DNA of 64,000 bases from Hyphomicrobiales bacterium. Its GTDB lineage: Bacteria; Pseudomonadota; Alphaproteobacteria; Rhizobiales; Methyloligellaceae. Where the stretch lies: assembly GCA_021775525.1 (NCBI GenBank), contig JAJFHQ010000005.1, forward strand, positions 29,686 to 93,685, written 5' to 3'. Shown one piece after another: positions 1-64,000 of the stretch. Made by a program: the position numbers and the translations under genes. Every line of letters starts with the position of its first letter. Position 1 is the first letter of the stretch. The notes beneath the pieces were generated by a model. The model was not told where the DNA came from, ran no database searches, and saw nothing but the letters and a program-made list of their open reading frames with translations.

Positions 1-2097
1 AACTTCCGAGAGCATCGAGTTGATGACCTCGTAATGCGCCTGGGTCGCGGCGATATGGTTGAGTGGAGTGAACTTTTCTTCAGTCTTCTGATCGTTCAGC
101 ACCGAATGACGCTGGGAGAACGTACCACGTTCACAATCCTGACCTGACAGGCGCACCCGGTAGCGCTCGCGCAGCAGCGTGCCAAAGGCCAGCGCCTCGG
201 CGAACGACCAGTCGATGGCCGTACCCTCCTCGATCATCTTGCGCCGGCTTTCCATGAACCGGTTGACGGTTCGGTGAATGTTGAACCCTTCGGGCACGCG
301 GGAAATGGCGACGCCGATCTCCTTGAGCCATTCGGTTTTTACACCTGTTTCACCGCGGCGTGCGCCTTCCTCGGCATGACCCAATCCTGACCATTGGCCA
401 TCCATCCAGTCCGCCTTGTTGGGCTTGTAGGAATCACCAATCCTGAATTCTTCTTCCAGCATACTCCTCATATCGGAGCGCATGGTTTCAAATTCATCGA
501 CCGTCAGAGAGCCTTCTTCAATCAGGCGGCTGGAATAAACATCAACTACAGTCGGGTGAGAGCGAATTTTTTGATACATCAACGGCTGGGTGAAGGATGG
601 CTCATCACCCTCATTGTGACCGTGACGCCGGTAGCAGAACATGTCGATAACGACCGGTTTGTGGAATTTCTGGCGGAACTCGGTTGCAACCTTGGCAACA
701 TGGACAACCGACTCCGGATCATCGCCATTCACATGGAAAATCGGCGCCTCGATCATCCGCGCCACATCCGAGGGATAGGGCGAGGAACGTGAATTGTGAG
801 GCGATGTCGTAAACCCGATCTGGTTGTTCACGATAAAATGTATCGAACCTCCAGTTCGATGACCGGCCAGACCCGACAGGCCGAAACATTCCGCGATGAT
901 ACCCTGGCCCGCAAAGGCCGCATCACCATGAAGAAGCAGTGGCATGACCTTGGTGCGCTCTTTGTCGCGCCTCTGGTCCTGTTTCGCGCGCACCTTGCCG
1001 AGCACTACCGGATCGACAATTTCCAGATGCGAGGGATTGGCCGTGAGCGAGAGATGGACATTGTTGCCGTCAAACTCACGGTCGGATGAAGCCCCGAGAT
1101 GATATTTTACGTCGCCCGAACCCTCCACGTCGTCCGGGTTGGCAGAGCCGCCCTTGAACTCGTTGAAGATGGCGCGGAACGGCTTGCCCATAACATTGGC
1201 GAGCACGTTCAGCCGGCCCCGGTGCGGCATTCCGAGTATGATCTCTTCCACGCCAAGCGAACCACCGCGCTTGATGATCTGTTCCAGCGCCGGGATTGCC
1301 CCCTCGCCGCCATCGAGACCAAAGCGCTTGGTGCCGGTATATTTGACATCGAGGAATTTCTCGAAGGCCTCAACCTCAACCAGCTTGGTAAGGATGGCTT
1401 TTTTGCCTTCAGGTGTGAACGCAATTTCCTTGTCCTTGCCCTCGATGCGCGCCTGGAGCCAGCCCTTCTGCTCGGGCGTCGAGATATGCATGAACTCGAC
1501 ACCGATCTTGGCGCAGTAGGTGCGCCTGAGGATTTCGATGATCTCCCGAATGGTGCCGAACTCAAGGCCGAGCACGTAATCGAGAAAAATCTTGCGGTCG
1601 TAGTCGCGCTCGGTGAAGCCGTAAGACGCCGGCTCCAGTTCCTGATGGGCTTCCTTCTTCTCCAGCCCCAGTGGATCGAGGTCCGCCGCCAGGTGTCCAC
1701 GCACCCGGTAAGAACGGATCAGCATGAGGGCACGCACTGAATCACGCGTTGCGGCAAGCGCCAGATCACTGGTGAGTTCAACCCCGAGAGTTTGCGCCCG
1801 GCCCTGGATGCGATTGCCCAGCTGCTGCTCAACCGGGCCCCAGTCCCCATCGAGTGCGCTCACCAGCTCGCCATTGTCAGGCACCGGCCAACCGGTGCTT
1901 TTCCACGACGGCCCTTCAGCCTCCTTCAGGACCTCTTCTTTGTTGTCCTTGAGGTCGCGGAAAAACGCCTGCCAGTCGCCGTCGACCGAGTCCGGATTGT
2001 TTTGATATTGAGCATAAAGCTCTTCGATATAGTCCGCGTTTGCACCATGCAGAAATGACGTGCGTGCCAACGCTTCATTCAGGTCTTGCCGTGCCAT
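1..2097 (-). CDS. sucA: 2-oxoglutarate dehydrogenase E1 component, 3'-truncated by window edge
   Basis: Thiamine-diphosphate dependent decarboxylase of the 2-oxoglutarate dehydrogenase complex, which turns 2-oxoglutarate into succinyl groups passed to E2. The ORF track misses it because it runs off the left edge. Reading the minus strand from ATG at 2097 gives 699 codons with no stop. It begins MARQDLNEALARTSFLHGAN, the typical alphaproteobacterial OdhA start, and contains the conserved stretches MPHRGRLNVLANVMGKPF, HGDAAFAGQG and FIVNNQIGFTT. A full-length protein is near 980-1000 residues, so about 300 C-terminal residues lie outside the window. It is the last visible gene of the mdh-sucC-sucD-sucA cluster, with an 85-bp gap after sucD. 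sucB and lpd would be expected beyond the edge. Confidence 0.97.
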   Translation of the reverse strand, partial: MARQDLNEALARTSFLHGANADYIEELYAQYQNNPDSVDGDWQAFFRDLKDNKEEVLKEAEGPSWKSTGWPVPDNGELVSALDGDWGPVEQQLGNRIQGRAQTLGVELTSDLALAATRDSVRALMLIRSYRVRGHLAADLDPLGLEKKEAHQELEPASYGFTERDYDRKIFLDYVLGLEFGTIREIIEILRRTYCAKIGVEFMHISTPEQKGWLQARIEGKDKEIAFTPEGKKAILTKLVEVEAFEKFLDVKYTGTKRFGLDGGEGAIPALEQIIKRGGSLGVEEIILGMPHRGRLNVLANVMGKPFRAIFNEFKGGSANPDDVEGSGDVKYHLGASSDREFDGNNVHLSLTANPSHLEIVDPVVLGKVRAKQDQRRDKERTKVMPLLLHGDAAFAGQGIIAECFGLSGLAGHRTGGSIHFIVNNQIGFTTSPHNSRSSPYPSDVARMIEAPIFHVNGDDPESVVHVAKVATEFRQKFHKPVVIDMFCYRRHGHNEGDEPSFTQPLMYQKIRSHPTVVDVYSSRLIEEGSLTVDEFETMRSDMRSMLEEEFRIGDSYKPNKADWMDGQWSGLGHAEEGARRGETGVKTEWLKEIGVAISRVPEGFNIHRTVNRFMESRRKMIEEGTAIDWSFAEALAFGTLLRERYRVRLSGQDCERGTFSQRHSVLNDQKTEEKFTPLNHIAATQAHYEVINSMLSEV

Positions 2098-2182
2098 GAG
2101 CTGATCCCGCCTTCAGGAGTGAAGCTTCACCCCTTCCCCCGTGCCGCATTTAACCGGCGAGATTCAATACGCGCCAGCCTAG

Positions 2183-3058
2183 TTAGCCATTTAATACATC
2201 CACGAGCGTAGTTCCAAGACCCGCTGGTGATTTAGATACTGCTATACCCGCTGAACGCATGGCGTCCATTTTATCTTCAGCACCGCCCTTGCCGCCCGAA
2301 ATGATAGCGCCAGCATGGCCCATGCGCCGTCCCGGAGGCGCTGTCACACCGGCGATAAAGCCAACCACGGGCTTTTTCACCTTCGATTGTTTCAAGAATT
2401 CAGCGGCCTCTTCCTCGGCCGATCCGCCAATTTCGCCGATCATGATGATCGATTGGGTTTTGTCGTCCCCGAGGAACAGATCTAGGCAGTCGATGAAGTT
2501 GGTGCCGTTCACGGGATCACCACCAATACCGATGCAGGTGGATTGCCCAAGGCCGGCGGCCGTCGTCTGCGCGACAGCTTCATAAGTGAGTGTGCCGGAG
2601 CGCGATACGATCCCCACCGATCCGGTTTTATGGATATGACCCGGCATAATGCCGATTTTGCATTCATCAGGTGTGATAATGCCGGGGCAGTTGGGCCCGA
2701 TTAGGCGTGAGTTGGACCCGGTAAGCGCGCGCTTCACCTTCACCATGTCGAGCACGGGGATGCCCTCGGTAATGCAGACGATAAGCGGCACTTCCGCATC
2801 GATCGCTTCCAGGATGGCATCTCCTGCGAAGGGCGGCGGCACGTAGATGGCGGAGGCACTGGCGCCTGTCGCCTCGACCGCCTGACCCACCGTGTCGAAC
2901 ACGGGCAGGCCAAGATGATCCGATCCGCCTTTGCCTGGCGTCACGCCGCCGACCATTTTCGTACCGTATGCAATCGCCTGCTCGGAATGGAAGGTGCCTT
3001 GGCTACCGGTGAAGCCCTGGCAGATGACTTTTGTATTCTTGTCTACGAGGACTGACAT
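2183..3058 (-). CDS. sucD: succinyl-CoA synthetase alpha subunit
   Basis: Alpha subunit of ADP/GDP-forming succinate-CoA ligase, making succinate and a nucleoside triphosphate from succinyl-CoA. It binds CoA and carries the phosphohistidine. It is 291 aa, the usual length. The N-terminal CoA-binding Rossmann part includes [20 protein letters not shown], and the catalytic histidine lies in [20 protein letters not shown] near residue 250. The ATG follows directly after the sucC stop codon with no spacer, so the subunits are translationally linked. sucA follows downstream on the same strand. Confidence 0.98.
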
Positions 3059-4228
3059 CTACGCCGCCTCCTTCACTTGAGCGACAATCTTCTGCGCCGC
3101 GTCATCCAGATTGTCGGCCGAGACGATAGCGAGACCGGAGTCTTCGAGGATCTTCTTACCCATGTCCACGTTGGTGCCTTCCAGCCGCACGACCAGCGGC
3201 ACGGAGATATCCATCTCCTTAGCGGCAGCGACGATGCCCTCGGCGATGATATCGCAGCGCATGATGCCGCCGAAGATATTGACCAGAATGCCCTTCACAT
3301 TGTCGTCTGACAGTATGATCTGGAAGGCATTCATCACCTGCTCCTTGCTCGCGCCACCGCCTACATCCAGGAAGTTGGCGGGCGAGGAGCCGTAGAGATT
3401 GATGATGTCCATGGTGGCCATGGCGAGGCCTGCGCCGTTCACCATGCAGCCGATAGCGCCGTCGAGCTTGATGTAGTTGAGATCAAACTTCGAAGCCTCG
3501 ACCTCGGCCGGGTCTTCTTCCGACAGGTCGCGCAGCTCGACGATGTCCGGGTGCCGGTAAAGGGCATTGCCGTCGAAATTCATCTTGGCATCGAGGCAGA
3601 TGAGATCGCCCGCACCCGTCACCACAAGCGGATTGATCTCCAGCAGGCTGGCGTCCTTTTCCAGCAACATCTTGTAGAGCGTTCCTATGAGCTTCACGCA
3701 CTGCTTGATCGCGTCGCCCTTGAGACCGAGTGCAAAGGCAATCTTTCGGCCATGGAATCCTGAATAACCGCTCGCTGGATCGATGGTCATGGTGAGGATT
3801 TTCTCAGGCGTCTTGGCGGCCACTTCCTCGATGTCCATGCCGCCCTCTGTCGAGGCGATGAATGCGATGCGCGAGGTAGCGCGATCAATCAGCGCCGAGA
3901 GATAAAGCTCGCGGTCGATGTCGCAGCCTTCCTCAATGTAAACCCGGCCGACTTCCTTGCCCGCAGGGCCGGTCTGATGCGTGACGAGCGTCATGCCGAG
4001 TATGCGCTCCGCTTCGGATTTTACTTCGTCGATGGATTTGACCACCGTGACGCCGCCGCCCTTGCCGCGACCACCGGCATGGATTTGAGCCTTGACCACC
4101 CAGACGCTGCCACCAAGCTCTTCAGCAGCCTTGACTGCTTCGTCCGCCTTGAATGCAATGCCACCCCGAGGAACGGGTACGCCGAAGCCCTTCAGTACTG
4201 CCTTGGCCTGGTATTCATGGATATTCAT
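3059..4228 (-). CDS. sucC: succinyl-CoA synthetase beta subunit
   Basis: Nucleotide- and succinate-binding beta subunit of succinate-CoA ligase. It is 389 aa, full length. The start [20 protein letters not shown] is the standard ATP-grasp N-terminus. The glycine-rich nucleotide-binding stretch [13 protein letters not shown] follows near residue 50, and the C-terminal CoA-ligase domain includes [17 protein letters not shown]. It lies 31 bp after mdh and abuts sucD, consistent with a single mdh-sucCD-sucA transcript. Confidence 0.98.
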
Positions 4229-4259
4229 TTACGTACCCCCCGCGTTCTGTGCCTGGGTG

Positions 4260-5234
<975 letters not shown>

Positions 5235-5358
5235 TTAACCAGAATTCACCCCCGCCAGGAGCGCTCCGCCGACTCTCAACTCGTGCTTGTGGTTAGCCCG
5301 AAACGCGGTGTCACGCAAGGTTGGCCTTAGAGGGCTTCATGGGCGCGAAAGATCGCGC

Positions 5359-5988
5359 CTATCCGGCCTTCTTCGCAACGATAAAGACGGCGATGCCTTT
5401 TTCAGGTTTCCATTGATGGTCAATCTCGAAACCGGCGCCAGTCAGACTGTCGACCAGGTTCTTAGTCGAGAGCACTCTGACCAGAGGCATAAGACCCACG
5501 AGCCTGCCCAGGGGCGCAACGAATCTGAACCAGCTCCATTTCATGCTGTCGCCGAGACACACAGTGCTTGAGATAAACAAGCCACCGGGTTTCAGCATCT
5601 TGTGCACCTTGGAGATGACGGCATCGCAATCTTCCACAAGATGCAGGATGCTGTGTCCCATCACGGCGTTGAAACTTTCAGGGTCCGGGTTGAAATCATC
5701 GATGGCCGTCTGGCTGAAAGTGACGTTCTTTACGCCACCTGCCTCAGCCTTTCCTCGCGCGATTTCGAGCATCTTCGCGGAAATATCGGTCGCCAGGATG
5801 TGCTTCACGTAAGGCGCGTGGGCTATCGCCGTTGACCCTGTCCCGCAGCCGAACTCCAGCACCTCCATATCGGGGCGGAAATAATCACGCGTTATCTCGA
5901 GCTTCTTCTGATAAGCCGCCTTGTCGCTGACGGGCCGCTTCGCATAACCTTCGGCGTGCTTGTCCCAGAATTTTGGCGATGCGCTCAT
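5359..5988 (-). CDS. class I SAM-dependent methyltransferase
   Basis: Small soluble SAM-dependent methyltransferase of unknown substrate. The Rossmann SAM-binding motif I is VLEFGCGTGSTAIAHAPY, followed by the acidic motif ATDISAKMLEIARGKA and GHSILHLVEDCDAVI. I choose the ATG at 5988 (209 aa, MSASPKFWDKHAEGYAKRPV) because GGAGG lies 5 nt upstream. The ORF track extends it to 6105, and an alternative ATG at 6018 also has an AAGGA site. A 7-bp perfect inverted repeat overlaps the stop codon but lacks a T run. It is upstream of mdh on the same strand, and the link to the TCA cluster is unclear. Confidence 0.88.
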   Translation of the reverse strand: MSASPKFWDKHAEGYAKRPVSDKAAYQKKLEITRDYFRPDMEVLEFGCGTGSTAIAHAPYVKHILATDISAKMLEIARGKAEAGGVKNVTFSQTAIDDFNPDPESFNAVMGHSILHLVEDCDAVISKVHKMLKPGGLFISSTVCLGDSMKWSWFRFVAPLGRLVGLMPLVRVLSTKNLVDSLTGAGFEIDHQWKPEKGIAVFIVAKKAG

Positions 5989-6046
5989 GCGGACCTCCGC
6001 CTGATCGAGTGATGTCATGGTCTTTAGATCCTTTACGAGAATGGTG

Positions 6047-6261
6047 TCAGATTGTCTTGTTGATGGTGTGGCGTGGAAAAAGAGCGAAGGCGACGATGGC
6101 GACAATCGCGCCAGCCATCAAATCGAAAATGGTGTCATTGAGCCCTCTCTGGTTTTGAAACAGGCCTGCGCGGTCGATCTCGAAATCAAACAACTCCCAC
6201 ATGGTTCCCTGGATAACGACGGTCCCGATGGGGCCGAATCGGGGTGGGCGGACTATTGTTC
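6047..6261 (-). pseudogene. remnant of a membrane protein C-terminus (DUF2238/YjdF-like)
   Basis: In the third minus-strand frame, overlapping the 3' end of the DUF2306 gene out of phase, there is a stop-free stretch from a TGA near 6262 to a TGA at 6047. It reads FGPIGTVVIQGTMWELFDFE, then a GLNDTIFDLMAG region, a hydrophobic segment and a charged tail. It looks like the C-terminal quarter of a multi-pass membrane protein, with a WE..F.....GLxDTxxDL pattern as in DUF2238. No start codon with a ribosome site is visible. The only ATG (6202) would give 51 aa. I infer a truncated, decaying gene. The family assignment is from memory of the motif. Confidence 0.45.
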
Positions 6262-6899
6262 ACGTTGGACTGGGTCGCTCGCCTCCGAATGATCCATTCG
6301 CCCACGGCAAGGTTAATTGCCCAGCCGGCACTCAAGAGCAGTGCACGGGACAGTTCGCCGGGTGTGCCGATGAGGAGAACCCATGGAATACCAACCAAAG
6401 CCTGCGTACCTGCGCCAACGCCAATTGCAAAACCACGTATCATCCAGGCGCGATGCCGTGTGATGTCACGCCGCCGGATGGCGGCAAACCCCAGCATGAT
6501 GAACAGGATCATCGCGAAGCCAACAACGAGCCGGATGCCATAGAGCAACTCGCCATCATGTTCGGCCGGCGGAAAGAAGTGAGACAGCCACAGGCCCGTA
6601 AACGCGGCAACGAGGCCGCACGGCACCAGAACCCGCCCGGCGGCACGATGCCATCCGGGCCTCCGGCGTCGCAAACCGGAGGAAAACTGGAAAGCGCCCA
6701 AGATGCAAAATACGCTGACGCTGACAATATGCAGGACCAGAGCTCCAGAGGGCGCTGCGAAAAACCGCGCACTGTCAGGCATGATATCCAAACCGCCCGA
6801 CAACTGGACTAGTCGTAGTGTCCCGCCGAGGACCGGAATAAAGCTGAGCGCGATCAGAGCAGTGGGCACGAGCCAATCGGCTCTGGTGGATGAGGACAT
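6186..6899 (-). CDS. DUF2306 family membrane protein
   Basis: Predicted inner-membrane protein of 237 aa with about six hydrophobic segments, beginning WLVPTALIALSFIPVLGGTL. The HRAAGRVLVPCGLVAAFTGL and RHRAWMIRGFAIGVGAGTQA stretches fit the DUF2306 family, whose function is unknown. The ATG is preceded by AAGGAG. The last about 25 residues (after RRRATQS) are proline/arginine rich and lie over a reading-frame remnant of another protein, so the natural C-terminus may have been altered. It is divergent from the LysR regulator at 6985 and is the obvious candidate target of that regulator. Confidence 0.75.
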   Translation of the reverse strand: MSSSTRADWLVPTALIALSFIPVLGGTLRLVQLSGGLDIMPDSARFFAAPSGALVLHIVSVSVFCILGAFQFSSGLRRRRPGWHRAAGRVLVPCGLVAAFTGLWLSHFFPPAEHDGELLYGIRLVVGFAMILFIMLGFAAIRRRDITRHRAWMIRGFAIGVGAGTQALVGIPWVLLIGTPGELSRALLLSAGWAINLAVGEWIIRRRATQSNVNNSPPTPIRPHRDRRYPGNHVGVV

Positions 6900-6984
6900 A
6901 GTCTCACTCCTTTCCGCGACTAGTTACACATGCGTAAATCAAATAGAAATTGCAGAAATATGTACTTATGATATGCAAATATGC
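6900..6984. promoter_or_regulatory. divergent promoter region between DUF2306 gene and LysR gene
   Basis: An 85-bp AT-rich intergenic stretch that must hold both promoters. It contains TTGCA (6950-6954) and TGCAA (6974-6978) as an inverted pair around an AT-rich core, a layout compatible with a LysR-type T-N11-A site. This is suggestive only. Confidence 0.35.
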
Positions 6985-7869
6985 ATGAATTGGCAGTCCG
7001 TCGCCTTCGACTGGAATCAGGCGCGGGCCTTCCTCGTCACAGCCGAGGAAGGCTCCCTTTCCGCAGCCGCGCGCACCCTTGGCCTCACGCAGCCAACCCT
7101 TGGCCGACAGGTCGCAGGACTTGAGGCGGAACTTGGCGTGACGCTTTTCGAACGGGTTGGACGATCCCTCTCCCTGACACAGTCGGGAGTGGAGCTGCTC
7201 GATCATTTCCGCTCCATGGGGGAGGCGGCCAGCCGGATATCGCTTGCCGCCTCTGGGCAATCACAGACCATTGAGGGTCAGGTGAGCATCACCGCGACCA
7301 ACATGATGGCCACCTTCCACCTGCCTGCCGTATTGCAACAGATACGGGAAACAGCACCAGGGATTGAGATTGAAATTATTGCCTCCAATGACGTGCGGGA
7401 TCTGACGCGGCGCGAGGCGGATATCGCAATCCGGCACGGGCGTCCCAAGCAACCCGATTTGATTGCCAAGCTCGTCCGGGAAACGTCCGGCAACCTTTAT
7501 GCCTCAAAGGAATATCTCGACAAGTTTGGCCGGCCCCAAACGCCGGACGAGTTGTCGGAAGCCGATTTCATTGGTTTCGATCATCCCGAGCGCTTTATTC
7601 CCATGTTGAGTACTTTTGGTCTGTCCCTGACAAGGGACAATTTCAAGCTCAACTCGACGAGCGGCACCGTGATGCGCGCATTGGTAATGCAGGGCCTTGG
7701 GGTCAGCGTCTTGATCAGGGAAGATGCGGAGCGCACACCCGGCATCGAACTCGCATTGCCCTCACTCGACCCGATCCCAATCCCGGTCTGGCTGGTGACG
7801 CACCGCGAGCTTCATACCAGCCGGCGCATCCGGCTGGTGTTCGACATGCTGGCGGAAGCTCTCTCGTGA
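6985..7869 (+). CDS. LysR family transcriptional regulator
   Basis: DNA-binding regulator with an N-terminal winged helix-turn-helix (FDWNQARAFLVTAEEGSLSA, then ARTLGLTQPTLGRQVAGLEA) and a C-terminal periplasmic-binding-like effector domain. From the ATG at 6985 it is 294 aa, normal for LysR. The track start at 6703 would overlap the divergent gene and is unlikely. ATG 6973 is also possible, and neither has a strong ribosome site. Its effector is unknown. The divergent DUF2306 gene is the likely target by the usual LysR arrangement. Confidence 0.9.
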   Translation: MNWQSVAFDWNQARAFLVTAEEGSLSAAARTLGLTQPTLGRQVAGLEAELGVTLFERVGRSLSLTQSGVELLDHFRSMGEAASRISLAASGQSQTIEGQVSITATNMMATFHLPAVLQQIRETAPGIEIEIIASNDVRDLTRREADIAIRHGRPKQPDLIAKLVRETSGNLYASKEYLDKFGRPQTPDELSEADFIGFDHPERFIPMLSTFGLSLTRDNFKLNSTSGTVMRALVMQGLGVSVLIREDAERTPGIELALPSLDPIPIPVWLVTHRELHTSRRIRLVFDMLAEALS

Positions 7870-7990
7870 ACTTTGATCATACTCGGAGATTCGTTGTTTA
7901 CGTGTCCGCCAGGCACCAATGCCGGACATCGGCGGGGAAAACCTCATTTTCAATCATTGATCTCTGAATAGTTGTATTGAGGTGTTACGT

Positions 7991-8506
7991 CTATTTTGGC
8001 CCGACGGGCATGTCATCCGGCCGGGTTTCACGCGCGGGCTTGATTCTTTTCGCAGTCAAATAATAGACACCGCAGGAATAAAGCTTCTGACCGTCAGGAC
8101 CTTTGTTAAATGACGACCCGCAGATCGGGGCGGGCGTGCGTTTCGTCACCTTGTCTTTCCATTTCACTGATGCCTTCCTGAACCTGAGTTCCGTTCCAAT
8201 ACAGGCTTCCTTGTATGTCGCTGCCGCCACGCCATTTGATCTGGACGCATAGAGCGTCTTGCACCGGTTGGCGACGGCTGCTTCCCAATGAACTTGAAGG
8301 GTCAGATCACCGAGACGCGGATAAGCCGACCGGCAGGCATTGGCGATCTGCTTTCTCTGTTGCTCGATACCCGCATATGGGCTGACATCGCCTGCCGGTG
8401 GTTGGCAAAGTTTTTCGAGATCGCTTTCCGCAAAGGCGGGTGCGGAATTGGCCCCAAGAGCAAGGCAGGCAACTCCCGTGATGATGTATGTGCGTATGGC
8501 GATCAT
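7991..8506 (-). CDS. hypothetical secreted protein with conserved cysteines
   Basis: About 171 aa from ATG 8506, chosen because AAGGGA lies 8 nt upstream and a clear signal peptide follows (MIAIRTYIITGVACLALGAN, cleavage near APAFA-ES). The track's longer start adds a charged leader in front of it. The mature part has cysteines at LEKLCQPP, IANACRSAYP, VANRCKTLY, KEACIGTE, APICGSS and YSCGVYYL, probably forming disulfides in the periplasm. I do not recognise the family. It converges with the LysR gene. Between them is an imperfect hairpin (TGTCC...GGACA near 7900) that might terminate both. Confidence 0.7.
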   Translation of the reverse strand: MIAIRTYIITGVACLALGANSAPAFAESDLEKLCQPPAGDVSPYAGIEQQRKQIANACRSAYPRLGDLTLQVHWEAAVANRCKTLYASRSNGVAAATYKEACIGTELRFRKASVKWKDKVTKRTPAPICGSSFNKGPDGQKLYSCGVYYLTAKRIKPARETRPDDMPVGPK

Positions 8507-8887
8507 GGTTGTTCCCTTGTTGTTGCGCAACGGAGAATGGTCTGGAGTTCTTGTCTTCTCCAAATTGCCAAAACCGGCAAGTCGGTAACCTATTTGCAGG
8601 TTGGGAGCTTGGTGTTTTTAGCCGCGCAACTATTGCGGCTCGATGATTGAGTCCGAACTCGCCAGTGTTTGAGTGCAATCCTAGCGGGTCTCATTCGGGA
8701 GCAGACTTCACATCCGCGTCATGGCGTATACGGAGAAATGGATTCACGCAGAATCTGTGACTTAGTTGTCAGGCATTCAGGATCATCAGGGAGGAGCGGT
8801 GACTGGAATGTCCGCTTTATCCCCGAAAGCGGAGATGGGTTGAGCTTTATTCAGATCTCAGAGTGGCAAAAAATACTTGTCGTCAGG
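8507..8887. other. 381-bp intergenic region without a recognisable gene
   Basis: No ORF here looks real; the track ORF at 8669 is mostly antisense to tcuB. Inverted repeats are present: TTGCC/GGCAA at 8566-8581, AGCCGC/GCGGCT at 8620-8640 and CCGCTTT/AAAGCGG at 8812-8832. The last lies 56 bp past the tcuB stop and could act as its 3' hairpin, but no T run follows. The promoter of the secreted orphan must lie near 8510-8580. Confidence 0.5.
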
Positions 8888-9988
8888 CTAATGATGAGAC
8901 TTCTGCTCAGCCGCATCCTGCACCAGCGCCAGAAACCGGTACACGCCATGTACCATTTTGCCGTAGGGAAGGGTCGCGAACAGGGCCAGCACGAAACCGA
9001 GATGCACGGCAAGCAGAGTTCCCATTGCAGAGGTTTCACGCAATACCATCAGCGCCAGCCCGGTAAAGCTGACAAGAAACAGCAGCATTAGAAAAGCCAC
9101 ATCCATACCCACCAGTTCACGGGCACGCGGCGCGGGGTCCGCGTCGATTTTCAATTTCATCAATCCTGCCGGGCCGATGAGCAATCCAATGCCGCCGACC
9201 GTTCCAAGCAATACCGGAAGGCTGGTGAATGAATACGGAGCAATCCATCCAAACCAGTGGTCATAGATGGTTGCCACCGAGGTGGCGGCGAAGCACAGCA
9301 TGAAACCGTAAAAGGTGAAGTGGTGGAACAGGCGACGCATACCTGAAAAACTTTCATCCGGGTAATTGCACCCGCCTCCAGCGCCACCGAGGTTTTTGAG
9401 TGTCAGCACATCCCACACACCACCAAGAATGGCACCAATTGATAGTCTGACGCCGGACGGCACAGCCGTCGAACGCCAGTAGCTTACACCGCCCATGATC
9501 ATCGAAAATACTGCGAACGCGAACACAAGCCCGAAGGGCCAGACCATCGCGGCGTAGGGGATGACCCGGTAGAAAGCGCCTTCACCGGTATGGCTGCCAA
9601 AAATGATACTCATATCCTGCATGCCGAACAGGAGCAAAAGAAGGAAGCCAAGCCCGAGCGCCATACCCAACGATACGACAACGCCATTTTTCCTGAACAG
9701 GGCGCCGAGAAATCCGGGCCATACAAAATCCGCGTAAGTTTCAGCCCTGAGCGTCGCTAAAGTCTGGGGGACATTGACTTCGAACTCATGCGGCGGGGCA
9801 TACTGGCAGGCATAATAACAGCCCTGGCAGCCATGGCAGAGATTGGCCAGGTAAGTGAGGTCGCCCTCGCCAAATGTTTTGCGCCGCTCCATGGCCGGGA
9901 ACACCGCGCAGAAGCCCTCGCAATAGCGGCAGGCATTGCAAATCGTCATCAAACGCTCTGCTTCTTTTATGGTGTCAACTAGTGGCAC
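8888..9988 (-). CDS. tcuB: tricarballylate utilization protein B (Fe-S membrane electron carrier)
   Basis: TcuB-like protein, thought to re-oxidise the flavin of TcuA and pass electrons to the membrane quinone pool. Two four-cysteine clusters are visible near the N-terminus, CNACRYCEGFC and CHGCQGCYYAC, each C-x2-C-x2-C-x3-C. They are followed by about six membrane segments with histidines suited to heme or quinone contact. I choose GTG at 9988 (366 aa), which overlaps the tcuA end by 14 nt; the track start at 10027 lies further inside tcuA. The overlap implies coupled translation with tcuA. Confidence 0.9.
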   Translation of the reverse strand: MPLVDTIKEAERLMTICNACRYCEGFCAVFPAMERRKTFGEGDLTYLANLCHGCQGCYYACQYAPPHEFEVNVPQTLATLRAETYADFVWPGFLGALFRKNGVVVSLGMALGLGFLLLLLFGMQDMSIIFGSHTGEGAFYRVIPYAAMVWPFGLVFAFAVFSMIMGGVSYWRSTAVPSGVRLSIGAILGGVWDVLTLKNLGGAGGGCNYPDESFSGMRRLFHHFTFYGFMLCFAATSVATIYDHWFGWIAPYSFTSLPVLLGTVGGIGLLIGPAGLMKLKIDADPAPRARELVGMDVAFLMLLFLVSFTGLALMVLRETSAMGTLLAVHLGFVLALFATLPYGKMVHGVYRFLALVQDAAEQKSHH

Positions 9989-11375
9989 GGCGCGCGGCCT
10001 CCTGTCCTGCAATGCGCCCGAACACATTGCCGATCAGCAGGCCAAGCCCGCCCACGTAACCCTGGCCCAGAATATTGCCGGCCATGACCTCGCCCGCGGC
10101 ATAGATATTGCTGGCCGGTTTTCTCTCGCGTCCAAACAGCACCCGTGCCTTTTCATCCACCTCAACACCCAGATAGGTGAAAGTGATGCCGGGCCTCAGC
10201 GGGTAGCCGTAAAAAGGGGGTGTGTCGATTTTCTGCGCCCAGTTGGTCTTTTCAGGGCTCGCACCTTTGGTGTGGCAGCCGTCCAGCCGGGTGGGATCAA
10301 AGTCTCCCGGCTCGACAATGGCATTGTAGTCGGTGACGGTTTTCTCAAGCGCATCCGCATCCAGCTCCAGCTTCTCTGCCAGCTCGGGGATCGTGTTTGC
10401 TTCAAACGCCGGGAAAACAGTCGGCATGAAAAGGCCGGGGATTTTGGAATCGATAACGGCATACGCAATCTGGTCCGGCTGCTGTCCCACCAGCCGCCCC
10501 CAGATGGCGTAACGCTTGGGCCAGATATCCTCGCCCTCGTCATAGAAACGTTTCGCGTGCTTGTTGACCATGATGGAGTAGATCACGCAATCGACCCGCG
10601 TCGCGATGCCGCCATCGAATTTTGGAGAGCGGGCATCGATCGGCACCGCGTGGCACTGGTCGGCCTCGCTGACGGGCTGCGCGCCATGATCGAGCAGTAC
10701 CCGCAACAATGCGCCCTTGTTAAAAGGCGTGCCGCGAATGAGAAAATTTTCAGCCCCCTCGCCCCAAGCCTCCTTCAGCCATTCGATGTTGGCCTCAAAA
10801 CCTCCTGATGCCACCACCAGTGACCTTGCGGAAACGTCATGCATCTGCCCGCCATGAAGCACTTGCGCGTACGCGAAGCGGCCATCATTGAGCGTGAGCC
10901 CGGTAACTTCAGCCTCGTACAGGATCTCCACGCCCAGGTTCTCTGCCCTGGCGTAATAACTGTTCATCATCGCCTTTCCACCGCCGAAGAAAAACGCGTT
11001 GGTGCGCCCCAACCCTATGGTGCCGGATAGCGGCTTTTGAAACCGCACGCCCTGGTCCTGCATCCAGTCGACCACCTGTTCTGATTGCTCCAGAACCATG
11101 CCTGCCAGGGTCTCGTTGGTCTTGCCCGCGGTCACGCGCATCAGGTCTTCGATATATTCACCGACCGGGTAAGGTCCGGTCACATAGTCGGTCGCTTCGT
11201 TATGGGCGTAACGGATATTGCGGGTGTGGCGCGAGTTACCGCCTCGGCTGTGGCTGGGCGCTGCCTCAAGCACAAGAACGCGTGCCCCTTCGAGCCGGGC
11301 CGTGATGGCAGCGCAAAGCGCGGCATTACCCGCACCGATAACCAGTACATCGTAATTTTGAGTGAGATCGGCCAC
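9975..11375 (-). CDS. tcuA: FAD-dependent tricarballylate dehydrogenase
   Basis: Flavoprotein of the succinate dehydrogenase/fumarate reductase flavoprotein family, in the TcuA subgroup that oxidises tricarballylate to cis-aconitate. The N-terminal FAD-binding motif is DVLVIGAGNAALCAAITARL. Further signatures are HSRGGNSRHTRNIRYAHNEA and, near the C-terminus, IYAAGEVMAGNILGQGYVGG. GTG at 11375 gives 466 aa and a 37-nt gap from zapE; the track start at 11438 overlaps the zapE end. It forms a pair with tcuB. No tcuC transporter or tcuR regulator is adjacent, so the true substrate could be another tricarboxylate. Confidence 0.88.
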   Translation of the reverse strand: MADLTQNYDVLVIGAGNAALCAAITARLEGARVLVLEAAPSHSRGGNSRHTRNIRYAHNEATDYVTGPYPVGEYIEDLMRVTAGKTNETLAGMVLEQSEQVVDWMQDQGVRFQKPLSGTIGLGRTNAFFFGGGKAMMNSYYARAENLGVEILYEAEVTGLTLNDGRFAYAQVLHGGQMHDVSARSLVVASGGFEANIEWLKEAWGEGAENFLIRGTPFNKGALLRVLLDHGAQPVSEADQCHAVPIDARSPKFDGGIATRVDCVIYSIMVNKHAKRFYDEGEDIWPKRYAIWGRLVGQQPDQIAYAVIDSKIPGLFMPTVFPAFEANTIPELAEKLELDADALEKTVTDYNAIVEPGDFDPTRLDGCHTKGASPEKTNWAQKIDTPPFYGYPLRPGITFTYLGVEVDEKARVLFGRERKPASNIYAAGEVMAGNILGQGYVGGLGLLIGNVFGRIAGQEAARRATS

Positions 11376-11412
11376 GCCTTGCCCTGGAACGCCTGAAGGT
11401 CTGTCTGGTTTA

Positions 11413-12540
11413 TTACGTAACTTCCGGCTCCGCGTCACCCCGTGCGCGCTCCAGATATTCCTGGGAACGCATTTCTATCAAGCGCGACGCCGTGCGCTCG
11501 AAAAGTTCTCCGCCATCCGGGATGGTATAAAGCTCATCTGGCTGGGCATCCGCTGACAGCACCAACCGCACGCCATTATCGTAAAGCGTGTCGATGAGAT
11601 TGATGAAACGCCGCGCCTGATTGCGATGCACCACTTCCATGACCGGTACATTTTCAATCAACAGGATCTGGTATGCGTGGGCAATCAGCAGGTAGTCGCT
11701 GGCACCGAGGGGCTTGCCGCAGAGATCTTCAAAATCAAACCGCGCGACGCCCATTGCGGCTTCCGGGATTGCAACCTTGCGGCTCTTGACCTTGATCACT
11801 GCAGGCTCACCTTTTTTTACACCGGTGAGCCGCTCAAAAGTTTCACGCATAGCCTTGGCTGCTTTTTTGTCCGACGGGCAGAAATAGAGCGGCGTGCCCT
11901 GCAACTTCTCAAGCCGGTAATCGGTCGCGGCTTCCAGTTGCAGGACTTCCAGCCTGTCCTCCAGCAACGCGATGAAAGGCTCGAACAGGGGCCTGTTCAA
12001 GCCATGCCTGTAAAGGTCTGTAGGGTGCGCGTTAGACGTTGCCACCATCACCACGCCGGCTTCGAACATTGCCGTGAACAGCCTCCCGAGGATCATGGCA
12101 TCGGCAATGTCTGTGACATGCAGTTCATCAAAACAGAGCAGGCGCGCTTCGCTGGCAATAGACGCCGCGCTGGCCGGGATAGGGTCGCCTTCATGCGCTT
12201 TTCGAAAGTGGGCGATCAGCTCATGTACCTCGCCCATGAATTCATGAAAATGCACCCGGCGCTTTGGCTCGAAGGGCACGGCATCGAAGAACAAATCCAT
12301 CAACATGGTCTTGCCGCGCCCGACACCACCGAACATGTAGAGACCTTGCGGAACCTCTCCACTCTTGCGCGTGAAGAAAGAAAACAGGTCGGTTTTTTTA
12401 GGAGGCTCATATTGCGACAGGCGATTCGCCAGCAGTTCGAGCTTTTCAGCCGCAAGAAGCTGAGCCGGGTCAGGGGCGATAGTCCCCTCCTCAACCAGAG
12501 ACCTGTAGCGATGTAACGGCCCGTTCTCCATGTCCCTCAA
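11413..12540 (-). CDS. zapE: cell division protein ZapE (AFG1-like ATPase)
   Basis: P-loop ATPase linked to Z-ring destabilisation and, as AFG1 homologue, to membrane-protein quality control. It is 375 aa, full length. Walker A is GGVGRGKTMLMDLFF, Walker B is LLCFDELHVTDIADA, and an N-terminal LHRYRSLVEEGTIAPDPAQ is typical of the family. In many alphaproteobacteria zapE is just upstream of mdh. Here tcuA and tcuB follow it with a gap of about 37 nt or an overlap, so they are probably co-transcribed, and mdh lies about 6 kb further on. Confidence 0.95.
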   Translation of the reverse strand: MRDMENGPLHRYRSLVEEGTIAPDPAQLLAAEKLELLANRLSQYEPPKKTDLFSFFTRKSGEVPQGLYMFGGVGRGKTMLMDLFFDAVPFEPKRRVHFHEFMGEVHELIAHFRKAHEGDPIPASAASIASEARLLCFDELHVTDIADAMILGRLFTAMFEAGVVMVATSNAHPTDLYRHGLNRPLFEPFIALLEDRLEVLQLEAATDYRLEKLQGTPLYFCPSDKKAAKAMRETFERLTGVKKGEPAVIKVKSRKVAIPEAAMGVARFDFEDLCGKPLGASDYLLIAHAYQILLIENVPVMEVVHRNQARRFINLIDTLYDNGVRLVLSADAQPDELYTIPDGGELFERTASRLIEMRSQEYLERARGDAEPEVT

Positions 12541-12605
12541 CTTCTGGTTCGGTAAGCGCGTGGGCTACCTGCTCATGCTCTCATGGTCAAGATGCCCCCG
12601 GCCCC

Positions 12606-13019
12606 CTAGCACTCGATCGCCCGCACATGCCCCTCGCCCGCATAGGACAGCATGGCGGCATCGCGAGTTATGATGGTGAGCGCGTAGGTTCGCGCAGTAG
12701 CAATCAGAAGCCTATCTGCGACATCCCCCGGTGGTGCTCCGGGCAAAAAGGACGATTCGATGTAAATATTGGGGGTGAGGTCCGCGAGGCCGACCCCTGG
12801 CATCTCAACAATGGTCTCGAACCAGCTCTGCACCGGCATGGACAGGACCAGCCTGCGTGCGGATGCGAGCACGCCCACTTCCCATGCCGACGTGGGCGAA
12901 ATCCACACATCATGCTCTCTCATGGCCGTATCGACCAGTTCCAGGGCCGGGGCTGAAAATTCCGCCTCCTCCATGAGCCAGAGCAGCGCACAGGTATCTA
13001 GCAGCACACCATCGCTCAC
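12606..13019 (-). CDS. PIN domain (VapC-like) ribonuclease toxin
   Basis: 137-aa PIN-domain protein, the length of VapC toxins that cut RNA. It starts VLLDTCALLWLMEEAEFSAP, with the first catalytic aspartate in LLDTCALLW. The central acidic residue lies in SAWEVGVLAS, the later aspartates in GDVADRLLIATA and ITRDAAML. It overlaps the upstream gene by 4 nt (ATGA), the usual toxin-antitoxin coupling with the antitoxin first. The upstream partner is not a standard VapB. Confidence 0.9.
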   Translation of the reverse strand: MSDGVLLDTCALLWLMEEAEFSAPALELVDTAMREHDVWISPTSAWEVGVLASARRLVLSMPVQSWFETIVEMPGVGLADLTPNIYIESSFLPGAPPGDVADRLLIATARTYALTIITRDAAMLSYAGEGHVRAIEC

Positions 13020-13399
13020 TGCGCGTCTCCTGACCCGGCGCCCCCGGTCGGCTGGGTCAGGTCGGTTCCAGCCACCATTTGCACAACACCCTTGAGGGCA
13101 CCGTGAAGGGTTTTTCCGGGTATCCGACCGCGCCGGGCATGCGCCGGCCTTATGCCCCGCCCTTTCAGGAATGTCACTTGCTGGTTCTGCAGATCAACGT
13201 CCTGCGTCCTCCAACCGGCGTCAAGCCAGGCCAGGGAGTGAGAGTGTCCGGTGGCGTCGTTGCTCCACCAGGCCGGATAGGCATAAGCACTGCGCGGCAG
13301 GGAGAAGCCCAGCACTCCTTCTATTTCCGCGAAGGTCGCGCGCCAGCGGGTGGGTTTGCCGCCAGCCAGATGCTTGCGAAGAGGGTCATATTTGCCCAT
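13016..13399 (-). CDS. DUF7662-type protein, putative antitoxin of the PIN toxin
   Basis: 127 aa. The N-terminal about 80 residues (MGKYDPLRKHLAGG, then FAEIEGVLGFSLPRSAYAYP and AWWSNDATGHSHSLAWLDAG) match my memory of the DUF7662 family. The C-terminal tail, KTLHGALKGVVQMVAGTDLT, resembles the short toxin-neutralising tails seen after the DNA-binding domain in some type II antitoxins. No AbrB, ribbon-helix-helix or Phd fold is evident. Its position upstream with a 4-nt overlap to the PIN gene, and an AT-rich palindrome before its start, make it the likely antitoxin. That role is inference. Confidence 0.65.
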   Translation of the reverse strand: MGKYDPLRKHLAGGKPTRWRATFAEIEGVLGFSLPRSAYAYPAWWSNDATGHSHSLAWLDAGWRTQDVDLQNQQVTFLKGRGIRPAHARRGRIPGKTLHGALKGVVQMVAGTDLTQPTGGAGSGDAQ

Positions 13400-13413
13400 A
13401 GGACATATCGCCT

Positions 13414-13431
13414 GTTATTATATATATTAAC
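13414..13431. promoter_or_regulatory. 18-bp near-perfect palindrome, candidate toxin-antitoxin operator
   Basis: GTTATTATATATATTAAC is a palindrome apart from one mismatched pair, centred about 23 bp upstream of the DUF7662 start codon. It sits where the -10 region of the toxin-antitoxin promoter should be. Type II antitoxins usually bind such repeats to repress their own operon. No binding evidence can come from sequence alone. Confidence 0.5.
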
Positions 13432-13504
13432 ATATGTAAGGGCGAAAACCTCAGTGGGCAAGCCAAATATTCGCAAGCCGGTTGTCGAATTCAGGAGAAA
13501 CCAA

Positions 13505-13537
13505 AGCGAAAGGCCAGGCCGGTTCTGCCGGCCTGGC
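13505..13537 (-). terminator. rho-independent-like terminator of mmsA
   Basis: A perfect 10-bp stem, GCCAGGCCGG/CCGGCCTGGC with a 5-nt loop, begins 6 bp past the mmsA stop. On the minus strand it is followed by a T-rich tract (CTTTCGCTTTGG). Confidence 0.75.
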
Positions 13538-13543
13538 TTTGGC

Positions 13544-15043
13544 CTATTTCATCGTGGGAAGGACAAATTCCGCGCCGTCCTTCATTCCCGACGGCCAACG
13601 CGCCGTGACGGTTTTTGCCTTGGTGAAGAAATGGAATGCATCGGGTCCATGCTGATTATGAGCCCCGAACAGGGAGCGCTTCCAGCCGCCGAAAGAGTGG
13701 TAGGCGAGAGGCACGGGGATCGGCACATTGATGCCAACCATGCCGATCTGCGCCCTGTGGGCGAAGTCCCGGGCGGTATCGCCGTCACGTGTGTATATGG
13801 CGACGCCATTACCAAACTCATGTTCTGAGGGCAACCGCAACGCCTCATCGTAATTCTCTGCCCGGACCACGGAGAGCACCGGGCCGAATATCTCTTCCTT
13901 GTAGATGCGCATGTCGGACGTCACATTGTCGAACAGGCAGCCGCCAACGAAATAGCCGTTCTCGTAGCCCTGCATTTTGAAGTCGCGGCCATCCACAAGC
14001 AGCTTGGCGCCCTCTTCCACGCCGAGATCGACATAGGATCTGATCTTCTCCTGATGCTGCTTGGTGACCACCGGGCCATAATCGGCATCGGCATCGCTTG
14101 AAGGGCCTATGCGCAAGCTCTCAACCCGCGGAACAAGTTTCTCCAGCAGCGCATCTGCGGCTTCCTCGCCCACTGGCACGGCCACGGAGACGGCCATGCA
14201 CCGCTCGCCGGCTGAACCGTAACCAGCACCAATCAGCGCATCGACCGTCATGTCCATGTCCGCATCGGGCATGACGATAAGATGGTTCTTGGCGCCGCCA
14301 AGGGCCTGGACGCGTTTCCCGTGTGAGGCGCCCGTCTTGTAGACATATTCCGCAATCGGGGTGGATCCGACAAAGCTCAGCGCTGCCACGTCCGGGTCCT
14401 CAAGTAACGCGTCGACCGCGACCTTGTCGCCGTTGATGACGTTAAAGACGCCATCGGGCAGGCCTGCTTGCTGGAGCAATTCGCCAAGGCGCATGGGAAC
14501 AGAGGGATCACGTTCGGAGGGTTTCAGAATAAACGCGTTGCCGCTGGCTATCGCAGGGGCGAACATCCACATCGGGATCATGGCCGGGAAATTAAATGGT
14601 GTTATGCCCGCCACGACGCCAACCGGCTGGCGCATGGAATACATATCGATGCCGGGTCCCGCACCATCCGTATAGTCACCCTTGAGCAGATGCGGAGCAC
14701 CAATGGCGAATTCGACCACCTCGATGCCACGCTGGACATCACCTTTCGAGTCGGGAACGGTCTTGCCATGCTCGCTTGAGAGCAGCTCAGCCAGAGAATC
14801 TATTTCCTTCGTTACGAGATTGTAGAACTCGATCAGGACACGGATGCGCCTTTGAGGGTTTGTCTGGGCCCACCCAATTTGCGCGGCTTTTGAAACCTCG
14901 ACGGCTTTGCGGATTTCATCCTGCGACGCCAGCGCGACCTTGGCCTGCACCTCTCCCGTATTGGGATTAAACACGTCGCTGAAGCGCCCGGACGCGCCCT
15001 TGATTGTTTTCCCGCCAACAAAATGGCCGATTTCCCGTGTCAT
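13544..15043 (-). CDS. mmsA: methylmalonate-semialdehyde dehydrogenase (CoA-acylating)
   Basis: NAD-dependent aldehyde dehydrogenase that converts methylmalonate or malonate semialdehyde to propionyl-CoA or acetyl-CoA, in valine and inositol/beta-alanine breakdown. It is 499 aa from ATG 15043. Diagnostic stretches are the start MTREIGHFVGGKTIKGASGR, GITPFNFPAMIPMWMFAPAI, the catalytic cysteine in GSAGERCMAVSVAVPV, and NVPIPVPLAYHSFGGWKRSL. No mmsB or other valine genes are adjacent; an MFS gene lies upstream on the same strand. A strong terminator follows. Confidence 0.95.
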   Translation of the reverse strand: MTREIGHFVGGKTIKGASGRFSDVFNPNTGEVQAKVALASQDEIRKAVEVSKAAQIGWAQTNPQRRIRVLIEFYNLVTKEIDSLAELLSSEHGKTVPDSKGDVQRGIEVVEFAIGAPHLLKGDYTDGAGPGIDMYSMRQPVGVVAGITPFNFPAMIPMWMFAPAIASGNAFILKPSERDPSVPMRLGELLQQAGLPDGVFNVINGDKVAVDALLEDPDVAALSFVGSTPIAEYVYKTGASHGKRVQALGGAKNHLIVMPDADMDMTVDALIGAGYGSAGERCMAVSVAVPVGEEAADALLEKLVPRVESLRIGPSSDADADYGPVVTKQHQEKIRSYVDLGVEEGAKLLVDGRDFKMQGYENGYFVGGCLFDNVTSDMRIYKEEIFGPVLSVVRAENYDEALRLPSEHEFGNGVAIYTRDGDTARDFAHRAQIGMVGINVPIPVPLAYHSFGGWKRSLFGAHNQHGPDAFHFFTKAKTVTARWPSGMKDGAEFVLPTMK

Positions 15044-15161
15044 GAACTCTCTCCCTCGCGGCAGTATCGCTGCCATGAAAACCAGTCTTGCCCCCGTCTA
15101 TGCCACCTAAGCGCCCAACGGCTCAAGCTCCAGCTACGGGGAATGTTTGGGGCCAGTCTGC

Positions 15162-16430
15162 CTATCCGATTGCGCGGCGCGCATCGGGTAGAAAATACAC
15201 GATCACATTGGCAACCAGCAACGTGCCTGCAAGCACGTAAAATACTGCCGCCAACCCCCATTGGTCGGCGATCAGCCCGCCCACAAGCGGAACCATTGCA
15301 GAGAGCGCCGACTGGCTGCCGAACAGCAGCGACACCACAGAGCCGCTCATGTGTTCAGGGGCCAGGTCCAGCGCCCAACTGTGGATCACGGGGCGCACCG
15401 CGAACAGAGCAAGCCCCAGCAGGGACACAACCCCCACGAAAAGCCAAATTCCATCGACCAGAGTCAGCCCGGCAAGGAACAGCGTTGACGCAGTAAGACA
15501 CAGCAGCGTCACCGGCTGGCGGCCTATACGGTCTGAAAGGATCCCGGCTACGGGTCCGGCAATCATGCCGCCAATTTGCATGCTCATGAGCGCAAGCCCC
15601 AGCACGACCGGGCTGACTTTAAGGACATTGGCGAGATAGAGCGGCAAAAACACCATCAACCCGTTCTGGGTCATGGACCGGAACCCCGCCATGGCGCACA
15701 ACCCGATGACGGCACGATCGCGGACGAGCGCGCGCACGCTTTTGAAATAGTCTCCAAGTCCTGAGCCCTCTGCGGCCTTGCGGTTGTTCTCCTTATCGAG
15801 CGAATTGAGGACAATCAGCAGGAGCGCCGCCACGCCAAGCACCGGCAACGACACCAGTGACGAGGTGCCTTGCCAGGACAGCCAGAGCAGGGTCGCACCC
15901 GCCACCACTGGCGCCACAGCGTCCCCGACGCTGGCGCCTAACGTATGGATGGCCAACGCATAACCGCGGTTGTTCGGGTAATACTGCGAGAGATACGAAA
16001 TGGCGGCCGGATGCCACAGATTATTGGTGATGCCGATCAGAACGACAAGCGGGATCAGCCAGATTGCCTGCTCGGCCAGTCCCATGGCCATCAGGGACCC
16101 GGCACCGACCACAAGCGAGGCAGATTGAACCAGCACACGGCGTCCTCGAATATCCACAACCGCGCCACTGCCGACATTGGCCGCGAAGGAGGACACGTGA
16201 AAAACCGTCACAAGCCCGCCAGCCTGCGCATATGTCAGGCCCAGGTCCTGGGCAATATAGGGCAACAACACATAAAACGTGCCCAGCACCCAGTGGGTCG
16301 CCGCATGGCCCGAAGCCACCAGAAAGGCCGGTCCCTGACCCTTCCACTGCAGTCCTGTCAGTCTTTCAATAGCGGATGACAAAGCGCGCCCTCTCCCAGG
16401 AGGGTTATTGAGCGACAATCGCGGGCGCAA
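15162..16430 (-). CDS. MFS transporter
   Basis: Inner-membrane major facilitator of 422 aa with about 12 hydrophobic segments. The loop 2-3 signature is seen as AVVDIRGRRVLVQSAS, and its second-half equivalent as GILSDRIGRQPVTLLCL. HWVLGTFYVLLPYIAQDLGL resembles the fosmidomycin-resistance-like group. The substrate cannot be told. It lies 118 bp upstream of mmsA on the same strand, so transport of a mmsA-linked metabolite is possible but unproven. The first about 35 residues are charged and the true start may be internal. Confidence 0.85.
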   Translation of the reverse strand: MRPRLSLNNPPGRGRALSSAIERLTGLQWKGQGPAFLVASGHAATHWVLGTFYVLLPYIAQDLGLTYAQAGGLVTVFHVSSFAANVGSGAVVDIRGRRVLVQSASLVVGAGSLMAMGLAEQAIWLIPLVVLIGITNNLWHPAAISYLSQYYPNNRGYALAIHTLGASVGDAVAPVVAGATLLWLSWQGTSSLVSLPVLGVAALLLIVLNSLDKENNRKAAEGSGLGDYFKSVRALVRDRAVIGLCAMAGFRSMTQNGLMVFLPLYLANVLKVSPVVLGLALMSMQIGGMIAGPVAGILSDRIGRQPVTLLCLTASTLFLAGLTLVDGIWLFVGVVSLLGLALFAVRPVIHSWALDLAPEHMSGSVVSLLFGSQSALSAMVPLVGGLIADQWGLAAVFYVLAGTLLVANVIVYFLPDARRAIG

Positions 16431-16602
16431 TCAAGTTTTTTCGCCTGCGTGAAAGCGCCACCTCAACCAATGAAATGGGCAACTGATCACAATGTTGACC
16501 ATAATTTGTGCAATGCAATGTAAATACTTGATATTTTATGTGCGCCGCACAAGATACATATCTCGCGTCGAGAATGATTCGAGCGCCGGAAGGAGACTAA
16601 CC

Positions 16603-17178
16603 ATGGCTCAAGGACCGGCAGAGACGGGTACCACCCGCAAACTGTACGTGACGGAGTATCACAAATACCGGGACCATATGCTGCGGCTCGACGAAGAGAG
16701 CCGCCGCATGCGTTTCGGCATGGCAGTGGATGATGAGTTTGTTGTCGACTACGTCAATCGGCTGAACGACATGAAGAGCATTGTTTATGCCAACATGATC
16801 GGCGGCGAGGTGCGCGCGGCAGCGGAGCTGCGGCCCCTGGCTGCCCATGCGCGCGGCGAGGCGGAAGCCGCATTTTCGGTTGAAAAAGAGTACCAGGACA
16901 GCGGCATCGGCACCGAGTTGCTGGGCCGGATTGTGCGCGCGGCGCGCAACCGTTCCATCACGCGTGTTTACATGAACTGCCTGGCGGAGAACCGGAAGAT
17001 GCAACGCATTGCGCGGAAGCATGGAGCAATCCTCCAGTTCGAACAGGGCGATGTCGTCGGCAAGGTCGCGCCAACTTCTGCACATGCATTCTCGATCTGG
17101 CGCGAAGTGGTCGAGGACGAGATGGGCTTCGTCATGGCGGTGCTCGATTTGCAGCGCCGTTTCATGCATGCGGCATAG
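16603..17178 (+). CDS. GNAT family N-acetyltransferase
   Basis: 191 aa from ATG 16603, which is preceded by GGAAGGAGACTAACC, a strong ribosome site; the track start at 16492 lies in the promoter region. The acetyl-CoA-binding motif is VEKEYQDSGIGTELLGRIVR near residue 100, and ITRVYMNCLAENRKMQRIAR follows as in other GNATs. The substrate is unknown. A TTGATA element with an AAGATA about 17 bp downstream (16538-16566) is a plausible promoter. It converges on the M48 gene with only 3 bp between the stops. Confidence 0.85.
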   Translation: MAQGPAETGTTRKLYVTEYHKYRDHMLRLDEESRRMRFGMAVDDEFVVDYVNRLNDMKSIVYANMIGGEVRAAAELRPLAAHARGEAEAAFSVEKEYQDSGIGTELLGRIVRAARNRSITRVYMNCLAENRKMQRIARKHGAILQFEQGDVVGKVAPTSAHAFSIWREVVEDEMGFVMAVLDLQRRFMHAA

Positions 17179-17181
17179 GAA

Positions 17182-18297
17182 TTATCGGCGCGCAATCTGG
17201 TTTGGCTGAAGAGGGCGTTTCCCGCGCCTCTTGGCTGCAATTTCCTTATTCGTCTTGGAGATCACAAGAAATCTCTCGGCGGAGGTGGGGTGCGTGCCCG
17301 CGAACGAAATGGAGGCAGGATTGGAATCTGCCATTTTTCTCCAGAAACGTTCAACACCTTTGGTGTCAAATCCGGATCCGGCAACGAAGTACATTCCGAT
17401 ATAGTTCGCTTCTTTTTCGAAATCCTGGGAGTAGGCCTGCGCTCCGATATTCCCGCCCGCTCGGGTAAACGCCCCCCTGGTGTCAACACCTGCCGCCGCC
17501 GCTGCCAAATCGAGCGCCAACCCGCCGAACGTGCCTGCGACCTTGTTCGCCGTTTTTTTCTGCAAGTGCCCGGCGGTTATGTGAGCAAGTTCATGAGCGA
17601 CAACCAGGGCCAACTCCTCGTCAGTGGAGGCTAATTTGACGATCCCCCTCTGCAGAACGATTCTTCGGCCATCAGTGAAAGCATTTGTCTCGTTCTTGCC
17701 CGCCATGAAAACAGGATAGTCGCAGGCCCGGACCGGTCGCACAGAAACGTTCAGCCTGTTCCCGCCTCTCGAGACGACAATCCGAATGGATTTATCAAGC
17801 TTGCTGCGTCTCAGCAATTTCCCAAGTTTGTTTGAACCGCGATGACCCACGGGTACTGCCGTGCCGGACACTCGCAAAATTGCATCTCCGCGCAGCAGCC
17901 CTGCTTTCTCGGCAGGTGATCCGGGTACGATATTTACAATACTGACCCTGCGATCAAGCCCGAGCCTTTCTCGAGCAATAGGATGGATTTCCTTTGGCAG
18001 TTGATCGAGGCTGTGAAATGACGCGCCGAATTTCGAACCAACCTTTTTGCACTGATCCACGTTAGCCGTCAGGACACGGTAGCTGACATTTTGAACACGT
18101 TGGATTTCTTGAAGCAGGTTTTCGAACCGAAATGCGAGCTGGCGCGCTGCTTCCGACTCAATGGCTTCTTTGGAAACATTCGGAACAGCCGAGTGTGGTG
18201 CGCAACCGGCAAGGTTGAAGGCCGCAGCCATCATTAAAACTACAATATATAACTTCCCCCGACGCACTCTGCCCCCACAGATGCAACATTTCTGCAA
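17182..18297 (-). CDS. PDZ-M48 metallopeptidase lipoprotein
   Basis: Periplasmic lipoprotein protease. The signal peptide ends in a lipobox (AAAFNLAGCAPHS). A PDZ domain follows at roughly residues 100-195 (VNIVPGSPAEKAGLLRGDAI), then an M48 peptidase with the zinc motif in VVAHELAHITAGHLQ near residue 247 and the downstream zinc ligand region EKEANYIGMYFVAG. The domain order is PDZ then M48. It is probably involved in envelope protein quality control, like BepA/LoiP-type M48 enzymes; that is inference. The upstream 100 bp are very AT-rich and hold the promoter. Confidence 0.88.
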   Translation of the reverse strand: MQKCCICGGRVRRGKLYIVVLMMAAAFNLAGCAPHSAVPNVSKEAIESEAARQLAFRFENLLQEIQRVQNVSYRVLTANVDQCKKVGSKFGASFHSLDQLPKEIHPIARERLGLDRRVSIVNIVPGSPAEKAGLLRGDAILRVSGTAVPVGHRGSNKLGKLLRRSKLDKSIRIVVSRGGNRLNVSVRPVRACDYPVFMAGKNETNAFTDGRRIVLQRGIVKLASTDEELALVVAHELAHITAGHLQKKTANKVAGTFGGLALDLAAAAAGVDTRGAFTRAGGNIGAQAYSQDFEKEANYIGMYFVAGSGFDTKGVERFWRKMADSNPASISFAGTHPTSAERFLVISKTNKEIAAKRRGKRPLQPNQIARR

Positions 18298-18398
18298 TTC
18301 TTTCTCAGTTTATATTTAATATATCTGTCCGTACAAGTTGCATTTTCCATTTATTGCATTTCTCTTTTATTTGGTATTTCTGTCTCGTTGTAAAAATA
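18298..18398. other. AT-rich intergenic region upstream of the M48 gene
   Basis: About 100 bp, far more AT-rich than the surroundings, with several TATAAT-like hexamers on both strands. It holds the M48 promoter and the 3' region of the amidohydrolase. No clear terminator hairpin was seen. Confidence 0.4.
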
Positions 18399-20108
18399 CT
18401 ATTCTCCCACTACGTCGAAACGCGTGAGGAGACCTGGGTCGAGATTGTGCTTCGAGTACCACGCCTCGAGCCTCGCCCTGGCCTTGTCGCCGGGGCGAAG
18501 GCCTAAATACCGGATCGCATTGCCAGAGAGAAACGCTCGCGCATTCTTTTCCGCTCCTGCCCCCACGCCATGGATCTTGCGCCGGTACATGTTCGCGACC
18601 ACTGGCAGATAGTCAGCGTAATAAAATTCCTTTGAGAGCATCGACCAGTCCGAGCCGTACAGCATACGCTGCGCGCGCTTCACGCCAGGTTCGTTCTTGA
18701 GAAATTCCTTGCGGATGGGGGTGAGGATTTGCGCGGCTTCGCGGCAGTGCTGGCCGGTGCCGGTGAAATTGTCCATCAGCATTTCAGGATAGTGGGCGAG
18801 GTCCGCGTAAACATTCGGGTAGGCGTCCATCAGCTGACCGATAAAATCCCGCCACTCGCCCATCTTGTCTGCATCACGTGAATTACCAAAATGCGCCAGG
18901 TTGACCTTGAGCGTTTCCAGACCCGGCTCGGCCAGAACCCGCGCCCAGCCATTGGGGTGTGCGCGTTCCTCATAACGCTGTTGCTTGCTGCTGGTGATCC
19001 TGAAGACGCCGGCCCCGTTTGAAGGCGCCGTATGTACCATCACGGGAACGTCGTGCTCCACGCAAAACGCGTAGAGCGAGTGCAGTGCCGCATCGATCCT
19101 CAAGCCGAACTCGTCCGCAAAGGGCGCAGCCGCGGCCGCAACGGGAAACCCGTCAATGGGAATGGCGGCATTGCCGAGCGGCAGGAAGCCCATGGGTGGG
19201 TACAGTTTCACGCCTACGAAACCGCGATTGAGGATGGCGTCACGCACCACGTCAAGCGCACTCTCCCGGCGGCGAGGAGAGTCCTCGCCCACATCGGCAT
19301 TATGGTGGGTGTCCTCCGCCTGCCGCCAAGGACAGAAAGAGACAAAACCGTGGCACCGCCCGGGATGGAGCCGCTGGATCAGTTCGGTGAGGACGACCTG
19401 TTCTCCAGGTGCGCTCTGGCGCAGGGAGAACGCCTCCGTGCCAACATCACCGATGGTGGCTTCGCCCTCACCACCAAAGCCGAGCCAGTAATCCATATCA
19501 ACCATGGCGGGTGTGAACAGCGCCACGCCGGTCCCCGGTACATCAAGGGAATTGCTGGCCATCAAGCTCTCAAAATTCTGAAACCGGAAGCGCGTGAGGA
19601 TGCTGAGGAGGTTGCGCACCGCACCGATATTGTCGGTAACATCCGCACCAAAACAGGCCCGTGCCGACCCATGGGCGAAATCCGGCAACCCCCCGCCCGA
19701 ACCTGACAGTGCCAAGGGCAGTTTTTCACCCGCGAGACGCGCCTCAAGCACCCCGCGCTCCTGTTCGAAGCCGGGCGTGCGGCCGAGAGTGCCCGCGGCA
19801 TGGTCACCGATTTCACTTTCCAGCCTGCGCCGGTTCTTGGTGCTCAGCTCGGTTGCATAGTGCGGCAAGATTACTTTGGTGATGAAGTGGATCGCCGGGA
19901 TATCGCGCGCGTTGAAGATGTGGCAATGCGCATCGATGATCGGCAGCCCCCTGATCCACGCGTCATCCGCCCCTATCATGGAGCGGCAGGCGTTGGGGCA
20001 GCTTGCCGCCAGCGCCGCACCCGGCAAGGCATGGGTAAGCCCCGCGCCAGCCAGCGCTGATATCCCGCCAAGCAGCGCGCGCCGGTTTATGGAATCGACC
20101 GGGGTCAT
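18399..20108 (-). CDS. Tat-exported amidohydrolase (amidohydrolase_2 type)
   Basis: 569-aa metal-dependent hydrolase. The N-terminus has a twin-arginine signal (SINRRALLGGISALAGAGLT, cleavage near AALA-AS). The TIM-barrel metal motif is IIDAHCHIFNARD. A candidate lysine lies in GFVGVKLYPPMGF, histidines in VPVMVHTAPSNGAG and LKVNLAHFG, and the last aspartate in MLYGSDWSML. About 170 extra residues lie between the first motif and the rest of the barrel. Its substrate is unknown. It is divergent from the small exported gene at 20282 across about 170 bp. Confidence 0.85.
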   Translation of the reverse strand: MTPVDSINRRALLGGISALAGAGLTHALPGAALAASCPNACRSMIGADDAWIRGLPIIDAHCHIFNARDIPAIHFITKVILPHYATELSTKNRRRLESEIGDHAAGTLGRTPGFEQERGVLEARLAGEKLPLALSGSGGGLPDFAHGSARACFGADVTDNIGAVRNLLSILTRFRFQNFESLMASNSLDVPGTGVALFTPAMVDMDYWLGFGGEGEATIGDVGTEAFSLRQSAPGEQVVLTELIQRLHPGRCHGFVSFCPWRQAEDTHHNADVGEDSPRRRESALDVVRDAILNRGFVGVKLYPPMGFLPLGNAAIPIDGFPVAAAAAPFADEFGLRIDAALHSLYAFCVEHDVPVMVHTAPSNGAGVFRITSSKQQRYEERAHPNGWARVLAEPGLETLKVNLAHFGNSRDADKMGEWRDFIGQLMDAYPNVYADLAHYPEMLMDNFTGTGQHCREAAQILTPIRKEFLKNEPGVKRAQRMLYGSDWSMLSKEFYYADYLPVVANMYRRKIHGVGAGAEKNARAFLSGNAIRYLGLRPGDKARARLEAWYSKHNLDPGLLTRFDVVGE

Positions 20109-20281
20109 CTGGTGTAAATCATGTCTCTCGCGTCAAGGATCAACTCGCAATGCCCTTGTGCCCACCGCCCGTGACCGGAATATGGCCTGATTGGGCAATC
20201 GAGAAAGAGTGAAGTGGTCTCACTTCCCGCAAATACCACCCCGGCGTAGACTAGCACCTCAGACACTCGGGGACGCACGCC

Positions 20282-20623
20282 ATGAACAGATCACTCTCGA
20301 TGCTTGTAGTGGGGGCAGTGTTCACGATGCTATCTACGCCCGCCCATGCCGATGCCATTGACGGCCACTGGTGCCACAAGGACGGGCGGCGCATGTCAAT
20401 CGAAGGTTCTGCCATCGTCACACCCGGCGGGACCAGCATGGAGGGAGACTATGAGCGCCATGGCTTCGCCTATGTGGTTCCAGAAGGCGAGGCCAATGCC
20501 GGGAGCCAGGTCTCCATGGCGATGCAAAGCGAGGACATCGTTCGCATGTTCATCCCCGGGAAAGACCCGGAGACTACACCGGCAGTGATCGAGGAATGGC
20601 AGCGCTGCGACCTGACGATGTAG
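20282..20623 (+). CDS. small exported protein of unknown function
   Basis: 113 aa with a signal peptide (MLVVGAVFTMLSTPAHA-DA). The mature part of about 90 residues begins AIDGHWCHKDGRRMSIEGSA, contains VTPGGTSMEGDYERHGFAYV and ends with a second cysteine, EEWQRCDLTM. The two cysteines probably form a disulfide. The pattern of a small beta-rich lipocalin-like domain fits, but I do not assign a family. It stands alone between divergent and convergent neighbours. Confidence 0.7.
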   Translation: MNRSLSMLVVGAVFTMLSTPAHADAIDGHWCHKDGRRMSIEGSAIVTPGGTSMEGDYERHGFAYVVPEGEANAGSQVSMAMQSEDIVRMFIPGKDPETTPAVIEEWQRCDLTM

Positions 20624-20702
20624 GGATTTGAATTCCGAAAAACAGGTGCTGGCCCTATAGCGGCTCCATGTTCGATTCCGGGCCAGACTCGATTGCATGA
20701 CG

Positions 20703-20740
20703 CAAAAGAAAACGGCCCACCCTATGCGAGCAGGCCGTTT
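20703..20740 (-). terminator. terminator of the outer-membrane barrel gene
   Basis: On the minus strand AAACGGCC and GGCCGTTT form an 8-bp stem followed by TTCTTTT, starting 34 bp past the stop of the barrel gene. Confidence 0.8.
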
Positions 20741-20773
20741 CAGAATCTCATATCGCTAAAAGAGACGCTGGCG

Positions 20774-21508
20774 TTACTTGAACATATCCAGCGGGCTCCA
20801 ATCGAAGCGGTAGCCGATGGCGCCGCGCACAACGTCGGTGTCCAGATCTACGTCGAACGTGCCCCCGCCAACTTCGCGGAAGCTTTCCTCGTCAAAATCG
20901 GTGTGCAGATATTCGAACCGAGCGAACCAGCGGTTGCCCATGGTGGTTTCGACACCGCCGCCATATACGACGCCGAATGCCCTTTCATCGTCACTGCCGC
21001 CGGCGATCAATGTGCCGCTGACATCAACACTGGCAAAGGCTATGCCGATGGTGCCGTAGACAAGAATGTTCGGCTGAACCAGGAAGCCTGCCCTGGCTTT
21101 CGTCTCGGAACTCCACTCGACTTCTGCCGTGGCGTTCAGTCCGTTAGCCGCGATGTTCCGCCCCGTTTTTGCATCGCCAAAAGAGTAGGCGCTGTCTGTC
21201 CCCAGGATCATGTTGCCGAACTGCCAGGAGGAACCATAGACAAAACCGCCGGTGAACCCATCGTCTGAGTCGCTCCGGGTCGTCAGCGGAGAAGCCGGGG
21301 TCGTCTGACTGATGCCAAAATCCTGGTCGGACCAGCCTGCATGGCCGCCGAGATGCAACCCTTCCCAGATCGTCCGGCCAGTTGGCGCCGGGGCGGACTG
21401 GTAACTGTCACCCCCGCCGGCAATTGCCGACACCGGGAACAGGCTGACAGCGAGCAGACCTGCTGCTGCGCAGATAGATTTCGAAATAATGGAAAATTTG
21501 CCGCCCAT
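20774..21508 (-). CDS. outer-membrane beta-barrel protein (Omp25-like)
   Basis: 244 aa with a signal peptide (AAAGLLAVSLFPVSAIA-GG) and alternating strands of an eight-stranded barrel. The start of the mature domain, WEGLHLGGHAGWSDQDFG, is the usual strand 1 of alphaproteobacterial OmpA-like/Omp25 porin-family proteins. RWFARFEYLHTDFDEESF and VVRGAIGYRFDW are the last strands. It is a structural surface protein. GAGGG precedes the ATG. A GTTGC-N6-GCAAC inverted repeat lies at 21622-21637 upstream. Confidence 0.85.
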   Translation of the reverse strand: MGGKFSIISKSICAAAGLLAVSLFPVSAIAGGGDSYQSAPAPTGRTIWEGLHLGGHAGWSDQDFGISQTTPASPLTTRSDSDDGFTGGFVYGSSWQFGNMILGTDSAYSFGDAKTGRNIAANGLNATAEVEWSSETKARAGFLVQPNILVYGTIGIAFASVDVSGTLIAGGSDDERAFGVVYGGGVETTMGNRWFARFEYLHTDFDEESFREVGGGTFDVDLDTDVVRGAIGYRFDWSPLDMFK

Positions 21509-21706
21509 AGTTGCCCTCTTACAAAATACTTTGGCCTACAAGTGTGTTGAACCTAACCTAACCGTGCCGATACGAAAATGAAGCAAATTCCGCCGCATAG
21601 CTGCCAAATTGATACCCCACCGTTGCCAATTAGCAACTGTTTCCGCTGAGCTGATTACATACTTCAAAGCATATTATTTTTAGCCTTAGCAGTAAGTTAT
21701 GCTTCT
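21509..21706. promoter_or_regulatory. upstream region of the barrel gene with an inverted repeat
   Basis: AT-rich 198-bp gap between adenosine kinase and the barrel gene. GTTGC-N6-GCAAC (21622-21637) is a perfect inverted repeat about 120 bp upstream of the barrel start and may be a regulator site or RNA hairpin. Confidence 0.3.
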
Positions 21707-22705
21707 CTATTCCAGCAACCCCTTAGCACTGGCCAATTTCTTCAGGTCTGCTTCCGGCCGCGCGCCGATGTGCGAGATGATTTCGCTCGCCGCAAGGGCG
21801 CCAAGCTTTCCGCACACCTCAAGAGGCTTGCCACTGGTGAGGCCATAGAGGAATCCGGCCGCATAAAGGTCTCCGGCCCCGGTGGCGTCGACGACTTTTT
21901 CCACCCGAACGGCAGGAACCTGAATCGTTTCATTGCCGGAAATGATCACTGCGCCTTCTTCAGAGCGCGTCAGGACGGCGATCTCCGCCTCGGCGCGAAC
22001 CGCACCCGCCGCATCGTCGAAATTATTCATTTCATAGAGCGATGTAATCTCTGTTTCGTTTGCAAACAGGATATCCACGCCGCCGCGCACGAGGGCGAGA
22101 AAATCCTCCCGGTGCCGGTCAACGCAAAATGCGTCTGAAAGAGAAAGCGCCACCTTGCCACCCGCTTCACGCGCCAGTTTTGCCGCTTGGTGGAATGCGG
22201 CCTTCGCTTCCGGCCTGTCGAACAGGTAGCCCTCCAGGTACGTGACCTGGGCCGAAGCGATCAGTTTTGCATCGATGTCGCTCTCAACAAGTTCCGTACT
22301 TGCCCCCAGAAACGTATTCATGGTGCGCTCGCCATCGTCCGTCACCAGCACCAGGCAGCGCGCGGTTGGCAGGCCCACGTCTGAAGCGGGTGTGTCATAG
22401 TCAACCCCGATGGCGCGGATATCGTGGGCGAAGACCTTGCCGAACTGGTCAACCGCCACGCGGCCAATGAAGCCACACTTGCCGCCGAAAGATGCAATCC
22501 CCGCGCACGAATTTGCCACCGAGCCGCCGGACTGCTCCGTTGCTGAACCCATGCCCTCGTAAAGCACATCGGCCTGGCTGGCGTCTATGAGCTGCATGAA
22601 GCCCTTCTCCATGCCGTGATTGGACAAGAACGCCTCATCGCAGCGTGCGATGATATCGACAATCGCGTTGCCGATACCGACAACGTCGTATTTTGCTTCT
22701 TTCAT
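21707..22705 (-). CDS. adenosine kinase-like PfkB family sugar kinase
   Basis: 332 aa from ATG 22705; the track start adds a non-conserved leader. PfkB signatures are visible: GSATEQSGGSVANSCAGIAS near residue 55 and the ATP/anion-hole motif VEKVVDATGAGDLYAAGFLY near residue 285, with the catalytic aspartate in GAGD. The long N-terminus and TMNTFLGASTEL fit the bacterial adenosine kinase group common in alphaproteobacteria, which phosphorylates adenosine to AMP. Other nucleosides cannot be excluded. It stands alone as a transcription unit. Confidence 0.88.
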   Translation of the reverse strand: MKEAKYDVVGIGNAIVDIIARCDEAFLSNHGMEKGFMQLIDASQADVLYEGMGSATEQSGGSVANSCAGIASFGGKCGFIGRVAVDQFGKVFAHDIRAIGVDYDTPASDVGLPTARCLVLVTDDGERTMNTFLGASTELVESDIDAKLIASAQVTYLEGYLFDRPEAKAAFHQAAKLAREAGGKVALSLSDAFCVDRHREDFLALVRGGVDILFANETEITSLYEMNNFDDAAGAVRAEAEIAVLTRSEEGAVIISGNETIQVPAVRVEKVVDATGAGDLYAAGFLYGLTSGKPLEVCGKLGALAASEIISHIGARPEADLKKLASAKGLLE

Positions 22706-22791
22706 ATTTTCCCTCTGGGCCTGACCTACCTCATTTCGGCGCGCACTATAGGCAGGCCCGCCTCGCACCGCCACTGTTCAGAACGGCGCAT

Positions 22792-23709
22792 TCAGGTTTT
22801 CTCGTACCGGCTCTTCATCTCCAACAATATCCACTCGCGAAACGCCGTGACCCGCATCCTGTCTTTGCGGTCCTTGGGCCGAACCAGGAAATAGCCGAGT
22901 TTAGACGGGATTGCCGATCCAAACGGGCGGACAAGCCGACCAGCGTCGATGTCCGCCTGGGCAAGTGTCAGCCGACCGAGAAGCACGCCCTGACCCCCAA
23001 TTGCTGCCTGGATTGCGTGGTCGGCAAAACTGAAACGCGGACCACGATCCGTGTCGATTTCGTCGATCCCCTCAAACTTCAACCACATGCGCCAGTCGGG
23101 AGCCGGTTCATCCACATATTCGGAGTCGTGGTGCAACAGTGTGTGATGCACAAGATCGGCAGGGCTGTTCAGAGGATGCGGTCCTTTGAGCAGGTCCGGA
23201 CTGCACAGGGGCGCATACTGCTCGATGAACAAGGTGTCGACTTTCAGACCAGGATAATTTCCAGCACCAAATCGAATGCCGATGTCGACATCGCCGGAGC
23301 GGAAATCCACCATCGCCGGATTTGCCGAAATCCGGACATCGATATCAGGATACATTTTGTTGAAGGCTTCAATATTCGGCACCAGCCACCTGCCCGCAAA
23401 TGAAGGGATGACGCTGAGGGTCAGAACACGATCCCTGTCGCGTCCTCGAAGCCGCGTCATGGCCTCTTCCATCTGGTCGAAAGCCTGTGTCAGGTGCGGT
23501 AGCGAGGAGCGTCCCGCTTCAGTCAGCGCAACCTTGCGTGTCAGGCGCACAAACAGGCCAAGGCCAATCCACTCCTCAAGTTGCCTGATCTGATGGCTGA
23601 CTGCTGCCGGGGTCACGGCAAGCTCCTCCGCCGCCTTGGCAAAGCTCAGATGCCGGGCGGCAGCTTCAAAGGCGCGCAACGCGTTCAATGGCGGCAGGTG
23701 ACGAGTCAT
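22792..23709 (-). CDS. LysR family regulator, GcvA-like
   Basis: 305 aa. The start MTRHLPPLNALRAFEAAARH is characteristic of the GcvA subgroup, followed by the helix-turn-helix LSFAKAAEELAVTPAAVSHQIRQ and a C-terminal effector domain. The divergent small gene at 23836 shares a 126-bp regulatory region holding two inverted repeats built on the half-site CTCATCT/AGATGAG. Autoregulation and control of that small gene are likely. The effector is unknown; GcvA-like proteins control many pathways besides glycine cleavage. Confidence 0.92.
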   Translation of the reverse strand: MTRHLPPLNALRAFEAAARHLSFAKAAEELAVTPAAVSHQIRQLEEWIGLGLFVRLTRKVALTEAGRSSLPHLTQAFDQMEEAMTRLRGRDRDRVLTLSVIPSFAGRWLVPNIEAFNKMYPDIDVRISANPAMVDFRSGDVDIGIRFGAGNYPGLKVDTLFIEQYAPLCSPDLLKGPHPLNSPADLVHHTLLHHDSEYVDEPAPDWRMWLKFEGIDEIDTDRGPRFSFADHAIQAAIGGQGVLLGRLTLAQADIDAGRLVRPFGSAIPSKLGYFLVRPKDRKDRMRVTAFREWILLEMKSRYEKT

Positions 23710-23727
23710 GATCTCATGAGTTAATTT

Positions 23728-23748
23728 TTCTCATCTATTGAATGAGAA
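23728..23748. promoter_or_regulatory. inverted repeat, candidate LysR operator 1
   Basis: TTCTCAT-N7-ATGAGAA is a perfect 7-bp inverted repeat, 19 bp upstream of the GcvA-like start. It shares the CTCATCT half-site with the repeat at 23796-23814. The spacing and position fit a LysR autoregulatory site. Confidence 0.5.
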
Positions 23749-23795
23749 GTGATCGTTTGTCAATGACCAGAATTCACATAATTATATGCCTAAGA

Positions 23796-23814
23796 AGATG
23801 AGTTGTTTTCATCT
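23796..23814. promoter_or_regulatory. inverted repeat, candidate LysR operator 2
   Basis: AGATGA-N7-TCATCT is a perfect 6-bp inverted repeat with the same 7-bp spacer as the first repeat. It lies 21 bp upstream of the small gene start and could place the regulator next to that gene's promoter. Confidence 0.5.
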
Positions 23815-23835
23815 ATGCCCCGACAGGAGATCACC

Positions 23836-24084
23836 ATGACCGACGCCTGCATAAACATTGAACCGTATCAGCGATCATTTTTCGAGAAGGAAAAACTGGC
23901 TCGCACGCCCGCATTTCGAGAAGGATGGAACCTATTCCTGGAGTTTCTGAACTCACCTGTGCAGGTCACGCGCCGGCGTAGAAGCATTGCCCGGACCCGC
24001 AGGTTGAAATCCCTGGAGTTTCAGAGACTGGACAAGCCTGCGGTTACTGACCGCTGGGCTGAGGCGCTGCTCAAGTCTTACTGA
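23836..24084 (+). CDS. small basic protein, unknown
   Basis: 82 aa from ATG 23836, with ACAGGAGA 8 nt upstream. It has no signal peptide or membrane segment. The middle is arginine-rich (VTRRRRSIARTRRLKSLEFQ), which suggests nucleic acid or membrane-surface contact. I do not recognise a family. It is divergent from the GcvA-like regulator and has a matching inverted repeat in its promoter region, so it is the best candidate target of that regulator. Confidence 0.65.
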   Translation: MTDACINIEPYQRSFFEKEKLARTPAFREGWNLFLEFLNSPVQVTRRRRSIARTRRLKSLEFQRLDKPAVTDRWAEALLKSY

Positions 24085-24111
24085 TCGTCTCAATCATGTC
24101 CTGGGGGTAGC

Positions 24112-24816
24112 TTAAACGGCCACCGTCTTTGCGTCATACAGGCAAAGGTCGGAAATAACGCAAGTTTCGCATTGAGGCTTGCGCGCCTTGCAAACGTAGC
24201 GCCCGTGGAGAATGAGCCAGTGATGGGCGTGCTGGCCAAATTCTTCCGGCACGATCTCAAGCAGGCCCTTCTCAACTTCAAGCACATTTTTCCCCGGAGC
24301 AAGACCCGTCCTGTTCGAGATGCGAAAGATATGAGTGTCGACCGCCATGGTGGGCTCGCCAAAGGCGACATTCAGCACAACGTTGGCGGTCTTGCGCCCG
24401 ACACCGGGCAGGGCTTCGAGCGCCGCACGGTCATGCGGCACCCCGCCGTTATGATCCTCAAGCAATCCCCGGCACAGGCCGATTACATTTTTCGCTTTGT
24501 TCCGGAATAGACCGATGGTCTTGATGTAATCGCGCACCGTGTCCTCGCCCAACGCCAGCATCTTTTTCGGGGTATCGGCTATGGCGAACAAATCCTTGGT
24601 GGCCTTGTTGACGCCAGCGTCCGTGGCCTGTGCCGACAGCACGACCGCCACCAGCAACGTGAACGGATTTACATAGTCGAGTTCGCTTTGGGGGTCAGGG
24701 TCATTCGCTCGCAAACGGCGGAAAATTTCGCACGCAACATCAGAATTGAGCCGTTTTGGCACAGAGCTCTTTTTTTTTGCCCGACGACGTTTTGAAAGCT
24801 TGGAATCTCTTGCCAT
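24112..24816 (-). CDS. nth: endonuclease III
   Basis: DNA glycosylase/AP lyase that removes oxidised pyrimidines in base excision repair. The helix-hairpin-helix with the catalytic lysine is LEALPGVGRKTANVVLNVAF, with the catalytic aspartate in AVDTHIFRISNRTGL. The C-terminal 4Fe-4S cysteines are CKARKPQCETCVISDLC (C-x6-C-x2-C-x5-C). From ATG 24816 it is 234 aa; an N-terminal basic tail (SKRRRAKKKSSVPKR) precedes the core. It is divergent from DUF2244. Confidence 0.96.
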   Translation of the reverse strand: MARDSKLSKRRRAKKKSSVPKRLNSDVACEIFRRLRANDPDPQSELDYVNPFTLLVAVVLSAQATDAGVNKATKDLFAIADTPKKMLALGEDTVRDYIKTIGLFRNKAKNVIGLCRGLLEDHNGGVPHDRAALEALPGVGRKTANVVLNVAFGEPTMAVDTHIFRISNRTGLAPGKNVLEVEKGLLEIVPEEFGQHAHHWLILHGRYVCKARKPQCETCVISDLCLYDAKTVAV

Positions 24817-24875
24817 TTCTGCTTGGTTAACCAGGGGTAAATGCGGGCGCACGGGCGCACAAGACGGGATGAGCT

Positions 24876-25385
24876 ATGGACCAGATGCGGGCAACTTCTC
24901 AAGGGGTAGATGAGTCAAAGCGCGAGTTTTCCGCTGTTTTAACGCCTTATCGCTCTCTCAGCCGGCGCGGTTTTGTCGTGATGATGGCCGCTGTCAGCGC
25001 GGTTTGCTTCACCGCAGGGCTGGTCTTTGCCATGGCGGGTGCGTGGCCGATATTCGGCTTTTTCGTCCTCGACGTGCTGCTGATATATTCAGCCTTCAAA
25101 CTCAATTACCGTTCCGCGCGCGCCTATGAAACCGTCTCGATTTCCGGCAACGAGCTGACCGTGACCAAGGTGCACGCTTCGGGGCGCTCCAACAGCTGGA
25201 CATTCAACCCGTACTGGGCCCGGGTGAAGCTAACCGCGCGCAACGGCCGCGCCAGCCAGCTTCTTCTCAGCTCTCATGGGCGCGCCCTGGTGCTGGGGTC
25301 TTTTCTTTCGGAAGACGAACGCCTGGATTTTGCCGCCGCACTCAAAAGTGCACTTGCCACAAACCAGGGTCCGTCAGCAATCTGA
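24876..25385 (+). CDS. DUF2244 integral membrane protein
   Basis: 169 aa with two membrane helices (VVMMAAVSAVCFTAGLVFAM and WPIFGFFVLDVLLIYSAF) followed by a soluble PH-like C-terminal domain. The N-terminal FSAVLTPYRSLSRRGF and NYRSARAYETVSISGNELTV are DUF2244 hallmarks. Function is unknown. It shares the promoter region with divergent nth, a neighbourhood I recall from other alphaproteobacteria, and is followed by the AraC-MGMT gene 62 bp on. Confidence 0.88.
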   Translation: MDQMRATSQGVDESKREFSAVLTPYRSLSRRGFVVMMAAVSAVCFTAGLVFAMAGAWPIFGFFVLDVLLIYSAFKLNYRSARAYETVSISGNELTVTKVHASGRSNSWTFNPYWARVKLTARNGRASQLLLSSHGRALVLGSFLSEDERLDFAAALKSALATNQGPSAI

Positions 25386-25447
25386 TCTGAAGGTGTTGCG
25401 CAAGAATCGGGTCGCACAGAGCCCCGGGTCTGGGGTATTGCTGGACC

Positions 25448-26362
25448 ATGACCACATCACTTCACACGTCTGAAGCAACCGCACCGCCGGTTTCATCTCC
25501 AGCCCAACCAGAAGCCTGGAGCGAAGATTATGCGCGGGTACGGCGCGCGATTGCCTATATCTCCGACCACTGGCGCAACCAACCGGATTTGGAAGAAATC
25601 GCGGCAGACGCAGGCCTCAGCCCGGCGCATTTTCAGCGCCTGTTTACGCGATGGGCCGGCATCAGCCCCAAGGAATTCGTACAATCTATCACGCTCGATC
25701 ATGCCCGTGATCTGCTGAAAGGCTCAGCCAGCGTTCTGGATACCGCCTACGAGGTCGGTCTGTCGGGGGCTGGGCGGCTGCATGACCTGTTCGTCAATCA
25801 CGAGGCGATGACACCGGGCGACTACAAGCGACGCGGGGCCGGGCTTGAGATCACATGGGGCTATCACCCCTCCCCCTTTGGCAGCGCGCTGATCATGGCG
25901 ACGGAGCGCGGTGTGGCTGGTCTCGCATTCGCCGATGACGCGAGCGAAGAACAGGCAATGTTCGATGACATGGCGCGACGCTGGCCAGCGGCCACCTATA
26001 CCCAAGCGCCCGAGAGTACCGCGCCTTATGCCGCGCGAATTTTCACGCCAGAGCTGTGGAGCAAGTCCGACCCGCTGAAACTGGTGCTCATCGGCACCGA
26101 CTTCGAGGTACGGGTGTGGGATGCGCTGCTAAAACTCCCCCCGGGACAAGCCATCACCTATTCCGATCTTGCAGCCCATGTCTGCTCACCGGCAGCGGCG
26201 CGCGCGGTCGGCTCGGCTGTCGGGCGCAACCCGATTTCCTTCGTGGTGCCGTGTCACAGGGTGCTGCGCAAGGATGGCGGCCTTGGCGGCTATCACTGGG
26301 GGATCACCCGCAAGCAGGCAATCATTGGCTGGGAAGCGGGAAGGCTGGCGGACAGGAGCTAG
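25448..26362 (+). CDS. AraC-type regulator fused to methylated-DNA-cysteine methyltransferase
   Basis: 304 aa, Ada-like but without the N-terminal zinc/phosphotriester domain. An AraC helix-turn-helix fills about residues 25-125 ([20 protein letters not shown]). The O6-alkylguanine methyltransferase domain follows, with [20 protein letters not shown], the DNA-binding region [12 protein letters not shown] and the acceptor cysteine in [20 protein letters not shown]. It repairs O6-methylguanine. How its regulator half is activated is unclear without the Ada sensor cysteine. Its stop TAG shares the tetramer CTAG with the convergent gpmA stop. Confidence 0.92.
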
Positions 26363-26976
26363 GCCAGCAACCGCTTGTCTGCGACCGAACCGTCTTTATT
26401 CAACCGGTAGATGATCGGCACGCCAGTGGCGAGGTTCAGTTGTGTCACTTCTTCCCTGGAAAGACCGTCCAGCTTCATGACGATGGCGCGAAGCGAATTG
26501 CCGTGGGCTGCAACTATAACATTCTTACCGGCCAGGATTTCAGGAAGAATCGCAGACTCGTAATACGGAATCACGCGCTCCGCCGTGTCCTTGAGGCTTT
26601 CCCCGCCGGGCGGCGGAGTATCGTATGAGCGCCGCCAGATATGCACCTGCTCATCGCCCCATTTCTCGCGCGCACCATCCTTGTTGAGACCAACGAGATC
26701 GCCATAGTCACGTTCATTCAACCGCTGGTCCTCTATCGTCTCAAGGCCGCTTTGTCCGAGTTCCTCCAGCATGATCTCCAGCGTACGCTGCGCCCGTATC
26801 AGTGCGCTGGTAAACGCGATATCGAATTGTAGCCCTTCGCCTTTGAGCATGGCGCCTCCCTGGCGCGCCTCCTCGACCCCGAGCTCGGTGAGGTCGACAT
26901 CCTTCCAGCCGGTGAAGAGGTTCTTGGCGTTCCACTCGCTCTGCCCGTGGCGCACCAGCACAAGTACATTGTCCAT
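26359..26976 (-). CDS. gpmA: 2,3-bisphosphoglycerate-dependent phosphoglycerate mutase
   Basis: Interconverts 3- and 2-phosphoglycerate in glycolysis/gluconeogenesis. It is 205 aa from ATG 26976 (AGGAA 9 nt upstream), the short form usual in alphaproteobacteria. The phosphohistidine motif is [20 protein letters not shown], and the second catalytic histidine is in [19 protein letters not shown]. It begins 11 bp after the dapB stop and is probably in the same operon. The 3' end overlaps the convergent AraC-MGMT gene by 4 bp. Confidence 0.96.
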
Positions 26977-26987
26977 GTCTGAAATTC

Positions 26988-27794
26988 CTAAAGACCCAAT
27001 ACATCGATCATTGAATAGAGCCCTGGCGACTTGCCCTTGCCCCACTGCGCTGCCTTGACCCCTCCACGTGCGAAGATGCCCCGGTCTGCGGCCTTGTGGG
27101 TGAGTTCCACACGCTCGCCTTCAGTGGCGAAGATGACCGTGTGCTCGCCCACCACGCTGCCGCCCCGCAACGTGGCAAACCCGATGTCACCACTCTTGCG
27201 CGCCCCTGTCTGACCGTCACGGCTGCGTACAGAGTGCATATCAAGATCGATTCCGCGCCCCTCGGCCGCCGCCTGGCCGAGCATCAGTGCGGTACCGGAG
27301 GGTGCGTCCACCTTGTGGCGGTGATGCATCTCCAACACCTCGATGTCGAAATCCTCATCCAGAGCCTTGGCAACTTTCCTGGTCAGCGCGGTGAGCAGAT
27401 TGACACCGAGACTCATATTGCCCGCCTTGATGATGGTCGCGTGACGTGCTGCCGCTTCGATCTTCTGCTCGTCGTCATGCGTGAACCCGGTCGTGCCCAT
27501 GACGTGGACGATGCGCGCTTGTGCTGCGAGTTCCACGAAGGAGATGGTCGCAGCCGGTGCTGTGAAATCAAGAATGCCGTCAATGCTTGCAAACAATTCC
27601 AGCGGATTGTCCGTGACCGCCACGCCGAGAGTCCCGACACCCGCAAGCTCACCGAGGTCGCTCCCAACAGCATCAGAGCCTTCCGCCTCGGTTCCACCCG
27701 CAACGACACAGCCTTCTGCTTCATGAACGGCGCGGATCAACTCGCGGCCCATGCGGCCCGAGGCACCCATTATGGCCAGCTTCATATCGCTCAT
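26988..27794 (-). CDS. dapB: 4-hydroxy-tetrahydrodipicolinate reductase
   Basis: NAD(P)H-dependent step of the diaminopimelate/lysine pathway. It is 268 aa from ATG 27794 with GGAG upstream. The nucleotide-binding start is [20 protein letters not shown], and the catalytic/substrate region is [20 protein letters not shown]. dapB-gpmA order is common in alphaproteobacteria. A CTATAG element at 27831-27836 just upstream resembles the -10 seen before argG. Confidence 0.96.
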
Positions 27795-27932
27795 GGGATC
27801 GTGCTCCAAACTCCTCTTGGCCTGCCCTATAGCAATGCCCAAGCCCGGAGACCAGACTTCTCAGCCGCAATAATCAAATGCAGGGATATGGCGCGCTCCA
27901 TAGAAGAGCGGATGCCGGCATCATCCGGTACG

Positions 27933-30206
27933 TTACCCAACCTGTTTTTCAGCCGCCTGGGTCAATGGTTCCGTCTCATTGTCTGATGGTGCGACCGGTG
28001 CAACTGGTGCCGGTTGGGGCAGGGTCGCGGGTGCACTCTGGCATTCCGCCGGCTCACGGATAATCCCCGGCTCTTCACTGCTGCCCCGGATTGGCAAGCC
28101 ATCGCCGATTTGCTCGCGCACAGTGTCCATGCGGTCGCAATGGGCATGAATTTTGGCCGCCGGACGGCCGAACAGGAAGCCCTGGACCTCGTTGCAGCCT
28201 GCTGAACGCAGATAGCGCGCCTGGGACTCAGTTTCGACACCCTCCGCCGCGATGGTGACATCAAGGGAGTTTCCGAGACCAATGATCGTTTTGACGATGG
28301 CGCTAACGTCTTCATCTGCTTCCATTTCTGAGATGAAGGACCGGTCAATCTTGATCTTGGAGACTGGCAGCCGCGTCAGGTAGCTGAGGCTCGAATAACC
28401 CGTGCCGAAATCATCGAGCGCCAACAGCACACCCATGCCCGTGAGCTCCTTGAGCGTTTTGACAGTCTCCTCGGCATTGCGGAACAGCAAGTCCTCCTTG
28501 AATTCCAGCAACAGACGGTTCGGTGCGACGCCGGTTTTGGACAAGGTATTGCGGACCAAGGCGGCCAGATCCTGCGCCACGAATTGCGCCTGTGAAATGT
28601 TAACCGACAACATGGTGCCTTCGGGCCAGTTGCGGGCATAGAGACAGGCGCTCTCGAGCACCCACTCTCCAAGCATCCCGATAAGTCCGTTTTCCTCGGC
28701 AATGGGGATGAATTGCGCGGGCGGAATCTCGCCCTTCTCGAAATGGGTCCAGCGCGCCAGCGCCTCGTAGCCCGTCAGCGCGCCCTTCTCCAGGTCGAAC
28801 TGGGGCTGGTAATGAATATGCAGCTCGTCATTGCGCAGCGCATGGCGCAAATCCTGGGCCAGCGAGCGCCGGTGCTGAACGGCCCGGTCCATTTCCGGTT
28901 CAAAAAAGCGGTAAGCATTGCGGCCATCGCTCTTGGCGCGGTAGAGCGCCAGGTCCGCATTGTTTAACAGTGTTTTCACTTCAGTGCCTTCGGTCGGCGC
29001 GAAAGAAATTCCGACACTGCCCGAAATGGCTAGTGAGTGGCCCTCGATATCGAATGTCCTGGCCAATTGCTCGCAGATGCGGCGCGCCAGCGGTATGGCG
29101 TCGTTCGGCTCGTCCAGGTCATCGGCAATGACGACAAACTCATCGCCGCCAACCCGCGCAACGGTATCGGTTTCGCGTACGCTGTCGCGCAGACGGTCGG
29201 ACGCCTCCATTAGCAGGGCATCACCAGCCTTGTGGCCAAGCGTATCGTTGACTTCCTTGAAGCGATCCAGATCGATGCACATAACTGCCAGCAGGGTCTC
29301 GCGGCGCTTGGCACGCGCCAGAGCCTGTTCCAGCCTGTTTTGCAGCTGCACCCGGTTGGGCAGGCCCGTGAGCGGGTCATGCATGGCCAGGAACCTGATC
29401 TGGTCTTCCGCTTTCCAGCGTTCACGGATGCGCCTGAAGGCGACCGCGGCGGGTACCGAATAGCCCAGCACGATCAACAGGCTGGTCATCATAGACGCTG
29501 CAATAAGCGCGACCTTCGACATTGTGGCCGCCGAAGACTGGTCAACCTCAAGCACGTAAATGCGTGAAACTTTCCGACCCGTGAACAAAGGCACGATCAA
29601 CGCCTTGCGGAACTCGTCTGCCTTGTCTCCAGGCATGGCGAAATTGTCGATAATCCGGGTGGAGTACATCCCCATGGATTTGTGCAACTCGGCCTGGAAA
29701 ACGCTGTGCCTCAGGAGTTTTCCAAGTTGCCCCTGATCGAACCCGGCAGACCGCAGAACGACACCACCTGAGGGCTCCAGAAGCGCAAAATTCCTCACCT
29801 GGCTAACATGGTTTTCGGCATCGAGAAAACGGGTCAGCTTGGTAATCCAGCCGGAAAACAATTTGTCGATACCGGCGAGCAGTCCTGACTGCTCGTGAAC
29901 TGAACGGGCGATCCGCAGGTCCCGCGACCGGGTTTTTCGAGCCTGCTCCTGATACTTCGACAACAATTCCGGAGCGACCACCACGACTTTCTGGTCTGCG
30001 ATGAGACCGAGCTCGAAAGGGGTTGGCTTGAACAACCGGCTCTCAACCTGCCGGACCCACTGGGTCGAAGCCTGACGTGCATCAGTGGTAAGAGCGTACT
30101 GGAAAGTGGTTCGGCCCGATACGAAACCGGCAGCCACCGTCACGATCCCCAAAATAACGAGACCGGCCATGACCATTCGGTCACGGATGAAAAACTGACG
30201 CAACAT
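27933..30206 (-). CDS. membrane-bound GGDEF-EAL protein (c-di-GMP turnover)
   Basis: 757 aa from ATG 30206 (GGAG 9 nt upstream). It has a membrane helix at about residues 10-30 (MAGLVILGIVTVAAGFVSG), a periplasmic sensory region of about 200 residues, and a second helix (ALIAASMMTSLLIVLGY). The GGDEF domain has an intact active site (DTVARVGGDEFVVIADDLD), and the EAL domain has YEALARWTHFEKG plus LALDDFGTGYSSLSYL. Both halves look catalytically competent, so it may make and degrade c-di-GMP. The last about 70 residues are low-complexity, rich in proline and alanine. Confidence 0.93.
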   Translation of the reverse strand: MLRQFFIRDRMVMAGLVILGIVTVAAGFVSGRTTFQYALTTDARQASTQWVRQVESRLFKPTPFELGLIADQKVVVVAPELLSKYQEQARKTRSRDLRIARSVHEQSGLLAGIDKLFSGWITKLTRFLDAENHVSQVRNFALLEPSGGVVLRSAGFDQGQLGKLLRHSVFQAELHKSMGMYSTRIIDNFAMPGDKADEFRKALIVPLFTGRKVSRIYVLEVDQSSAATMSKVALIAASMMTSLLIVLGYSVPAAVAFRRIRERWKAEDQIRFLAMHDPLTGLPNRVQLQNRLEQALARAKRRETLLAVMCIDLDRFKEVNDTLGHKAGDALLMEASDRLRDSVRETDTVARVGGDEFVVIADDLDEPNDAIPLARRICEQLARTFDIEGHSLAISGSVGISFAPTEGTEVKTLLNNADLALYRAKSDGRNAYRFFEPEMDRAVQHRRSLAQDLRHALRNDELHIHYQPQFDLEKGALTGYEALARWTHFEKGEIPPAQFIPIAEENGLIGMLGEWVLESACLYARNWPEGTMLSVNISQAQFVAQDLAALVRNTLSKTGVAPNRLLLEFKEDLLFRNAEETVKTLKELTGMGVLLALDDFGTGYSSLSYLTRLPVSKIKIDRSFISEMEADEDVSAIVKTIIGLGNSLDVTIAAEGVETESQARYLRSAGCNEVQGFLFGRPAAKIHAHCDRMDTVREQIGDGLPIRGSSEEPGIIREPAECQSAPATLPQPAPVAPVAPSDNETEPLTQAAEKQVG

Positions 30207-30345
30207 CTGACCCACTCCCAAACCTGAATTTCGACCAGGAGTATGGGTGAGGGACCTTAAATAAGCTCAAAAATGCTTAGTAAAAGTTGGTTCAAATTAC
30301 TGCGTAAAATTGTATGCATCTTCGCTGACAAGCGCCCTACAAATT

Positions 30346-33003
30346 TTAGAAATGCAGCGAAATATCACGGTGATAGGCCATGCAGGCGGCAACATCCACG
30401 GCCTGGTCGGCGGGCAGCCTGGCCTGCTTGCGCAAACCAATGGTGTCGCGAATGGCTTTTTCATAAGTTTGTAACCCGCCAAGCACCGAACCCGCAGCGC
30501 TTTGCCGCCAAGCCAGGTCTTCCTGGTAGGTTTTCAATGCCACATCCAGACGCTCAAGCGCCTTATCCTTGTCCGGAGCCCGGCCCCGCAACGCGCGCCT
30601 GACGCTTGAGAGCTTTGAGCGAATGTCCCGCGCACCGGCAACGTCGCCGATTTCTGGTAGCAAGGCGGCTATATGCTCGGCGGCAGCCTTGGGATTCTGA
30701 CTCTTGATGACCTCGCGCACACCATCTAGTTTCTCGCCCCATTTTGACAATTCCGAGGCTGCGGCAATCGTTTCCGTGGCGATCTGAACCGGCTCATACG
30801 CCCCGTCGACGGTGCGCCGGTAAAGCGTACGCGACTTCGTCTCTGTCTTCAGCAAAGCGCTGTAAGTTTTATGGCGCTCTTTCCACGCTTCGGGTATGGA
30901 AGCTTGCTGTGCTTTCAGTTCCTCTATGATGTGTTCAAGACGGCCTTCTATTTCGGCCTTGCGATGGTTTCCATCATCCGCGGTTAACTGGCGCAACTCG
31001 GTCTGCAGATCTTTCTGCTGCACCTTCAGGCGTAAGATTACGGCCTCGATCCGGCGCACCTGCGTGTGCAGGGGGCGGTAGGCCGGCGTGGCCGCATCGA
31101 TGGCCACGACAGCCTTGTCGATGGTGTCTCGCAGGGCAAAGGTCTTAGAGGCATCTTCAAAACTTGCCTTCAGGTTTTTCTGCAGCTTTTTCGGCAGGGT
31201 GCTCAGGTCAAGCGCGTTTGCCTGCGCGATGGCGGAGCGTATTTGCGTACCGCGCTGCACATACTGGTTAAACGCATAATCCTCGATGCAGTGCTGAAGC
31301 TTCGGATTGACCGGCGGCGGCGCCGTTTCACCGGTCAGCGACAACCGTGTGGGAAGGTAGTTCACCAGACGCGGGTTGTAGGCAACGACCACCAGCGCCA
31401 GCAATTGCATGATGATGAAGGCGATAACGCCTTTGTACATGGAGATGGTCTTGACGGCCTTCGGTGCTACGCCGCGCAGGTAAAACAGCGCAAAACCGAA
31501 CGGAGGCGTCAGGAATGAGGTCTGGATATTCAGCCCGATCATGACCCCGAGCCATACGGCGGTCACGTTGGCCGAGGGGTCCGCCAGCAGGATGGGGGCA
31601 ACGATAGGGACAACGACAACAGCGATTTCGATGAAGTCGAGGAAGAACCCAAGGATGAAGATGACGGCCATGACAATGACGAACTGGCCCCAGAAACCGC
31701 CCGGCAGGCTGGTCAGGAAGTCCTTGACCAGTTCCTCACCTCCAAAACCCCTGAAGGCCGCGGTCAGCATGGCCGCACCCAGAAGGATAATGAACACAAG
31801 TGACGTGGTTTTCGCCGTCTCGATCATCACGCCACGCAGAGTGTCGTCGATGCGGTAAGCGCGAATTCCGCTCCATATGAGCGCCAGGATAAGCCCGGTA
31901 ACAGCAATGAGGGCTATGACCAGCCAGGTCACATCAGATGAGGTGACAACATTCTTGATGTTTATGGGATGGACCTGGGTAGTGGTGATAATGACCGCAA
32001 CGGATATGAAGGCAAGGATTGCCGGCCAGAATGCGCGGGCCTGGCCGTCCTTTAGCCGGTAGCCGCCCATGATCAGGGCCCCGGCAGCACCAATCGCCCC
32101 GGCCTGGTTCACGGTCGCAATGCCCATGATGATCGATCCCAGAACGATGAAGATGAGCGCCAGGGGAGGTACGAGAGCCATAGCCACCTTGACCGCGAAG
32201 CGGGCATCATATTTGCCCTCGAAGGGTATCGCCGGCGCGACGCTGGGCCTGATGAACGCATATATCGCGATAAACACGATATAAACGCCAACCAGCACGA
32301 GGCCCGGCAGCAAGGCGCCGAGGAACATTTCACCCGCACTCGTCGAGGACACGTCGAACGCCGACGGCATCGAAAGTTCACCGGTGGATGCCTTGTAAAG
32401 CGCTTTGCGCGCCGTGCTGGCCTGGTCTGTAGCACTGGCAAGCTGATCAGCCAGAATAATCAGCACGATTGATGGGGGGATAATCTGACCCAGAGTGCCC
32501 GAAGCCGCGATGGTACCGGTCGCCAGGGGATGCGAATAATTATTGCGCAACATGGCCGGCAGGGAAATCAAGCCCATGGCAACCACGGTCGCGCCGACAA
32601 TTCCTGTGGTGGCGGCCAGCAGCGCACCGACAAAAACCACGGACATGCCAAGACCGCCGCGTACCGGGCCGAACAGCTGCGCCATGGTGACGAGAAGATC
32701 TTCGGCAATGCGTGACCGCTGGAGCATGATGCCCATAAACACGAAAAGCGGGATGGCGATCAGCGTATCTCGTTCAACTTCCCAGTAGACCCCGCGAAAG
32801 TTCGTAACCCCTGCGCTGAGCCATTCAGAGGGACCGCCCTGGATGAAATAGGCATCGGGCGAGCCGGTGAGGAGCCAGCCTGTAAGGGCCGCAAGCCCGA
32901 CGGAGATGATGGCCGAACCGGGAAGCGCGAAGGCGACCGGGTAACCGGACCCCAGTGCAGTGGCCATGAGCAGGACCAGGAGGAGAAGAAAAAACAGTTC
33001 CAT
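30346..33003 (-). CDS. TRAP transporter large permease (DctM) with C-terminal coiled-coil extension
   Basis: Large membrane subunit of a TRAP secondary transporter, 885 aa where ordinary DctM is about 430. Residues 1-550 are multi-pass membrane, starting FFLLLLVLLMATALGSGYPV, with IIPPSIVLIILADQLASATD and a loop before FLGALLPGLVLVGVYIVF as in the longer TakM-type permeases. Residues 551-885 form a soluble, mostly helical charged region with probable coiled coil (RRIEAVILRLKVQQKDLQTE). ATG 33003 is 9 bp after the dctQ stop. The role of the extension is unknown. Confidence 0.9.
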   Translation of the reverse strand: MELFFLLLLVLLMATALGSGYPVAFALPGSAIISVGLAALTGWLLTGSPDAYFIQGGPSEWLSAGVTNFRGVYWEVERDTLIAIPLFVFMGIMLQRSRIAEDLLVTMAQLFGPVRGGLGMSVVFVGALLAATTGIVGATVVAMGLISLPAMLRNNYSHPLATGTIAASGTLGQIIPPSIVLIILADQLASATDQASTARKALYKASTGELSMPSAFDVSSTSAGEMFLGALLPGLVLVGVYIVFIAIYAFIRPSVAPAIPFEGKYDARFAVKVAMALVPPLALIFIVLGSIIMGIATVNQAGAIGAAGALIMGGYRLKDGQARAFWPAILAFISVAVIITTTQVHPINIKNVVTSSDVTWLVIALIAVTGLILALIWSGIRAYRIDDTLRGVMIETAKTTSLVFIILLGAAMLTAAFRGFGGEELVKDFLTSLPGGFWGQFVIVMAVIFILGFFLDFIEIAVVVVPIVAPILLADPSANVTAVWLGVMIGLNIQTSFLTPPFGFALFYLRGVAPKAVKTISMYKGVIAFIIMQLLALVVVAYNPRLVNYLPTRLSLTGETAPPPVNPKLQHCIEDYAFNQYVQRGTQIRSAIAQANALDLSTLPKKLQKNLKASFEDASKTFALRDTIDKAVVAIDAATPAYRPLHTQVRRIEAVILRLKVQQKDLQTELRQLTADDGNHRKAEIEGRLEHIIEELKAQQASIPEAWKERHKTYSALLKTETKSRTLYRRTVDGAYEPVQIATETIAAASELSKWGEKLDGVREVIKSQNPKAAAEHIAALLPEIGDVAGARDIRSKLSSVRRALRGRAPDKDKALERLDVALKTYQEDLAWRQSAAGSVLGGLQTYEKAIRDTIGLRKQARLPADQAVDVAACMAYHRDISLHF

Positions 33004-33012
33004 GCCTTGCCT

Positions 33013-34047
33013 CTATGCCTCCAGAATGCCTTCGGACTCCAGCTCTCGTTTGCCGGGATCACCACGATAATCAGCCAGACCTTCCAGGAAATAGCCGGCG
33101 AACTGGATCAGCATCGAAACGGCGAATATACCCAGGAACCCGGCCATCCAGTATTTCACATACATTCCAAAGCCGGTCTGGGTGGTCTCGAAAATGAGCA
33201 ACGGGCCGTTGATGACTGTCGATTTGCCATCCATCCCGTAAAAAATAATGACGGAGCAGAGCGAGACGCCGAGCAATATGCTTCCGACCGCATTCACAAG
33301 ACCCTTGGTGCGGCTGGTGAACCCGGAATAGAGCACGTCGACCCGAACATGACCCTCTTCCAGCAATGTATAGGCGCTGGCAAAAAGAAACAGCGAGGCG
33401 TACCAGAAGCGCACGAGATCAGCCATGAAGGCCTGTTCGTAGGAAAAGATGAAGCGCGTCAGCACGATGAGCAATTCAGCCGCAACGACCAGCAGCGCCA
33501 GCCAGGGAAAGCCCAGCCCACGGTGAAATGCGGCGATGGCCAGCCCGATGAAGACCATCGGAAAATGCACGTAGAGACCACGGAAGGTGGATCGCCCCAG
33601 GTCGATTGCCAGCTTGTCTCCGAATAGCTGCGGCAACAAACCCTCAACCCTCAGGAATGAGACAACCATGTCAACAACGCCGACAAGGAAAACTGCCCAG
33701 AAAGCAGCGCGTATGATGTATCCGGTTATGGCAAATATGGTCTCACACTCCAGCCGGAGCTTTCGTGATTTCGTCGCCATGACGGCGCCGGTGGCGATGG
33801 CGAAGCCCAGCACATAAATCGAGGCCTGTGCCGCTGCAAAAATTGTTCCGGCATCATCCACACCGGTAATTAGGGTCGTGGGACCGGGCCAGTCGCGCCA
33901 GTTTGTCAGGTAATTATTGATGAGGAACGCAACCATTGTGGCGATTATGCTCCACGCAAAACAGCGCGCCAGGAGAACGGTGAGCTCCTGATCACTATCG
34001 GCACCTGTTGTATGGCGTGCAGGTTTGGCCGGTTTTGTTCTGGCCAT
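33013..34047 (-). CDS. TRAP transporter small permease (DctQ) with N-terminal membrane extension
   Basis: 344 aa from ATG 34047, against about 160-200 for usual DctQ. The canonical DctQ part is at roughly residues 205-335 (ASLFLFASAYTLLEEGHVRV and KYWMAGFLGIFAVSMLIQFA). An extra N-terminal half carries about five more membrane helices (IIATMVAFLINNYL, YVLGFAIATGAVMAT and others). It lies between dctP and dctM. A strong stem-loop separates it from dctP and may lower its expression relative to the binding protein. Confidence 0.87.
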   Translation of the reverse strand: MARTKPAKPARHTTGADSDQELTVLLARCFAWSIIATMVAFLINNYLTNWRDWPGPTTLITGVDDAGTIFAAAQASIYVLGFAIATGAVMATKSRKLRLECETIFAITGYIIRAAFWAVFLVGVVDMVVSFLRVEGLLPQLFGDKLAIDLGRSTFRGLYVHFPMVFIGLAIAAFHRGLGFPWLALLVVAAELLIVLTRFIFSYEQAFMADLVRFWYASLFLFASAYTLLEEGHVRVDVLYSGFTSRTKGLVNAVGSILLGVSLCSVIIFYGMDGKSTVINGPLLIFETTQTGFGMYVKYWMAGFLGIFAVSMLIQFAGYFLEGLADYRGDPGKRELESEGILEA

Positions 34048-34061
34048 ACGCAAAGCCCCCC

Positions 34062-34090
34062 AAAAAGGGACGGGGCGAAAACCCCGTCCC
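34062..34090 (-). terminator. stem-loop between binding-protein and permease genes of the TRAP operon
   Basis: On the minus strand GGGACGGGG-TTTTCG-CCCCGTCCC is a perfect 9-bp stem followed by TTTTTGG, a good intrinsic terminator shape. It sits 33 bp after the dctP stop and 15 bp before the dctQ start. It probably acts as a partial terminator or 3' stabiliser. Confidence 0.8.
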
Positions 34091-34122
34091 AATTCACATG
34101 TCGTTGATCGAAATGATCTGAC

Positions 34123-35235
34123 TTATTTTATGCCCAGCACGCGGTTGCGCTGTATCGTGTAGGCCGTGTCAGAAAGGCCGTTCCAGGCACCAACGTCACT
34201 GCGCACCTTGGCGAAGCTGTCGTGGATCTTCGCCGCAAGCGGACTGTGCTGGCGCACTTCGTCGAACACTTCCTTGGCACCCTCGCCAAAGCTGTCGTAA
34301 ATTTCGTCGTTAAATTTGCGCAGCTTGACGCCATGCTCCTTGACCAGCTTTTCGAGAAACTGACCATTGTTGGCATTGGTCTCAGCCATCTGGCGCGAGT
34401 TTTCCTCGTTACAGGCAGCTTCGATGATGGCTTGGTCGGTTTTGGACAGCTTGTCCCACCAGGCTTTGTTCATGCCGAGGTTTAGCTGGGATGCGGGTTC
34501 GTGCATGCCCGGATAGTAGTAATATTTTGCTGCCTCGTAGAACTTCATGAAATAGTCGTTATAGGGGCCAACCCACTCCGTTGCCTGAACCGCGCCTGAC
34601 ACGAGATTTTCGTAAATCTGGCTGCCCGGCAGGGATACGGGAGATGCGCCGAGCTTGGCGAGCACGTCACCACCAAGACCAGGAATACGCATTTTCAGAC
34701 CCTTGAAGTCATCCGCAGATTCCATTTCCTTGTTGAACCAGCCGCCCATCTGAACGCCGGTGTTACCGCAAGGAAAACCCTTGACGCCAAACTCTGCGCC
34801 GAGTTCGTCCAGCAGGGCCTGGCCGCCGGCATATTTCATCCAGGCTTCCATTTCCGAGAAGACCAGACCGAACGGAACGGCCGTGAAATAGGCCCAGCCC
34901 GGATGCTTGCCTTTCCAGTAATAATCCGCCGCGATATAGCCTTGTGATTTACCCGAAGCAACTTCGTCAAAGCTGTCAAACGCACCGACTTTTTCGCCAG
35001 AAGCGTAGTAGGTCACGTTTATCCGGCCCTCAGTGAGCTCAGGAATGCGCTTGGCGAGACGCTGTGCGCTGATGCCAAGGCCCGGAAAGTCACGCGGCCA
35101 TGTGGACACGATTGCCATCTCGGTCTTGGCCTGGACGATAGCCGGTGAAGCGATTGTTGCGGCTGCAGTGGCACCCGCGAGTAGGCCGGATTTTTTTACA
35201 AAAGACCGGCGGTCAATTTTCTTGATTTTGCTCAT
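34123..35235 (-). CDS. TRAP transporter periplasmic binding protein (TakP-like DctP)
   Basis: 370 aa from ATG 35235 (GGGAGGG upstream). A twin-arginine-like signal is seen (KKIDRRSFVKKSGLLAGATA, cleavage after AIVQA). Mature stretches such as AVPFGLVFSEMEAWMKYAGG and GNTGVQMGGWFNKEMES are those of the TakP/2-oxoacid group of DctP proteins, where a divalent metal helps bind the carboxylate. The substrate is therefore probably a 2-oxoacid or hydroxyacid such as pyruvate or lactate; this is inference. It is first in the TRAP operon. Confidence 0.92.
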   Translation of the reverse strand: MSKIKKIDRRSFVKKSGLLAGATAAATIASPAIVQAKTEMAIVSTWPRDFPGLGISAQRLAKRIPELTEGRINVTYYASGEKVGAFDSFDEVASGKSQGYIAADYYWKGKHPGWAYFTAVPFGLVFSEMEAWMKYAGGQALLDELGAEFGVKGFPCGNTGVQMGGWFNKEMESADDFKGLKMRIPGLGGDVLAKLGASPVSLPGSQIYENLVSGAVQATEWVGPYNDYFMKFYEAAKYYYYPGMHEPASQLNLGMNKAWWDKLSKTDQAIIEAACNEENSRQMAETNANNGQFLEKLVKEHGVKLRKFNDEIYDSFGEGAKEVFDEVRQHSPLAAKIHDSFAKVRSDVGAWNGLSDTAYTIQRNRVLGIK

Positions 35236-35424
35236 ATGTACCCTCCCAAGGTTACTCTCAAAAACTAACGCAATAATTCCAAAGCGCTTCTGATGACGCC
35301 ATTGTGTGCGCAAGCCGCCCGGAGTGAACCATACTTTCGTTCGACTGGCCATATGTCAGATAAATTCAGTGATAGTTTTACTGATGAGTTGCTTGCCGCT
35401 TCGAGCGCCAATTTCGCTATCAGG

Positions 35425-36444
35425 CTATTTCAGCTTCCTTCTGACCAGCTCCGCACCTGCGCCAAGAGCCTGCAATTTACCCACCGCCACGTCACGGGGA
35501 AGTGGAGCGAGACCACAGTTTGTACAGGGCATAGTGCGCTCCGGGTCAACGAATTCCATCGCCCTTGTGAGAGTATCGGCCACTTTTTCCGGGGATTCGA
35601 CCTCAAGCGACGCAACGTCGATTACGCCAATAAGGACGTCCTTGTCTTTCAGCAAGCCAATCAACTCTAGCGGCACCCTCGAATTGGCACATTCAAGCGA
35701 CACCTGGTCGATGTTGCTTTTGTTGATGGCCGGGAAAATTTCCTCATATTGCCGCCACTCGGACCCCAGTGTTTCTTTCCAGTCGATATTTTCCTTGATG
35801 CCGTAGCCGTAGCAGATGTGCACAGCCGTGGTGCATTTGAGTCCCTTGCGCGCGGCGTTGAGGGCATCAACGCCCCACTCTACCGTATCTGCCATGAATG
35901 CATTGAAGGCCGGTTCGTCAAACTGGATGGTATCGACACCGAGCGCCTCAAGTTCCCTGGCTTCCTGGTTGAGAAGCTCGGCAAATGCCATCGCCATGTC
36001 GGGGCGGGTGTCGTAATGGGCATTGGCAATCGTGTCGCAAATGGTCATCGGGCCGGGCAGGGTGAATTTCAGCTTGTTCGTAGCGTGCGGACGGACATAG
36101 CGTACTTCGTCTGAATGGATCGGATATTTGCGGGATACCGGGCCCGTTACCGTCGGCACATCGACCACGTATCGGTCATCGCGGATGCCCATCTTGGTTT
36201 TCTTGTCCCAGTCGATACCATCGCAATGTTCAAGAAAACCATGTACGAAATGGACCCGGAACTGTTCACCGCCGCTGGCGACATCAATGCCTGCGTCTTC
36301 CTGCTCCTTCAACCAGATGAGCGCGGCATCGCGCTTGCCCTGCTCCAGTTCATCGCCCTCGAGCCGCCAGGGGGCCCAGAGTTTTTCAGGTTCGGCAAGC
36401 CATGAGGGTTTCGGCAATGAGCCTGCTACGGTGGTTTCCAGCAT
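35425..36444 (-). CDS. core-MetE-like cobalamin-independent methionine synthase family protein
   Basis: 339 aa from ATG 36444 (GGGAGGT upstream). It contains only the C-terminal catalytic barrel of MetE. It starts LETTVAGSLPKPSWLAEPEK. The zinc-ligand pattern is visible as TTAVHICYGYG, SLECANSRVP and CTNCGLAPLP. Such short forms transfer methyl groups to homocysteine or related thiols from donors that differ from MetE's folate. The MesX/DUF1852 partner known for the MesD branch is not nearby, so the donor is open. No SAM riboswitch was seen upstream. Confidence 0.82.
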   Translation of the reverse strand: MLETTVAGSLPKPSWLAEPEKLWAPWRLEGDELEQGKRDAALIWLKEQEDAGIDVASGGEQFRVHFVHGFLEHCDGIDWDKKTKMGIRDDRYVVDVPTVTGPVSRKYPIHSDEVRYVRPHATNKLKFTLPGPMTICDTIANAHYDTRPDMAMAFAELLNQEARELEALGVDTIQFDEPAFNAFMADTVEWGVDALNAARKGLKCTTAVHICYGYGIKENIDWKETLGSEWRQYEEIFPAINKSNIDQVSLECANSRVPLELIGLLKDKDVLIGVIDVASLEVESPEKVADTLTRAMEFVDPERTMPCTNCGLAPLPRDVAVGKLQALGAGAELVRRKLK

Positions 36445-36572
36445 GTGTAATACCTCCCTCACGCTGCGCTCGTTGCATGCCCGGCGCCATCATTTCATGA
36501 ATTAGAGTACTTGAAAGCTGACCAACCGCAAGGACGTGCAGGGCGGGAAGAGAGACAAACAGTTCAGGAATA

Positions 36573-37079
36573 TCAGCGCCAGGCGAATGCAACTTTTCGC
36601 AAGGACTGATCGCCGAATATCTCCCGGCCTTCCGATATCTGCCTGCCGCCAAGACGCTGATAGAAAACGCAGGCCCGATCGTTACAGGCAAGCGACCAGA
36701 CGCAAAGTCCAGCCAGGTTGTGCGCTGAAAGCTCAGTCCGGGCGGCATTGAAAAGCCGTCCACCAAAACCAACACCCTGCTCGGCCGGCCGGATATAAAG
36801 TTCAAAAATTTCTCCTGCATAGGGCGTGCCCCGCATCCTGCTACGCCCGAACGTCACGTAGCCAGATACATCACCGTCGAACTCGAGTAGAAGCGCGTGC
36901 ATACCTTTGCAAAGCGCGTCCTGCCACCAGCCTGGTCCGCGCCGGGCCATCATCTGCTCCAGTTGCAGATGGGGGATGAGGCCCTGGTAGGAATGCCGCC
37001 ATGCCAGTTCATGCACGCGAGCGATATCGGCTGCATCGCCTTGCGATGCGTGGCGGATGGATATGAGGCCTGTGGTCAT
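36573..37079 (-). CDS. GNAT family N-acetyltransferase
   Basis: 168 aa. It starts LISIRHASQGDAADIARVHE, with the WRHSYQGLIPHLQLEQM stretch common in small GNAT enzymes, and the acetyl-CoA motif RPAEQGVGFGGRLFNAART near residue 105. GLCVWSLACNDRACVFYQRL completes the fold. The substrate is unknown. It stands between typA and the MetE-like gene on the same strand, with gaps of about 55 and 130 bp. Confidence 0.85.
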   Translation of the reverse strand: MTTGLISIRHASQGDAADIARVHELAWRHSYQGLIPHLQLEQMMARRGPGWWQDALCKGMHALLLEFDGDVSGYVTFGRSRMRGTPYAGEIFELYIRPAEQGVGFGGRLFNAARTELSAHNLAGLCVWSLACNDRACVFYQRLGGRQISEGREIFGDQSLRKVAFAWR

Positions 37080-37134
37080 TAGCGCGATGATAGCGCGCTC
37101 AAGGAGCGGGGCAATGGGCCGTGGATAAATTTAC

Positions 37135-38952
37135 TCAGCTTGCCTTGGCGCGTTCGGCGCGCTTTCTCTCGTGGGGATCAAGATGGCGCTTTCGCAGGCG
37201 AATCGACTCCGGTGTGACCTCAACGAGTTCATCATCGCCAATGAAGGCCAGTGCCTTCTCCAGTGTCAGGATCATTGGCGGGGTCAACGCCACCGCGTCA
37301 TCCTTGCCTGAGGCGCGCATGTTTGTGAGCTTCTTGCCCTTCAGCACATTCACCTCCAGGTCATTGCCGCGCGTATGCCCGCCCACGATCATGCCTTCAT
37401 AGACGCGCGTCCCGGGATTGATCATCAACGGTCCCCGGTCTTCCAGGTTCCACAGGGCGAAAGCCACCGCATTGCCTTGCGCATTGGAAATGAGAACGCC
37501 GGTGCGCCGTCCCTGGATGGCTCCTCTGAAAGGGGCATAGGAATGGAATACCCGGTTCATTATCGCCGTGCCGCGCGTGTCAGTGAGAAGCTCGCTCTGG
37601 TAGCCGATCAGGCCGCGCGTCGGGGAGCGGAAAATGAGACGCTGGCGTCCGCCGCCCGAAGGTTTCATCTCCATCAATTCAGCCTTGCGCTCGGTCAATT
37701 TCTGCACAACGGCGCCAGCGAACTCCTCATCCACATCAATGATGACTTCTTCAACCGGCTCCAGCTGCTGACCCGTTTCAGGGTCGCTCTGCAACACGAC
37801 CTGGGGACGCGATACCGTGAGTTCAAATCCTTCCCGGCGCATGGTTTCAATCAGGATCGCGAGCTGCAATTCTCCACGCCCGGCAACCTCGAACGAGTCT
37901 TTGTCGCCGGTATCGGTAATGGTCAGCGCCACATTGCCCTCTGCTTCGCGCAACAACCGCTCGCGAATGACCCGGCTTTGCACCTTGGAGCCTTCCTGCC
38001 CCGCCAGCGGCCCGTCATTGATCCGGAATGTCATGGCCAGCGTGGGCGGGTCAACCGGCTCAGACGCCAGCGCCTCGCTCACCGACAAATCGCACAAGGT
38101 GTCCGATACGGTCGCCTTGGAAAGCCCGGCAATGGCGACAATATCACCCGCACTCGCCTGTTCGACGCCGGTGCGCTCCAGCCCGTTGAACGAGAGCAGC
38201 TTGGTGATGCGACCGCGCTCGACTTCCGTTCCATCCCGGCTCAAAGCCTTGATGGATTCGTTTGGTGTAACCGATCCACTGGTTATGCGACCTGTCAGAA
38301 TGCGCCCTAAAAATGGATCTGCCTCCAGCGTCGTCGCCAGCATGGAGAACGGGCCGCCCTGCGTTTGCGGCCCGGGTACATGTGAGACCACCATGTCGAA
38401 CAGCGGCTCCATGCCATCCTTCGGACCATCGGACGCGGTGGCCATCCAGCCTTCCTTGGCCGAGCCATAAAGGATTGGAAAATCCAGCTGCTCATCCGTC
38501 GCATCAAGGGACGCGAAAAGATCGAACACCTCGTTGATGACTTCTCCGTGGCGCTCATCAGACTTGTCGATCTTGTTGATGGCGACGATCGGTTTCAGGC
38601 CAATCTTGAGTGCTTTTGAGACAACGAACTTGGTTTGCGGCATTGGCCCTTCAGACGCGTCGACCAGAACAATGGCACCATCAACCATATTCAGGATGCG
38701 CTCTACCTCGCCGCCGAAATCCGCATGGCCCGGTGTATCGATAATGTTAATGCGGGTGTCTTTCCACGTCAGGGAGGTGCATTTGGCGAGGATGGTAATG
38801 CCCCGTTCGCGCTCCAGATCGCCCGAATCCATGGCCCGTTCGGCGACCTTCTGATTATCCCGGAAAGCCCCGGACTGCCTCAATAAAATGTCGATGAGAG
38901 TGGTTTTGCCGTGGTCGACATGGGCGATGATGGCGATGTTTCGCAGGGACAT
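37135..38952 (-). CDS. typA: ribosome-associated GTPase BipA/TypA
   Basis: 605-aa translational GTPase of the EF-G family, binding the ribosome and aiding assembly and growth under stress. G1 is [18 protein letters not shown]3 [18 protein letters not shown] and G4 [12 protein letters not shown]. Elongation-factor domains follow, and the BipA-specific C-terminus contains [20 protein letters not shown]. Full length. Divergent small gene 39128 lies 175 bp away. Confidence 0.97.
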
Positions 38953-39127
38953 TGGTTTTTCTCTTGGATTTGGCGGGGCGCATAAGGGTCAGCGCCGCCC
39001 GGCGCGTCCTTATAGGGGCAAGTCAGTCCCCCATGCAAATGCTCATATCCCTCAACTTGCACGCTTTATGCAGTGCAAGGCCCATGAGGCCAATGAAGGT
39101 TCCAATTTGGGACAGAAGGGACGAGCA

Positions 39128-39385
39128 ATGATGACAGAAGGTCAGACAGCTACAGCCGAGCTGAAAGCCCGCCGCGCCGTGCGTATTCATGTCGCTGGCG
39201 GAACCGTCATGGAGGGCAATCTCGTGGTGCCGAAAACACGCGGTATTGGCGAACTTCTCAATGGCAAGCATCCGTTTCTTGAATTTGAAACATCGCGGGG
39301 CGAGAAAATTTTCATCGGCAAACCGTCCATCCAGACGGTGCAGATGCTGGATTTGCCCAAGCCACATGCCGGAGGGGTTGCTTAA
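39128..39385 (+). CDS. small conserved-looking hypothetical protein
   Basis: 85 aa from ATG 39128 (ATG 39131 directly follows). The track start at 38888 runs antisense into typA and is rejected. No membrane segment or signal. It reads as a single beta-rich domain: [20 protein letters not shown], then [21 protein letters not shown] do not assign a family. Its TAA stop shares the palindrome TTAA with the convergent argG stop. Confidence 0.65.
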
Positions 39386-40605
39386 CTCTTCCGCTTCCGC
39401 GCTGCCAGTGAGCGCAGCCTGAGCGCGTTGAGCTTGATGAAGCCTTCCGCGTCCTGCTGGTCATAAGCGCCCTCGTCATCCTCGAAGGTGACGAGCTCTT
39501 CTGAATAGAGCGAGTTGGGGCTGGTGCGGCCCATGACGATGACATTGCCCTTATAGAGCTTCAGTTTCACTTCGCCCGTGACACTCTCCTGGCTCTTGTC
39601 CACCAGCGCCTGAAGCATTTCGCGTTCCGGCGCAAACCAGAAACCGTAATACACCAGTTCCGCGTAGCGCGGCATCAGCTGATCTTTCAGATGCGCCGCC
39701 TCCCTGTCCAGAGTCAGCGATTCAATCGCCCGGTGCGCGGCGAGCAGGATGGTGCCGCCCGGCGTCTCGTATATGCCGCGTGACTTCATGCCGACAAACC
39801 GGTTCTCCACCAGATCAACCCGGCCGATGCCATTGTCGCGTCCGAGATCATTTAGCGCGCCCAGCAGGGAAGCTGGCGATAGTGCCTTGCCATTGATGGA
39901 AACCGCATCGCCTTTTTCGAAACCGATTGAGATTTCGGTCGCCTTGTCAGGGGCTTCTTCCGGCGAGAGCGTGCGCATGAACACATAATCGGGTGCGGCG
40001 ACATTCGGGTCTTCCAGCACCTTGCCCTCGGATGATGAGTGCAGAATATTGGCGTCCACCGAGAAGGGCGCTTCGCCGCGCTTGTCTTTCGGTACCGGGA
40101 TCTGGTGTTTCTCAGCGAACTCGATTAAGTCCTCGCGCGAGACAAAGTCCCATTCGCGCCACGGCGCTATGACCTTGATGTCGGGGTCGAGCGCATAGGC
40201 TGCGAGTTCAAAGCGCACCTGGTCGTTGCCTTTGCCAGTCGCCCCGTGGGAGATGGCATCCGCGCCGGTCTCGCGTGCAATCTCGACGAGGCGCTTTGAT
40301 ATAAGCGGGCGTGCGATGGAGGTGCCCAGCAGGTAAACGCCTTCATAGAGCGCATTGGCCCGGAACATGGGGAACACGAAGTCCGCCACGAATTCCTCGC
40401 GCAGATCCTCGATATAGATTTCCTTGATGCCAAGCAGTTCAGCCTTTGCCCTCGCCGGTTCAAGCTCTTCGCCCTGGCCCAGATCCGCGGTGAAAGTGAC
40501 CACTTCGCAGTCATAGGTTTCGGTCAGCCATTTGAGAATGATCGAAGTGTCGAGCCCACCCGAATAGGCGAGCACGACCTTGTTGATTTTTTTGAGTTCT
40601 GACAT
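39382..40605 (-). CDS. argG: argininosuccinate synthase
   Basis: ATP-dependent condensation of citrulline and aspartate in arginine synthesis. It is 407 aa, full length. The PP-loop is [20 protein letters not shown] at residue 8, with [20 protein letters not shown] and [20 protein letters not shown] later. GGAAG precedes the ATG. A good promoter, TTGCCA-N16-TATAGT, lies about 35-65 bp upstream. Confidence 0.97.
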
Positions 40606-40640
40606 CGGTCTTCCAATACCGCCACACCAATTTGCGGCGC

Positions 40641-40668
40641 ACTATAGCGCCACGGGAGATGGTGGCAA
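40641..40668 (-). promoter_or_regulatory. predicted argG promoter
   Basis: On the minus strand TTGCCA (-35) and TATAGT (-10) are separated by 16 bp, ending about 35 bp upstream of the argG ATG. The same TATAGTGCGC element occurs upstream of the adenosine kinase gene near 22741-22750. Confidence 0.6.
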
Positions 40669-40696
40669 TGATATGTATTTTTTCGGAAACCTGTGT

Positions 40697-42382
40697 TCAG
40701 GCCAAATCACCCAGGGCGTCCTTGAGGGACCCCAGGTGTTTTTCATATCGCCGCCACCGCCCCGTTGCAGTTTGGTAGATTGGCTTACGGGCTTGAACCA
40801 TGCTGGCGGTCAGCACCGCACGCTCCTGTTCGTGAAAGCTCAGACAGGCATCGTCCCAGTCCAGCTTGAGATATTCGATGATGCGCCTGCTTTCAGAGTC
40901 CTGGTTCGTGATCAGTTTCTCATACTCGACATCGAGGATCGGCATTGGAAGGACATCCTGCCAATGGGCCATCAGCCGGTCATATTCGCGGTAATAGAAC
41001 CCGAGGTCTTCCAGATCAGACGTAAATGACAGCTGCTTGGCAGAATCGAAGCGCTGGAAGTAGCATGACAAGCATGTGTCCATCGGATCGCGACGGCAGT
41101 GAATGATAGAGGCATTTGGAAACAACAGCGCGATGAGTCCCAAATTCAGAAAATTGAATACCATCTTGTCTGTGAAGCGCTGGGTTTCAGCCGGGCAGAG
41201 TCTGTCAATGCGGGACAGATATTCTTCGGCCAGCGAAGCCAATGTTGCCGTATCAATTCTTCCGACGTCCGCCGGATAAGACAAGTCGCCTCCTTGCGCA
41301 TTCGATAGAGCTTCGGCAATTGCATTCAGGGCATAACTTTCACCAACCCCGAAAACTTCCTTGTGACTGGATATGATCTGTTCGGTCAGGCTCGTGCCGG
41401 AGCGCGGCATCCCGACGATAAATATCGGCCTTGAACTCGTGCTTCCGTTGGCATGGCTGTTTCTGAAGAGCTCGGGAGAAAAGGCCGTGATCGTCTCATC
41501 AATTGTTTTGCTATGCGCTTCCCTCTCGAATTCAAACGCCCCTTTACCCAGATCGTTCGCGGCCCGGTAGTGCGAGAAGGCTTCATCATGCTGTTTTTTG
41601 CGGTGGTACACTTTAGCGATTGAGAATTGCAGGGCAGACTTTTTTAGCGGGTCGCCCAGTCCATCTTCCTGGAACGCATCCAGCTTTTCCAGGAGGTCAT
41701 CCAGTTGAGCCGCCTCCGTAATATCAACGAGTTCGAGAAGCGCATTTATCATTCCAGGATTGAGCATATGGGCATATGTCAGGGCCTTACGCGCGTCCTC
41801 ATTGTGCCCTGTGGATTTATGAAGGAGGCCTTTAATATAATAAGCCTGATCCCATTCCGGCTTCAGGACCATCGCTTTCTTGCAAGCCCGCAAACCCCCT
41901 TTGCAATCACCTTGACCATAGCGCGCCAAAGCCAGCAGTTTTAATGTCTCTGCGTTGTCAGGTTGTATGGAAAGACAGCGTTCGAGCGCGACTTCGCTTG
42001 CGTCAAAGCGGTTGCCATTGTGAAGCACGCGTCCCAGACCATGCCAACCCTCGGCATTGTCAGGCGCCAGTTCAACGGCCTTTTTGTAGCTCTGACTGGC
42101 CGCTGTCAGCGAGTTCAGCTGCTCGAGCGATAGCCCGAGAAGCAACCAGAATTCTGCCAACGCTGAATGCTCGGTTTTGACGGTCTGCAGATGGCGAATG
42201 GCTTCCTCGAAGTTCTGTTGCTGGACCAGTTCCCTTGCGTGATCCAGGGCACCATTCGAATTTTTCGCTTGATTGGACGGAACAGCGACGGGCGCCCTGG
42301 CTTGCGCCTTGCGAGAACGCTTTTGCTCCAGGCGGCGGGCTTTTCTATTTCCTTCCGGGGCAGTGGCAGGCCGGTGAGACAT
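40697..42382 (-). CDS. TPR-repeat sulfotransferase
   Basis: 561 aa from ATG 42382; the track start at 42514 adds a non-conserved leader. Residues about 45-270 are tetratricopeptide repeats (EGWHGLGRVLHNGNRFDASE and similar). The C-terminal sulfotransferase domain has the PAPS 5'-phosphosulfate loop PIFIVGMPRSGTSLTEQIIS and the 3'-phosphate motif region ASIIHCRRDPMDTCLSCYFQ. The acceptor is unknown; such proteins often modify surface glycans or peptides. The N-terminus is lysine/arginine-rich with no signal, so it is cytosolic. Confidence 0.9.
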   Translation of the reverse strand: MSHRPATAPEGNRKARRLEQKRSRKAQARAPVAVPSNQAKNSNGALDHARELVQQQNFEEAIRHLQTVKTEHSALAEFWLLLGLSLEQLNSLTAASQSYKKAVELAPDNAEGWHGLGRVLHNGNRFDASEVALERCLSIQPDNAETLKLLALARYGQGDCKGGLRACKKAMVLKPEWDQAYYIKGLLHKSTGHNEDARKALTYAHMLNPGMINALLELVDITEAAQLDDLLEKLDAFQEDGLGDPLKKSALQFSIAKVYHRKKQHDEAFSHYRAANDLGKGAFEFEREAHSKTIDETITAFSPELFRNSHANGSTSSRPIFIVGMPRSGTSLTEQIISSHKEVFGVGESYALNAIAEALSNAQGGDLSYPADVGRIDTATLASLAEEYLSRIDRLCPAETQRFTDKMVFNFLNLGLIALLFPNASIIHCRRDPMDTCLSCYFQRFDSAKQLSFTSDLEDLGFYYREYDRLMAHWQDVLPMPILDVEYEKLITNQDSESRRIIEYLKLDWDDACLSFHEQERAVLTASMVQARKPIYQTATGRWRRYEKHLGSLKDALGDLA

Positions 42383-42560
42383 CGAGGCGCCTAAATGGTT
42401 TTTGTCTGAACGCCTAGGTGAGTTCGATTCGCTTAATCTTTCATTAACCGATTCGAGCCGGCTACACGGTGTGTGCTCACCCCCGCTTGTCTCCGTCCTG
42501 GAAGAGGGCCACACTTCCGGCTTCGTTTTCTCCGAACTGCACTAGCGCCGGGAAGCCCCA

Positions 42561-43166
42561 ATGCCCAAGCTCGATTTCTGGTACGAATTCGCTTCCACCT
42601 ACACCTATCTTTCCGTCATGCGCATCGAGGACCTGGCTCGAGATGCCGGGATTGAGGTGCGCTGGCGCCCGTTTCTGCTCGGCCCCTTCTTCAAGGCCCA
42701 GGGCTGGACCACATCCCCCTTCAAGGAGCAGGTTGAAAAGGGCCGCTACATGATCCGTGACATGGAGCGTATTTGCGCGGCGCGCGGGCTTTCTTTCACC
42801 ATGCCGGACCCCTTCCCGCAACTGAGCCTTTACGCTGCTCGACTTGCTCTTATCGGTGCGGACGAAGGCTGGGCCGGACGGTTTTCGCGGCTGGTATTTA
42901 CCGAGCAGTTCGCGGGTAATATCCAGCTTGAGGACAAGACTGCACTCGGCACTTGCCTGTCAGCCATCGGACTGGAGGCGGATGAGTTGCTGACCCGGAT
43001 TGAAACGCCCGAGATCAAGCAGCGCCTGCGCAGGCAGACCGATGACGCCCTGGCACTCGGGCTGTTCGGCTCACCGACATTCGTCACGGAAGACGGGGAG
43101 CTTTTCTGGGGCGATGACCGGCTGGAACAGTCAATTTCGTGGAGCCTGGAAAAAGCATCATCCTGA
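42561..43166 (+). CDS. 2-hydroxychromene-2-carboxylate isomerase family (DsbA-like)
   Basis: 201-aa thioredoxin-fold protein of the kappa-GST/HCCA isomerase family. The start KLDFWYEFASTYTYLSVMRI is typical, and the catalytic serine/threonine replaces the CxxC of DsbA. VRWRPFLLGPFFKAQGW and GLFGSPTFVTEDGELFWGDD, with the cis-proline, are family hallmarks. It probably is a glutathione-dependent isomerase; in this context no naphthalene pathway is present, so the substrate is unknown. Confidence 0.9.
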   Translation: MPKLDFWYEFASTYTYLSVMRIEDLARDAGIEVRWRPFLLGPFFKAQGWTTSPFKEQVEKGRYMIRDMERICAARGLSFTMPDPFPQLSLYAARLALIGADEGWAGRFSRLVFTEQFAGNIQLEDKTALGTCLSAIGLEADELLTRIETPEIKQRLRRQTDDALALGLFGSPTFVTEDGELFWGDDRLEQSISWSLEKASS

Positions 43167-43243
43167 TTTGAACCTTTTCGAACCTCATTGCGACTAACAC
43201 TTAAAGGGGCGCTCGCCCCCGTACAGTCAGCGAGGTCAGTCAG

Positions 43244-43471
43244 ATGGTTGTGAAGGTTCAAAAGTCGAAATTACCCCGCAAGGTCACGGACGCATATTGC
43301 AAGGCCTGTTATGCCCTGTTCGGCAAAACACTCTCCGTCATGGCGGGTGAAGCCCTGATGGAAGAGCGCTGGTACGGGATCGCGTCGGTGACCTTCATAG
43401 ACTGGCTGCTCGGCGAGCCTTACCACTGTGCGATGCAGCTTGTGTATTTCAGGCGGCGCAATCGGCTCTGA
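43244..43471 (+). CDS. small hypothetical protein
   Basis: 75 aa. Basic N-terminus (MVVKVQKSKLPRKVTDAYCK) and an aromatic-rich second half (EERWYGIASVTFIDWLLGEP, HCAMQLVYFRRRNRL). Three cysteines. No signal peptide. The start has only a weak ribosome site. It follows the isomerase gene by about 77 bp. No family recognised; it may not be translated. Confidence 0.45.
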   Translation: MVVKVQKSKLPRKVTDAYCKACYALFGKTLSVMAGEALMEERWYGIASVTFIDWLLGEPYHCAMQLVYFRRRNRL

Positions 43472-43491
43472 TTTTTTTCACACTGTGTTGA

Positions 43492-43923
43492 TCAGGCCCG
43501 CGCACCGGCCAGCGCCCAGTAGGCGAAACCGCCGATGAAGCCACTCGCGGCAAACAGGCTCATATAGCTGGAGAACGGCATGGACGCGTTTTCCGCCGAG
43601 CGGGCGAGGATGGGAATGACGGCCAGCGCCGCGCCGCCCGCCAGCATGTAATAGATCGAAGAGCGTATACGCATCACCTCGCCGATAATAACGGCAAGCA
43701 CACCCGGAAGCGCGGTGAGTGCAGGCGCGACTGCGGCTGTGAAAAAGATGGCGGCGAAAATTTCCGCGCTTGCCCAGATGAAGTCATCCCCTTCAGCCCC
43801 GGCGCGGATTTCATCGCCCAGCCAGAATATTCCCATGCCGAACAGGACAACGAGCGTAACCGATGCGGCGATGCCAAAGGCAATCACCACCCACAACCAG
43901 CGGAAGATGGTTCTGAAGATCAC
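43492..43923 (-). CDS. small four-helix membrane protein downstream of rlmN
   Basis: 143 aa from GTG 43923, which overlaps the rlmN stop as GTGA; the track start runs inside rlmN. Four hydrophobic segments ([77 protein letters not shown]). Function unknown. Translational coupling to rlmN makes it a genuine gene. Confidence 0.75.
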
Positions 43924-45083
43924 GTTGTGGCCGCCTCGGCGCGCCGCTCGGATGCGCTCTGCTTGACGCTCTCTGATTTGAGCTGCCCGCACGCTGCCAT
44001 GATATCCCGGCCCCGGGGGGAGCGCACCGGTGAGGCATAGCCCGCCCGGTTCACGACCTCCGCAAATGTCTCGATCTGCTCCCAGTCGGAACATTCATAT
44101 GGCGCGCCGGGCCAGGGATTGAAGGGAATGAGATTGATCTTGGCCGGAATGCCCTTCAAGAGCCGCACAAGCTCCTTGGCGTCTGCAACGGAATCATTCA
44201 CGTCCTTCAACATCACATATTCAAAGGTGATGCGCTTGGCGTTGGAAAGCGATGGATACTGGCGGCAGGCTTCCAGCAACTCGGCAATGGGCCATTTGCG
44301 ATTGATCGGGACCAGCTCATCGCGCAACTCATCCCGCACCGCGTGGAGCGAGATTGCCAGCATGGTGTTCGCTTCCTCGCCCCAGCGCGGGATTTCCGGT
44401 ACCACGCCCGAGGTGGACAAGGTAATCCGGCGCTTGGAGAAAGACAGCCCGTCGCTGGCCGATGCTATCGCCATGGCGTCGCGCACATTGTCGAAATTAT
44501 ACAGTGGCTCACCCATGCCCATGAGTACGATATTGGTGATCTTGCGCTCGGCCTCCGGCAGGCCGGTCGGGTTATCAGCTTCGGCGCCAACCCAGTCTCC
44601 GATCCGGTCACGCGCCAGCATGATCTGTCCGACGATCTCGCCGGGTCTCAAATTACGCACCAGTTTTTGCGTGCCGGTATGACAGAAAGTACAGGTGAGC
44701 GTGCAGCCCACCTGGCTGGAAATACATAAGGTTCCGCGCGTGGGCTCCGGTATATAGACGGTCTCGACGAGAGGGCCCTGCCCGCCAGGCTTGTCGGGCT
44801 CAAGGCGCAACAGCCATTTGCGCGTGCCGTCAGCGGAAACCTGTTCGGTGACGATCTCTGGGCGGGTGAGAGAATAGCTTTCAGCGAGCGTTGCGCGCAG
44901 CTCCTTGGAGATCACGGTTATCTGATCGAACTCTGTGGCCCCGCGGGCATAGAGCCAGTTCCACAGTTGAGCGCTGCGCATGCGCCGCGCCTTCTCTGGC
45001 ACGCCGAGCGCTGCGAAGGTTTCGGAAAGCTGAGCTGGGCTCAGTCCGATGAGTGTTGGTTTTTCTTGATCAGAAATGCTCAT
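43920..45083 (-). CDS. rlmN: dual-specificity 23S rRNA A2503 / tRNA A37 methyltransferase
   Basis: Radical-SAM enzyme that adds a C2 methyl to A2503 of 23S rRNA and A37 of some tRNAs. It is 387 aa. The cluster motif is [20 protein letters not shown] (C-x3-C-x2-C). The family's methyl-carrying cysteines are in the C-terminal part, with [16 protein letters not shown] fitting the second. [14 protein letters not shown] is also diagnostic. It is followed by the overlapping small membrane protein gene. Confidence 0.96.
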
Positions 45084-45212
45084 TGCCAGCGCGGTTTAGC
45101 ACAGACCCGGTCGCTATGGGAAAGGCTTCAGGGCATCCTCGACGCCACGCACTCACAAATGTGCATCTGCTGGTCCCGCACAAAGGGTCTGGTTGGCGCC
45201 GATAGCGGACAT

Positions 45213-45791
45213 CTAGGGCTGATAATTCATACAAATATGCCGGCGTTCCGGCTCGGATAATACCTCTTGTGAATGAACGCAGAAAAATGAAGTTTCTGTC
45301 CTCTTATTATCAAAGCATTCCTTGAGAAATTTGCACTTTGAACAGGTGCCCAATTTTTTTTCCTGCCGATCGGCACTAAGGAACGCCAGTACATCGTCCA
45401 GGACAGTTGACAAGCTGGCCTGAACGCCATCTGGAAGTGTCTCGATTGCCTGAACCAGGCTCTCGAATGGATCCTTTTCGCAACACGAACGTCCTTCTTC
45501 AGTCAACTCTATGCGGACTGATCTCCCGTCTTTTTTGGAGGGTAATTGCTCAAGGAAGCCTTTAGCGACGAGACCCTTGATCGTCTGGGAGGCACTACCG
45601 CGTGTCGTGGCGTGGTAGTCGGCGAAAGCGGACATTGTGTGGGAGAATCTGCTCGACGTGCCGAAGAATCTCAGGGCCGTCCACTGAGCTTTGGTTAAAC
45701 TGCCGACACTTCCATCTGAGTATGTCAGCCGTGCCAGATGCGCAATAATTTCAGCTGCGTATTTGGCTTCGCTCTTATGCGATGCTTCCAT
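45213..45791 (-). CDS. MarR-type regulator with C-terminal cysteine cluster
   Basis: 192 aa from ATG 45791, with GGAG upstream; the track start adds 11 residues. Winged helix of MarR type at about residues 30-125 (LTKAQWTALRFFGTSSRFSH, ASQTIKGLVAKGFLEQLPSK, then the wing DGRSVRIELTEEGRSCCEKD). Beyond the fold is a C-terminal region with GTCSKCKFLKECF and FFCVHSQ...RHICMNYQP, five cysteines suited to a metal or Fe-S site. It could sense redox, metal or NO; inference. A perfect 14-bp palindrome is just upstream. Confidence 0.82.
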   Translation of the reverse strand: MEASHKSEAKYAAEIIAHLARLTYSDGSVGSLTKAQWTALRFFGTSSRFSHTMSAFADYHATTRGSASQTIKGLVAKGFLEQLPSKKDGRSVRIELTEEGRSCCEKDPFESLVQAIETLPDGVQASLSTVLDDVLAFLSADRQEKKLGTCSKCKFLKECFDNKRTETSFFCVHSQEVLSEPERRHICMNYQP

Positions 45792-45851
45792 GAAGAAAAG
45801 CTCCAGCAGACATGCGCCGGCCACTCTTTCGGCATATCCCAGAGAATGGCA

Positions 45852-45865
45852 GATACTTAAGTATC
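45852..45865. promoter_or_regulatory. perfect 14-bp palindrome, candidate MarR operator
   Basis: GATACTTAAGTATC is a perfect palindrome 61 bp upstream of the MarR-type start. A second CTTAAG lies 20 bp further on in a weaker, related sequence. MarR dimers bind such sites, so autoregulation or control of the divergent chemoreceptor gene is plausible. Confidence 0.55.
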
Positions 45866-46083
45866 CAAAGTATTCCTTAAGATGAGTTTAAACATGAAGT
45901 TGTTATTATAAATTCAATACAAAGTCTCGCGACGTTTAGCTCTGTTTCTAGTCTTAGTTGAATCCACTGAAACTGATTTTAGAATTTGGAATGGGCAACA
46001 ATTCGCATCTTATGCAGCCCTCGCACCATCGGTAGGTCAGCAGTAAAAAGTAAAGCGGCACCGATCATTCTGGAGATAATCCA

Positions 46084-47868
46084 ATGAAATCGAGTACGGG
46101 CCATGTACTCCCCTCACGTACCGGTGGTTCGATGAAAATCGGTACCAAAATTTTCTCACTCGTCGGATTTTGCCTGGCGCTGCTCGCTGCGGTTGCGGGG
46201 ACAAGCATCTGACAGATGAACAAGATCGGCATGGAAATCGAGGGAATTGCGGAACGCGACCTGCCCCTGACTGAAGGTTTGACCCGGATCACGATCCACC
46301 AGCTTGAACAGGCGATCAACATGGAGCGCGCCTTCCGGACCGCCGAAGTGATGGAAAAGCATCACGAGGCCAAGGCGGAGTTTGAGAAAGCGGTTAAAAC
46401 TTTTGAGAAACTGGGCGCCAAGGTCGAAAACGAGTTCGAGGAGGTTAAAACGCTTGCCCAGCATGCCTATGACACAGCCGCAACGGAAGAGGAGCGGAAC
46501 GAATTCCAGAACGTGCTGACAGTTTTTGCCCGCCTGATCAATGAACACAAGGACTACGACCATCATGTGGCCGAAGCTTTCAAGCTGATCCATGCGGGCC
46601 AACTTGAGAAGGCCCTGTCTCTGCTGCCAAAGATCGAAGCCGAGGAAGAAGGTCTCGATCATTCACTGGAGAAGCTTCTGGTCGAGGTGGAAAGCTTCAC
46701 CGAGCACGCAGCGAAACAGGCCGAAGAGCACGAACATTTCGCCCTTAAATTGCTGATGGTAATAACGGGCATTGCCCTGGTCACTGGCGCAGGTGTCGCC
46801 TACTTGCTGGTCACACGGAGCATCTCGCGCCCGCTCGTCGAGATCGTAAATGGACTTGATGCGCTCAACGCGGACGACATGTCGGTGGATGTCAAAGTCC
46901 ATAACGATGATGAGATCGGCGCCGTCGCCAGGGCCTATGCTGTGTTCAAGGACTCCATGATGAAGACGAAAGAACTGCAGGCTGACCAGGAAAAACAGAA
47001 ACAGCGCAATGAAGAAGAAAAGCGCGCGTTGATGAATTCGCTAGCCGATGACTTTGATGCCAGTGTCGGTGGTATTGTCGAAACGGTGTCCTCGGCTTCA
47101 GCGGAGTTGAACTCAACAGCCCAATCAATGTCGAGCATTGCAGAGGAGACCAGCAGCCAGGCGAATTCCGTTGCTGCAGCCTCCGAACAGGCCTCGGCCA
47201 ATGTGCAGACCGTCGCCTCGGCCACGGAAGAAATGTCGAACTCCATCGCAGAGATCAACCAGCAAGTGGCTGATGCTTCCAATGCCTCGAAGAAAGCTGT
47301 TGAAGATGCCTCCCAGACTTCCGCCCAGATGGAAACCCTAGCGCAAACGGCTGACAAGATCGGTGAGGTTGTTTCTCTGATTTCCGATATCGCCGAGCAG
47401 ACCAACCTCCTGGCTCTCAACGCCACGATCGAATCGGCCCGCGCCGGCGAAGCTGGCAAGGGATTTGCCGTTGTGGCCAGCGAAGTTAAGACATTGGCCA
47501 ACGAAACGGCAAAGGCCACGGAGGGAATCTCAGAGCTTGTTTCAGAGATCCAAACGGAGACCAAGACGGCTGTTGCCTCCATCGCTGAAATCGGCACGGT
47601 CATAAATCAACTTGAACAAACTTCGACGGCGATTGCAGCTGCCATGGAGGAACAGGGAGCAACGACCCAGGAAGTCGCCCGCAATGTCACCGAAGCGGCG
47701 TCCGGAACCCAGGAAGTTTCCACGAGTATCGCCGGGGTAACCCAGGCATCACAGGAAGCCGGGACTGCATCCAGTCAGGTCACGTCTGCGTCTGCGGAGC
47801 TTTCCAAGCAGTCGGAACTGATGAAATCGGAGGTTCAGAAATTCGTGGCACAGGTCCGCGCTGCCTGA
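46084..47868 (+). pseudogene. methyl-accepting chemotaxis protein interrupted by an in-frame TGA
   Basis: From ATG 46084 (GGAG upstream) the frame reads MKSSTGHVLPSRTGGSMKIG, a first membrane helix (IFSLVGFCLALLAAVAGTSI), then TGA at 46210-46212, then [16 protein letters not shown] and on to 47868 without another stop. The rest holds a periplasmic four-helix-type sensor, the second helix ([20 protein letters not shown]), HAMP, and the methyl-accepting signalling tip ([20 protein letters not shown]). Related receptors, as I recall them, have an aromatic residue such as Trp at this spot, so TGG to TGA is likely. The track ORF from ATG 46216 lacks helix 1 and has no good ribosome site. Confidence 0.8.
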
Positions 47869-47943
47869 GTCCAGGTTAGTTCTTCACATCGCGGCCAACC
47901 CGGCCTGTGAAAGATCTATCTGTATATGGATCAGTTGAAACTC

Positions 47944-47963
47944 AAGCACCCGTTCAGGTGCTT
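47944..47963. terminator. bidirectional hairpin between chemoreceptor and IalB-like gene
   Basis: AAGCACC-CGTTCA-GGTGCTT is a perfect 7-bp stem between two convergent genes, extended by a TGAA/TTCA pair. The flanking T content is modest on both strands, so termination is likely but not strong. Confidence 0.5.
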
Positions 47964-47998
47964 CACTTCATGGCACGCAACGCTGTGCTGGTCGGTGC

Positions 47999-48502
47999 CT
48001 ACTTACACGCCGCTGCGGCGGCGTCCAGCGCCTTGGAAATGCCGGTGAGGGAATACTCGTCCGTGGTCAGAGTGCCGCGCTTTGAGCGTCCCTGCACCAC
48101 CATCGTGGCGCCGCCCTTCATGGCGGCAACAACCTGTTTCTCAACCGAAGCCTTCTCAATATAGGCCCCTTCTCCCTTGGTGAAGAGTTTGAAGCTCTTG
48201 TCGCCAATCTTGATGGTTGCCGGTACGCCTGGTTTCAGCGGATAGCCCAGCTTCAAGCTGATTTCACCCGATACCTTGTCCTTCGGCCAGTCGGATACGT
48301 AGAAATAGATCGGGTCGCGCTTGACGTTTTTGGGTTTTGTCGAGCGCGGCTGCGCGGCAGCGAAGCAGGTTTTCTTACCCCCCGCATCATGAGCATAGAC
48401 GGACCAGTCCCCGCTCTTGACCTTGAACGTCGCTTTTTGCCCGAGTGCCGGTGTTGCCGAGATGGCGAATACTGCAATGCTTGCTACAATATACCTGTAC
48501 AT
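47999..48502 (-). CDS. exported IalB-like protein
   Basis: 167 aa from ATG 48502, with a signal peptide (IVASIAVFAISATPALG-QK). The mature part KSGDWSVYAHDAGGKKTCFA and the later DPIYFYVSDWPKDKVSGEIS match my memory of the invasion-associated locus B (IalB) family of periplasmic proteins in Rhizobiales. Two cysteines, one near the start and one at the end. Function in this family is poorly known. It converges with the chemoreceptor gene. Confidence 0.7.
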   Translation of the reverse strand: MYRYIVASIAVFAISATPALGQKATFKVKSGDWSVYAHDAGGKKTCFAAAQPRSTKPKNVKRDPIYFYVSDWPKDKVSGEISLKLGYPLKPGVPATIKIGDKSFKLFTKGEGAYIEKASVEKQVVAAMKGGATMVVQGRSKRGTLTTDEYSLTGISKALDAAAAACK

Positions 48503-48599
48503 CTGGCCCTCCCCCTTAGACCGCATCGGCCAAAATCATACGCTCTTCACAACTGTTTGACCAGTCTTTGGCATTGATTTGTATGCAAAAAGGCCGTGT

Positions 48600-49160
48600 T
48601 CAGCGTTTTTTCGGGCGTCCGAATACGTGCCCTTCAGGCAGTTCAACAGCACCGCCCTCGCTCACCGGGCGCGGCGCGAAGCGCCCGAGAGTGCGTACAC
48701 GGTCATACATAACGATGGCCCCGGCCATGGCGACATTTATGCAAAAGGCGGTCGGTATCTTGACGATATGATCGCATCGCTCAAGGATTTCGGGTGATAA
48801 TTCACCCCGTTCCGGCCCCAGGATATAGGCCGCCTGCAGCGGATGATGGAAACTCGGCAGGTCCACCGCCCCCTCGACCAGCTCCACGCCCACAAGCCGG
48901 CACCCCTGCGGCAGCGCCATGTGCGACGGAGTGTCCCAGTGATAAAGCGGCACGTGCAACGGCGCCTTGGAAGTGTCGGCCCGGGCCTCAAGTGCGGTAT
49001 AATGGGCTCCGACTGTAAAAACGAAACTGGCACCGAAAGCATGACCTGAACGCACCATGTTGCCCAGATTCAATTGCTTGGATATGCGCTCCGCCCCGAT
49101 TGCGAAATAACCGCGGGTCTTGCCGGGTTGAGCCGGGGTATTGAAATCAGCATCTCTCAT
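48600..49160 (-). CDS. TrmH/SpoU-family RNA 2'-O-methyltransferase
   Basis: 186-aa SPOUT-class enzyme. Motif 1 is NLGNMVRSGHAFGASFVFTV, motif 2 AAYILGPERGELSPEILERC, and motif 3 IVKIPTAFCINVAMAGAIVM, which together form the knotted SAM site. The usual serine/asparagine of motif 3 is present as N. It acts on rRNA or tRNA; the target is not clear. The TrmL-type length (about 150-190) fits a small tRNA enzyme. Confidence 0.85.
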   Translation of the reverse strand: MRDADFNTPAQPGKTRGYFAIGAERISKQLNLGNMVRSGHAFGASFVFTVGAHYTALEARADTSKAPLHVPLYHWDTPSHMALPQGCRLVGVELVEGAVDLPSFHHPLQAAYILGPERGELSPEILERCDHIVKIPTAFCINVAMAGAIVMYDRVRTLGRFAPRPVSEGGAVELPEGHVFGRPKKR

Positions 49161-49201
49161 GCCCCGTTATGACCGCTCACAGCACGCGGGCGCAAGCAGG
49201 C

Positions 49202-49621
49202 TCAGGCCGTACCGGTCGGATCTTCGCCCGTCATATCCTTGCCCAGGGCCTTTGCCGCCGCCACCCGGTGGGTGGGCTTGATATGTGCGGACACAAGCGA
49301 GATGGCGGCGGCGAGAACAGCCGCATCATCGCCATAGCCGATGCCTGCGATAAAATCGGGCACGATATCGAACGGCAGGATGAAATAGGCCAATGCCCCG
49401 AGCAGCGTTGCGCGCACCTTCAGCGGCGTATCGGTGTCCATGGCGCAGTAATAGGCCGCAACAAGATCGTCGACGAAGGGGAGCTTCCCGGCGACACGTT
49501 TCAGCTTGTTCCAGAATTCGGCGCGCACTTTACGCTCACGCCGCTCAAGGGCAGACTCATCCATATCAGCGTCATTGAATGACGCATCATAATTACCGGT
49601 GCCGTCTTTTCCCGAGCGCAT
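49202..49621 (-). CDS. YkvA family (DUF1232) protein
   Basis: 139 aa, GGGAGA upstream of the ATG. The DUF1232 core is RATLLGALAYFILPFDIVPD, followed by FIAGIGYGDDAAVLAAAISL, a short hydrophobic pair of helices. Small membrane-associated protein of unknown function, widespread in bacteria. It starts 41 bp after the RNA methyltransferase region on the same strand but is upstream of it, so both may be one unit. Confidence 0.88.
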   Translation of the reverse strand: MRSGKDGTGNYDASFNDADMDESALERRERKVRAEFWNKLKRVAGKLPFVDDLVAAYYCAMDTDTPLKVRATLLGALAYFILPFDIVPDFIAGIGYGDDAAVLAAAISLVSAHIKPTHRVAAAKALGKDMTGEDPTGTA

Positions 49622-49761
49622 CTGATCTCCCGAAACTCATCTTTGCAAAAAATATGCGGCCATTAGGGCCTCTTAAAGACATAGGAGCCAGAATCACCTC
49701 TCACAAGCCCGCCATGTGATCGGGCGCGAAAAAGCTTAAGAGGCAGGGACAGTGAAGCGTT

Positions 49762-50805
49762 GTGAGTCAGGGACCCGTGCATATGGCTGGTAGCACGCGT
49801 AAAACCACATATCTGGCGCAAAGATCGATACCTTTGTCCATCTCATTCGTTCTAGTGCTGCTGGCGGGGGGGTCGTCATTCATATCCTCTGTTCCCGGTG
49901 CGCGGGCGCAAGGCAGCAATGCTGCAACTTTGGCCAACCTGCGCGGGCAAATCCAACGCTATGGTTGCAATCTTCCGCAATATGCCAATTCTGTCGCAGG
50001 CTGCCGCGACCTTCATGCGAGGATAAAAACATTACAGACCGGGCGCAGTGAGTCAGGCAGTACCCGAAAGCCCACTTCAAGCCCTGCCAGGTATACTTCG
50101 TCTGGTTATTCTACGCGCCGCAAAGCTCGCCCGGCCCCGCGGCAATCGTCATCAGGCGGGTCGTTGTTCGGGTCGCTGTTCGGCGACACAGGGGCCTACA
50201 GGACTTCAAGCCGCAACACTTCCTATAGTGCGCGCTACCAGGGGCTGAATAATTGGTCGTCCACTTACCCGTCTTACATGCGCAGCTATGGCCGATACCG
50301 GACTCTTTGCGTGCGCACCTGCGATGGCTATTACTGGCCTGTGAGCTTTTCCACGACGCGATCAGGCATCGCGCGCGACGCCAAACAGTGCGAGTCCAGC
50401 TGCCAGATTCCGGCCAAGCTGTTCTATCACCGTAACCCTGGCGCAGATGTTCCGCAGATGGTCGACCTTCAGGGCAAGCCCTATTCCACTATGGAGAACG
50501 CGTTCCGCTACCGCGAGGAATATGTGCCCAATTGCCGTTGCAACCCTGAACCGTGGAGCGAAGCCGCCAAGGAAGATTATGAACAGCGTGCGGAGAGGGC
50601 CGAGAATCCTGAGGCGCTCAACCGCGTCGCGAATGCCGAAACTGCAGGTGGACAGGCCATCAAGACCTATGACGGGGCACGGTATCCGGGCGTAAGAAGG
50701 CCCCGCAACATTTATCCCCATCCCAAGCCTCGACGGGTTTCGCGTCCACGCTACCGCGCCAATGATCCATCGATCGAGGGCCGCTGGTGGGCGGGGTCCT
50801 GGTAG
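49762..50805 (+). CDS. DUF2865 exported protein
   Basis: 347 aa from GTG 49762; ATG 49783 is an equally possible start. The signal or anchor helix is SISFVLVLLAGGSSFISSVP, cleaved near ARA-QG. A serine/arginine-rich low-complexity part follows (residues about 95-165). The DUF2865 core contains YRTLCVRTCDGYYWPVSFST and AKQCESSCQIPAKLFYHRNP with paired cysteines. The C-terminus is proline/arginine-rich. Family function is unknown; it is characteristic of Rhizobiales. The stop is 3 bp from that of phhB. Confidence 0.85.
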   Translation: MSQGPVHMAGSTRKTTYLAQRSIPLSISFVLVLLAGGSSFISSVPGARAQGSNAATLANLRGQIQRYGCNLPQYANSVAGCRDLHARIKTLQTGRSESGSTRKPTSSPARYTSSGYSTRRKARPAPRQSSSGGSLFGSLFGDTGAYRTSSRNTSYSARYQGLNNWSSTYPSYMRSYGRYRTLCVRTCDGYYWPVSFSTTRSGIARDAKQCESSCQIPAKLFYHRNPGADVPQMVDLQGKPYSTMENAFRYREEYVPNCRCNPEPWSEAAKEDYEQRAERAENPEALNRVANAETAGGQAIKTYDGARYPGVRRPRNIYPHPKPRRVSRPRYRANDPSIEGRWWAGSW

Positions 50806-50808
50806 GGC

Positions 50809-51102
50809 CTAACCTATCGCGAGCGCGTCCATCTTTTTTGCCAGCTTGACGTCGAGTGCGGTCAGCCCGCCTGCATCGTGGGTTGAAAGTGTTACTTCCA
50901 CCCGGTTCCACACGTTGAACCATTCCGGGTGATGGTTCATTTTTTCGGCCATGAGCGCCACCCGGGCCATCCACCCGAAAGCTGCATTGAAGTCAGCGAA
51001 GGTAAAGGTTTTCGAGATCGCATCGCGGCCCTCCACCTCGCTCCAGCCCTCAAGACCAGATAAGCCATCGGTGCGGGCGCTCCCTTCCAGTTTGTCTGCC
51101 AT
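50809..51102 (-). CDS. phhB: 4a-hydroxytetrahydrobiopterin dehydratase (pterin-4a-carbinolamine dehydratase)
   Basis: 97 aa from ATG 51102, with AGGAGCA upstream; the track start at 51357 runs antisense to the phosphatase gene. The active-site motif is [20 protein letters not shown], with the paired histidines, and [16 protein letters not shown] follows. It recycles the pterin cofactor of aromatic hydroxylases. No phenylalanine hydroxylase is in the window. Confidence 0.93.
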
Positions 51103-51204
51103 GGTGTACTGCTCCTTGTGCCCAGTCTCCTCAGCTTGTTTTGCCACGCCCGCCATGTCATGGAAAGTGACGAAGACGAGTCCGCATCCCGCCCGGCATG
51201 TCCT

Positions 51205-51681
51205 ATGACCCAACCCAGTCGTCATAAATTGCTGTTTGTTTGTCTTGGCAATATTTGCCGATCGCCCATGGCCGAGGGCGTCTTCGCCCATGTGGCAGCG
51301 CAGGCGGGACTCGGGTCGCGTTTCATGCTGGATTCCGCGGGCACCGCCGCCTGGCATACTGGTAATCCTACTGACCCACGGGGGCAGGCGGCCGCCGCGG
51401 CCCGCGGCATCGATTTAACCGGCCTGCGCGCCCGGCAGGTCAGGCCTCGGGATTTCACCGAATTTGACCTGATCCTCGCCATGGATGGAACCAACCTCTC
51501 AGATCTATCAGCGCTTGCACCACAAGAGAGTGCCCACAAGGTCAGGCTGTTTCTCGACGATATGAGGGGCGAGGGTCCCGGCGAGGTGCCAGACCCGTAT
51601 TACGGGGGTGACGAGGGATTTGAAGAGGTCCTAAACCTCATCGAGGCGGGCTCGAAAGCGCTACTCGCCAGGCTCACCTAG
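51205..51681 (+). CDS. low-molecular-weight protein-tyrosine phosphatase
   Basis: 158 aa from ATG 51205. The P-loop is [20 protein letters not shown] (C-x5-R) at residue 10, and the acid DPY motif is [20 protein letters not shown] near residue 128. It dephosphorylates phosphotyrosine or related esters. The 3' end overlaps the convergent thpR by 21 bp. It is divergent from phhB. Confidence 0.94.
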
Positions 51682-52206
51682 CGGAAACGCCTGTTCCACC
51701 ACGTAGGGCCCGCCACCGCGCCCCTCGCGCGCCGAGAACAGCACGAAGCGCTCAACTGTATAACCGGGCGAGAGAAACGCCCCATTGTGCTCAAGGTATT
51801 TTGCGACATCCACTGCCTTGGTTCCGCGCATCCGCGCCAGGGTTACATGGGGGTGAAACTTGCGGCCCTCGGGCTCCAGACCCGCGGCGAGGGCTGCCTG
51901 CTCATGGGCATTCGCAAGGGCTTCGAGTGGCTCGCTTTGGCCAATCCCGGCCCAAACAGCCCGCGGACGCCCGCGTCCGAAGCTTCCTACCCCATCAAGG
52001 GTAAGCATGAATGGTGCGGCCCTGATTTGCGCCAGGGCCTGCGAGAATCGCTCAGCCGTATCCCCGTCGACATCGCCAATGAAGCGCAGCGTGATGTGAT
52101 AATTCTCAGGCTCTACCCAGCGGGCGCTCTCAAGACCGCCTTTGAGCAAGGTGAGACGGTCTGAAATTGCGCGCGGAATCTCAAGCCCTGAAAACAATCT
52201 CGGCAT
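51661..52206 (-). CDS. thpR: RNA 2',3'-cyclic phosphodiesterase (LigT family)
   Basis: 181-aa 2H phosphoesterase. The two catalytic motifs are PENYHITLRFIGDVDGDTAE near residue 38 and GRKFHPHVTLARMRGTKAVD near residue 120 (HxT/S each). It opens 2',3'-cyclic phosphates on RNA. The stop of the phosphatase gene lies inside its 3' end. tesA follows it upstream on the same strand with a 5-bp gap, so they may share a transcript. Confidence 0.92.
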   Translation of the reverse strand: MPRLFSGLEIPRAISDRLTLLKGGLESARWVEPENYHITLRFIGDVDGDTAERFSQALAQIRAAPFMLTLDGVGSFGRGRPRAVWAGIGQSEPLEALANAHEQAALAAGLEPEGRKFHPHVTLARMRGTKAVDVAKYLEHNGAFLSPGYTVERFVLFSAREGRGGGPYVVEQAFPLGEPGE

Positions 52207-52211
52207 TTGCG

Positions 52212-52934
52212 TTATTGCGTCTTGGTCCGGTGCGCGGAAATGCGGGTGAGGAGTTTTTCGACCAGGGGCACCATCTGGGAGACGATCAATTTCACGCCCT
52301 CGGGGTTGGGGTGCAGCCCGTCGGCAAGGTTGAGGTTTCTCTTCCCGGCCACGTCAAACAGGAAGAAAGGGTAAAGCAGCACATCATGTTTTTTTGCCAG
52401 ATCGGGAAAGATCGGGTCGAATTTTTGCGAAAACTCAACACCCATGTTGCGCGGCGCCAGCATGCCTGCCAGCAGGGGTTCAGCACCTTTCTTCTTGATG
52501 CGTGTGAGGAGCGCGTCGAGGTTGGCGCGCGTTTTCTCCGGGTCCAGACCGCGCAATGCGTCGTTGGCGCCAAGTTCCAGAATCGCGCCTTGTGCCCCCT
52601 TGGGAAAGGACCACTCAAAGCGCTTCAGCCCCGCCGCCGTGGTGTCGCCTGACACGCTCGCATTGACCACCTGCACATTATGACCGCGCGCCTTCAGGGC
52701 TTTTTCCAGCTGCGCCGGGAAAGCGTCAGTTTCGCTCAGGCCAAACCCGGCTGAAAGGCTGTCGCCATAGGTGGCAAGCAGAACTCTTTCTCCAGCCCAT
52801 GCCGAAAAAATGGAGAATGAGAGAAGGATTGCGAGCGCCAGACCGTATAAGGCTATAGGCCGGGCTAACGCCCCGCAGGTCGAAACACCTGCGCGCCTTA
52901 TCCGGGACAATTTTATACGTTGAGTGTCTGTCAT
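52212..52934 (-). CDS. tesA: periplasmic SGNH esterase (TesA-like)
   Basis: 240 aa from ATG 52934. A signal helix (IALYGLALAILLSFSIFSAW) leads into the SGNH core: block I LLATYGDSLSAGFGLSETD, block III ELGANDALRGLDPEKT, and block V NLADGLHPNPEG. It is a thioesterase/lysophospholipase or arylesterase. It is divergent from ybbA with 45 bp between starts, as in E. coli tesA-ybbA, so both promoters overlap there. Confidence 0.92.
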   Translation of the reverse strand: MTDTQRIKLSRIRRAGVSTCGALARPIALYGLALAILLSFSIFSAWAGERVLLATYGDSLSAGFGLSETDAFPAQLEKALKARGHNVQVVNASVSGDTTAAGLKRFEWSFPKGAQGAILELGANDALRGLDPEKTRANLDALLTRIKKKGAEPLLAGMLAPRNMGVEFSQKFDPIFPDLAKKHDVLLYPFFLFDVAGKRNLNLADGLHPNPEGVKLIVSQMVPLVEKLLTRISAHRTKTQ

Positions 52935-52979
52935 CGATTTCACGATTTCTTTTCTAACCCGCCAGCATGTCGATTTGCT

Positions 52980-53723
52980 ATGACACCTCGATATGAGGAG
53001 CCCCAGCTTTTGAAGCAAGATGTAAAATCGCCAGCCATAAGTCTTCGGGACCTATTTGTCACCCTGCCGAGCCGGGCGGGCGAGGTTGAAATACTGCGTG
53101 GCGTCAACCTGACGCTCAAGCAGGGCGAGGCCGTGGCAGTTGTTGGTCCGAGTGGGTCCGGCAAGACAACCTTGCTGATGGTTGCTGCTGGACTGGAGCG
53201 CGCGACCAGCGGTCAGGTTGAGATCGCCGGCCAGGATTTATCGGGTCAGAGCGAGGATGAACTGGCAAAGCTCCGTGCCGGTAATATCGGCATCGTTTTC
53301 CAGTCATTCCACTTGGTGCCAACCATGACAGCGCTGGAAAATGTCGCCCTTCCGCTTGAATTCCTGGGTTCGCCTGACGCTTTTGAGGCCGCGCGCAAAT
53401 CTCTTGCCGACGTGAAGCTTGAACATCGCATGGACCATTTCCCGGCCCAGCTCTCGGGAGGTGAACAGCAACGCGTTGCACTGGCGCGCGCGCTCTCTGC
53501 CGGTCCGAAAATTATCCTGGCTGATGAACCCACCGGCAATCTCGACACCAAGACGGGCGCGGCAGTCATGGATTTGCTGTTCGATTTGCGCGCCCGCCAT
53601 AACGCCACCCTGATGCTCATCACCCATGACGAGAAACTCGCCAGGCGCTGCGAACGGGTGCTGAAGATGAGCGATGGAAAATTTGAAAAGCCCAAGCGTA
53701 AGCGTGCGGACACGCCCGCATGA
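52980..53723 (+). CDS. ybbA: ABC transporter ATP-binding protein (YbbA-like)
   Basis: 247-aa ATPase of the MacB/LolD class. Walker A is AVVGPSGSGKTTLLMVAAGL, the Q-loop GIVFQSFHLVPTMTALENVA, the signature LSGGEQQRVALARALSAGPK, and Walker B IILADEPTGNLDTKTGAAVM. It ends overlapping the permease start (ATGA). With the YbbP-type permease it forms a transport or lipid/toxin extraction module whose substrate is not settled. Confidence 0.94.
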   Translation: MTPRYEEPQLLKQDVKSPAISLRDLFVTLPSRAGEVEILRGVNLTLKQGEAVAVVGPSGSGKTTLLMVAAGLERATSGQVEIAGQDLSGQSEDELAKLRAGNIGIVFQSFHLVPTMTALENVALPLEFLGSPDAFEAARKSLADVKLEHRMDHFPAQLSGGEQQRVALARALSAGPKIILADEPTGNLDTKTGAAVMDLLFDLRARHNATLMLITHDEKLARRCERVLKMSDGKFEKPKRKRADTPA

Positions 53724-56308
53724 GTACCCAGGCCCTTTCCCGGTCACCCTCCACCAGAAGGCGTTTCACCATGCCTCTGGTGTTGCGGCTGGCGCTGAGA
53801 GACCTGCGGTTGGGGTGGAGCGGATTTGCCATATTCGTAGCCTGCATCTCCCTGGGCGTCGCTGCCATCGCCGGTATCGGCTCGCTGGCCGGGGCGCTGG
53901 AGACGGGGCTTGCCCGGCAGGGCCAGACCATTCTGGGCGGCGATTTGTCGCTCCGCCTGGTGCATCGCCAGGCGAACGCGGAACAACGCGGATTTATGAG
54001 TAATCTCGGGAGCGTTTCTGAAGTCGCCACCATGCGGGCGATGTCGCGGGCGGAAAACGGTAAACGCCTGGCGCTTGTGCGTCTCAAGGCGGTGGACAAG
54101 CGCTACCCGCTCTACGGCGAGGTTGCACTGGATGCCAACGGCACGCAGCTGCAGATGTCGTCGCTGCATGCACCCGGCGTGATTGCCGTTGAGCCCCTGC
54201 TGCTGGAACGGTTGGAGATGAAAGTTGGCGAAAGCCTGCACATCGGCAATGCGAGCCTGAAAATCATCGCCCAACTCATCCGCGAACCCGACCAGCTGGC
54301 CGGGCGGCCTTCCTTCGGCCCGCGGGTTCTGATGTCACTGGAAAACCTCAATGCGACCGGCCTGTTTCAGCCCGGCAGCCTGATCCGATGGCGCTACCGC
54401 ATCGCCTTGAGTGACCCTGAGCAGGCGGGAGAAACAGGGCTTGGGTCAATTACCAAGAAAATCGAGAAGCGGTTTCCCGACGCAGGCTTCACCATCCGTG
54501 ATCGCCGTAATCCCTCGCCCAGCGTGGCCCGTGTGGCTGGCCGCCTGTCACAGTTCCTGACTCTCGTCGGCATCACAACATTGATGATCGGCGGCATTGG
54601 CGTCGCCAACGCCATCGCCGCATATCTTGCGCGCAAACGTCCCGTGATCGCCGCCTTTAAATGCCTGGGTGCGAGCGGCAGCGCCATCTTCAGCATTTAT
54701 CTTACTGAAGTAATGATGCTGGCCGGACTTGGTACACTCATCGGCCTGGGGCTAGGAGCCCTGCTCCCCCTGGGCGTGGCAATCCTGGGCGCCGGTGCTT
54801 TGCCTGTACAACTTGCTCTTGAGCCACAACCCTTCGCACTCGCCCTGGCCAGCGCCTACGGTCTGCTTACCGCCCTCATGTTCGTGTTCTGGCCGCTGGG
54901 GCAGGCACGAGACCTGCCCGCAGCCCTGTTGCTGAGACAGCAAGTGTCAGATGAGCAGTCACGACCCCGCAAACGATATATCGCTCTGAGCATCGGCTGC
55001 GGCCTCATGCTCGCAGGCATTGCGATTGCCTCCGCGCAGGCGCGCCTGCTGGCAGTGCTCGCCTGTGCCGGATTGGTCGCCGTGTTTTGCCTGTTCCTGG
55101 GCCTTGGGTGGCTGATTGAGCGCATAGCGCGGCGTTTGCCGCGCCCGAAAAATGTAGCCTTTGCGCTTGCGCGCGCCAGCCTTTCAGGGCCCGGCGGGTT
55201 GGCCCGACCCGTTTCCCTGTCACTCGGCGCCAGCCTGACGCTGCTGTGCGCTGTGGCGCTGGTGAATGCTTCCCTGCAGAAGGAATTTGAAACAACAATC
55301 CCCTCCAAGGCGCCGAGCTATTTCGTACTTGACGTCGGCAAGGAGCAGATGGGGACACTTGAGGCGCTGGTGCGTCGCCATGAACCTGAAACCCTCATTG
55401 GCAATGCCCCCATGCTGCGCGGGCGCATTGTGCGGCTCAACGAGAAGCGCCCTAGTGAAATCAAGCCTGCGCCCGGCACAGGGTGGGTGCTGAATGGTGA
55501 TCGTGGCCTGAGCTACTCTGATGTGGTTCCTGAAGGCTCTGAACTGGTGAAAGGGGACTGGTGGGCCAAGGACTATGACGGCGAGCCGTTGGTCTCGTTC
55601 GAGGGTGAAATCGCGCAGGGCCTTGGCCTCAAGATAGGCGATAATGTCACCGTCAACGTGCTTGGCCGGAACGTCACTGCGAAAATTGCAAACTACCGCA
55701 AAGTTGACTGGGATTCGCTCGCGATAAATTTCGTCATGGTGTTCACCCCGAACACGCTTGCCGATGCACCCCACAATATCCTGGCGACACTGACCCTGCC
55801 GGAGAAATCCCGCTCGTCGAAAGAAGGGGTGATGATCCAGGAGATTTCCGAAACCATGCCCAATGTTACGGCCCTGCGGGTACGCGATGCCATCAACACG
55901 TTTCGCCGTATTGCCGAAAAGGTCATGGCGGCGATCGCGGCAGCGGGCGGGGTGACGTTGATTGCAGGCGCCATTGTCCTGGCCGGCGCACTTACAACTG
56001 CGCATCGCCGACGCATTCGCGAAGCGGTCATCTTCAAGACCCTTGGCGCAACCCGGGTGAAAGTAGTCAGCGCCCATCTCATCGAATATGGCGTACTGGC
56101 ACTGGTGACGGGCATATTCGCTGCGGCCCTTGGAACACTCGGTGCTTTCCTAGTGGTGAAACTGGCCATGGACGCCAATTTCACATTTGACATTCCCGCC
56201 CTACTGACCGCCATTTCGTGGGCAGTCAGCCTCGTGCTGATATTTGGAGCTCTTGCCACGTGGCGGGTCCTGGGTGCAAAAACCTCTGCACATCTGCGCC
56301 AGAAGTGA
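53720..56308 (+). CDS. ybbP: FtsX-like ABC transporter permease (YbbP-like)
   Basis: 862 aa with two FtsX-type halves. The first half starts LRDLRLGWSGFAIFVACISL, followed by a periplasmic domain and three helices around FLTLVGITTLMIGGIGVANA, LGTLIGLGLGALLPLGVAIL and the ALASAYGLLTALMFVFWPLG region. A second set ends with the helices near VMAAIAAAGGVTLIAGAIVL and LLTAISWAVSLVLIFGALAT. Coupled to ybbA by a 4-bp overlap. It converges on nothing; the FkbM gene follows 7 bp on. Confidence 0.92.
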   Translation: MSTQALSRSPSTRRRFTMPLVLRLALRDLRLGWSGFAIFVACISLGVAAIAGIGSLAGALETGLARQGQTILGGDLSLRLVHRQANAEQRGFMSNLGSVSEVATMRAMSRAENGKRLALVRLKAVDKRYPLYGEVALDANGTQLQMSSLHAPGVIAVEPLLLERLEMKVGESLHIGNASLKIIAQLIREPDQLAGRPSFGPRVLMSLENLNATGLFQPGSLIRWRYRIALSDPEQAGETGLGSITKKIEKRFPDAGFTIRDRRNPSPSVARVAGRLSQFLTLVGITTLMIGGIGVANAIAAYLARKRPVIAAFKCLGASGSAIFSIYLTEVMMLAGLGTLIGLGLGALLPLGVAILGAGALPVQLALEPQPFALALASAYGLLTALMFVFWPLGQARDLPAALLLRQQVSDEQSRPRKRYIALSIGCGLMLAGIAIASAQARLLAVLACAGLVAVFCLFLGLGWLIERIARRLPRPKNVAFALARASLSGPGGLARPVSLSLGASLTLLCAVALVNASLQKEFETTIPSKAPSYFVLDVGKEQMGTLEALVRRHEPETLIGNAPMLRGRIVRLNEKRPSEIKPAPGTGWVLNGDRGLSYSDVVPEGSELVKGDWWAKDYDGEPLVSFEGEIAQGLGLKIGDNVTVNVLGRNVTAKIANYRKVDWDSLAINFVMVFTPNTLADAPHNILATLTLPEKSRSSKEGVMIQEISETMPNVTALRVRDAINTFRRIAEKVMAAIAAAGGVTLIAGAIVLAGALTTAHRRRIREAVIFKTLGATRVKVVSAHLIEYGVLALVTGIFAAALGTLGAFLVVKLAMDANFTFDIPALLTAISWAVSLVLIFGALATWRVLGAKTSAHLRQK

Positions 56309-56315
56309 GACAGTC

Positions 56316-57185
56316 ATGCCGGGGATCAAGCACGCGAAATTCATGCCCAACCTGATTTTCGATGTCGGGATGCACAAGGGTGAGGACACCGAATTCTATC
56401 TCAAGAAAGGGTTCGACGTGGTGGCTTTCGAGGCCCATCCGGGATTGATTGAGGAAACCAAGACGTCACTCGCCACTTTCATTCAAAATAACCGCCTGCA
56501 TATTGTCGAGGGTGCGATTGTTCCCGATCCAAGCGTCAAGCACATCACCTTCTACCAGTATGCGGACCGCTCAAAGTGGGGAACGATCGAGTCTGGCGTG
56601 GTCCAGTCCAGCGCAAAACGCGCTGCGGGGGTCACGGAAATAAAGGTGCCTGTGATCAATTTTTCATCAGTGATCCGGAAGACCGGCATGCCCTACTATA
56701 TGAAGATCGATATCGAAGGTGCGGACATACACTGTCTTGAGGTTCTGAAGTCGTTTGACACAAAGCCCGCTTACCTCTCGATCGAGGCGATCGAGCAGGA
56801 TATCGGCAACCAGAAAAAACAGATCGATCTGCTCCGCGAGCTTGGTTACGACAGCTTCAAGGCGATTCAGCAGGCCCGGATGCATCGCAGGAAATTACCG
56901 GCAGTCTCCGCTGAGGGGAAAAGCGTGGATCATCATTTCGCCAAGGGGTCATCCGGGCCCTTCGGCCGTGATCTTGAAGGAGAATGGCGCAGCGCGGCGG
57001 AAATCCTTGTCGACTATGACAGGATATTCCGGCGCAACCGGCGGGTTACGAACTCGATTTTCTGGAAAACCTCCCTCATCCGCAAGCCCGTACGCCGTGC
57101 CATTGAGTTCCTCGCTCACACCACGATTCCCGGCTGGTATGACACCCATGCACGCCACAATGCTCACGAGCCGGGCAAAAGTTGA
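56316..57185 (+). CDS. FkbM family methyltransferase
   Basis: 289 aa from ATG 56316 (or 56343). The SAM-binding start is LIFDVGMHKGEDTEFYLKKG, with FDVVAFEAHPGLIEETKTSL and YYMKIDIEGADIHCLEVLKS, the FkbM signature. The C-terminal third is charged and not part of the core fold. FkbM enzymes O-methylate sugars or secondary metabolites; the target is unknown. It begins 7 bp after ybbP and is probably co-transcribed. Confidence 0.87.
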   Translation: MPGIKHAKFMPNLIFDVGMHKGEDTEFYLKKGFDVVAFEAHPGLIEETKTSLATFIQNNRLHIVEGAIVPDPSVKHITFYQYADRSKWGTIESGVVQSSAKRAAGVTEIKVPVINFSSVIRKTGMPYYMKIDIEGADIHCLEVLKSFDTKPAYLSIEAIEQDIGNQKKQIDLLRELGYDSFKAIQQARMHRRKLPAVSAEGKSVDHHFAKGSSGPFGRDLEGEWRSAAEILVDYDRIFRRNRRVTNSIFWKTSLIRKPVRRAIEFLAHTTIPGWYDTHARHNAHEPGKS

Positions 57186-57304
57186 ACTCTTAACACTGTG
57201 ATCCAGCATGACTTGCGCATTGGTCCCGAAATCACCATATTAACTGCCAAATTCAGGTGTTAGACCTGAAGTGGAAATTCAACCAGCCAAAAGGACGATT
57301 CAAC

Positions 57305-58063
57305 ATGGCGGAATTTGACAGACAAGGATATGCGCGACCGACCAGCGTGCCTGGTGCAGATGCACATGCCATCGACCAGGGACTGCGCGCTTATATGCTT
57401 CGCGTCTATAACTACATGGCCGCGGGCGTCGCTATCACCGGTGTCGTGGCATACGTCACATTCATGATGGCCGTGGTTCAAACATCGGCAGGCACTCAAC
57501 TCACTGAATTCGGCACAATGATCTTCAACAGCCCGCTGAAGTGGGTGGTCATGCTGGCGCCGCTCGGCATGGTGTTTTTCCTCTCTGCACGTATGGGGAA
57601 AATGAGCGTCGGCGCTGCGCAAATGGCATTCTGGGCCTTTGCCGCTCTAATGGGCCTGTCGCTCGCTTCGATCTTCATGGTCTATGCTGGTGAATCCATT
57701 ACCCGCGTCTTCTTCATCTCTGCGGCTGCATTTGGCGGCCTGAGCCTCTATGGCTACACCACGAAGAAGGACTTGTCGGGCTGGGGCTCGTTCCTGATCA
57801 TGGGTCTTATCGGCATCATCATCGCCTCAATCGTAAATATCTTCCTCGCCTCATCCGCGATGCAGTTTGCCATCTCGGTGATCGGTGTACTCGTGTTCGC
57901 AGGCCTTACCGCCTACGACACACAGCAGATCAAGGAAATGTACTATGCAGGTGACGGCGAGGCCACGATGGGCAAGAAGGCCATCATGGGTGCATTGAGG
58001 CTCTATCTCGACTTTATCAACCTGTTCATGATGCTTCTCTCGCTGTTCGGCAACCGCGAATAA
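57305..58063 (+). CDS. Bax inhibitor-1 / YccA family membrane protein
   Basis: 252 aa from ATG 57305 (AAAGGACG upstream). Seven hydrophobic segments, beginning YMLRVYNYMAAGVAITGVVA and ending LYLDFINLFMMLLSLFGNRE, the C-terminal FINLF motif of BI-1 proteins. TAYDTQQIKEMYYAGDG is also typical. It may regulate membrane proteases or form a pH-sensitive calcium leak. A TTGCGC-N17-CATATT promoter is possible at about 57210. A strong terminator follows. Confidence 0.92.
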   Translation: MAEFDRQGYARPTSVPGADAHAIDQGLRAYMLRVYNYMAAGVAITGVVAYVTFMMAVVQTSAGTQLTEFGTMIFNSPLKWVVMLAPLGMVFFLSARMGKMSVGAAQMAFWAFAALMGLSLASIFMVYAGESITRVFFISAAAFGGLSLYGYTTKKDLSGWGSFLIMGLIGIIIASIVNIFLASSAMQFAISVIGVLVFAGLTAYDTQQIKEMYYAGDGEATMGKKAIMGALRLYLDFINLFMMLLSLFGNRE

Positions 58064-58086
58064 TTTTCTCGCACATGACGCAGTTC

Positions 58087-58125
58087 AAACGGGCCCCGCA
58101 GAAATGCCGGGCCCGTTTTCTTTTG
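58087..58125 (+). terminator. terminator of the BI-1 gene
   Basis: AAACGGGCCC and GGGCCCGTTT form a 10-bp perfect stem with a 12-nt loop, followed by TCTTTT, starting 24 bp past the BI-1 stop. Confidence 0.85.
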
Positions 58126-58205
58126 GCCAACGCGCCTAATTTTCCGCCACACCTGCCTATTATTTCGCCTTGCCCCACCCCCTCTATCCGCTCAGACTTA
58201 TGCAT

Positions 58206-58754
58206 ATGGACAAGGCAGCAATCATTGTGCGTGAGAGCGCCGATACCGACATTCCCCGCATCACCGAGATTTATGCGCGCTCGGTTATTGAAGATGTCGC
58301 CTCTTTTGAACTGACGCCGCCAGACGAGGTGGAAATGACCCGTCGCCGGCAGGAGGCTCTGGACAAGGGGATGCCGTACTTGGTCGCGGTACTGGATGGC
58401 CGGATCTTGGGCTACGCCTATGCCGGTCTGTTCCGGACACGGCCCGCTTATGGGGGTACGGTCGAGAACACGGTTTATGTGGACCCGGTCGCTCATCGAC
58501 GCGGTGTGGGGAGCCTGCTCACGAAGAAGATCATCGAGATCTGCACTGCGCGGGGCTATCGCCAGATGGTTGCCATCATCAGCGGGCCGGAAGATTCAGC
58601 CTCGATTAAAATGCACAGGGCGCTTGGCTTCAAAGACACGGGACGGAACATCTCCGTTGGCTACAAGCACGGCCGCTGGATAGACACATACAGCCTCCAG
58701 CTTGCCCTCGGTGAAGGCGACACCACACCGCCTGACCAGAGCCTCGTCAGCTAA
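58206..58754 (+). CDS. phosphinothricin-type GNAT acetyltransferase
   Basis: 182 aa from ATG 58206; ATG 58200 is also possible. It starts IIVRESADTDIPRITEIYAR, then YAYAGLFRTRPAYGGTVENT and the acetyl-CoA loop DPVAHRRGVGSLLTKKIIEI. YRQMVAIISGPEDSASIKMH and ALGFKDTGRNISVGYKHGRW complete the pattern of the PAT/Bar group, which acetylates amino-acid-like amines such as phosphinothricin or methionine sulfoximine. The real substrate is unknown. It converges on DUF2794. Confidence 0.9.
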   Translation: MDKAAIIVRESADTDIPRITEIYARSVIEDVASFELTPPDEVEMTRRRQEALDKGMPYLVAVLDGRILGYAYAGLFRTRPAYGGTVENTVYVDPVAHRRGVGSLLTKKIIEICTARGYRQMVAIISGPEDSASIKMHRALGFKDTGRNISVGYKHGRWIDTYSLQLALGEGDTTPPDQSLVS

Positions 58755-58762
58755 CTTTCGCC

Positions 58763-59155
58763 CTAGGCCGGCACCAACCGCAGGGTACGGTCGATGGCCC
58801 TCAGAACCTTTTTCAAATCATGACCGCGTTTAAGGATCAGGCCAGTGGGTGCAATCACGGAATACGTACCCTGGCGGCGCGCCAGCCGGGGGTCTTTTTC
58901 AATTCTGTAAAGAGGATATTCGCTGGCCCGGCGAAAAACGGAAAAAACCGCCTTTTCGCGGTGCATGTCGATGGCGTAGTCGCGCCACTCACCTTCGGCG
59001 ACCTTGCGGCCATACATGCCAAGTAACTGGTTGAGTTCGCGGCGGTCGAATGAAATAGGGCCGTAAGAACCCCGTCCACCCTTGGTTTTCTGCTGCAAGG
59101 ACTTACCCGGCGGCGCATCCTTGCGCCTTAAAAATATGGGTTCACTATCGCTCAA
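58763..59155 (-). CDS. DUF2794 protein
   Basis: 130 aa from TTG 59155, chosen because GGAGGCG lies 4 nt upstream and the product then begins SDSEPIFLRRKDAPPGKSL. The conserved core is ISFDRRELNQLLGMYGRKVA and EWRDYAIDMHREKAVFSVFR, ending LKRGHDLKKVLRAIDRTLRL. DUF2794 is restricted to alphaproteobacteria; function unknown. No membrane segment. Confidence 0.88.
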   Translation of the reverse strand: MSDSEPIFLRRKDAPPGKSLQQKTKGGRGSYGPISFDRRELNQLLGMYGRKVAEGEWRDYAIDMHREKAVFSVFRRASEYPLYRIEKDPRLARRQGTYSVIAPTGLILKRGHDLKKVLRAIDRTLRLVPA

Positions 59156-59289
59156 CGGGCGCCTCCATGATTCGAATTGTCCGAGACCCGTATCATTCCC
59201 CACCACGGCATTGGATTGCAACCCTCCCGGCAGATGACACTTCTGTAACAAATCGTAATATTAATCACAGTTCCGCCCTAGTTCGGCCC

Positions 59290-59318
59290 TTGCGCCGCCC
59301 CAAACTTTGGTATTATAC
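59290..59318 (+). promoter_or_regulatory. candidate promoter of the RNA upstream of htpG
   Basis: TTGCGC and TTATAC separated by 17 bp, a reasonable housekeeping promoter. It would start transcription near 59325, just before the structured RNA. Confidence 0.45.
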
Positions 59319-59324
59319 CTGAGT

Positions 59325-59483
59325 AATCTCTTGGTTTGGGTCAGGTTGAGACTTCGGAATCTCAGCCCCCCAGCCCCCCCGGGGTCTTCTCTTCGAACCA
59401 AGCCGCCCTTTGAGTTTCTGCGTATTCTATAAAGGGTTAAAGAGATACAATGGCGGGTCGGGCAATTGCCCGGCCCGTTTTTT
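59325..59483 (+). ncRNA. candidate structured small RNA (or htpG leader) ending in a terminator
   Basis: About 160 nt with no credible ORF. An outer pairing CTTGGTT (59330)/AACCAAG (59396) encloses an 8-bp hairpin GGTTGAGA/TCTCAGCC capped by CTTCGG and a C-rich run. A second hairpin CCCTTT (59406)/AAAGGG (59431) follows, then a strong terminator at 59454-59483. The upstream promoter and internal terminator argue for a free small RNA. It does not match 6S, SRP, RNase P or tmRNA as I know them. It could also be an htpG attenuator. Confidence 0.55.
59454..59483 (+). terminator. intrinsic terminator upstream of htpG
   Basis: CGGGTCGGGC-AATT-GCCCGGCCCG forms a 10-bp stem (one G-U pair) followed by TTTTTT. 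It lies 90 bp before the htpG start, so it ends an upstream transcript rather than htpG. Confidence 0.85.
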
Positions 59484-59573
59484 ATTTGCTATTGAGATAT
59501 CCTGTAATTCCCACATTGATTCGTGTCAGCCGGCACTCAATTCGAGTTGCCGCCCTTGCTTTGGAAACCCGAC

Positions 59574-61493
59574 ATGGCGAAACAGGACAGCACTGAAAAA
59601 GACAGCAATAGCGAAACCGAGTTCGGCTTCCAGGCCGAAGTCGCGCGGCTTCTCCACCTCATGGTCCACTCGGTTTATTCCGAGAAAGAAATTTTCCTGC
59701 GCGAACTGGTCTCCAACGGGGCCGACGCCTGCGACAAGCTGCGCTACGAAGCCATCACCAAGCCTGAACTCATCGTGGATGACCCCGACTTGCGGCTAAC
59801 CATCGTGGCCGATGAAGAGAACAAGACACTCTCCATTGCCGACAATGGTATTGGCATGAGCCGGGCAGAGCTGATTGACAATCTCGGCATTATCGCGCGC
59901 TCGGGCACAAAGGCGTTCCTTGCGGCTGCCGAAAAGAAAGGCGGGGATGCGCCCTCTGTCATCGGTCAGTTCGGGGTCGGTTTTTACTCCGCCTTCATGG
60001 TCGCCGACCGTATCGAAGTTCTCAGCCGCAAGGCCGGGTCCAAATCCGTTCAAATATGGTCATCGGACGGCATCAACGGTTTCAATGTCACCAAGGCACC
60101 GAAGGCCCAGGCTGATGCCCTGACGCGCGGTACCCTGGTAAGGCTGCATCTGAAAGACGATGCGCTCGCCTACCTCAAAGAGCAGGAGCTGGAGCGCATC
60201 ATCCGCGCCTATTCCGACCATATCCCGTTCCATATCGATTTCCTGACCCTTAAGGACGACAAGGAAGAGCGCCGCCAGCTGAACAGCGCAAGCGCGCTGT
60301 GGACCCGGCCGAAATCCAAAATCACGGAAGACCAGTACAAGGAATTCTACCATCACGCCGGGGGGCTTTATGACACCCCTGCCATCACCATCCATTACAA
60401 GGCGGAAGGCCGGCATGAATATACCGTGCTGCTGTTCGTGCCCACCATGCCGCCGTTCGATCTTTATGACCCGGCGCGTGCCGGGCGCGTGCGGCTTTAT
60501 GTGCGGCGCGTCTTTATCACCGATGACGCCGATATTCTGCCGGCTTACCTGCGCTTCGTGCGCGGGGTCGTGGACTCCGAGGACGTGCCCCTCAACGTCT
60601 CGCGTGAAATGCTGCAGAACAATCCCATTGTCGGCTCCATACGTAACGCAGTCACAAACCGGGTTCTGGGCGACATCAAGTCACTCAGTGAAAAGGACAC
60701 CGAAAAATTCGAGATCTTGTGGACCACCTTTGGCGCGGTGCTGAAGGAGGGGCTGTACGAGGATATGGAGCGGCGCGATACGCTGTTCCAGATTGCCCGC
60801 TTCCACACCACAAATGGCGAAGATTTGCGCTCACTCAAAGACTATGTGGCGGGCATGAAACAGAACCAGACGGCAATCTACTACTTGGCAGGCGAGTCGA
60901 AGGAGCAGGTTCAGGCCAGCCCTCAACTGGAAGGATTTGCCGCACGCGGCGTGGAAGTTCTGCTGCTTTCGGACCCGGTGGACAATTTCTGGGTCACGAC
61001 CGCGCTCGGGTTCGACGGCAAGCCGTTCCAGTCCATCACGCAAGGGGATATAGACCTCTCCGCAATCGATCCCCTGGAAAAGAAGAAAGGGACAAAGGCC
61101 GACGCGGAAAAGGCCGCGCCAGATACGGCAAAACTTGTCGGGCGGTTAAAAACGCTGTTTGCGGACAATCTCTCCGATGTGCGTGCATCCGCCCGCCTGG
61201 TTGAGAGCCCGGCCTGCCTTGTTGCGCCCGAAGGCGGGCCAGACAGGGGCCTGGGCAAATTTCTCGACAAGCAATCCGGCAAGGGCGGTGTCTTGCCGGT
61301 GCTCGAGATCAATCCGTCCCATGCGCTGGTGAAAGCGCTCTCCCAGGCAGGTGCGGGGAAGAAAGGCAAAGCCTTTGACGATCTGGCATGGCTACTCCTC
61401 GACCAGGCGCGCATCCTCGAAGGCGCTGCCCCAACTGACCCGGCCAAGTTCGCCGAGCGGCTCAACAGGTTCGTGCTGGACGGGTTGAAATAA
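59574..61493 (+). CDS. htpG: molecular chaperone HtpG (Hsp90)
   Basis: 639 aa from ATG 59574; the track's GTG start at 59523 adds 17 unusual residues. The GHKL ATPase domain is seen in FLRELVSNGADACDKLRYEA, IADNGIGMSRAELIDNLGII and GQFGVGFYSAFMVADRIEV. The middle domain has VRRVFITDDADILPAYLRFV and NVSREMLQNNPIVGSIRNAV. The dimerisation domain is at the C-terminus. A TTGAGA and CCCACATT pair (59492-59517) looks slightly like a heat-shock promoter but the 12-bp spacer is short. It follows the RNA candidate. Confidence 0.97.
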   Translation: MAKQDSTEKDSNSETEFGFQAEVARLLHLMVHSVYSEKEIFLRELVSNGADACDKLRYEAITKPELIVDDPDLRLTIVADEENKTLSIADNGIGMSRAELIDNLGIIARSGTKAFLAAAEKKGGDAPSVIGQFGVGFYSAFMVADRIEVLSRKAGSKSVQIWSSDGINGFNVTKAPKAQADALTRGTLVRLHLKDDALAYLKEQELERIIRAYSDHIPFHIDFLTLKDDKEERRQLNSASALWTRPKSKITEDQYKEFYHHAGGLYDTPAITIHYKAEGRHEYTVLLFVPTMPPFDLYDPARAGRVRLYVRRVFITDDADILPAYLRFVRGVVDSEDVPLNVSREMLQNNPIVGSIRNAVTNRVLGDIKSLSEKDTEKFEILWTTFGAVLKEGLYEDMERRDTLFQIARFHTTNGEDLRSLKDYVAGMKQNQTAIYYLAGESKEQVQASPQLEGFAARGVEVLLLSDPVDNFWVTTALGFDGKPFQSITQGDIDLSAIDPLEKKKGTKADAEKAAPDTAKLVGRLKTLFADNLSDVRASARLVESPACLVAPEGGPDRGLGKFLDKQSGKGGVLPVLEINPSHALVKALSQAGAGKKGKAFDDLAWLLLDQARILEGAAPTDPAKFAERLNRFVLDGLK

Positions 61494-61582
61494 AGTTTAG
61501 AGAAAAGGATTGGTTTGAGTTCGCTCACGGCTGTACCACTTCGCGGGCCAGCGCAGCGGAACAACCATGAGCAAAAAAAGTC

Positions 61583-62350
61583 TTACCAGTTTTTCATTTC
61601 GACGGCGGCCAGAACGGGGCCTGCCGTGTCCTGCTGGAGCAGAACCGTGCAACCGTCAGCATCGGTGTTCTGGAGATGATGCTTAGGCAGCTTGATCGAG
61701 ACTTTCTCACCCTTCCAGGTACCGACCGGCGTCATGTTACGCACGACACGGTGATAGGTGATGGTCCGGCCCCGGTTTTCGCCACGGTTGATTTTGACGG
61801 TCATGGACTTTTTCACCAGAGCAAGCCAGATGGTCGCCGGTTTGACGCGTGAGTTCTTTGGCGCATCGCCAGCAGTAATAACCAGCGTGTCACCCTCGAT
61901 GTGCATCTCAAGGGGAATGCGCGCGTTTTTCAAGTTCTCTTTGGATTTTGAGATAGCGCGCTTGATGGCCGAGGAGTGAGAACCAACTTCGTGCGTGGTG
62001 CCGTCAATAACGATCTGCGGTGTGTACACCTGCCCATCGCCACGTGCCCTGGCATAGGCGCGCTGCCGGGCGCTGTTGGCAGGGCTGGCGAGAGTGTCCT
62101 TCCAGCCAAGGTAATCCCAATAATCGACCGGGAATGTCAGCGCGATGACGTCATCGCGACCCGCCAGCTTTCCAACAAGCTTGTCGGCGGGCGGGCAGGA
62201 GGAGCAGCCCTGACTGGTATAAAGCTCGATTACAGCCTTGGCCTTGGGGCCGGAGAGGGCCTCATCGCTCACGGCTGTGATGCCGCCGGCCAGTGTTACA
62301 GCCAAACCAAGTCCAAAAGCCGCTTTTTTCAGAATGTGAAACATTCGCAA
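61583..62350 (-). CDS. DUF1223 secreted thioredoxin-fold protein
   Basis: 255 aa (or 253 from the second ATG) with a signal peptide (AAFGLGLAVTLAGGITAVS). The DUF1223 core starts VIELYTSQGCSSCPPADKLV, containing a CxxC pair, and continues FPVDYWDYLGWKDTLASPAN and GDGQVYTPQIVIDGTTHEVG. The C-terminal half is beta-rich. It is exported and probably redox-active; function unknown. It lies between convergent htpG and aconitase on the same strand as the latter, downstream of it. Confidence 0.88.
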   Translation of the reverse strand: MRMFHILKKAAFGLGLAVTLAGGITAVSDEALSGPKAKAVIELYTSQGCSSCPPADKLVGKLAGRDDVIALTFPVDYWDYLGWKDTLASPANSARQRAYARARGDGQVYTPQIVIDGTTHEVGSHSSAIKRAISKSKENLKNARIPLEMHIEGDTLVITAGDAPKNSRVKPATIWLALVKKSMTVKINRGENRGRTITYHRVVRNMTPVGTWKGEKVSIKLPKHHLQNTDADGCTVLLQQDTAGPVLAAVEMKNW

Positions 62351-62508
62351 TCCAGTCTATTACTTCCGTCCGCCATCTTCAGCAGATTTGGACCTGCCGA
62401 GGAGTATCCGGACTCCCAAACTCAATAGCCAGTAACGACTGGGTGAGAATTACGGATGCACCTTTCACATTTCAATATGGCGATCACCACCGGTCAACAC
62501 GCCCACAC

Positions 62509-64000
62509 CTAAGCGGCTTTGGCCAGATTCCGCAGCACATAGGGTAAAATTCCACCATTGCGGTAATAGGCCAGCTCGTCTTCCGTATCGATGCGGCAAA
62601 GCAGTGGCACGTCTTTCACGCTACCATCGGCAAATGTGATGTTTGCCGTGACCACTTGCCTTGGCTCAATGGTTTCGAGCCCCTCGATGGTAACTTTTTC
62701 CTCGCCCGTAATGCCCAGTCCCTGCCAGGATTGATCGTCCTCGAATTGCAGGGGCAAGACTCCCATGCCGATGAGGTTGGAACGGTGTATGCGCTCAAAA
62801 GAGCCCACGATGACGGCGCGGATGCCGAGCAGCGCTGTTCCCTTTGCCGCCCAGTCGCGGCTGGAACCGGTGCCATATTCCTTGCCTGCAAACACCACCA
62901 GCGGCACTTTTTCGGTCTTGTAACGCATCGCGGCATCGAAGATCGATGTCTCGTCACCAGATGGATAATGGACCGTGACGCCACCCTCGGTTCCCGCCAC
63001 CATCTGGTTCTTGATTCTGACATTACCGAAAGTGCCGCGCATCATTACGTGATGATTGCCGCGCCGGGCGCCGTATGAGTTGAACTCGACCGGACGCACC
63101 TGATGCTCCACCAGATAGCTTCCGGCAGGTCCCTCGGCTTTGATCGCCCCTGCGGGGGAAATGTGATCTGTTGTGATGGAATCCTGGAACAGCCCCAAAA
63201 CACGCGCCTCGGTGATGTCAGTTACCGGGGCCGGCTCCATCTGAATATCTTCGAAATAGGGCGGGTTTTTCACATAGGTCGAGGTTTCGGGCCAGTCATA
63301 GGTTTTCTCTTCCGTCACACCAATTTTCTGCCAGTGTTCATCGCCCTTGAACACATCGCCATAGCGCGAGGCGAACATTTCAGGCGTCACAGACGACCGG
63401 ATTAATTCGGAAATCTCCGTTGAGGTCGGCCAGATGTCCTTCAGGAACACATCGTTGCCCTGTGCATCCTGCCCGAGTGGATCACTCACCAGGTTGACAT
63501 TCATCGACCCGGCAATGGCATAGGCCACGACCAGCGGCGGCGAGGCCAGCCAGTTGGTTTTCACATTCGGATTGATGCGACCTTCAAAATTGCGGTTGCC
63601 CGACAACACCGAAGCCACGACCAGGTCATTGTTGGTGATCGCGTCGGAGATCTCTTCGGGCAGAGGCCCGGAGTTCCCGATACATGTGGTGCAGCCATAG
63701 CCAACAAGATTGAATCCGATCGTGTCGAGATCGTCCTGCAAATTGGCCTTTTCCAGATAGTCGGTCACAACCTGGCTACCCGGGGCGAGAGACGTCCGCA
63801 CCCACGGCTTCACTTTCAGTCCCTTCGCGTTGGCGTTGCGGGCGAGCAATCCAGCAGCGATCATCACGGCAGGGTTCGATGTGTTGGTGCAGGAGGTGAT
63901 GGCGGCTATGACCACATCGCCATTGCCCAGATCATGGTTGCGGCCTTCCACGCCGACCCGTTTGCTGATGCCGCCCTCGCCGGCAAACTCGCCAGCCATG
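62509..64000 (-). CDS. acnA: aconitate hydratase, 5'-truncated by window edge
   Basis: C-terminal about 496 residues of an aconitase of about 890-900 aa; the frame continues past the right edge. The 4Fe-4S ligands are seen in AAITSCTNTSNPAVM and VGYGCTTCIGNSGPLPEEIS. Domain 4 (swivelling) includes AGKEYGTGSSRDWAAKGTAL and SFERIHRSNLIGMGVLPLQF. The bacterial/IRP1-type AcnA layout fits. It converts citrate to isocitrate. No stop or frameshift is seen in the visible part. Residue 1 in the track is an internal Met. Confidence 0.96.
   Translation of the reverse strand, partial: MAGEFAGEGGISKRVGVEGRNHDLGNGDVVIAAITSCTNTSNPAVMIAAGLLARNANAKGLKVKPWVRTSLAPGSQVVTDYLEKANLQDDLDTIGFNLVGYGCTTCIGNSGPLPEEISDAITNNDLVVASVLSGNRNFEGRINPNVKTNWLASPPLVVAYAIAGSMNVNLVSDPLGQDAQGNDVFLKDIWPTSTEISELIRSSVTPEMFASRYGDVFKGDEHWQKIGVTEEKTYDWPETSTYVKNPPYFEDIQMEPAPVTDITEARVLGLFQDSITTDHISPAGAIKAEGPAGSYLVEHQVRPVEFNSYGARRGNHHVMMRGTFGNVRIKNQMVAGTEGGVTVHYPSGDETSIFDAAMRYKTEKVPLVVFAGKEYGTGSSRDWAAKGTALLGIRAVIVGSFERIHRSNLIGMGVLPLQFEDDQSWQGLGITGEEKVTIEGLETIEPRQVVTANITFADGSVKDVPLLCRIDTEDELAYYRNGGILPYVLRNLAKAA

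Follow-up and report, generated by a model that had tools for sequence, protein, structure and literature searches.

A 64,000-nucleotide stretch of DNA from a Hyphomicrobiales bacterium, referred to here as the window, contains a gene pair that, from its sequence, is best called a VapBC-like type II toxin-antitoxin module with a DUF7662-headed antitoxin. The antitoxin reads as a chimera in which a Phd-type neutralising tail has come to lie under a swapped-in DUF7662 head, because the same tail occurs under other heads in the same PIN toxin lineage and because the clade of DUF7662-linked PINs sits inside a Phd-linked radiation. These results tie a domain of unknown function to a testable mechanism, and the pair illustrates the assembly of antitoxins from exchangeable parts.

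Both genes are encoded on the minus strand. The antitoxin gene (13016..13399, ATG start, 127 amino acids) specifies a DUF7662 head, a linker and a C-terminal tail, and directly downstream of it is the gene for a VapC-like PIN-domain toxin (12606..13019, GTG start, 137 amino acids). As an earlier note on this DNA had stated, the two open reading frames (ORFs) share four nucleotides, the start/stop overlap GTGA (13016..13019, minus strand). A 4-nt or other short overlap is common among relatives of the pair, and translational coupling across the junction is likely. The same note had described the PIN ribonuclease as standard, a description that holds: PF01850 matches residues 5-127 (E 6.3e-10) and all catalytic acidic residues are present, with D8, E47, D99, D102 and D120, as well as the C-terminal Cys137, invariant in an alignment (A2) of 13 PIN proteins of the window lineage. 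The locus thereby displays two features of a VapBC-like system, namely a PIN protein with conserved acidic residues and a small, overlapping antitoxin gene directly upstream. Within the genus, both genes are demonstrably under purifying selection (dN/dS 0.05-0.17).

The DUF7662-like domain that had been proposed for the upstream partner is clearly recognizable, with PF24698 covering residues 4-77 (13169..13390, minus strand) at an E of 7.1e-16 and 58.2 bits against a gathering cut-off of 26. No further Pfam domain was recognized in the protein and NCBIfam has nothing for it; antitoxins headed by DUF7662 are, in this way, missed by profile annotation. PADLOC and PHROGs hold no match for the pair, two scans of viral contigs found no relatives, and none of the profiles for antitoxin, tail and PIN had a significant match among PDB sequences.

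Searches for DUF7662 covered 41 relatives, genomes sampled from the phylum (399) and from the order (398), and a set of 84,980 species genomes; they yielded 91 loci, of which 88 are distinct once three that had been fetched twice from the same contig are removed. A rarity of DUF7662 proteins near PIN genes, which the earlier note would have counted against its own reading, is not observed: they lie directly before one in 38 of the 88 distinct loci. The PIN belongs to the window lineage in 32 of these, which come from many families of the order and also from further orders within the class, and to other lineages in the remaining six. As far as sampled, PIN proteins are the only toxins that adjoin DUF7662 antitoxins. 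Because the pairing recurs in 32 distinct loci, it is not a matter of chance. Approached from the toxin side, a profile of the PIN lineage gave 17 strong matches (E <=4e-46) in 199 genomes of the order, every one preceded by an antitoxin of DUF7662 type (one, L107, being too divergent for Pfam). Below these came a gap, followed by PINs at E 2e-22 and weaker, with a Phd/YefM antitoxin upstream wherever the partner was readable. An exclusive partnership of this PIN lineage with DUF7662, which the 17 of 17 in the order sample might suggest, was rejected, since Phd, Xre and RHH heads appear in wider samples.

The putative neutralising tail of the window antitoxin (13022..13126, minus strand; core LHGALKG..........DLTQPT) is delimited by profile match and alignment; the consensus for the tails of DUF7662 antitoxins is hPLFGALKGxhxhxxGxDLTxPxxxxW. 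The tail profile (A4) detects the tail in the window genome with an E of 3.9e-12, the window tail itself being a member of that profile, and matches the antitoxin in 32 of 32 window-lineage loci, from whose members it was built, and in none of the 56 other distinct DUF7662 loci. Among the ORFs of PIN-lineage loci, the profile extends to Phd antitoxins (E 2.1e-10, 2.1e-8, 2.7e-7 and 4.1e-5), an Xre antitoxin (L194, E 1.6e-14) and RHH antitoxins (L187 and L188, E 2.8e-8 and 2.9e-5). The nearest Phd antitoxins end, for example, in GLFGALKGKIRISDDFNELGPEWDEYIK (L118), RVFGALKGKLSVPDTFFEPLPEDELKRWW (L160) and RVGALKGQIRMAEDFDVLGPEWDAYVR (L161). A profile made from DUF7662 antitoxin tails only reached a summed 55 bits on 13 Phd proteins, whereas none of 100 column-shuffled profiles exceeded 10, and the sum was still 30 without L160 and L161, both of which had originally been found by tail search. 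In a tail-profile scan of 150 genomes, 16 matches were strong and roughly 100 weak; four of the weak ones have a PIN gene immediately downstream, for which the chance expectation, estimated from the bases covered, is well under 0.01. The resemblance to the neutralising ends of other antitoxins that the earlier note had remarked upon is thus substantiated, and the tail appears to be homologous to, or is at least profile-matched by, the Phd, Xre and RHH tails of the same toxin lineage. A small ORF at L137 (about 1473-1650, plus strand; ..PLYGFLRGSLCIRKGVDVTKPAAPEWG..) consists of the neutralising tail alone (tail profile E 6e-9); it follows a gene of glutamine-amidotransferase type (TrpG/PabA-like), has no PIN gene as a neighbour, and is possibly an orphan antitoxin.

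A PIN profile was applied at E 1e-20 to 385 genomes from the class and 399 from the phylum. Reading the gene upstream of the matches revealed four heads over one PIN lineage: DUF7662, Phd/YefM, an Xre-type HTH (L194) and a PSK/VapB-type RHH (L187, L188). The Phd/YefM head accounts for most of 45 loci of this lineage. Pfam names these heads HTH_3 (1e-6, L194) and PhdYeFM (2e-9 for L177 and L173, weaker for L167 and L169), while the RHH head of L187 and L188 is weakly assigned (PSK, 0.017). The window PIN shares 43% identity with those of L167 and L169, and the Xre-linked PIN of L194 is among the closest to the PIN profile (E 2.6e-52). In a midpoint-rooted tree of 86 PINs, those linked to DUF7662 form one clade (99/88), which also holds L194 (100/84 with L018). 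A small Phd-linked clade (L167, L169, L177, L198) is sister to it, the two being joined at 99/99, and both lie inside the radiation of Phd-linked PINs, a placement by which the phylogeny records a replacement of the head. The simplest history would start from a Phd module in which DUF7662 took the place of the head once and Xre did so later in one line, with RHH acquired independently elsewhere; the direction from Phd to DUF7662 is taken from the breadth of the Phd-linked set, the tree being midpoint-rooted. A tree of DUF7662 domains joins the window genus with L035, which has a PIN of another lineage (99/88), a hint that heads may have recombined repeatedly; a single origin is not rejected (AU p 0.12), and we make no claim of such recombination. 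With four heads placed on a tree while toxin lineage and neutralising tail stay the same, these antitoxins constitute a natural series that allows a direct test of whether antitoxin evolution proceeds by the exchange of DNA-binding heads while a linear neutralising motif remains fixed. The suggestion that the pair represents an antitoxin class unusual for VapBC systems is supported, with one refinement: to call the protein a Phd-type VapB whose head has been exchanged describes it better than to place it in an entirely new class.

We consider the following model, taken as a whole, to be probable. The pair would be a chromosomal type II toxin-antitoxin module, in which the PIN protein is a VapC-like RNase and presumably toxic. 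The C-terminal tail of the antitoxin (xFG-h-KG-x-h-x-h.....DLTxP) would enter the PIN active-site groove, as VapB and Phd tails do, and so neutralise the toxin. The N-terminal DUF7662, having taken over the position of the Phd domain in an ancestral Phd-PIN module, would serve as a dimerisation and DNA-binding head, autorepressing the operon at palindromes before the start codon. Candidate sites are the operator-like palindromes TGTTAATATATATAATAACA and ACATATGT just upstream of the antitoxin start (13413..13437, minus strand). The motif TAACATA/ACATATG is conserved at this place in the genus, with TAACATA present in 6/6 loci against 0.27 expected from shuffles, where the near-variant of the window is counted by its overlapping word. 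An operator motif common to all families was sought upstream of DUF7662 antitoxins and was not found; the top upstream word outside the genus is TTGACA, a -35 box.

Operator binding and dimerisation are the likeliest roles for DUF7662, because this head occupies the position taken by three DNA-binding folds in its counterparts. AlphaFold2 models it with a mean pLDDT of 86 over residues 1-83 (81-96 within the block of residues 1-80), in the predicted order H-E-H-H-H-H-E-E (H5-12, E18-22, H23-30, H36-40, H42-45, H53-60, E63-69, E74-79), a topology that would be compatible with a winged helix. Foldseek comparison of the full and domain-only models with the PDB gave nothing significant (best E 0.7, TM at most 0.50); CtsR, CodY and other wHTH proteins were among the top matches, without significance. 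From the indirect evidence of its position and of the motif upstream in the genus, DNA binding by DUF7662 is probable, with a sensing role as its main rival.

According to that rival, DUF7662 acts in an accessory capacity, as a sensor or recognition module akin to Panacea, for which multidomain antitoxins provide a precedent (described in PMC10440598), and not as an operator-binding head; the tail would still neutralise, and toxin release would be triggered through DUF7662. The wider occurrence of the domain lends this some weight. Among the antitoxins with DUF7662 and different tails that accompany other PIN lineages (L035, L009, L052, L058, L012, L038), which in themselves fit the model above, two, L035 and L058, bear a FitA-like RHH segment beside DUF7662 (PF22513, below its cut-off), such that DUF7662 is there not the sole candidate for the DNA-binding part; L038 has two copies of DUF7662, and the tail of L012 is VapB-like by eye. 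The domain is also found in stand-alone and other PIN-less proteins, including ones annotated HNH or GIY-YIG and a fusion with an Hjc-like nuclease, and since it is present in such nuclease-type proteins its general role may exceed operator binding. The 32 window-lineage loci nevertheless have DUF7662 in the exact place of the Phd, Xre-HTH and RHH heads, with no other recognized domain, and the palindrome upstream of the antitoxin is conserved in the genus, so that we judge the sensor to be unlikely, though a serious alternative to the DNA-binding head. Fusions of DUF7662 to a PD-(D/E)XK/Hjc-like domain are seen in actinobacteria (L046, PF01870 E 1.7e-4; L042, by resemblance). A further reading, which we hold only tentatively, would make DUF7662 a domain not previously described, with a DNA-binding (winged-helix-like) or sensing function, that acts as an exchangeable head on at least three kinds of PIN-antitoxin tail and, outside toxin-antitoxin systems, as a targeting domain of nucleases and small regulators.

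The chromosomal surroundings of the pair vary. In the genus, zapE (AFG1-ATPase) follows it in 6/6 loci (11413-12540 in the window). Other families of the order have a long, PIN-less DUF7662 protein of about 230-260 amino acids next to zapE, sometimes with mmsA on its far side; the loci with zapE beside DUF7662 are the window, L036/L083, L065, L068, L072, L075, L077, L080, L085 and L086, and two DUF7662 architectures thus occupy one chromosomal place. At L066, L069 and L082 the pair lies directly upstream of gatB, with gatA upstream of the pair in L066 and L082 (both genes named by resemblance; they encode the amidotransferase for tRNA charging). In many families the pair is flanked on one side by a glutamine-synthetase-like gene, ending ..TDWELxRGFER, and on the other by a gene for aldehyde dehydrogenase (L010, L016, L055, L059, L060, L067, L081 and others).

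These settings bear on the idea that the pair has been domesticated for RNA regulation and is tied to the genes around it, and is not an addiction or defence module. Such a role would fit the fixed place beside zapE in the genus, the settings between glutamine-synthetase-like and aldehyde dehydrogenase genes or between gatA and gatB in other families, the strength of the purifying selection and the finding of a single PIN gene in the window genome. The chromosomal places differ between families, however, and the tail and heads have been exchanged as in ordinary toxin-antitoxin modules; we therefore think domestication rather improbable, although it is compatible with a toxin-antitoxin origin. 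That the DUF7662 domain itself blocks the toxin, leaving the tail as a linker only, is very unlikely: the antitoxins of L009, L012, L035 and L038, with their other PIN lineages and other tails, speak in its favour, but it is the tail, not the head, that tracks the window PIN lineage across four heads, and the tail is absent from 56/56 distinct DUF7662 loci without a PIN of that lineage. Chance adjacency of two unrelated genes is refuted by the neighbourhood survey, with the same gene order and short or overlapping junctions in 32 distinct loci.

The toxin-antitoxin reading can be set beside known systems. DUF7662/PF24698 is not mentioned in the open-access papers searched, where we found no earlier description of it, and in the portions of the two surveys at hand it is neither among the PIN-associated antitoxin families of Makarova 2009 (PMC2701414) nor in the 2023 survey (PMC10440598). 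The former lists PHD-PIN with 276 pairs and gives COG2442, COG2880, COG1753 and MerR as new PIN antitoxins. The toxin and tail of the window would belong with these PHD-PIN modules, having the same PIN lineage, the same C-terminal tail, and the same gene order and overlap. In place of the Phd/YefM head, however, the window antitoxin has DUF7662; PF02604 (Phd/YefM) finds no match in it, and because it is without the Phd domain we do not file it under Phd/YefM, though its tail is of that kind. With VapBC systems that have an RHH, AbrB, MerR-like or COG2442 antitoxin, the pair shares an acidic-site PIN toxin, a small overlapping upstream antitoxin and a presumed VapC-like mechanism, and differs in a head that is none of the DNA-binding folds listed in the text consulted. 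The Xre-PIN pair of L194 and the RHH-PIN pairs of L187 and L188 have the same toxin lineage and the same tail, but their heads are HTH_3 (Xre) or an RHH of PSK/VapB-like type where the window antitoxin has DUF7662. That a linear element can neutralise the toxin while the head above it is exchanged is an established principle, set out in PMC10440598 as a model of DNA-binding domain plus linear motif with Phd-C and Panacea as examples. Like the Panacea/NetFlax antitoxins described there, which combine an exchangeable domain with a C-terminal element of its own for neutralisation, Phd-C for instance, the window antitoxin is built from two such parts, with a different domain, DUF7662, as its head.
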